Shown piece by piece: positions 1 through 22,652 of a stretch of 22,652 nucleotides of DNA (positions within the stretch are counted from its first letter, which is position 1; the number at the start of each line of letters is the position of its first letter). This DNA is from a virus: IMG/VR virus record IMGVR_UViG_3300019752_000022, positions 1-22,652 of that record. One strand, 5' to 3'. Made by a program: the position numbers and the translations under genes. The notes under the pieces were generated by a model, which was not told the origin of the DNA, ran no database searches, and was given only the letters and a program-made list of their open reading frames with translations.

Positions 1-1
1 C

Positions 2-940
2 TCGGCTTTGCGCCAGCTTGAGCTTCTGATTGACCGGCAGGATGTCGACGGCATCATGACCCTACTGGGTATAGACCCGTCGGCATTTATCGGCATCACC
101 GATTCGCTGCGCTCTGACTACCAGTTAGCTGGCCGCATGGCTGCTGAGGTTCTGACACCCGTCCCTGTTCCGGGAATTGGCGCAGTCGCGTTCCGGTTTG
201 ATATGGCCGCGCCTGCCGCCACCACGTGGATTGCCACGACATCATCCAAGCTGGTGGTTGAGATTATCGACGACCAGCGCACGCTAATCAGAGAGCACCT
301 ATCCCGCACAACCGCCGCTGGCATCAATCCAAGACAGGCCGCTGTTCAGCTTGTAGGTGCCATTGACCGCACAACCGGCAAACGCACTGGCGGCATCGTC
401 GGGCTGACATCACAGCAGGCCGGGTGGATGTCAAAGGCGGAACAGGAGCTGATCAATCTCGATTCAAATTATTTTACCCGCAAGCTTAGGGATAAGCGGT
501 TTGATTCCACCGTCCGCAAGGCCATCGCTGATGAAAAGCCCCTGACGAAAAAGCAGATCAGCGGAATCATGCGCTCACTGGAAAACCGGACTCTGAAATA
601 CAGGGGCGACAATATCGCACGAACCGAAGCTATTAATGGCCTGAGAGCCGGGCAGGCTGAATCCATCAGGCAAGCCGTGGTCAAGGGTGAGCTGGAGCCG
701 CAGGATGTCACGAAGGAGTGGGATGCCACAGGCGATGAAGACACGCGCCCAGACCACGAAGCCGCGAATGGCCAGCGTCAGTTGCTTCAGAACCCGTTTG
801 AAATCAGGGGTGCCCGCATGATGTATCCTGGTGATTCGTCGCTGGGAGCGCCGGGCAGTCAGACCATTAAATGCCGCTGCCGCGCAGATTACCGCGTTGA
901 TTTTGTCGGGCGTGCAGTGCGACTGGAGGGCTGGCGATGA
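2..940 (+). CDS. Phage head morphogenesis protein, Mu F-like / SPP1 gp7-like (5' partial)
   Basis: This is the C-terminal part of a minor head protein that in related phages associates with the portal and takes part in capsid assembly. The frame is open to the left edge, so the true start lies outside the window; the TTG at 8 is only the first possible start codon inside it. The C-terminal third carries the usual signature of the Mu F-like domain: an IARTEA segment, then KEWDATGDEDTRPDHEAANG, then PGDSSLGAPG and a CRCRADY close. The upstream half has helical repeats such as LTKKQISGIMRSLENR. The stop overlaps the next start (ATGA at 937-940), so it is the first visible gene of the structural operon. 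The family call is firm; its exact place in the virion is known only by analogy. Confidence 0.88.
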   Translation, partial: SALRQLELLIDRQDVDGIMTLLGIDPSAFIGITDSLRSDYQLAGRMAAEVLTPVPVPGIGAVAFRFDMAAPAATTWIATTSSKLVVEIIDDQRTLIREHLSRTTAAGINPRQAAVQLVGAIDRTTGKRTGGIVGLTSQQAGWMSKAEQELINLDSNYFTRKLRDKRFDSTVRKAIADEKPLTKKQISGIMRSLENRTLKYRGDNIARTEAINGLRAGQAESIRQAVVKGELEPQDVTKEWDATGDEDTRPDHEAANGQRQLLQNPFEIRGARMMYPGDSSLGAPGSQTIKCRCRADYRVDFVGRAVRLEGWR

Positions 941-1365
941 GCGGTACACCGGAAGAGTTCCAAGCCGACATTGATTCATTCATTCAGCGCAGTGAACGCC
1001 TAATGACTGCTGTAGTGCAGAAGTCAGCAGAAGAGACAGCTCGAATCGCCCAGAAGCCCAAAGCTCGTGGTGGCCGTATGCCGGTCGATACCGGGTTTCT
1101 GCGCAATTCGCTGACCGCTCATATCGGTGCGATTCCGTCAGGTCGCGATGTGGCACCTGAGGGCTACCAACAAACGAGCTGGGCCAGCAATGCCGTGATA
1201 CTGACAATCAACAACATGGAGCTTGGTGACATTATTTATCTGGGCTGGACGGCCCACTACGCGCTCCACCAGGAAAACAAGAATTCGTTCATGAGAACAG
1301 CGGCGCAGCAGTGGCGGCAGACAGTTGACATGGTCGTTCGTGACGCACGGGAGAGATTCGGATAA
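937..1365 (+). CDS. HK97 gp10-like head-tail connection protein
   Basis: A 142-aa protein with the features of the HK97 gp10-like family, which lies between head and tail tube genes in siphoviruses and is thought to act in the neck or in tail completion. The region PVDTGFLRNSLTA (about residues 49-61) is the typical 'VDTGxLRxS' segment. It is followed by a beta-rich part with YLGWTAHYALHQE (about residues 103-115), matching the usual 'G..YA...E.G' pattern, and a C-terminal helix. The start overlaps the head gene stop by four bases and its stop shares a base with the next ATG, indicating coupled translation. Position and motif agree; the precise structural role is inferred. Confidence 0.8.
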   Translation: MSGTPEEFQADIDSFIQRSERLMTAVVQKSAEETARIAQKPKARGGRMPVDTGFLRNSLTAHIGAIPSGRDVAPEGYQQTSWASNAVILTINNMELGDIIYLGWTAHYALHQENKNSFMRTAAQQWRQTVDMVVRDARERFG

Positions 1366-1760
1366 TGCCAACCAATTCAGAAATAAAGCGGGCAATTTAC
1401 ACGCAAGCGAAAGCATTTGCTGATGGATTGGGATTTCAATTGTCCTACCCCGGCCAGCCATTCACGCCGCCAGATTCAGGGCAGTGGCTTGAATTGATGT
1501 ACGCACCGAATGACTACGACCCGTATCTATCGGAGCAGGAGGACATAAAGCGCGGATTGTTTATCATTAACTGCTGCGCCCGTGTCGGGCCAAGCTCTGC
1601 TTTTGATATGGCTACCACTGCTGATGATGCGAAGGCGTATTGGCCGAAACGCACACTGATAGTCAGCGACTTGCGAACAAGTAAGACACCGTATGAATCA
1701 ACTATGATTGACTATCCAGACCGGGTTAAAATACCCGTAACCATCGAATACGAGGAATGA
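1365..1760 (+). CDS. Tail terminator protein (DUF4128-like)
   Basis: A 131-aa protein in the slot where siphoviruses encode the tail terminator, which caps the tail tube and joins it to the head. Features that fit DUF4128-like tail terminators are an N-terminal helix (EIKRAIYTQAKAFADG), a beta strand with the LELMYAPND segment, KRGLFIINCCARVG in the middle, and a C-terminal strand ending VKIPVTIEYEE. The start is set by the TAATG overlap with the previous gene at 1363-1367. It is three bases from the tube protein gene. The identification rests on size, secondary-structure pattern and order rather than on a catalytic motif. Confidence 0.72.
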   Translation: MPTNSEIKRAIYTQAKAFADGLGFQLSYPGQPFTPPDSGQWLELMYAPNDYDPYLSEQEDIKRGLFIINCCARVGPSSAFDMATTADDAKAYWPKRTLIVSDLRTSKTPYESTMIDYPDRVKIPVTIEYEE

Positions 1761-1763
1761 CAA

Positions 1764-2201
1764 ATGCCATCAAATATCGGCACTGAGGTTTATATCTCTT
1801 CAGCCCTTCCGGCGACCGACGACCAAGCGGGCTATGAGGCCCTGACGTGGACAGAAGTTGGCGGCGTCCTGACATTTGGCGAAGTCGGGTCAACTACCTC
1901 AGAAGTGTCCTACGACCTCCTTAAGAGCGGGCTGACAATCACAGAAAAAGGGCCAACTCAATACGGCAAGCCGGTTCTGACATACGTCAAGCGCCCTGGT
2001 GACACCGGCCAAGCCGCTGTGGTTGCTGCTGCTGAAGCATCAAATAATGCTGATGTCGCGCTAAAGGTCGTTCGCCCTGATGGTGAAATTGAGTACTTTC
2101 AAGCCAATGTGATGGGTGACAAATACTCAGAGGCCAATCCGACAAGCGCGCGCAGCAAAACCCACAACGTGGCAATCAACAGCAAGCCGGTGGTTGTGTA
2201 A
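1764..2201 (+). CDS. Major tail tube protein
   Basis: A 145-aa protein of the phage tail tube type, whose stacked hexameric rings would form the tail shaft. It begins MPSNIGTEVYISSALPATDD and contains the common tube-protein stretch TWTEVGGVLTFGEVGSTTSE (about residues 28-47). A region rich in beta strands and a C-terminal SEANPTSARSKTHNVAINSK follow. A GAGG Shine-Dalgarno about eight bases upstream of the ATG suits a highly expressed structural gene. It follows the terminator and precedes the assembly chaperone, the usual order. The length matches small single-domain tube proteins without an extra Ig-like domain. Confidence 0.85.
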   Translation: MPSNIGTEVYISSALPATDDQAGYEALTWTEVGGVLTFGEVGSTTSEVSYDLLKSGLTITEKGPTQYGKPVLTYVKRPGDTGQAAVVAAAEASNNADVALKVVRPDGEIEYFQANVMGDKYSEANPTSARSKTHNVAINSKPVVV

Positions 2202-2638
2202 TGGACTTGTCGCAGCTTGCCACTCCTGATGAGTGGATTACCCCAGAACACCCAGAGCATGGCGACGTTGGTATTAAGTTCCGGGTTCGCCAGCCCGGAA
2301 CCCCTGCGCATTCAGCAGCAAAAACCGCTTCAATGCGCGAGATGATTGAATCAAAATCAACACCAACCGTGGATTTGGCCGTCACTGAATGTGAGGCACT
2401 GATTACCGGGTGGTCTGGCGTGGTTCTTGACGGAAACGAACTGGAGTTCTCTGCTGAATCTGCTGCCGAGGTTTTGCGCAATCCCGGCATGACATGGATG
2501 CAACCCTGCTTTTTTGAGTACCTGTCGAAAAAAAAGCACTATATGAAACGGCTGTCCGAAGATTTGCAGCGTATGCGGGATGCCAAGGATACCTTGCAGC
2601 AATCCCAGACGGCGGAACCCGACCCAGACGAGAAATAA
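2201..2638 (+). CDS. Tail assembly chaperone, short (gpG-like) form
   Basis: A 145-aa protein between the tube and tape-measure genes, the position of gpG-type tail assembly chaperones, which bind the tape measure and recruit tube subunits and are not in the finished virion. It starts MDLSQLATPDEWITPEHPEH, has a mixed alpha/beta core, and ends with a charged helix and the acidic tail TAEPDPDEK. The ATG overlaps the tube stop by one base (TAATG). A run of eight A followed by G at residues 110-112 (codons AAA AAA AAG) forms a slippery site. A long open -1 frame follows, so this gene probably also encodes an extended form, described separately. Confidence 0.78.
   Translation: MDLSQLATPDEWITPEHPEHGDVGIKFRVRQPGTPAHSAAKTASMREMIESKSTPTVDLAVTECEALITGWSGVVLDGNELEFSAESAAEVLRNPGMTWMQPCFFEYLSKKKHYMKRLSEDLQRMRDAKDTLQQSQTAEPDPDEK
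2530..2536 (+). promoter_or_regulatory. Candidate -1 ribosomal frameshift site (A AAA AAG)
   Basis: The bases A AAA AAG lie in the chaperone frame exactly as the X XXY YYZ heptamer requires: zero-frame codons are AAA 2531-2533 and AAG 2534-2536. This is the heptamer used by E. coli dnaX. The -1 frame is open from 2518 to 2889, so a shift here extends the protein. Stimulators are weak: only a possible GCTG/CAGC stem at 2551-2570 and a short GAG about 11 bases upstream. Confidence 0.6.
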
Positions 2639-2892
2639 CTAATCTCAGGGCTGACGACGCTGGGCCGCTGCGCCACCTAAATCAGTATGTTGGGCAGTTA
2701 CTGGCAGGTGGTGCTCAGGCTGTTTCGTGGCAGGAATTGAGGGCATGGATGCTAGCCACAAACACGCACCTTGCACCGCATGAGTGTGAGGCTCTGATAG
2801 CTGGCACAGCAGCATGGATTAGCGAAAACCGGCGCGGAACAAAGCCTGATGCCGCACCAACCGACGAACAATTAGAGGCTTTTTATGACTGA
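2536..2892 (+). CDS. Tail assembly chaperone frameshift extension (gpT-like part of gpGT)
   Basis: After a -1 shift at 2530-2536, translation would continue for 118 codons in the other frame to a TGA at 2890-2892. This gives a product of about 230 aa that shares its first 112 residues with the short form. The stretch from 2639 to 2884, otherwise unassigned, is covered by this frame. The new part contains LRHLNQYVGQLLAG, VSWQELRAWMLATN and HLAPHECEALIAGTAAWI, a helical sequence that reads like real coding. It overlaps the tape-measure start by eight bases, as in lambda-like G/GT systems. The alternative is a separate small gene starting at ATG 2749 (47 aa) with a weak GAGGG upstream. The frameshift reading is preferred because of the exact slippery heptamer and the conserved gene order. 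Confidence 0.65.
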   Translation, partial: ALYETAVRRFAAYAGCQGYLAAIPDGGTRPRREITNLRADDAGPLRHLNQYVGQLLAGGAQAVSWQELRAWMLATNTHLAPHECEALIAGTAAWISENRRGTKPDAAPTDEQLEAFYD

Positions 2893-4948
2893 CTTAGCAC
2901 GCCTCGGATTCCGAATTGACTCCAGCCAAGTGGCTGCCGCTCGTGATGACCTGCGCGAGATGGGCGCTGCTGCTGGTCGTGCCGGTAAAGCCGTTGCCAC
3001 TGCCGCTGCCGTTGCCGCTGCTGGTGCGGTTGCGCTGGTTCGTTCGGTGGCTGATGCAGAGCGCGAGCTGGTAAATGCTGCGCGGGTAGCAAAAGCAACT
3101 CGCAACGAGCTGGCTGGTTACGCCTACGCGACAAAATCATTCGGCATCGAGATGGAGGATTTCGCCGACATATCCAAGGACGTGCAAGACCGCCTGGGTG
3201 ATTTCATCGCTAACGAGGCTGGTGAGTTCGCGGACTTTTTCGATAACATCGCCCCGCAAGTCGGACTGACGACCGAAATGCTTCAGGAGATGTCGGGTCC
3301 TGACGCTCTGATTGCGGTAAAGGACGCGCTCGACCAGACCAATACATCAGCCGCCGAGCAGGTTTTTTATCTGGAGTCGCTGGGTTCTGAGGCATCTCGA
3401 CTGATGCCGCTGCTCAGAGACAACGGCAAGCTAATGAAGCAGCAGGCTGAAGAGGCCTTCCGTCTTGGCGTCGCTCTTAGTGACATCGACTCGCAAAAGC
3501 TGCTTGACGCTGGAGCGGCATCAAAACGCGTTGACACTGTAATATCAGGATTGACAAAGCGCCTTGCTGTCGAGTTGGCCCCTGCTGTGACTGCTGTCAG
3601 TACTCAGCTTGCCGACCTGTTCGCCAGTGGGGCGGCTGAAACATACTTCGACGGATACTCAGCCCAGTTCGCCGGGTTTCTGTCCGACATCGAATTTACC
3701 GCCGATATGTTCGCGCGGGAAATAGACCAAGCGTCAGTAGAGGTGACCGACTCGATAGATTTTATCGTCGATGCCTTTGAGAAAATGCCGTCAAATATCA
3801 GGGCAGCAATCCAGATTGCTACAGTCGAGGCGGCGTCATTCGTAGACCGGGAAATCGCGCAATTCACAAGTTTTGTCGATGCCCTGAACCCATTTGCTGA
3901 TGACGTTGAAGATATCGCCAAAAAGCTGGAGCGCATTGAGTCTGTTCGGGTTGCGTCACTGTCCAGCATCCTTGCGGAAAATGAGGCAGCAACGGATTCT
4001 TTTGATGAGCAAAAAGAAAAAGCGGTCTCGCTCTATGATCAATACGTCCTCATGCGCCAAGAGCGTGAAGCAGCAATGGCTGCTATCGAGCCGACGGAAT
4101 CAGGCAGTGGCGGTGTAGCGCCGACAACCCCAGACCAAGCGGCTATCGACGCAGCAAAAGCAGCGCAAGACGAATACCAGCAAATGCTATCTGATGACTT
4201 AAGGTCAATGATGTCAGTTAGTGAGATTGCAGCTCAAGACTTAGATGACAGACTTGAGCGACTAAAAGCATTCAGAGAGCAAGACCTGATTAGCAACGAG
4301 CAATGGCTATCAGGCAAGGAAGCTGCAGAAGCCCGCTATTCGTCGGCTATCGCACTGATTGAAGAAGACCTGAACCAAAAGCGCCTTGAAGCCAATCAGG
4401 TCCAAGTCCAAACCACTGCCGACATATTCGGACAGCTCGCCCAGATTGCACAAGCTGGCGGCGCGAAGCAATTCACGCTTTGGAAGCGGATGGCGCAGGC
4501 TCAGGCGGCTGTATCGGCTGCATTGGCTGTATCAAATGCACTGGCATCAGCGCCACCGCCGTTGAATTTCGTTGCTGCTGGCGTAACCGGTGCCGCAGCC
4601 GCTGTCCAGATTGCCCAGATTGAGCAGCAGCAGTTTCAGGGCAGCTATGAAGGCGGCGGCTTCACAGGTTACGGCTCTCGATCTGGCGGCATTGATGGGC
4701 GGGGCGGGTTTGCTGCAATCTTGCACCCGAACGAAACCGTCGTTGATCATCAGGCATCTAACACGCCAGTCATGGGGCAGGCAAAAACAGAGATTGTCGT
4801 AAACAACAACGCCCCCGGAGTGCGCATTGACACCCGTCAGGTTGGCGCAAAACAGGTAATTGACGTGGTGGCGGCTGACATAGCAAGCGGCGGCAGCACA
4901 TGGGGAGCGCTGGCCTCTGCTGGCGGACTACGGAGGCGCGGGCGATGA
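2885..4948 (+). CDS. Tail tape measure protein
   Basis: A 687-aa protein that sets tail length and is threaded inside the tail tube. The N-terminus (LARLGFRIDSSQVAAARDDL) and the Ala-rich hydrophobic segment at about residues 30-52 are typical, followed by long helical regions. An Ala-rich helix recurs at about residues 535-580. Near the C-terminus are GSYEGGGFTGYG and then FAAILHPNETVV, a hallmark of tape-measure C-termini. The ATG has an AGAGG about six bases upstream. Using the rule of thumb of roughly 0.15 nm per residue, the tail would be about 100 nm, which is an inference. The stop overlaps the next start (ATGA). Confidence 0.92.
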   Translation: MTDLARLGFRIDSSQVAAARDDLREMGAAAGRAGKAVATAAAVAAAGAVALVRSVADAERELVNAARVAKATRNELAGYAYATKSFGIEMEDFADISKDVQDRLGDFIANEAGEFADFFDNIAPQVGLTTEMLQEMSGPDALIAVKDALDQTNTSAAEQVFYLESLGSEASRLMPLLRDNGKLMKQQAEEAFRLGVALSDIDSQKLLDAGAASKRVDTVISGLTKRLAVELAPAVTAVSTQLADLFASGAAETYFDGYSAQFAGFLSDIEFTADMFAREIDQASVEVTDSIDFIVDAFEKMPSNIRAAIQIATVEAASFVDREIAQFTSFVDALNPFADDVEDIAKKLERIESVRVASLSSILAENEAATDSFDEQKEKAVSLYDQYVLMRQEREAAMAAIEPTESGSGGVAPTTPDQAAIDAAKAAQDEYQQMLSDDLRSMMSVSEIAAQDLDDRLERLKAFREQDLISNEQWLSGKEAAEARYSSAIALIEEDLNQKRLEANQVQVQTTADIFGQLAQIAQAGGAKQFTLWKRMAQAQAAVSAALAVSNALASAPPPLNFVAAGVTGAAAAVQIAQIEQQQFQGSYEGGGFTGYGSRSGGIDGRGGFAAILHPNETVVDHQASNTPVMGQAKTEIVVNNNAPGVRIDTRQVGAKQVIDVVAADIASGGSTWGALASAGGLRRRGR

Positions 4949-5319
4949 CGCACGCTTGGTTTGATGACACGGTAACCCCGACTATCGACTACAGCGCAGA
5001 GCACATGCCGCGCTCCGTCGTAGTGCCAAAAATAACGGGGCGCAACCGGACGCGGCGACTGTACCAGACGACCCCTGTTTTTATCACTGCCCAGATTATT
5101 TGTGACGACGGGCAGGCCGCGCTGTTTGAATCATGGTTCCGGTCTGGTTCTGGTGCAGATAACGGCGATGCCTGGTTTGCCTTCCCGTCCAGATTACCCC
5201 AAGGGCAGGATGGGCGCAGCGCTCGATTTACTGGCACGTACACTGGCCCTATTCCTGTTTCTGGTTCCAATAGCCGGTGGTCGTTTCGGTTGCCGCTCGA
5301 ACTGAGGAATCCCCCGTAA
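4945..5319 (+). CDS. Minor tail protein, first of a tandem paralogous pair
   Basis: A 124-aa protein just after the tape measure, a position usually held by distal-tail or tail-tip components. The start is the ATG at 4945 in an ATGA overlap with the tape-measure stop; the frame is open further upstream but that part lies inside the tape-measure gene. It begins MTHAWFDDTVTPTIDYS and contains FITAQIICDDGQAALFESW, SGADNG and FPSRLPQGQ, ending in RWSFRLPLELRNPP. The next gene shares this plan, so the pair arose by tandem duplication. No named domain is assigned with confidence; a distal-tail or baseplate hub role is a guess from position. Confidence 0.7.
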   Translation: MTHAWFDDTVTPTIDYSAEHMPRSVVVPKITGRNRTRRLYQTTPVFITAQIICDDGQAALFESWFRSGSGADNGDAWFAFPSRLPQGQDGRSARFTGTYTGPIPVSGSNSRWSFRLPLELRNPP

Positions 5320-5783
5320 TGTCTAACCCGTGGTTTGATAGTTCCGTCGGCGTTACTACCGACTACTCCAGCGGCATCAAGGATGTGCTAATCCGCTCAC
5401 AGAGCGACAATGGCCGCGCACGGAATCGAGCGGCATACCCCGAGTCACCCGCTGTCATTGATGCCCAGATAGTGTGCACGCCAGCTCAGGCGGTGGCTTT
5501 TGAGGATTGGTATTACTCATCATCGGGCGCGGATAACGGCAGTGTACTGGTTGAATTCCCCTCACGGCTACCGACCGGGCAGAGCACCCGTGAGGGGTTT
5601 ATTCGCGGCGGATTCACAGGCCCGGACACGCTGGGCGGTGGCCAGAGCTGGACATACCGATTTTCAATCGAGCTAATCGACCGGCCATCATTTACCGGCG
5701 ACTGGTTCGATCACTGGCCCGAAGGCGTGCGCTATGCCGCGATATTTGACCAGGCTGTTAATTTGGAGTGGCCCGAAGAATGA
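5319..5783 (+). CDS. Minor tail protein, second of a tandem paralogous pair
   Basis: A 154-aa paralogue of the preceding gene. Shared landmarks in the same order are WFDSSVGVTTDYS near the N-terminus, VIDAQIVCTPAQAVAFEDW, SSGADNG, FPSRLPTGQ, a GFTGP segment and SWTYRFSIELIDRP. It adds about 30 residues at the C-terminus, ending AAIFDQAVNLEWPEE. The start is the ATG at 5319 in a TAATG overlap with the preceding stop; the open frame upstream of it lies inside the neighbour. The stop overlaps the next start (ATGA at 5780-5783). It may assemble with its sister as a hetero-oligomer at the tail tip, but that is conjecture. Confidence 0.7.
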   Translation: MSNPWFDSSVGVTTDYSSGIKDVLIRSQSDNGRARNRAAYPESPAVIDAQIVCTPAQAVAFEDWYYSSSGADNGSVLVEFPSRLPTGQSTREGFIRGGFTGPDTLGGGQSWTYRFSIELIDRPSFTGDWFDHWPEGVRYAAIFDQAVNLEWPEE

Positions 5784-6244
5784 CAATCGAGAGATACAGG
5801 GCATCAGGCGGCGGGGAGTTTGTACTTGATGCCATCACGCTATCTGATGGCGTAACAACTCTGGGATACTGCCCTCAGTTTGAAGACTTTTCGACCCCGC
5901 AGGCTGGCCAGCTCTACGGAATCGCTATGGATGTGGTGGAGCCGTCACGCAACCCGCAGGGTGCACAGTCAATATCCGTGAGCATTGACAACACGACCGG
6001 GGAGATTAGCCGGTTTTTTATTGATGCCGCGCGAAACAATCGCCCTGTAACGATGACATACCGACAGTACCTGAGTACTGATTTAACGACCGAAGCCGAA
6101 GGTCCGTTTGTTTTTGATGTCAAAAAAACCGACTTTGACGCCGTAGAGGCAGTTATAACAGCCAGTTATTTTGATGTCCTCGGGACGGCATGGCCCCGCT
6201 ATCAGTTTAATCTCAATGATCACCCCGGCATCAGGTATCTGTAA
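5780..6244 (+). CDS. DUF1833-like minor tail protein
   Basis: A 154-aa protein resembling the DUF1833 family, usually encoded next to the tail-tip gene in siphoviruses. It begins MTIERYRASGGGEFVLDAIT, has a beta-rich body with QSISVSIDNTTGEISRFFID and RPVTMTYRQYL, and ends ATASYFDV-like (ITASYFDVLGTAWPRYQF), typical of the family. A GTG four codons upstream (5768) is possible, but the ATG in the ATGA overlap fits the coupling seen throughout this operon. Its biochemical role is not known; from position it is probably part of the tip complex. Confidence 0.68.
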   Translation: MTIERYRASGGGEFVLDAITLSDGVTTLGYCPQFEDFSTPQAGQLYGIAMDVVEPSRNPQGAQSISVSIDNTTGEISRFFIDAARNNRPVTMTYRQYLSTDLTTEAEGPFVFDVKKTDFDAVEAVITASYFDVLGTAWPRYQFNLNDHPGIRYL

Positions 6245-8661
6245 TGGCCAATATTTTACAAGCGGCATTCGGCCTCACCCTCATTCCTCAAGCTCTGGAT
6301 GCCATCGGGCGGTTTTTGACGCCAGGCATACCTGCAGGGCAGGAGGCGGGTAAATCCCTGTCACGCGCCGAAGCATCAGCCAACACGGCCAAACTAGGCC
6401 AGCCGGTGCGGGAGGCGTTCGGAACTAACGAAATATTTCCTGACTTGCTCAACCAGCCCCGCGCCCGGTTTGTCGACAAGCGGGAGGAGGAAACAAGCTA
6501 TTTCTTGTGCGTCGGGATGGGTGAATGCGAAATAGCAACCCGCCGAATCGGACAAACCCCGTTTGCAGTGTATGGGGCATCATCCACGACATACGCACCC
6601 GGCGCTGATGTGTCTGGTGACAGTCGTTCAGAATGCTGGTACCAGGCTCCCGAAGTGGGCGGCAGCCAGGGTAGTGCAGGCCTCAATCTCGGCAACACGA
6701 AACCCTCTGGCTCGTCCGTAATCGCCGAAACAGTCACATTTAGCGGCAATACCGCCACAGTCAATGGCGACATAGCAGAGATACCCGCGAGCTGGCAGAC
6801 GGGTACAATCATCAATATCAGAGCACCGATTGATGCAACAGTAACCGTGGCGACCCGGAGTGTGTTTTCAGGGGATTGGCAGGACGTAGAGCCATTCATC
6901 GGAATGAAAGTGACAGTATCGACCCCAGACCAGGATTTTTCTCTTGTCGTCAGTTCATGGACTGACAACTCAGGCACTGGCGATCTGCTGGAGTTTGATG
7001 ACGATTCCGGCAGCCCGTTTACCGGCCTGGCTGCTGGCAGTTATCGGGTGTCAATCGCGTATCGTGGCTATCAGTATGCCATCACCGGCGTTACGGCCAG
7101 CACCGTAACTTTTAACCGCCTGACTGATACCGGTGCTGTGGATTCTGGCTGGATTGGGTTTACCAGTCGCACGGTGTCAGATTACGAGGTTTCAAGCGAC
7201 TCAGCACCGTCCGAAGGGTGGTTCGGGCCTTTTTACGCAGTGCCAGAAGACGAAACAACCGACACTATCGAGCTGGATTTTTTGTTTAATGGCCTGATTC
7301 AGTACGACAAAGATGACGGCGACAAACATTCACTGACCCGAACGGCTGTGGTTCAGTGGCGTGTATCTGGCGGGAGCTGGACAGAAGTACAGTATCCATT
7401 CACGGAAAAAACCCCGGACACAATCGGATTTACCCGCGCCATTGACCTTGGTTCGCAACTCCGGCCACAAGTCCGGGTTCGCCAGCTTGAAGCACCGGGC
7501 GACACATCATACAAGACCAAGGTTGGTAAAATGCAATGGCTGAGACTGAAGGCAAAGTTTCCGTACCGGCCCACATCGTATGCGGGCATGACGACAATGG
7601 CCGTCACGCTGCCCTCTGGTGACAAATTAGCGCAGGCCGCAAGCAATCAAATCAACGTCATTGCAACCCGGATACTTGGAGGCTCACCCACCAGCTCGGT
7701 AATTGATGCAATCCGGCGAGTGCAGGAGTCGTCGGAAATGCCCGCTTCACAGGTGGATTACACGGCCCTGCAATCGCTTCAGGATGATTTTTACACCCCG
7801 CGCGGCGATGGCTTTGATTTTGTTTTTTCGGATGATGGGACAGTCTCCGACACGATGCAAACCATTATGTCAGCAGTGATGTCGTCAGTCATTCCCGATG
7901 GTGCAAAAATCAGCTTTGACCGTGAGGGTGTGCGCACTGATGATAGTGCTGCCCAGATAACCCCTGAGGACATGACAGCACAACTGCAGGTATTAGTGAC
8001 ACTCTCTCAGGAGGACGTTTTTAACGGCGTCGACGTCAAATATACCGATCCAGGCTCAAACAAAACAGAGACCGTGGAATGCAGATTGCCCGGAGTTGCC
8101 GCCACCAGGATTGAAAAAATCGAGGCAAGAGGCGTGCGCAGCAGAACCAGAGCTTGGCGCATTGGCATGCGCCAACTGAGGAAAAACCTATACCAACGCC
8201 TGACGCTGGACTGTGAAACAGAGCTTGATGCTCGCAATTATCGCTATATGCAACGGGCGTTTTTTATGGATGATATACCAGGCAATGGTCAGACAGCGCT
8301 TGTGGTTGGCTACTCTCAGGCTGGTGGTGTGGCAACGCTTGAGCTTGACAGGGCGCTTGACTGGTCTGGACTGTCCGCGCCCCGTGCCCTAGTGCGAGAC
8401 CATGAAGGGCAGTCCACTGGCGTGCTGGCACCAGCCCGAATAACAGACAGATCTCTGACTGTGCCTCAGGCATCACTCGGATTTACCCCTGTGACAGATT
8501 GGAGCATAGAGCCATGCCGTCTGACACTGTGCGAGAGCACGCGCACGGGTTACGACATGTCGATAGTCCAGATAAACCCCGACGATCGATTAAAAACGAC
8601 GATTAAGGCTGTAGAATACAGCGATGACTATTATCAAGATGACGACAATTCGCCGGAGTAA
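6244..8661 (+). CDS. Tail tip attachment protein J-like (central tail protein)
   Basis: An 805-aa protein at the position of the lambda J / host-specificity protein, which closes the tail tip and contacts the cell. The N-terminus contains hydrophobic segments (LQAAFGLTLIPQALDAIGRF) and then GQPVREAFGTNEIFPDLLNQPRA split by family-typical spacing. A region with YFLCVGMGECEIA precedes repeated beta-rich domains. The middle part VQWRVSGGSWTEVQYPF and the later DVFNGVDVKYTDPGS and RAWRIGMRQL resemble the hub portion of J-like proteins. The ATG overlaps the previous stop (TAATG). It lacks long C-terminal fibronectin repeats, fitting a phage where the following spike carries receptor specificity. 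Confidence 0.82.
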   Translation: MANILQAAFGLTLIPQALDAIGRFLTPGIPAGQEAGKSLSRAEASANTAKLGQPVREAFGTNEIFPDLLNQPRARFVDKREEETSYFLCVGMGECEIATRRIGQTPFAVYGASSTTYAPGADVSGDSRSECWYQAPEVGGSQGSAGLNLGNTKPSGSSVIAETVTFSGNTATVNGDIAEIPASWQTGTIINIRAPIDATVTVATRSVFSGDWQDVEPFIGMKVTVSTPDQDFSLVVSSWTDNSGTGDLLEFDDDSGSPFTGLAAGSYRVSIAYRGYQYAITGVTASTVTFNRLTDTGAVDSGWIGFTSRTVSDYEVSSDSAPSEGWFGPFYAVPEDETTDTIELDFLFNGLIQYDKDDGDKHSLTRTAVVQWRVSGGSWTEVQYPFTEKTPDTIGFTRAIDLGSQLRPQVRVRQLEAPGDTSYKTKVGKMQWLRLKAKFPYRPTSYAGMTTMAVTLPSGDKLAQAASNQINVIATRILGGSPTSSVIDAIRRVQESSEMPASQVDYTALQSLQDDFYTPRGDGFDFVFSDDGTVSDTMQTIMSAVMSSVIPDGAKISFDREGVRTDDSAAQITPEDMTAQLQVLVTLSQEDVFNGVDVKYTDPGSNKTETVECRLPGVAATRIEKIEARGVRSRTRAWRIGMRQLRKNLYQRLTLDCETELDARNYRYMQRAFFMDDIPGNGQTALVVGYSQAGGVATLELDRALDWSGLSAPRALVRDHEGQSTGVLAPARITDRSLTVPQASLGFTPVTDWSIEPCRLTLCESTRTGYDMSIVQINPDDRLKTTIKAVEYSDDYYQDDDNSPE

Positions 8662-8667
8662 ATCACG

Positions 8668-11244
8668 ATGACCAGATACAATACCGGCAACCCGGTGCCA
8701 TCAGCCGACCCGCGCGACGCGAGCGACAATGCCAATGTTTTTGATGAGTTTGTAAACTCAGACTCTCAATCCACAAGCAATAGACTAGGGCAATCGCGCC
8801 GTACGATATCTGGGCTCGAGTCGGAAATTCAGGCGCGAATTGACAGCGCCCTTGCAAATTACGCAACATTGACGAATCGAGGCGACTGGACTACGTCGAC
8901 GGCATATAACGAGGGCGATCTCTGGCGTAATGTCGACACGTGGTATCTGGTGCCAGCTAGTTACACATCAGGAGCTAGTGCGGCTGCCGATATTGCAAAT
9001 GGCGACGCGATCGAATACACAAACGTTAATCGGGTGCAAAACGTCGTCAGCACATCTGACATGCAACTTGTCCCCGTCATATATAATTCCCAGAGTGTCT
9101 ATTTGTCCGATGGCGTCAGGTCTGGCGGGTTTTCTTGGGATGACTCTGACCTGTCAGACTATGTGTCCATCGATGCGTTCCAGGGGGTTTACGTTGCCCC
9201 ATCTTCAGATCCAACCGGGGCTTCTGGTTGCTGGGTTCGTGACAGTATTAAAAACTACATATCGACAAATATGTTCGGAGTACCTGCCGACGGATCAAAT
9301 GGAAATATTAGAATACAGGCAGCATATGCCCTTTCCGTCTTCATGGATGTTGCCTTTAAATATGACGCTGGCTCATATCTGCAGGATACGCTATACAGAA
9401 AAAACAGCCTGCCAATTCTTTCTTCGGGAAAAACGAACACAATAATCAGAGGCCTTCCTGGTAAAGATGTGTTCTCGTGGGATAATTCAGCATCGCGCGA
9501 GCGAGTTGTAACGGGCGCTGAAATAGAACCAATGACAATATTTGTTGATGGGTCTACAGATACGAGAGACACGATATATGCAGACCGTTGTAATTATTCC
9601 GGTGACAATATCGGTCCTATTGCGATATCACGGGGAGACCCTGATCTTGTAATCGACAACGGGATATTAAATAACAGCATCGGTGGATGCAGAATACAAT
9701 CAGTTGCTGATGCAACAGGCACGGCGGCAACAAACTGTATTCATAACGGCACAAATATCGAAAATGGCCTTGATGTTCAAAGTTTAGATTTTGGCATATT
9801 TGACCCTGTATATGGGTGTCGGCGCGTATCGTCTGTATCTTCCGATACCATCACCATTGACGCCGCGAAATTGGCGGAAATAAGGACTCGACAAGACAAC
9901 CCGTTGGCGATTGGCGATTCAGTATGTCTGATATTTAACGTAAATGATAATCCAGCGGAAACGGAAAGGCCTAATACTCGCTATTTAATATCGGCAATAA
10001 CACCAACCACAATCACAGTTACGACAGTTACGGGGGATCCGATAGTATTCTCCACTAGCCCTTCCCCGTGCTGGCTGGTTCCATCTGGTGCTGAAGGTGC
10101 TGAGGCGGGTGCAGATGGGGCTGTTTTTAATGCACCCAAGCTGACGACGAATAAAAACGGCTTCTCGTTCATGGATGCTATTGATATGAAATGGATAGCG
10201 CCTCGCCATTTTTATAGACAGCATTTTGGCGATCTTTTGAATGGCGAATATTTTGGAGATAATATTGCTAGAGCTGCGGGATTAAGGAACAAGCTTGGCC
10301 CTATGTATTGTGAGGGGCCATTCGACAATTCATATTCAAACAAATCGACTGCGCGACTTGAGAACAACAATTGCGAGCTTGATGGCTTGTGGATAGCAAA
10401 CCTTTCAAATGTAGATAATATCCACATTGACTTGTCGGGGTCTAATTGCGTTGCGAATCGAGGGTTGTTTTTCGGTGGCCTAAGGATAACCGGGGATAAC
10501 AATGAGATTTCCGGCGCTGTGTTATCCCCCTCTGTTGTGGACGATCAGGGTGTTGAAAACGTATTCATACAAACTGATGATCCGGGTACAAGCTCAACAC
10601 TGACCGGGACATTTCCAAGTCAACTGACAGGCCTGCTTAATGACAAACTTGTTAATTCGATTGGTTCGCTTGGAAAGGGAGACATTGACAATATAAGCCG
10701 TTGGACTCCCAAATCCTATTCCAATCAAGGCGGAGGTGTTTCGATATCGACAGACCCGACAGCGGATTATTCACAGCATATCAGGTCTGATTCGGAGTCT
10801 GCGCTATTTGCAACCAGGAGGGTCAACGGCCAGCCAATTAAAACCGGAGTTAATATCGCGGCTGATTTAGTAGTGCTGACTGCAAGAGTAAGGTCAAACA
10901 CTGCAACGACTGCAGCAATTGGCGTGCAATCCATTGGTGGTAATACGGTGCCTTACCAGCAATCCAGCCCTGTCTCTGTTAATCCAGGGGAGTGGGTAGA
11001 GCTTAATATTGTTGCTGATTTATCAGCTGCAACATATGATAGTGAACTGCAGATAAATATTATATTTGCAGCGCCTGGCATTATCGATCTCAACTGGATT
11101 AAATCGGTGCAGATGCTAAAGGCGGTTTCTGGAGATAAAATAGTAACTCATCGAGTCATAGCCTTAAGCCCTGATGGGACGCTATACGAACTAACCCCGC
11201 CGAACGGCGGCGGGGCTGCTGCATGGGTGGCATATAGCAACTGA
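8668..11244 (+). CDS. Tailspike / tail fibre protein with N-terminal tail-attachment domain
   Basis: An 858-aa protein ending the late operon. The N-terminus MTRYNTGNPVPSADPRDASD followed by NANVFDEFVNS is a widespread virion-attachment module. Next come a coiled-coil-like stretch (SGLESEIQARIDSALANY), a small beta module (GDWTTSTAYNEGDLW), and a large region rich in Asn, Gly, Ser and Ile that fits a right-handed beta-helix spike. The C-terminal part reads as beta-sandwich. A GGAG at 8655-8658 is nine bases before the ATG and lies inside the preceding gene. From about 9250 the sequence is more AT-rich than the gene before it (sampled lines about 40 % versus 55 % GC), suggesting domain exchange. 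No catalytic residues of a depolymerase can be assigned by eye. Confidence 0.82.
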   Translation: MTRYNTGNPVPSADPRDASDNANVFDEFVNSDSQSTSNRLGQSRRTISGLESEIQARIDSALANYATLTNRGDWTTSTAYNEGDLWRNVDTWYLVPASYTSGASAAADIANGDAIEYTNVNRVQNVVSTSDMQLVPVIYNSQSVYLSDGVRSGGFSWDDSDLSDYVSIDAFQGVYVAPSSDPTGASGCWVRDSIKNYISTNMFGVPADGSNGNIRIQAAYALSVFMDVAFKYDAGSYLQDTLYRKNSLPILSSGKTNTIIRGLPGKDVFSWDNSASRERVVTGAEIEPMTIFVDGSTDTRDTIYADRCNYSGDNIGPIAISRGDPDLVIDNGILNNSIGGCRIQSVADATGTAATNCIHNGTNIENGLDVQSLDFGIFDPVYGCRRVSSVSSDTITIDAAKLAEIRTRQDNPLAIGDSVCLIFNVNDNPAETERPNTRYLISAITPTTITVTTVTGDPIVFSTSPSPCWLVPSGAEGAEAGADGAVFNAPKLTTNKNGFSFMDAIDMKWIAPRHFYRQHFGDLLNGEYFGDNIARAAGLRNKLGPMYCEGPFDNSYSNKSTARLENNNCELDGLWIANLSNVDNIHIDLSGSNCVANRGLFFGGLRITGDNNEISGAVLSPSVVDDQGVENVFIQTDDPGTSSTLTGTFPSQLTGLLNDKLVNSIGSLGKGDIDNISRWTPKSYSNQGGGVSISTDPTADYSQHIRSDSESALFATRRVNGQPIKTGVNIAADLVVLTARVRSNTATTAAIGVQSIGGNTVPYQQSSPVSVNPGEWVELNIVADLSAATYDSELQINIIFAAPGIIDLNWIKSVQMLKAVSGDKIVTHRVIALSPDGTLYELTPPNGGGAAAWVAYSN
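11195..11215. terminator. GC-rich hairpin between convergent operons (candidate terminator)
   Basis: CCCCGCCG at 11195-11202 pairs perfectly with CGGCGGGG at 11208-11215 around the loop AACGG. It lies inside the last codons of the spike gene and about 35 bases beyond the stop of the opposing minus-strand gene. There is no U-run on the plus strand; on the minus strand it is followed by GTTAGTTCG, weakly T-rich. It could slow both converging transcripts. Confidence 0.4.
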
Positions 11245-11250
11245 CTGAAG

Positions 11251-11601
11251 CTAGCGATGCCCAGTCCCGTAGCCTCCGCCTGGGTGCCCTTGTGGTGCCT
11301 GTGGTGGTTGCTGGGCGTACTGCTGCTGTGGCTGTTGCGCTGGTGGTTGCTGGCATCCGCCTTGCGTTGGTTGTTGCTGTGGTGCCGGTTGTTGCCCTTG
11401 CTCCTGCTGTTCGTAGGCGTTGAATTTCGTCACACCGTGCGGCCCCCATAGCTCGCCAAATTGATAAACTGAACCATCATCCCCCTGCATTGTTACCAGC
11501 TCGCCGATTGTGCGATAGCGGTTTTTTTGCTGGCCAGTCTGGCGGTCTTGATACGTGCCGGTGACCACGGTGATGTTTTCTTTTTTGAGAACTTGTCCCA
11601 T
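11251..11601 (-). CDS. Small protein with Gln/Pro-rich tail; candidate single-strand DNA-binding protein
   Basis: A 116-aa protein, last gene of the leftward recombination operon. The first ~60 residues form a compact beta-rich domain (ENITVVTGTYQDRQTGQQKN, then RYRTIGELVTMQGDDGS, then YQFGELWGPHG). The rest is low-complexity Gln, Pro and Gly (about residues 64-116), like the disordered linker of SSB proteins, but there is no acidic DDDIPF-type tip. A GGAG six bases upstream of the ATG supports the start. Its place behind an exonuclease and an annealing protein suggests ssDNA work. No family was recognised with certainty, so the SSB idea is an inference. Confidence 0.6.
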   Translation of the reverse strand: MGQVLKKENITVVTGTYQDRQTGQQKNRYRTIGELVTMQGDDGSVYQFGELWGPHGVTKFNAYEQQEQGQQPAPQQQPTQGGCQQPPAQQPQQQYAQQPPQAPQGHPGGGYGTGHR

Positions 11602-11646
11602 TTCTTACTCCAGCATTGCGCCCCGCCATGCAGGGCTTTGGTTGAA

Positions 11647-12285
11647 TTACTTGATCAATTCGACTTTTGATTTTACCAGTTCGGCGAATGCCAGAACCCG
11701 CTCTGATAGCGTTTTGATGTAATCATCATCACGATGCACTCGGACGACGAAAAGACGCGCTTTGCTGTCTTGCGGTATGCGCGGGTCAAAGCTCACGAAG
11801 TCGCACCAGTCGCGCTCTGCAAGCCAGAGATTGCCTTGCACTTGCGGCATGTGCTCCTTCGGCATTTCGCCATGGAGGACGGTCTTTAGATGCACTGCCG
11901 GGTTGTATGGGCACTTGATTTCAATAGCCCCGTCGTCGCCAACAAAACCATCGGACGAAGCGCCAATCAGGCCATTTTCATGAATCACAATGCCAGTCTC
12001 GACAACATCAACCCCACGGGTCAGCTCATACTCAAGCCGTGCCAGAGGCTCGTTCTCGTGACCCCAGTCCAGTGATGCCGCGCTTGCGCTTCGATGTTCT
12101 CCGGTCAGCGTCTCGGCCACCAACTCGCAAAGGTATGACATGGCAACTTCCGACAGCTTTCCCGCCTCCTGGTCTTTCTTGGCTCGCGGCTGCGTCAGAA
12201 CATCTCTGAACCGGCTGGCAGTAACGAGACCCAGACGGGCCTCGTGCCATTCTTGCGAGCCTTGGGCGACGTCAAGAATCTGCAT
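11647..12285 (-). CDS. YqaJ-like / lambda exonuclease-type recombination nuclease
   Basis: A 212-aa nuclease of the YqaJ viral recombinase type, a 5'-3' dsDNA exonuclease that makes 3' overhangs for an annealing partner. Motifs are QGSQEWHEARLG (residues 8-19), WGHENEPLAR (74-83), GASSDGFV with the metal-binding Asp (108-115), and IEIKC with Glu and Lys (121-125), followed by HMPQVQGNLWLA, as in the family. The start taken is the ATG at 12285, with AAGGG eight bases upstream; a GTG at 12294 would add three residues. It overlaps the end of the ERF gene by 14 bases, so the two are co-translated. Confidence 0.9.
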   Translation of the reverse strand: MQILDVAQGSQEWHEARLGLVTASRFRDVLTQPRAKKDQEAGKLSEVAMSYLCELVAETLTGEHRSASAASLDWGHENEPLARLEYELTRGVDVVETGIVIHENGLIGASSDGFVGDDGAIEIKCPYNPAVHLKTVLHGEMPKEHMPQVQGNLWLAERDWCDFVSFDPRIPQDSKARLFVVRVHRDDDYIKTLSERVLAFAELVKSKVELIK

Positions 12286-13033
12286 CGCCAGCACCCTTGG
12301 TCTTCTTGAGCATTGAAATCAGGTCTGCCGCCGCCTTTTTGCCAATCTGGCTAAACTCAAACTCAGAGCCGGGAGGCCACCCTAGTGACAGACACAATTG
12401 CTTTTTGACCTTGGCCTCATCAACGCCCTTTTCATCAATTAGCCGCATGATCTCAAGAGCCTGAGAGCTATCCGTCGGCTCGTTAGCCTGCTGCCCTGCC
12501 ATACGCCCATCATGGTCAGGGTCGGCGGTCACGATGCCGAACGCACCACATAGAGCGTAACGGCGCAGGTATGTCACTGCTGACCCAATGGCTTGGATGG
12601 TGCTTTTCTTGCCGCCGTCGTCTGCCGGTGCTTCCACCGTGGTTCTTTCGGCATGGCCGCTTGCATGAGTGGCAATGCAGGTCACAGAAATAATCCCATC
12701 ACCCTGTTTTTGCTCAAACCGGTACATCAAGCCTAACTCTGACATGAGCTGTTTGGTCTGGGCGATAATGTCGCCAATGGGCGCGTAGGTGTAATTGTGC
12801 CCCTGCTTCATGGCCTTAATAACGGGGCATTGCATCTGGAACTGGCCCATGGCGTTAATGAACGCCTTCTCGGCCTCTCTGGCATTCCAGCGCTCCTCCA
12901 GAGCCATCATTCGTTCCAGCTTTTCAATGTCGGCATCTGGAGACATCACAACTTGATGAATCATCTGCATCGGCGACGCCGGTACTTGCGCCGCCTGCTC
13001 TGCTTGTTTCGTTAAATTATTGCCTGTCATCAT
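12272..13033 (-). CDS. erf: ERF-family single-strand annealing protein
   Basis: A 253-aa recombinase of the ERF family, which anneals complementary single strands during phage recombination and genome circularisation. The core motifs are YAPIGDII (about residues 83-90) and GSAVTYLRRYALCGAFGI (about 150-167), together with the upstream FINAMGQFQ segment. The C-terminus is a charged helix ending KKTKGAGDADS. Two adjacent ATG codons (13033 and 13030) follow an AAGGGG; the second gives a more usual spacing of seven bases. It works with the downstream YqaJ nuclease in the manner of lambda Red Exo/Beta. Confidence 0.92.
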   Translation of the reverse strand: MMTGNNLTKQAEQAAQVPASPMQMIHQVVMSPDADIEKLERMMALEERWNAREAEKAFINAMGQFQMQCPVIKAMKQGHNYTYAPIGDIIAQTKQLMSELGLMYRFEQKQGDGIISVTCIATHASGHAERTTVEAPADDGGKKSTIQAIGSAVTYLRRYALCGAFGIVTADPDHDGRMAGQQANEPTDSSQALEIMRLIDEKGVDEAKVKKQLCLSLGWPPGSEFEFSQIGKKAAADLISMLKKTKGAGDADS

Positions 13034-13041
13034 CCCACCCC

Positions 13042-13347
13042 TTAAATAATGTCGCTGTCTTCGTTTGCATCAACCGCCGCGCGCGCGGCCTGCCCTACAT
13101 AACCCTCAAGCATCGCCTGTATTTCGGCGTCCTTTACGATGTACTTCTTCAGTAGTCTGGCCATTGCAAAAACCTCTTGCTCTTCGACGTTCTGAAAGAA
13201 GGCATCCACCGCCTTTTCCAGAGTCACGCCATCCACAGCATGGCCAGCCAGCACCAGAGCCGTGATGCGGTCGGCCTGGTCTGCGCGGTATTCTTCGACC
13301 TGCTCAGCCTGTTCGCGGTCGAACAATATTCCTTCTTCGTTTTTCAT
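13042..13347 (-). CDS. Hypothetical acidic protein, first gene of the recombination operon
   Basis: A 101-aa protein of unknown function, rich in Glu, Asp and Ala and predicted mostly helical (EQAEQVEEYRADQADRITAL and EEQEVFAMARLLKKYIV). No motif was recognised. It is the promoter-proximal gene of the leftward operon, eight bases before the ERF gene, and its ATG lies about 29 bases from the predicted start of the leftward transcript. First-gene position in a Red-like operon is where phages often put nuclease inhibitors or recombination modulators, but nothing in the sequence shows such an activity here. Confidence 0.72.
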   Translation of the reverse strand: MKNEEGILFDREQAEQVEEYRADQADRITALVLAGHAVDGVTLEKAVDAFFQNVEEQEVFAMARLLKKYIVKDAEIQAMLEGYVGQAARAAVDANEDSDII

Positions 13348-13369
13348 CTTTCGCCTGTCCTTTTTCCTG

Positions 13370-13398
13370 TTGATTTGTCTGCATAGTACATATATAGT
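13370..13398 (+). promoter_or_regulatory. Rightward early promoter (pR-like)
   Basis: TTGATT at 13370-13375 and TATAGT at 13393-13398 are separated by 17 bases. Transcription would start near 13405, about 25 bases before the Cro-like ATG at 13430. The -35 lies in the left arm of the inverted repeat. Confidence 0.7.
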
Positions 13399-13411
13399 TT
13401 TAACAAATCAA
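13383..13411 (-). promoter_or_regulatory. Leftward promoter for the recombination operon (pL-like)
   Basis: On the minus strand, TTGATT (13411-13406) and TACTAT (13388-13383) are separated by 17 bases. Transcription would start near 13376, about 29 bases before the ATG at 13347. Its -35 is in the right arm of the inverted repeat and overlaps the region just downstream of the rightward start, so polymerase cannot occupy both promoters at once. Confidence 0.62.
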
Positions 13412-13429
13412 CAGAAAGCGAGACGAAAA

Positions 13430-13645
13430 ATGGAAATAAACACAGGTCTGGCATACCGCCGAATGGCCGAAAAACACGGTCAAACACAGAGGCAGGTTGC
13501 TGGCATTTGCGCAGTGTCAGCGCAAACCGCAAACCGCTGGTTTATGCGCAAAAATCAAAGCATTGCTCTCGCAAGTGACAACTGCAAAAAGCTGGGATGG
13601 GATTTTCTGGAGTTTATGGAATATGCAACGGGGAGGAAATCATGA
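13430..13645 (+). CDS. Cro-like helix-turn-helix regulator
   Basis: A 71-aa DNA-binding protein and first gene of the rightward operon. The HTH lies in residues about 17-38 (GQTQRQVAGICAVSAQTANR plus WF), preceded by LAYRRMAEKH. Size and position fit a Cro-type regulator that would bind the flanking inverted repeat and repress both promoters. The start is the ATG at 13430; the frame is open further upstream but that stretch crosses the promoter region. The upstream region is weak in Shine-Dalgarno (GAAAGCGAGACG). The stop overlaps the next small gene (ATGA). Confidence 0.75.
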   Translation: MEINTGLAYRRMAEKHGQTQRQVAGICAVSAQTANRWFMRKNQSIALASDNCKKLGWDFLEFMEYATGRKS

Positions 13646-13752
13646 CCTTCTGGGGTGCCTTGTTGCTAACGGCCCTTATTTTTGCTGCTCAATTAGTGGT
13701 CGTGATGATTTATAAAATATGCAAAGAGGGATGCGAAGATGGGTGGGATTGA
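13642..13752 (+). CDS. Tiny membrane protein (36 aa)
   Basis: A short gene with strong support: GGAGG five bases before the ATG and an ATGA overlap with the Cro-like stop. The product MTFWGALLLTALIFAAQLVV plus VMIYK has one hydrophobic helix (about residues 3-24), then a short cytoplasmic-type tail with two cysteines (KICKEGCEDGWD). No family was recognised. It is probably an inner-membrane peptide expressed early after infection or induction; its role is unknown. Confidence 0.6.
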   Translation: MTFWGALLLTALIFAAQLVVVMIYKICKEGCEDGWD

Positions 13753-13873
13753 ATATTTTTTCGCTGGCTGGATAACCGCACTGGTAATGATTGTTGGCGT
13801 CTCAATAGTGGGCGGCCTAATTGCCGCTCGCTTCATAATCACAGGAAGAGGTAAGAAAAATGCAAAATCATGA
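13739..13873 (+). CDS. Tiny membrane protein (44 aa)
   Basis: A second short membrane protein overlapping the previous gene by 14 bases in another frame. An AGAGGG lies eight bases before the ATG. The product has a hydrophobic helix (FFAGWITALVMIVGVSIVGG, about residues 7-26, continuing LIAARFII) and a basic tail (GRGKKNAKS), which suggests an N-out, C-in single-pass topology. It overlaps the start of the next gene by 14 bases. The function is unknown. Confidence 0.6.
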   Translation: MGGIEYFFAGWITALVMIVGVSIVGGLIAARFIITGRGKKNAKS

Positions 13874-14240
13874 CATCAAGGCGCTGGCTCTGGTTAACGG
13901 ACTTGCTCTAATGCCGAAACAGTCAGGCGATAATGATTTAGACAAGAACATCTACAACTTCGCCGAGGACATTGCTGAGCTGGCCACTGAACTGAAGGCC
14001 GAAAATCACGAAAAAGAAGTTGCCGGGCTGCTGCAGAAAATCGACGACATAGGCCGCCAGTGGGACGGTTGCAGTGCAGAAGTGATGCGTCTGCAAACGC
14101 GAGTAAGGCGTCTGGAGCATCAACTCAAGGTTTGCGCACTGGCATTGCAGATGGCCTCTGACCAGACCGCACAGGGCAACCCAATTCTGTCACAGCAAAC
14201 CGCCCAGGCCGCGATAGAAGCAAGAGGGTTGCTGAAATGA
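13860..14240 (+). CDS. Hypothetical helical protein
   Basis: A 126-aa protein without a recognised domain. A GGAAGAGGT lies just upstream of the ATG, supporting this start inside the end of the preceding small gene. The sequence is largely helical with a coiled-coil stretch in the middle (HEKEVAGLLQKIDDIGRQWD, then SAEVMRLQTRVRRLEHQLKV) and a Gln/Ala-rich C-terminus. It overlaps the next start (ATGA at 14237-14240). Position suggests an early accessory gene; no function is proposed. Confidence 0.7.
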   Translation: MQNHDIKALALVNGLALMPKQSGDNDLDKNIYNFAEDIAELATELKAENHEKEVAGLLQKIDDIGRQWDGCSAEVMRLQTRVRRLEHQLKVCALALQMASDQTAQGNPILSQQTAQAAIEARGLLK

Positions 14241-14950
14241 TAAACAGCTCAAACGAATGCAAGCCGAACAATAGCCCTGCTGCAAAATCAGTAGAAAAAA
14301 GCATCACTGGCGATGTAGAAAAATTCTTGGCGGCAGGTGGGGAAATAAAGACCCTGCCGTATGGCCCGGACACCAAAAAAGACCAGGCCGCCGAACCAAT
14401 AGACCTCTCCCGCTACTGCCCGAAGACTGGCGAGCGGCTTATGACCATGGCCGATATTGCGCACGAATTGGGTTGCGCAAAGAACACGGCGTCAAATTAT
14501 GTTCAAGACGCCATCAATACCGGGGCGATGAAGCCGCACTCCCATACAGTGTCCGTCAAATGCATCCCGTTTTCGGCATTCGAGGGCGTGATGATACGGG
14601 AGCAAGAAGCATGCGCTTGGCCGCGCAGTCAGTTCGTTGCTCTGGCTCGCTGGCTTGACATTGGCGATGACCTTTTTACCTGTGCTGACGTTTCATTCTT
14701 TTTGAGCCTTCACGGCCTGAATTACTCTGATGATGAGGTTCGGAGAATGACGAAGAAGCCGGGTTTCCCGGTACCTGCACGACTCGGAAGAGGCCGAAAG
14801 AAGCAGGGCCTGAGCGCCAACACCTTGGTTTTTTCGGAAAGCCAGAGGCAAGAATTTTTGACTGTATTGAATGGAAAAAATCCGCCGGTAAATAACCCGG
14901 CGGCAAGGCCTGTAGGGCTGGTGGCAAATCAACTGGAGAAATTGAAATGA
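14237..14950 (+). CDS. Helix-turn-helix DNA-binding protein
   Basis: A 237-aa protein with a helix-turn-helix at about residues 69-90 (MTMADIAHELGCAKNTASNY). The N-terminal segment KFLAAGGEIKTLPYGPD (29-45) matches a short motif common in phage and bacterial DNA-binding proteins. A second region (FTCADVSFFLSLHGLNYSDD, then PGFPVPARLGRGRKKQG) looks like another DNA-binding, excisionase-like segment with a basic patch. It is probably a transcriptional regulator. It starts in an ATGA overlap with the preceding gene and ends in one with the next, so it belongs to the rightward early operon. Its target is not evident. Confidence 0.7.
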   Translation: MINSSNECKPNNSPAAKSVEKSITGDVEKFLAAGGEIKTLPYGPDTKKDQAAEPIDLSRYCPKTGERLMTMADIAHELGCAKNTASNYVQDAINTGAMKPHSHTVSVKCIPFSAFEGVMIREQEACAWPRSQFVALARWLDIGDDLFTCADVSFFLSLHGLNYSDDEVRRMTKKPGFPVPARLGRGRKKQGLSANTLVFSESQRQEFLTVLNGKNPPVNNPAARPVGLVANQLEKLK

Positions 14951-15486
14951 GCAACAATATTAATCGGCAACCGGATTTTTCGCAAGCGCCAGAGGGCGCG
15001 ACGCATTACCATCATGGCGCGAGTGGAGTGGCCTGGTTTTCTGAGAGGGATAATGCGGTATACAGGTGGTCTGATGACAACGGGTGGCTGATATGGGCAA
15101 CATTAAAATACAACGCAAGAGTTCTGGTTAATGAGCTAACCCCAATCCCGGCGCAGCCAAACTGGAGCGGCGAGGGAAGGCCTCCGGTTGGTTCCATTGT
15201 TGAGTTTCATAGTTTTTTTGGAATTGCTCAGTTTCGTGATGGTACAGAATGCAGAGTTGTCAGCGCGGTTACTGATGGTGATGTTACTGTTGTGACCGCA
15301 AGTTTTGGGCCGCACGGCTATCACGCATTCGTCGGCGAATGCTTTCGCCCACTACGCACCGAGCGGGAAAAATTCATCGAGCGTTGCAAGGGGCTGGTTA
15401 TCGAGCCTCACAAATCCGAAATGCACATCTGCGCCGCTGCTATTTTTGATGACGGTGCACGTTTTGGCGGTGGCGACGATGAATAA
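14947..15486 (+). CDS. Hypothetical protein with N-terminal PDF/WS-KAP-GATHY module
   Basis: A 179-aa protein. The N-terminus carries a module (QPDFSQAPEGATHYHH ... YRWSDDNGWLIW ... LTPIP) that recurs in the next gene and in many phage accessory proteins of unknown function. The middle part (about residues 78-135) is beta-rich with a Gly/Pro segment (RPPVGSIVEFHSFFGIAQFR). The C-terminus ends in a Gly/Asp-rich tail. The start is in an ATGA overlap with the HTH gene. No enzymatic motif is visible. Confidence 0.68.
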   Translation: MSNNINRQPDFSQAPEGATHYHHGASGVAWFSERDNAVYRWSDDNGWLIWATLKYNARVLVNELTPIPAQPNWSGEGRPPVGSIVEFHSFFGIAQFRDGTECRVVSAVTDGDVTVVTASFGPHGYHAFVGECFRPLRTEREKFIERCKGLVIEPHKSEMHICAAAIFDDGARFGGGDDE

Positions 15487-15775
15487 ACCAGACTGGTCAA
15501 AAGCTCCCTCGGGGGCAACGCACTATCACCCGGTTAATAATATATGGCTGAGAAACATCAAGCCAGATTCATACGAGTGGACTGGAAACGGGGTCTGGAA
15601 ATACTCAGAGGAGCCTGTTTATTCATTCATGATATCTCAGCTAGTTGCAATACCACGGCGCTGCGACCTCGAGCCTTGGCGGCCACATGCCAACACACTA
15701 GGCGTCGCGGTTGCAACAGGGGCTGCGATACGGGCGAACATGGCAATACTCAGAATGATGAGGGCCTCTAAATGA
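15479..15775 (+). CDS. Hypothetical protein, paralogous KAP-GATHY module
   Basis: A 98-aa protein starting at the ATG at 15479, eight bases inside the preceding gene; the frame is open further upstream but there it overlaps a clear gene. MNKPDWSKAPSGATHYHP is nearly the same as the N-terminal module of the previous protein, followed by SYEWTGNGVWKYSEEP and LVAIP in the same order. After about residue 65 the tail is Ala/Arg-rich. The two neighbours are therefore partial duplicates. The function is unknown. Confidence 0.65.
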   Translation: MNKPDWSKAPSGATHYHPVNNIWLRNIKPDSYEWTGNGVWKYSEEPVYSFMISQLVAIPRRCDLEPWRPHANTLGVAVATGAAIRANMAILRMMRASK

Positions 15776-16176
15776 GTGATCAAGCGCTACCACTACTCAC
15801 TGCTGTCGCCGGAGTGCTGCTGATTGTCTACTCGGCATGGGATGCTATACAGGAGTATAGGCGCTCAAGGGCTGAGATTGACGAACTGATAGAGGATGCC
15901 GACAGACTGATAGCCCGTATCGAGTGGGAGCGAGACTTAGCCCACCGAGCACCATACGATTGCGACTGTGGCTATCCGCCGGACTGGAGCATTCCCGACA
16001 CCCCGCCAGAGCTTACCCGGCGAGTACAGGCATTCACTGGCAGCAATACCCCGGTAACGGAGTGCCACCACCAGCACCAGCTTCAAGGTAGTGGTGCCAT
16101 TTTCTATCAGTCGGTCGGTCTTCTGTCGTGCACACTATGCGGCGGCTGGCAGCTAATCAGGAAGCCAATCAAGTGA
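15772..16176 (+). CDS. Membrane-anchored protein with cysteine-rich C-terminus
   Basis: A 134-aa protein with one N-terminal membrane helix (LLTAVAGVLLIVYSAW, residues 8-23) and a charged helix likely to form a coiled coil (YRRSRAEIDELIEDADRLIA). The C-terminal half holds Cys64, Cys66, Cys98, Cys120 and Cys123 with nearby histidines, a pattern that could bind zinc (the CTLCGGW end is ribbon-like). The topology resembles some phage lysis-accessory or superinfection proteins, but no family was recognised. It starts in an ATGA overlap and shares its stop with the next GTG start. Confidence 0.62.
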   Translation: MSDQALPLLTAVAGVLLIVYSAWDAIQEYRRSRAEIDELIEDADRLIARIEWERDLAHRAPYDCDCGYPPDWSIPDTPPELTRRVQAFTGSNTPVTECHHQHQLQGSGAIFYQSVGLLSCTLCGGWQLIRKPIK

Positions 16177-16379
16177 AAGAGAAATGGATTCCAGTATCCG
16201 AGCCACCAGGGCCAGAGCTGCTAAACGAAAATGGATGGGGAATATTTCTGGCATTCAGGCCAGGGATGATAACCCCGGCAGGTCAGAATGGAACCGCTTG
16301 CTACACCAGCACTTTTGGCTGGAATGACTGCTCTGTAACACACTGGATGCCACTACCAGACCCGCCAGACATTCAATAA
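16173..16379 (+). CDS. DUF551-domain protein
   Basis: A 68-aa protein with the DUF551 signature: KEKWIPVSEPP at the N-terminus and VTHWMPLPDPP at the C-terminus. The start taken is the GTG at 16173, in a GTGA overlap with the preceding stop and with AGGAAG upstream. An ATG at 16128 would add 15 residues that are read out of frame through the neighbour. DUF551 proteins are small accessory proteins common in gammaproteobacterial phages; their function is not established. It is the last gene before a strong terminator. Confidence 0.78.
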   Translation: MKEKWIPVSEPPGPELLNENGWGIFLAFRPGMITPAGQNGTACYTSTFGWNDCSVTHWMPLPDPPDIQ

Positions 16380-16382
16380 CCA

Positions 16383-16423
16383 CCACAACCGGCCAAGCGC
16401 CGGTTTTTTCTGTCTGCAGTATT
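16383..16423 (+). repeat. Direct repeat copy A flanking the inserted gene
   Basis: The segment starts CCACAACCGGCCAAG, continues through the terminator hairpin and T-run, and ends with TGCAGTATT at 16415-16423. The same order recurs at 16869-16910. The first 27 bases differ by one base (loop C versus T), and the five bases before TGCAGTATT differ. It contains the transcription terminator described separately. Confidence 0.8.
16387..16409 (+). terminator. Rho-independent terminator of the early operon
   Basis: AACCGGC at 16387-16393 pairs with GCCGGTT at 16399-16405 around the loop CAAGC, followed by a T-run to 16409. It lies eight bases after the DUF551 stop. Confidence 0.9.
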
Positions 16424-16450
16424 GCACTTCCCCACTCAGTAGGGTTTAAT
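16422..16450 (+). promoter_or_regulatory. Candidate promoter of the inserted gene
   Basis: TTGCAC at 16422-16427 and TTTAAT at 16445-16450 are 17 bases apart. Transcription would start near 16457, ahead of the ATG at 16484. The -35 match is modest. A promoter is expected because a strong terminator stands just upstream. Confidence 0.45.
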
Positions 16451-16483
16451 TTGAAGATAAATCAATCGGAAAGGGTAGTAATC

Positions 16484-16855
16484 ATGATAAAAGGAACAGG
16501 CAAAGGATCGGTAGCATCGAGAAAACTGGGAGCAGCAAGAGAGGGGCTGATTAAATCCCTAGCAGTCAATGACCATGAGTCAGGGTTGATGTACTGGCTG
16601 CGCTCTCTCGAGGCGTTATGCGCTGACGGTTCCTGTCCAAGCAGACGCCGCCAATCAATTTCAATCAAATACCCAGGCTCATTAACAGTACTGCAAGACA
16701 CAGTGGAATTTATCTGGCACCTTAAGGATAAAAAAATATACATTCAATCTTCAGAGTCAGGGGAGGTTTATTACGAGTCTGAAATTGATGGATTTTATTC
16801 GAAGCTGGCATATATTGAATGCCCATCTCTTGATAAACAGGGCCGCATAATATAA
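16484..16855 (+). CDS. Moron-like gene of unknown function
   Basis: A 123-aa protein with no recognised family. It starts at ATG 16484 with AAAGGG eight bases upstream; the frame is open to 16451 but only from a TTG. The N-terminus is basic (MIKGTGKGSVASRKLGAARE), the middle has ESGLMYWLRSLEALCADG and SRRRQ, and the C-terminal half looks beta-rich (SLTVLQDTVEFIWHL, KKIYIQSSESGEVYYESE). It is a separate transcription unit: terminators with the same sequence stand before and after it and a candidate promoter lies between. Its second half is AT-rich (about 37 % GC in sampled lines, against a little over 50 % in the neighbours). These are marks of a recently acquired 'moron'. Such genes often serve the lysogen or block host or phage defences, but nothing in the protein shows which. 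Confidence 0.72.
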   Translation: MIKGTGKGSVASRKLGAAREGLIKSLAVNDHESGLMYWLRSLEALCADGSCPSRRRQSISIKYPGSLTVLQDTVEFIWHLKDKKIYIQSSESGEVYYESEIDGFYSKLAYIECPSLDKQGRII

Positions 16856-16868
16856 AGGCCAGCCGCCG

Positions 16869-16910
16869 CCACAACCGGCCAAGTGCCGGTTTTTTTGTGC
16901 TTGCAGTATT
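16869..16910 (+). repeat. Direct repeat copy B flanking the inserted gene
   Basis: Second copy of the terminator-containing repeat, 486 bases after the first, with one extra T in the T-run and one substitution in the loop. It ends in the same TGCAGTATT (16902-16910). Recombination between the two copies would remove the intervening gene precisely and leave one terminator. Confidence 0.8.
16873..16896 (+). terminator. Rho-independent terminator after the inserted gene
   Basis: AACCGGC at 16873-16879 pairs with GCCGGTT at 16885-16891 around CAAGT, followed by T residues to 16896. It lies about 17 bases after the stop of the moron-like gene. Confidence 0.9.
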
Positions 16911-16930
16911 AATGTCGAGAGTATATATTC
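16901..16930 (+). promoter_or_regulatory. Candidate promoter and operator of the XRE regulator
   Basis: TTGCAG at 16901-16906 and TATATT at 16924-16929 are separated by 17 bases. An imperfect palindrome, GAGTATATATTC at 16919-16930 (10 of 12 symmetric positions), covers the -10 and could be an autoregulatory operator. The predicted start is near 16936. Confidence 0.42.
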
Positions 16931-16961
16931 AGCAAACAAACATTAAAAAGGAGCGTCTAAC

Positions 16962-17171
16962 ATGAACTTTCCACGAGCAATAAAAGTGCTTTGCGCGAAA
17001 GCCGGGATAACCCAGTCAGAGCTAGCCGGAAAAATGGGCGTGCAGCCCCCGAAATTCAGCCAAATGAAATCGCCATCCCTATCAACAATAAAATCTGTTG
17101 CCCTATCGCTCGGAGTAAGGCCTTCGGAGTTGGTGGCTGAAGCGGAGAAGTACCAGGAGAAATCAAAATGA
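16962..17171 (+). CDS. XRE-family helix-turn-helix regulator
   Basis: A 69-aa protein with a lambda-repressor-type HTH: IKVLCAKAGITQSELAGKMG (about residues 7-26), then PPKFSQM as the recognition helix region and LSTIKSVALSLGVRPSELV. An AAGGAG eight bases upstream fixes the start. It lacks any dimerisation or self-cleaving domain, so it is a small Cro/antitoxin-type regulator rather than a CI protein. It is the first gene after the second terminator and overlaps the Rha gene (ATGA), so the two are co-expressed. Confidence 0.8.
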   Translation: MNFPRAIKVLCAKAGITQSELAGKMGVQPPKFSQMKSPSLSTIKSVALSLGVRPSELVAEAEKYQEKSK

Positions 17172-17845
17172 ACATCACGCAAAAACAAACCATGAGCAGT
17201 CGGGAGATTGCTGAGCTTGTAGAATCCCGTCACGACAGCGTAAAACGCTCAATGGAGCGCTTGGCAAAAGGTGACGTAATATCGGTTACACCAATGGTGG
17301 AACCGGTCGCAACAGGCGGAAAGCCTACGGAAGTGCTCAATGTAAACAAGCGCGACAGTTACATAGTCGTTGCCCAGTTATCGCCACAATTCACCGCTCG
17401 CCTGGTTGATCGCTGGCAAGAGCTGGAAGCCCAGCAAGCACCAGCCATTCCCAAGACGCTTTCCGAAGCCCTGCGCCTTGCCGCCGATCAAGCCGAATTT
17501 ATCGAACAGCAGGCTGAGCTGCTGGAAAAACAACAGCCCTCTGTTGAGTTCGTGGAGCGCTATGTGGAGTCATCCGGGACGTTCGGATTCCGTGAAATCT
17601 GCAAGCAACTTGGCGCGAAGGAAAACAAGTTCCGCGCCTTCCTTCAGTCTCAGAAAATCATGTACCGCCTTGGCTCCGACTGGACGCCATACGCACAGCA
17701 CATGGACAAGGGGTTTTTTGAGGTCAAGACCGGCACTGCCAATGGTCACGCCTACAAGTCCCCGCGATTCACCGCAAAGGGCGCTGAGTGGATTTCCGGC
17801 GAATGGGACAAGTACCTGAGGAAAAACCCAGAGGTGGTGAAATGA
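17168..17845 (+). CDS. Phage antirepressor: Rha domain plus KilAC (ANT) domain
   Basis: A 225-aa protein with the Rha regulatory domain at residues about 8-87 (MSSREIAELVESRHDSVKRS, then RDSYIVVAQLSPQFTARLVD and RWQELE). A helical linker follows (LSEALRLAADQAEFIEQQAE, residues 98-117), then a C-terminal KilAC/antirepressor domain (about 125-222: VEFVERYVES, FGFREICKQLGAKENKFRAF, and PRFTAKGAEW near the end). Proteins of this build bind or titrate repressors and can tip a prophage toward lytic growth. It overlaps both neighbours by four bases. The linker and C-terminal plan match the second antirepressor at 19394. Confidence 0.88.
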   Translation: MNITQKQTMSSREIAELVESRHDSVKRSMERLAKGDVISVTPMVEPVATGGKPTEVLNVNKRDSYIVVAQLSPQFTARLVDRWQELEAQQAPAIPKTLSEALRLAADQAEFIEQQAELLEKQQPSVEFVERYVESSGTFGFREICKQLGAKENKFRAFLQSQKIMYRLGSDWTPYAQHMDKGFFEVKTGTANGHAYKSPRFTAKGAEWISGEWDKYLRKNPEVVK

Positions 17846-18297
17846 AGAAACCACCAAAGCCAACCGGCGAGGTTTTGAACCTTGGATTGGCCCGGATAAG
17901 GAAGGGAAGAACGCCAAGACCAAAGCACGGAGCTTGCCGCCACCTCAATCAGACGTACGACGAAGCAGAGCGCCGAGTGTGGTGTGATGACTGTGGTGAT
18001 GAGATTGAGGTATTTGATGCCTATATGGCCCTCATCAATCAGTATGATCGAATTCACAAGCATATAACCTCAAGGACTGAAGAAGCGATATCTGCCGAGA
18101 AGCATAACTTGGTAAGCCGGGCTGCAAAGTCGGTTGATAAGCATTGGAGGAAGCGAGATACAGTGCCGCTGTGCCCGCACTGTAATGAGGGCCTATTCCC
18201 CGAAGATATGGTTGACGGATTGTCAACGGCTTCAAAAAAATGGCTCAAGCAAAAGCGCGACAAGCAAAAGCGCGACAAGCAAACCAATCTGCTATAA
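17842..18297 (+). CDS. Zinc-binding phage protein of unknown function
   Basis: A 151-aa protein. The N-terminal part has Cys32-x-His34 and then WCDDCGDEIEVFDAY (Cys48, Cys51), a treble-clef-like zinc site common in phage accessory proteins. A second CPHC (Cys111, Cys114) is near the C-terminus. Between them is a helical region (RTEEAISAEKHNLVSRAAKS). The C-terminus is a basic repeat (KQKRDKQKRDKQ), encoded by a 15-base tandem duplication. The start is the ATG in the overlap with the antirepressor stop. The last codons reach into the promoter of the next leader: the TATAAT box overlaps its stop codon. Confidence 0.7.
   Translation: MKKPPKPTGEVLNLGLARIRKGRTPRPKHGACRHLNQTYDEAERRVWCDDCGDEIEVFDAYMALINQYDRIHKHITSRTEEAISAEKHNLVSRAAKSVDKHWRKRDTVPLCPHCNEGLFPEDMVDGLSTASKKWLKQKRDKQKRDKQTNLL
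18246..18282 (+). repeat. 15-bp tandem repeat just upstream of the 18293 promoter
   Basis: CAAGCAAAAGCGCGA occurs at 18246-18260 and again at 18261-18275, with a partial third unit to about 18282. It encodes KQKRD repeats and sits about 10-45 bases before the -10 box, where UP elements or regulators bind. Confidence 0.8.
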
Positions 18298-18298
18298 T
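18290..18298 (+). promoter_or_regulatory. Extended -10 promoter of structured leader 1
   Basis: TGCTATAAT is a perfect extended -10 element with no good -35. Transcription would start around 18305, directly before the structured RNA. The same TGCTATAATCAAA sequence stands before leader 2 (20220). Confidence 0.75.
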
Positions 18299-18310
18299 CA
18301 AAACCCCTTC

Positions 18311-18384
18311 GACGTTCTCTCGCGTCACGCCCAGTGGTGCGCTAACACCCTGGGCAACTCCTTTAGCGGGGAGTGGATGCGAGA
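18311..18384 (+). ncRNA. Structured RNA copy 1: three-way junction with kissing loops, C4-like candidate
   Basis: The closing stem pairs 18318-18326 with 18376-18384 (nine pairs including one G-T). Hairpin 2 pairs GCCCAG (18329-18334) with CTGGGC (18350-18355), then after a bulged T pairs GGTG with CACC; its loop is CGCTAA. Hairpin 3 pairs ACTCCT (18357-18362) with GGGAGT (18369-18374); its loop is TTAGCG, the exact complement of the first loop. A 5' hairpin (GACGT 18311-18315 with GCGTC 18322-18326) shares bases with the closing stem, so the two forms exclude each other. Copy 2 keeps every one of these features with different bases. Position beside antirepressors suggests a C4/CI-type antisense immunity RNA; that part is inference. 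Confidence 0.72.
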
Positions 18385-18403
18385 CCAAATAGAGAGAATC
18401 AAA

Positions 18404-19111
18404 ATGACAAAATACGCCCAAAAACCGCCTAAAATAACCGGCAAATCTAACCGATTTTACAAGGCAAGCCGCCGAGATGCCGTAGGCTCGAAAATGAGTT
18501 TCCATCGAAAAAACGGGGCTGGCTACAGCACCAATATTGCCGAAGCTGAAGTAATTACGCTAGAGGAAGCCCAGGACTGGTTTTGCCGATGCCGTGAATT
18601 CGAGGAGCCGTTGTGCGCCGACCGCGTTGATGCCCTGTCAGAACTTTGCGTCGACCATCAGTACATCCCGAGCGAGGGAGCCAAAGGGAATGATGGTGCG
18701 CTATATGCCGGATTTCAGAAGGGTCGGTTTTATGGTAATTTTGTGTACTGGCTCAGTAATAATGGTCTTCCAACGATAAAATTCGAACAAGCATCATTCA
18801 CTCACTCACCAGATTTTAACAGTGATTCCGTGGTTTGGATTCCTGCAATTTTGGCCGCCAAGGCCGCCAAAAGTCGAATAAGCACACACCTGATAGATCG
18901 ACGGTCAATGATTACATCAGCAGGATTAATCACCCCGGCCCGTATTAAAAACCAGCGCCGAAACTCCAACCGAATGACAACCGGAAAAACCCGCTGGAAT
19001 TGCCCGTGCTGCGGTCGAATAAACTGGCAGCATAACCCGTATGAGTTCGAGGGATGCTCTAACATCGATTGCGAAGAGTGGGCTCCACTCTATGAGAGGG
19101 GGAAGGTATGA
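18404..19111 (+). CDS. Hypothetical protein with C-terminal cysteine cluster
   Basis: A 235-aa protein without a recognised family. It starts at ATG 18404; the frame is open to 18134 but that part lies in the previous gene and in the structured leader. The N-terminus contains RFYKASRRDAVGSKMSFHRK and a segment with VITLEEAQDWF. The C-terminus has Cys200, Cys202, Cys203, Cys218 and Cys223 (NCPCCGRINW ... GCSNIDCEEW), likely a zinc ribbon. It is the gene directly behind structured leader 1, so its expression should depend on that RNA. The Shine-Dalgarno (AGAGAG) is weak. The stop overlaps the following fragment (ATGA). Confidence 0.68.
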   Translation: MTKYAQKPPKITGKSNRFYKASRRDAVGSKMSFHRKNGAGYSTNIAEAEVITLEEAQDWFCRCREFEEPLCADRVDALSELCVDHQYIPSEGAKGNDGALYAGFQKGRFYGNFVYWLSNNGLPTIKFEQASFTHSPDFNSDSVVWIPAILAAKAAKSRISTHLIDRRSMITSAGLITPARIKNQRRNSNRMTTGKTRWNCPCCGRINWQHNPYEFEGCSNIDCEEWAPLYERGKV

Positions 19112-19188
19112 GCATGCTCCTGATGGTCAAGGCCATGAACACCAAGGTCGGAAACCCGCTGCGCAAGTTGGTACTGATCAAGCTCTAA
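19108..19188 (+). pseudogene. N-terminal remnant of a helix-turn-helix replication-type protein
   Basis: A 26-codon open frame with a strong purine-rich site (GGGGGAAGG) and an ATGA overlap with the upstream gene. The peptide MSMLLMVKAMNTKVGNPLRK, then LVLIKL and a stop, looks like the conserved beginning of HTH_36-type phage proteins, which normally go on to a 'LADNAND-GECWPS' segment. Here the frame stops at that point and an extended -10 promoter begins immediately after. It is most likely what is left of a gene broken by recombination, though a functional leader peptide cannot be excluded. Confidence 0.5.
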
Positions 19189-19191
19189 TGC

Positions 19192-19200
19192 TGGTATAAT
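19192..19200 (+). promoter_or_regulatory. Extended -10 promoter of the second antirepressor
   Basis: TGGTATAAT, an extended -10 like the two at 18290 and 20220, stands directly after the broken HTH gene. No -35 at usual spacing is seen. Confidence 0.65.
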
Positions 19201-19204
19201 AACC

Positions 19205-19303
19205 TTGCGGCACTTGGGATAAACGGGAGTAGCTACCCACTCAAGCAGCCTATGTCTCCGGGCGCGCCGCAAATCTTTTCAATGGAGACGACAATTTGGA
19301 GAC
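19205..19303 (+). promoter_or_regulatory. Structured 5' leader of the second antirepressor with possible SD sequestration
   Basis: TTGCGGC at 19205-19211 pairs with GCCGCAA at 19266-19272, closing a domain of about 68 bases. Inside, CTTG (19213-19216) can pair with CAAG (19242-19245), extended by two more pairs. GTCTCC at 19254-19259 is complementary to two downstream GGAGAC copies (19284-19289 and 19298-19303). The second copy contains the GGAG Shine-Dalgarno seven bases before ATG 19309. The leader could thus hide or free the ribosome site. It does not share the kissing-loop plan of leaders 1 and 2. Confidence 0.5.
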
Positions 19304-19308
19304 TATCC

Positions 19309-19972
19309 ATGCAAAACATCACTCAAAAACCGTCCGTAATGGACACCGTTCAATTCCTGTCGGAAGTGATCAATCCCGCCCGTTCTGCCGAGAATGAAAA
19401 AACCGGTTCGCTATATTGATTTCTTGGCTCGCGTTAAAGATGAGATTGATTTCAGTCATGACGAAATTTTCGTCATGGATTCGACGGGCGGACGAAGCCG
19501 AGAAGCAATAAATCTAAACCACCAGCAAATGATTCTGGTTGGCATGCGCGAGTCTAAGTCTGTCAGAAAGCGAATACTGAAGCAGCTTGAAGGCATGAAG
19601 TCGCAAACACCAGTCCTGCCACAAACCTTCGCCGAAGCCTTGCAACTGGCAGCCGACCAAGCCAAGCAACTGGAAGCGCAAGCCCCAAAGGTCGCGTTTG
19701 TAGAAAACCTGGTAGAGCGCAAAACCCTGATGACCGCCACTCAAGTGGGCCAGAAGCACAAAATCAGCGCCATCAAATTGAACCGGATGCTGGACGACAT
19801 CGGCGGCATCTATAGTAAGAGTGTCAAGCGCTCACGGACATTTTGTCAGAGCTGGATTGACGGCGGGCTTGGCGAAATGAAACAGACAGAACTTGGTCAC
19901 TCACAGGCATTGTTCACCCCAGCCGGTGAAGTTGAGATCGCCCGCCTTCTGACATCGGAGGGCTTGGTATGA
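19309..19972 (+). pseudogene. Second phage antirepressor, split by a frameshift at an A6 run
   Basis: Two overlapping frames together spell one antirepressor. Frame one runs 19309-19419 (36 aa: MQNITQKPSVMDTVQFLSEV plus INPARSAENEK) and starts behind GGAG. Frame two runs from ATG 19394 to 19972 (192 aa: MKKPVRYIDFLARVKDEIDF, then MILVGMRESKSVRKRILKQL). The halves meet at six A residues (19396-19401); removing one A would join ENEK to PVRYIDFLARV, the sequence expected of this family. The C-terminal region (FAEALQLAADQAKQLEAQAP, then FVENLVE) matches the linker of the antirepressor at 17168. It may be a broken gene, a sequencing error, or a translated overlap; the downstream frame alone keeps most of the protein. 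Confidence 0.7.
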
Positions 19973-20211
19973 GTATGCAAATTAAAGCACAACCTGCGCT
20001 CAGCCTATTAAAAGGCGATACAGAGATAAACATCCATTCAGTTAGTGATGGCCAGGTCTATTACGGAATCTACTCAGGTGTTGGCGACAAACAAGACGGT
20101 CTCTGTGTTGGTTTATATCGCCTCAAAACAGATGATTTTGACAGACTCTTGAAAAAAGCCTTGGCTGATGGCTCAACTCCATTCACCAGGGTGGACCGAC
20201 TCGCGGTTTGA
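19969..20211 (+). CDS. Hypothetical 80-aa protein
   Basis: A small protein starting in an ATGA overlap with the antirepressor. It begins MSMQIKAQPALSLLKGDTEI and continues with HSVSDGQVYYGIYSGVGDKQ and a LYRLKTDDFDRLLKKALADG segment. The predicted fold is short beta strands followed by a helix. No family was recognised. Its ATGAGTATG start resembles that of the broken HTH remnant (ATGAGCATG at 19108), a hint that this operon slot has been rearranged. It ends just before the promoter of structured leader 2. Confidence 0.65.
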   Translation: MSMQIKAQPALSLLKGDTEINIHSVSDGQVYYGIYSGVGDKQDGLCVGLYRLKTDDFDRLLKKALADGSTPFTRVDRLAV

Positions 20212-20219
20212 TTCAGACA

Positions 20220-20228
20220 TGCTATAAT
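20220..20228 (+). promoter_or_regulatory. Extended -10 promoter of structured leader 2
   Basis: TGCTATAAT at 20220-20228, followed by CAAA, is identical in these bases to the promoter at 18290. No convincing -35 was found. The predicted start is near 20235. Confidence 0.75.
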
Positions 20229-20240
20229 CAAACTCCTTCC

Positions 20241-20316
20241 ACGGTTGCCTCGACCGTCCGCCCCAGTAGGTTGCAGCCTCTGGGGCACCTCCCCTGCAAG
20301 GGAGCTGGTCAGGCAA
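20241..20316 (+). ncRNA. Structured RNA copy 2: three-way junction with kissing loops, C4-like candidate
   Basis: The closing stem pairs TTGCCT (20245-20250) with AGGCAA (20311-20316) and, after a bulged C, GACC (20252-20255) with GGTC (20307-20310). Hairpin 2 pairs GCCCCAG (20260-20266) with CTGGGGC (20280-20286), has a bulged T and then AGG with CCT; its loop is TTGCAG. Hairpin 3 pairs CTCCC (20289-20293) with GGGAG (20300-20304); its loop CTGCAA is the exact complement of the other loop. A competing 5' hairpin pairs ACGGT (20241-20245) with ACCGT (20253-20257). Nearly all paired bases in the closing stem and the loops differ from copy 1 while pairing is kept. Confidence 0.72.
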
Positions 20317-20335
20317 ATAAAAATGAGGTAACACC

Positions 20336-21502
20336 ATGGCTATATTCAAAGCCGTTGTACATTCCGAGTACGCGCAAATCCCTAATTCAACCCTGCAAGA
20401 CAAGTCGCTCACTTTTGAGGCTCGCGGGCTTCTGGCTATGCTACTGTCTCTTCCTGAAGATTGGGAAATCCACAAGAGCTGGCTTCAGGGTCAATCCGTA
20501 AAGTGCGGTCGTGACAAGCTGACCAGAATGCTAAAAGAGCTGCAGGATTCTGGTTACGTCAGAAAGAAAATGAATCAGCGTGATGATGGGAAATTCTCCG
20601 ACATTGATTGGCTTGTATACCCAACCGCACAACTGAAAACCCGTTCAACGGAAAACCCGTCCGACGGAAAACCCGCAACTACAAAAGAAACAATTAAACA
20701 AAGAAACAAAAATACAAATATTGGCACACCTAACGGCATGCCCTGTAAAACCTGCGGTGGTGTTGGCAAGGGAATGGACGGGTTTGGCAATTACACAAAG
20801 TTACCGTGCCATGACTGCCAAGGCTCTGGAGTGATCGAAGAGCAGCCCTGCAAATTATGCGATGGCAATAAATATCTGGATGCGAAAAAACACGATTGGG
20901 ACTCAGGGACTGTTACGACGGAAAAAGTTAAATGCCCTGACTGCAACGGCACCGGAGTTGCTCCAGTAAAAACAGGATGCTGGATTTGTGAGCGCGAAGA
21001 AGGAACAGGCCCAGGGTGTGCAACGTGCAAGCCTGAGGTCACCGGCACTAATCAACCATCGGCACCGAATCCAGAACAGACGGCAATCGAGAACGCAAAG
21101 ACCAAGGGTTCCGCGCCGTATCCTGACGAATTTGAATGGGTCTGGAAAAACAAACCCCAGCGAATTGGTGCAAACCCGAAGAGGAAAGCCTACAACGCCT
21201 GCCGTGCAAGACTCAAAGAAGGCGCAACATGGCGGGAGCTGGCTGAGGGCATGAAGCGCTATTCCGAACACTGCAAAACTGAACAGAAGCTGAACAGCCA
21301 GTACGTGATGCAACTCGCAACCTTCTTCGGCCCTGACGAGCATTTCAAGGAGCAATGGCAGACGCAGCAGAAGGCGCAGGAAGGCGCGCAAGCCGAAAAC
21401 CCTACTACTGACCCAGAGTCATACACAAAAGCCCCAGAAATAACGCAGGAACAGCTAGAATCGACATCAAAACAATTATCTAACCTAAAGGGGCTGCTGT
21501 GA
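20336..21502 (+). CDS. Replication-associated winged-helix protein with DnaJ-like zinc repeats
   Basis: A 388-aa protein directly upstream of the DnaB gene, the slot of phage replication initiators or helicase loaders. Residues 1-95 form a winged-helix domain (FEARGLLAMLLSLPEDWEIH, then RDKLTRMLKELQDSGYVRKK). Residues 137-231 hold a cysteine cluster of the DnaJ type: CKTCGGVG, CHDCQGSG, CKLCDGNK, CPDCNGTG, then CWIC and CATC. The C-terminal part (FEWVWKNKPQRIGANPKRKA, YNACRARLKEGATWRELAEG) looks like a small helical domain often found in such proteins. GAGGT six bases upstream of the ATG fixes the start, which is about 20 bases beyond structured leader 2. The stop shares a base with the helicase start (TGATG). 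Confidence 0.78.
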   Translation: MAIFKAVVHSEYAQIPNSTLQDKSLTFEARGLLAMLLSLPEDWEIHKSWLQGQSVKCGRDKLTRMLKELQDSGYVRKKMNQRDDGKFSDIDWLVYPTAQLKTRSTENPSDGKPATTKETIKQRNKNTNIGTPNGMPCKTCGGVGKGMDGFGNYTKLPCHDCQGSGVIEEQPCKLCDGNKYLDAKKHDWDSGTVTTEKVKCPDCNGTGVAPVKTGCWICEREEGTGPGCATCKPEVTGTNQPSAPNPEQTAIENAKTKGSAPYPDEFEWVWKNKPQRIGANPKRKAYNACRARLKEGATWRELAEGMKRYSEHCKTEQKLNSQYVMQLATFFGPDEHFKEQWQTQQKAQEGAQAENPTTDPESYTKAPEITQEQLESTSKQLSNLKGLL

Positions 21503-22652
21503 TGATCTGGAGTAACGAGGCGGAGCAGTCGGTTCTTGGCGCTCTCATGCTGGAGCCGATGGCATGGGACAAGCTGCAAGACATCTCAATCACGGAATCA
21601 GATTTTTACGAAGGCAGGCATCGACTGATCTTTTCGGCAATCTCTGAACTGTCAAACGCTGGCAAACCGGTTGACGTTGTAACGCTGGCCGAAACCATGG
21701 ATGACTCCAACAAGCTGGCTGATGCTGGTGGGGCTGACTATCTGGCATGGCTGGTGGACGCTACCCCGACAATTGAAAACGTCGCGGCCTACGGTGAGAT
21801 TGTCGTAGAACGAAGCCGAAAACGTCAGTATCAACAGGTCGGCCTGTCCATTGGCGACATGATCGAGTCTGGCGGTGATGTGCTGGAAATTGAGGGCCAT
21901 ATAGCAACAGAGCTGGCCCGCATATCAACTGGCGGATCAAAAACAACGGTGATGAGTGCCAAGCAGGCCGCTGCCGCGCTGATTGCCAGACTGGAACGCG
22001 ACGGTGACGAAGACGGCCCGCAAATGACAACCGGCATCCCAGACCTTGACGCCTTGTATCGACCGGAAAAGGGGCGGCTTACCGTCATTGCTGGGCGACC
22101 AGGCATGGGAAAATCTACACTGGCGGGGAATATCGCTGAGGCCAACGCTACCGGTGACAACCAGATACCGGCCTTGGTGATGACGATGGAAATGCCGCAC
22201 GAAGAGCAGGCTAGCCGGTTCGTCGCGTCAATGGGGCGTGTTGAATCTGAATTCCTGCGCAGTCCGAAGGCGTTTGCGAACCCTGACGACCAGTGGCCGA
22301 AACTGGCAGCCGGTGTAACGATGTTCAAGGATTCGCTGATTGATATTGACTACTGTCCCGGCACGGACGCAAACCAATTGCGTTCAAAGATCCGGTCGTG
22401 GTGTCGAATGCAACCGGTTTACCAGGAGCGTGGTGATGCTCTGGTGGTTATTGACTATTTGGGTCTGATTAAGTTATCCGGCGCGAGCAATCGCGTCCAT
22501 GAACTGGGAGCCGTGACGAAGATGCTTAAGACGCTGGCCGGTGAACTTGGCATTGCGATTATCCTGCTCCACCAGCTAAATCGTGGCCTTGAACAGCGAC
22601 CAGACAAACGCCCGCAAATGTCCGACCTTCGGGATTCTGGAGAGATTGAAGA
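21502..22652 (+). CDS. dnaB: Replicative DNA helicase, DnaB family (3' partial)
   Basis: At least 383 codons of a phage DnaB-type helicase, which unwinds the replication fork as a hexamer. The N-terminal domain begins SNEAEQSVLGALMLEPMAWD and contains DFYEGRHRLIFSAI and GKPVDVVTLAETM, as in DnaB. The linker leads to TTGIPDLDALYRPEKGRLTV. Walker A GRPGMGKST is at residues 198-206, EMPHEEQASRF follows, Walker B LVVIDYLGLI is near residue 314, and the HQLNRGLEQRPDKRPQMSDL stretch with RDSGEIE is the usual end of the catalytic core. The gene runs off the right edge with roughly 50-80 residues missing, judging by family length. The start overlaps the upstream stop by one base. Confidence 0.95.
   Translation, partial: MIWSNEAEQSVLGALMLEPMAWDKLQDISITESDFYEGRHRLIFSAISELSNAGKPVDVVTLAETMDDSNKLADAGGADYLAWLVDATPTIENVAAYGEIVVERSRKRQYQQVGLSIGDMIESGGDVLEIEGHIATELARISTGGSKTTVMSAKQAAAALIARLERDGDEDGPQMTTGIPDLDALYRPEKGRLTVIAGRPGMGKSTLAGNIAEANATGDNQIPALVMTMEMPHEEQASRFVASMGRVESEFLRSPKAFANPDDQWPKLAAGVTMFKDSLIDIDYCPGTDANQLRSKIRSWCRMQPVYQERGDALVVIDYLGLIKLSGASNRVHELGAVTKMLKTLAGELGIAIILLHQLNRGLEQRPDKRPQMSDLRDSGEIE

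Follow-up and report, generated by a model that had tools for sequence, protein, structure and literature searches.

How are two divergent early operons of a phage started and controlled from an intergenic region of 82 bp, and does the inverted repeat lying within it choose between the two directions or govern them together? The question arises in a 22.6-kb virus fragment (22,652 nucleotides, analyzed at full length and hereafter called the window), in which two 12-bp arms form a perfect inverted repeat and carry promoter elements pointing both ways. The recognition of bidirectional promoters as a general class is recent, and little work has addressed how they are controlled. The geometry found in the window lies just outside the published definition of that class and recurs at the same functional place in distant phages. 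The site is small enough for base-by-base dissection, which would reveal the means by which two early operons are coupled in a compact genome, and it offers a natural two-way promoter part.

Architecture and gene neighborhood

The features of the locus are collected in Table 1. The arms are separated by 24 nt (36 bp center to center), and neither is a clear palindrome individually. Each -10 box lies 17 bp inward from its -35 box, beyond the dyad, with 9/12 consensus matches for the rightward promoter and 8/12 for the leftward one. The two -10 boxes are neighbors with 4 bp between them, 29 bp separate the predicted starts, and each -35 box falls within the first ten bases that would be transcribed from the opposite promoter. 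The whole promoter pair occupies fewer than 50 bases. Judging from the predicted starts, both transcripts should begin with the same bases, AAATCAACAG.

Most of these features had been proposed in a preliminary description of the locus. Its 12-base perfect arms, each with a TTGATT, are exact, its start positions are the same as those predicted here, and the hexamer positions agree with its overlapping, oppositely directed promoters serving a recombination operon and an early rightward operon. Both -35 boxes are contained in the arms, so that an arm-bound protein would cover both, as it had also suggested. Its claim of a good -10 box at 17 bases on either strand holds for the spacing on both strands and for the quality of the rightward box, but the leftward TACTAT is mediocre (4/6).

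Table 1. Features of the divergent early region, in window coordinates
Feature	Position	Strand	Remark
Left arm, CTGTTGATTTGT	13367-13378	+	Contains the rightward -35 box and the predicted leftward transcript start
Right arm, ACAAATCAACAG	13403-13414	-	Contains the leftward -35 box and the predicted rightward transcript start
Rightward promoter, TTGATT-17-TATAGT	13370-13398	+	-35, 13370-13375; -10, 13393-13398; predicted start, 13405
Leftward promoter, TTGATT-17-TACTAT	13383-13411	-	-35, 13411-13406; -10, 13388-13383; predicted start, 13376
101-aa protein, encoded first in the leftward operon	13042-13347	-	No known family
ERF single-strand annealing protein	12272-13033	-	PF04404, E 1.5e-24; phrog_155
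YqaJ-type recombination exonuclease	11647-12294	-	PF09588, E 9.8e-23
71-aa helix-turn-helix (HTH) protein, encoded first in the rightward operon	13430-13645	+	phrog_7950 transcriptional repressor, E 2.4e-5
Intrinsic terminator, probable end of the rightward early transcript	16387-16405	+	Presumed assignment

Rightward, the 71-aa HTH gene is followed by early genes, the terminator, and later by another small HTH gene, a pair of Ant-type antirepressors and the replication initiator. Leftward, no opposing regulator gene was recognized among the 101-aa protein, ERF and YqaJ, and neither an integrase nor a CI-type gene was found among the window proteins scanned.

Several other features of the rightward side may be recorded. 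The second small HTH gene, repressor-like, lies at 16962-17171 (69 aa), and the antirepressor homologues follow at 17168-17845 and 19394-19972. The terminators at 16387-16405 and 16873-16891 are nearly identical (AACCGGCCAAGYGCCGGTT with a T run), and both precede TGCAGTATT and a promoter-like stretch; the duplication looks like the boundary of a duplicated gene cassette. An internal stretch of the replication initiator (20336-21502) resembles the cysteine-rich zinc domain of DnaJ (PF00684, E 3.5e-4, under the curated cut-off).

Chance expectation and conservation

A 12-bp arm appeared in none of 3000 dinucleotide shuffles of the 82-bp region (largest arm, 10), and an equally good interlocked promoter pair appeared in 0.7% of 3000 such shuffles. 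Within the window it is also the sole inverted repeat that combines perfect arms of at least 12 bp with a loop of 3-40. When both strands of the window were scanned blindly with a simple sigma-70 matrix built from classical hexamer frequencies, the rightward promoter ranked first and the leftward promoter third among 45,242 positions, scoring 12.4 and 10.5 bits, respectively. Searches of genome contigs for a host matched only distant Bacteroides exonucleases.

Searches with single proteins yielded only one close relative, G001, for the 71-aa and 101-aa proteins, and none in viral contigs for ERF alone. The 48-bp site retains 45 of its 48 bases in G001, with both -35 and both -10 hexamers unchanged; one of the three changes disrupts the left arm at its outermost pair, and the others lie between the arms. 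The right arm and the rightward leader are identical over 27 bases, while the adjoining leftward gene is 52% identical, its leader is 47% identical, and 20 of the 72 third codon positions of the HTH gene (28%) differ. In addition, the Erf of the window is replaced by a RecT-type protein in G001. Since the site has been kept while its neighbors drifted and Erf was swapped, it is under a constraint of its own and moves as a module.

The ERF/RecT swap between close relatives can be located at L020:12605-13498 against 12272-13033 of the window, with the exonuclease (94% identical) and the promoter site kept. Further leftward in this relative with RecT, the genes that come next encode terminase and portal among others, where the window has a tail fibre region.

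Recurrence beside recombination operons

We considered every plus/minus promoter pair scoring at least 8 bits each in 14 intergenic regions beside recombination operons, where ERF adjoins a divergent early operon. An interlocked pair with an outer -35 to -35 distance of 40-43 bp, a range picked after the first cases had been seen, is present in 10 of the 14 (7 of 11 when counted by lineage). The distance is 42 bp in the window, G001, PVA1 and ZP9, 43 bp in APEC, 41 bp in X14, and 40 bp in GJ44, 1.184, 1.211 and L033. Shuffles of the 14 regions gave 0.08 such regions on average with a maximum of 2 in 500, and the best 4-wide distance window anywhere in the shuffles reached at most 3 regions. 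No interlocked pair was found in PGA, BA3, 41E34 and D478, nor any good promoter pair in three divergent ERF loci added later (L012, L034, L035), giving 10 of 17 overall. Back-to-back promoters with abutting -35 boxes occur in X14, PGA and 1.211, in addition or instead. From its sequence, promoter ranking, conservation and recurrence, we conclude that the site is a real, recurring bidirectional early promoter, with activity predicted in both directions.

The cores of the interlocked sites are only 20-60% identical to each other, implying either far divergence with the geometry kept or more than one origin. Compactness may drive the interlocking, since regions of 73-82 bp would otherwise barely fit two promoters and two leaders.

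The 40-43 bp clustering is a property of ERF-type early regions. A first geometry scan, most of whose matches belong to a few families, had peaked at 41-43 bp, but we discarded this peak as a preferred distance because the search pattern fixed the distance between each -35 and the opposing -10, and the peak therefore reflects only that both spacers are 16-18 bp. A second, distance-free scan of viral DNA at large gave no single preferred distance among the matches listed, and 42 bp was accordingly dismissed as a universal optimum.

The first gene encodes a Cro/C1-type HTH protein at the X14 site and a NikA-like RHH protein at the GJ44 site (PF21983, E 1.1e-6), which are the best-supported small DNA-binding candidates; the Arc/RHH matches at ZP9 and PVA1 are weak. 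It is conceivable, although we would rather doubt it, that phages in which early genes adjoin a divergent recombination operon have repeatedly arrived at, or retained, a single standard part. This part would be an interlocked pair with 40-43 bp between its -35 boxes, under the control of whichever small DNA-binding protein the adjoining first gene encodes; it would give recombination and replication genes a fixed ratio and a common shut-off and could be swapped as a cassette.

Role of the arms

The -35 hexamer accounts for six of the 12 arm pairs. Because the promoters need only these six, the six extra pairs suggest either a bound protein, with the arms as its operator, or a shared leader. 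In most other interlocked pairs the arm symmetry is near chance past the -35 box, whereas it is perfect over 12 in the window; the exception is L085, a near-perfect 43-bp palindrome from a separate viral family.

The L085 palindrome (L085:4443-4485) itself forms a symmetric pair of interlocked promoters, and the 334-aa protein encoded downstream of it resembles, by eye, a T4-type single-strand binding protein. Another locus, L228:6245-6306, is a perfect 62-bp palindrome with two opposed consensus promoters (TTGACA-17-TATAAT) and symmetric flanks.

The obvious candidate for binding the arms is the 71-aa protein, as the product of the first rightward gene with a predicted HTH fold. Its structure model has five helices (pLDDT 76), its Foldseek matches are weak (all E >0.2) with XRE/Cro-CI regulators among the top, and its Pfam HTH matches are sub-threshold only. 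Putative membership in the Cro/CI (XRE-like) group would accord with the phrog_7950 match and the five-helix model, the fold matches being weak. The protein would most likely repress both promoters. The arms, which are no clear palindromes and whose 36-bp spacing is too far for one small dimer, count against a simple operator picture.

On balance, we lean toward a compact bidirectional early promoter whose arms are operator half-sites for the 71-aa protein, so that the site would serve as a shared, self-limiting gate rather than a choice between two programs. Host RNA polymerase with the main sigma factor would bind in either orientation, one polymerase at a time, and both operons would fire alternately from the single site early in infection. 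A single polymerase fits the layout, since the -10 boxes lie side by side and each -35 is embedded in the other's early transcribed bases; steric exclusion between two polymerases is expected from these positions. Competition is possible but not assured, because both promoters are moderate matches to the consensus. For comparison, five E. coli bidirectional promoters, bioA/bioB included, have basal activities too low for polymerase competition, and an improved -35 or strong activation in one direction suppresses the other (PMC12825309). The 71-aa protein, expressed from the rightward promoter, would then accumulate and cover the -35 box and the start site at each arm, bringing both operons down together. 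Recombination and early replication-side genes would probably start and shut off from this single spot; we infer where transcription starts, that polymerases exclude each other, that the 71-aa protein binds and that shut-off is joint.

A possible but distinctly less probable explanation is that there is no operator, and the arms are alike through a common -35 together with a common start and leader, in which AAATCAACAG precedes the ribosome site; the pair would then simply be constitutive and compact. In interlocked geometry, each -35 is by itself early transcribed sequence of the other promoter, and related phages, not all of which share the regulator, also carry an ATCAACA-type leader at one start or at both. 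Bidirectional promoters are also reported by Warman et al. to be common, with the tested ones weak (PMC12825309). Nevertheless, the lack of symmetry past the -35 in most other interlocked pairs, the improbability of six extra matching pairs by chance, and the small HTH gene directly downstream argue against this explanation.

We consider it unlikely that the arms are the site for a different protein, either a host factor or the 69-aa phage HTH protein beside the Ant-type antirepressor gene. The 69-aa protein does fit the Cro/C1-type HTH (PF13443, E 3.4e-6) better than the 71-aa protein, an anti-repressor Ant homologue comes after its gene, and a second case of identical 12-bp arms, in an unrelated phage, has no recognized HTH gene as a neighbor. 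However, the window contains no other copy of an arm with at most one mismatch, upstream of 16962 included, and the arms do not match the IHF consensus by eye.

In that unrelated phage (L003:4342-4395, L004:5404-5457, L005:799-852), the same arms, CTGTTGATTTGT ... ACAAATCAACAG, are separated by 30 bp and lie immediately upstream of a phage DnaJ gene, and a strong TTGACT-17-TATAAT promoter runs through them; either chance or a common binding protein would account for the identity. Together with a 3'-end hairpin and a coding match, this phage makes up the arm-pattern matches in viral contigs besides G001, all of which were taken to be non-homologous.

The preliminary description had interpreted the site as a switch between the two operons. 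We found nothing that opposes the two directions, and a true two-way switch, in which the firing of a promoter, or binding at one arm, favors one operon over the other, is quite improbable. Both promoters cannot be occupied together, their strengths are unequal by the matrix scores given above, and strong one-way activation does repress the other direction in E. coli (PMC12825309); but identical arms give a regulator no sequence basis for choice, both operons appear early, and no leftward regulator gene was recognized in opposition. We drop the term switch, and retain the rest of the description, because identical arms make joint repression the simplest outcome, as in the biotin operator.

Finally, a chance palindrome or RNA hairpin in place of a promoter pair is scarcely credible: the arms could pair within a read-through transcript and Rfam gives weak hairpin-like matches, but these are due to the repeat only, there is no T-run, the predicted transcripts start inside one arm without including the other, and conservation, promoter ranks and recurrence all speak for promoters. 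The Rfam matches were set aside as hairpin noise rather than an RNA element.

Comparison with known systems

Warman, Grainger and colleagues describe bidirectional promoters in E. coli and other prokaryotes that resemble the window site in their pseudo-symmetric DNA and in what is predicted for the window, namely two polymerase orientations, divergent mRNAs and steric exclusion (PMC12825309, PMC10268837). In that class the starts are 7-25 bp apart, most often 18, and the -10 is shared (PMC12825309, PMC10268837), whereas in the window the starts, predicted rather than mapped, lie outside this range, the -10 boxes are separate, and each -35 is within the other's first transcribed bases.

The Pc/Pr region of pLS20 with RcoLS20, a repressed/derepressed conjugation switch, likewise has overlapping divergent promoters and an HTH autoregulator encoded on one side (PMC4207663). 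It differs in that its promoters are unequal, its regulator is a tetramer, a second operator stands at a distance of 75 bp, and the DNA is looped (PMC4207663).

The lambda CI/Cro immunity region shares the divergent early promoters and the small HTH gene placed first on the right. Unlike in lambda, no maintenance repressor of the CI type was recognized opposite the small HTH gene of the window; leftward, the 101-aa protein of no known family leads directly into the recombination genes.

The E. coli biotin operator, read for comparison, likewise places perfect arms of 12 bp between two divergent operons, bioA and bioB, although its arms are 16 bp apart rather than 24, its promoters are weaker, and its regulator, BirA, is encoded elsewhere and is not an early phage protein. 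In the biotin operator, one repressor on two half-sites shuts both directions. The window has the same type of layout, with inverted arms that overlap both divergent promoters and hold both -35 boxes together with both predicted starts.

Follow-up and report, generated by a model that had tools for sequence, protein, structure and literature searches.

Promoter-proximal leader RNAs with mutually complementary, covarying loops in a temperate-type phage: two candidate bistable translational switches

Two RNAs encoded in the window (the whole 22,652-nt stretch analysed, a single IMG/VR virus record, IMGVR_UViG_3300019752_000022, from an uncultivated phage of temperate type) fold as three-way junctions whose two hairpin loops are complementary to each other; each lies between a promoter and the start of a gene, and the 5′ strand of its closing stem can pair with the ribosome-binding site (RBS) of that gene in a fold whose computed energy is close to that of the open one. 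On this model, each copy may be a promoter-proximal bistable translational switch for the following gene, equipped with a loop–loop helix, a reading that we favour tentatively and with just under even confidence.

Fold and loop complementarity

The positions given to both RNAs by the first-pass annotation were right, and both fold as the three-way junction described there (z −4.31 for copy 1 and −3.28 for copy 2, with no shuffle folding equally well). Copy 1 (18318..18384, + strand, as for all features of the two RNAs) is closed by a stem of 9 bp (18318-18326/18376-18384), which encloses H2 (18329-18355, with one bulged T) and H3 (18357-18374); loop 2 of the former, CGCTAA (18340..18345), and loop 3 of the latter, TTAGCG (18363..18368), are exact reverse complements. 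In copy 2 (20245..20316), where the closing stem comprises 11 bp with one bulged C (20245-20256/20306-20316) and is thus longer than first written, although closing stems are present in both copies as claimed, the same relation holds between loop 2, TTGCAG (20271..20276), of H2 (20260-20286) and loop 3, CTGCAA (20294..20299), of H3 (20289-20304). The pseudoknot-free energy model adds one U–G pair to H3 of copy 1 and to H2 of copy 2, which gives these hairpins 4-base loops in isolation.

The earlier statement that stems and loops differ in sequence between the copies yet keep their pairing is borne out by the structural alignment (A7, trimmed to 66 columns and containing two sequences only), in which 59 of 60 pair cells hold a standard pair and both sides have changed in 16 of the 30 pairs, loop–loop pairs being counted in both figures; when the partners were slid by 1–3 columns as a control, at most 2 double-changed pairs were obtained. 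The double changes fall in the closing stem (7 of 9 pairs), H2 (4 of 10) and the loop–loop helix (5 of 6), from which the covariation derives because the H3 stems are nearly identical in both copies; with only two sequences, it represents internal covariation and not a phylogenetic test. In both copies the complementarity between loops 2 and 3 spans exactly six bases and ends at the loop edges, not extending into the stems, and the loop–loop duplex energies of −5.6 and −6.1 kcal/mol within copies, against −2.0 and −2.3 kcal/mol across copies, indicate that loop pairing is specific to each copy. The number of matching two-hairpin arrangements expected by chance is 0.06 per shuffled window, for a closing stem of at least 6 bp and a second stem of at least 5 bp and with the H2 lower stem not counted. 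In a scan of 1.62 Mb of phage and prophage sequence requiring an upstream TATAAT, only both copies and one further locus were recovered, the latter, in phage contig L096, being matched on both strands, while three shuffles gave 0.0 matches.

Selected complementarity between the loops is well supported, since it is kept in both copies with different sequences and recurs in two more leaders in L096, an unrelated phage contig, and to this extent the original description as a kissing-loop RNA stands, whereas an intramolecular tertiary contact would be only one way in which the loops might pair. These two L096 leaders, the loop covariation in two copies and the shuffle controls all argue against a structured but non-regulatory leader, serving for instance in transcript protection and with only incidental complementarity, which we consider very improbable.

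The manner in which the loops would meet is constrained by the linker between H2 and H3, of only 1–2 nt. On geometric reasoning, a coaxial cis kiss over all 6 bp would need strong bending across this distance, so that an unbent cis kiss is disfavoured, and the loops may just as well kiss between molecules, in which case the number of transcripts would affect expression. The short linker, by the same reasoning, and the full complementarity of the loops within but not between copies, seen in the duplex energies, would also suit a homodimer or oligomer in which loop 2 pairs with loop 3 of another molecule and the assembly is the functional state. The phi29 packaging RNA, a three-way junction with covarying left and right loops (PMC12670572), offers a precedent, and the window RNAs resemble it in having two mutually complementary, covarying loops on a three-way junction. 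They differ from it, however, in that the phi29 loops pair between molecules in the motor ring, whereas the window RNAs are mRNA leaders with six-base loop pairing in an early regulatory region, preceding regulatory and replication genes and outside any packaging gene region, which makes this explanation improbable.

Leader position and complementarity to the ribosome-binding site

Tail genes occupy the first half of the window and regulatory genes follow from about 13 kb on, the regulatory stretch consisting of three tandem promoter–leader–gene units. Both RNAs are 5′ leaders of early genes, each placed between an extended −10 promoter and the gene start. The promoter element TGCTATAAT lies at 18290..18298 (+) in copy 1, where it is followed by CAAA, and at 20220..20228 (+) in copy 2, and sequence comparison shows the extended −10 13-mer TGCTATAATCAAA to be identical at the two copies; we infer that transcription starts from these promoters. 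In both cases about 20 nt separate the −10 element from the RNA and another 20 nt or so its end from the start codon. The gene under the copy 1 leader (18404..19111, +) belongs to PHROG 2457, of function not known and with homologues in P1/P7 and Vibrio phages, and that under the copy 2 leader (20336..21502, +) encodes a replication-initiation-type protein (PHROG 270 and others), which contains a DnaJ-like zinc-finger region at residues about 132-186 that its relatives in contigs L002 and L003 lack. The third unit, with TATAAT at 19195, a leader and a KilAC antirepressor-type gene, sits between copies 1 and 2.

In both copies, the closing stem's 5′ strand and the bases immediately preceding it are complementary to the RBS of the copy's own downstream gene. 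The copy 1 segment GTTCTCTC (18314..18321, +), which overlaps the 5′ closing strand, forms 8 bp with the RBS GAGAGAAT (18392..18399, +) in the forced-pairing fold, and the corresponding segment of copy 2, GTTGCCTCG (20244..20252, +), likewise overlapping the closing strand, forms 9 bp, including a G–U pair, with TGAGGTAAC (20324..20332, +). The two segments occupy homologous positions and their runs are contiguous (8 and 9 pairs); when the RBS regions were shuffled, both copies reached 8 or more pairs at one and the same alignment position with a frequency of about 2e-5. As a caveat, the pyrimidine-rich arms are also fairly good partners for other ribosome-binding sites. In both copies the 3′ closing strand is similar to the RBS (GCGAGA and AGAGAGA in copy 1, AGGCAA and AGGTAA in copy 2), as expected if both compete for the 5′ strand. 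Neither the leader position nor this complementarity, which is the best functional clue, figured in the first-pass annotation.

Forcing the anti-RBS pairing leaves the inner junction and both hairpins folded, and in a 121-nt leader the RBS-covered fold lies 1.4 (copy 1) and 2.9 kcal/mol (copy 2) above the open fold, a cost that rises to 4.2 kcal/mol in a shorter copy 2 construct; spacer shuffles match or beat the observed alternative in 0.9% (copy 1) and 0.8% (copy 2) of cases. The open state is predicted as favoured in both copies, so that something else would have to bring about the OFF state. In the switch proposed here, the 5′ closing strand would, in one state, rest on its 3′ partner, so that the junction is closed and the RBS free; in the other, the outer closing stem would be exchanged and the 5′ strand would lie on the RBS, closing the gene without unfolding the inner junction, H2 or H3. 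The loop–loop helix, whether formed within one RNA or between two, could then lock or tune the switch.

Purine and lysine riboswitches are likewise junction RNAs with a loop–loop contact and a closing helix that competes with the expression platform, and the window RNAs, with their junction, complementary loops and a closing helix in competition with the RBS, invite the reading of a ligand-binding riboswitch of this type. Nevertheless, a ligand pocket would be conserved, whereas the window RNAs lack a conserved junction core, the junction strands differing between the copies (AC/UCC, A/AC and G/C); the searches described below returned no homologues, and the genes are phage regulatory genes, not metabolic ones, all of which leaves a riboswitch highly unlikely.

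An antiterminator like put of HK022, two copies of which would modify RNA polymerase downstream of early promoters, agrees with the promoter and hairpin positions common to both window copies: putL is found immediately downstream of its promoter, and putL and putR are alike, about 70 nt long and built of two adjacent hairpins (PMC9378689), so that in both phages two related RNAs of about 70 nt with two hairpins are promoter-proximal. However, put acts on RNA polymerase, through the zinc-binding domain of the enzyme, and is described as two stem-loops with neither a closing stem nor complementary loops (PMC9378689), whereas the closing stem of the window RNAs measures 9–11 bp and carries 7 double changes. 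Moreover, a search for intrinsic terminators across 18100-20500 (+ strand) gave none, and the anti-RBS match would be left unexplained; put-like antitermination is thus quite improbable.

Homologue searches and relation to C4

No Rfam family was detected in the whole window at the gathering score or at E<=10, DNA-pattern searches of IMG/VR and GTDB genomes recovered no relative, and blastn of each RNA against phage records gave chance matches of 19–24 nt only. The 20 genome matches to the DNA patterns, and one other viral match, were chance-like on inspection. Of the covariance models built from copy 1 (R1) and from both copies (R2), the former matches copy 2 in register with 12.9 bits, though only in a small unfiltered search, and the latter gave nothing above 15 bits in 39 related phage loci; four matches of 22–28 bits to R2 in 398 Pseudomonadota genomes, mostly G+C-rich and without the arrangement, were judged to be chance. 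The exact junction shape is known from two sequences only, both in one phage. Sequence-based searches would miss such a design because little except the pairing is conserved, and the findings suggest an RNA on/off switch that has no Rfam entry. Among six records carrying PHROG 2457 homologues, from P1/P7, IME10 and Vibrio phages, most show the gene overlapping an upstream gene or starting shortly after it, with no room for such a leader, and the RNA is therefore not tied to this family.

The nearest known kind is C4 of P1/P7, a three-way-junction leader RNA recognised by the same Rfam library (RF01695), in which the loop of the second hairpin is complementary to the downstream RBS sequence and differs between P1 and P7; its maturation by RNase P to a length of about 77 nt, its action in trans and its a′ and b′ loops have been described (PMC5320573). 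The window RNAs share with it the setting of a phage leader near antirepressor genes, the three-way junction of a closing stem and two hairpins, and the orientation towards the downstream RBS sequence. They differ in that the RF01695 model gives no match (at the gathering score or E<=10), the loops are complementary to each other and not to the RBS, the anti-RBS segment (longest match) is the 5′ closing strand instead of a hairpin loop, and a second target site downstream of the RNA is lacking. We therefore call both RNAs a variant of this phage leader-RNA kind and not members of C4, since shape, place and RBS logic are common to the C4 group but the loop-to-RBS pairing is not.

These likenesses bear on a further explanation, in which the leader would be processed to a small RNA that binds its own or another RBS in trans, giving immunity-style repression of the C4 type, with the loops serving in dimerisation or target mimicry. 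The precedent of a junction leader whose loop is complementary to the downstream RBS (PMC5320573) speaks for it, as does a C4-like RNA at 19205-19272, between both copies and with counterparts in the same slot in relatives. Against it, neither loop of the window RNAs is complementary to the downstream RBS or has a target of at least 10 nt elsewhere in the window, the anti-RBS strand lies hidden once the RNA has folded, and the Rfam C4 model finds no match, so that we regard a trans antisense as unlikely. Should the switch reading hold, the C4 idea of an RBS-directed leader RNA would gain a loop–loop lock and could respond to transcript number.

Leaders in related phages

The third leader of the window (19205..19272, +), considered as a further copy of the reported RNA, was rejected as such and is C4-like, with a closing stem, the hairpin GGGAGTAGCTACCC and a GTCTCC segment complementary to two downstream GGAGAC sites. 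A 36-aa ORF (19309-19419) starts after it and overlaps, in a different frame, the KilAC-type ORF (19394-19972), which lacks the usual Rha N-terminus; the two may be either separate genes or one rearranged antirepressor gene. In L002 and L003, a C4-like leader complementary to the gene's RBS precedes the homologue of copy 2's replication gene, and this equivalent position implies that the slot is interchangeable and carries RBS-directed leader RNAs. The switch reading, if true, would explain why the leader RNA in this slot differs from one relative to another.

Contig L096 (IMGVR_UViG_3300046329_000062), a phage contig reached via the antirepressor gene, contains two leaders in which the six-base loops are fully complementary; the stems and sequences of these leaders are unrelated to those of the window. 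Leader A (about 976-1043, within 976-1066; loops CGGCAA/TTGCCG) precedes the Rha/KilAC gene of the contig, and leader B (about 7035-7126, within 7035-7149; loops CACGAA/TTCGTG) the gene at 7150. The second hairpin of these leaders is shaped like an intrinsic terminator, which suggests that the same loop pairing is coupled here to a different output. In leader A the strongest downstream duplex covers the RBS, and AACCTTT of its terminator arm matches the RBS AAAGGTT; in leader B no clear anti-RBS segment was seen by eye. It is possible, although somewhat doubtful, that a recurring and undescribed class of phage leaders exists in which complementary loops change in concert, the output being translation in the window and a terminator in L096, and in which kissing of the loops, inside one transcript or between several, determines early gene expression and might also sense how many transcripts there are. 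If the switch reading is right, phages would run early genes via small RNA switches made of self-complementary hairpin loops.

The same contig contains a match to the Rfam int-alpA RNA (RF02996) at 6216-6280, as the leader of a phage Rha-type gene. Like the window RNAs, int-alpA is a phage gene leader with a closing stem and two hairpins; it differs from them in that the loop of its second hairpin, TTCGCCC in L096 (6216-6305), is complementary to GGGCGAA just downstream and shows no mutual loop complementarity, and its covariance model has no match in the window at the gathering score or E<=10. This pairing suggests that int-alpA RNAs may be C4-like antisense leaders.

C4-like leaders also occur in diverse phage contigs (L002:4583, L003:1065, L049, L051, L053, L055, L063, L065, L067 and others), where a closing stem is followed by the GGGAGTAGCTACCC hairpin, whose loop holds the palindrome TAGCTA, and then by a stretch that can pair with one site, or often with two in tandem, ahead of the start codon; the sequence of the antisense-target match varies between contigs. 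The pattern gave 19 matches, some of them probably due to chance, and neither the window's third RNA nor its C4-like relatives were recognised by Rfam; these leaders apparently form an undescribed family. Elsewhere in the window, a 30-bp repeat, 93% identical between 16380-16409 and 16866-16895 and 486 bp apart, is shaped like an intrinsic terminator (ACCGGC...GCCGGTTTTTT).
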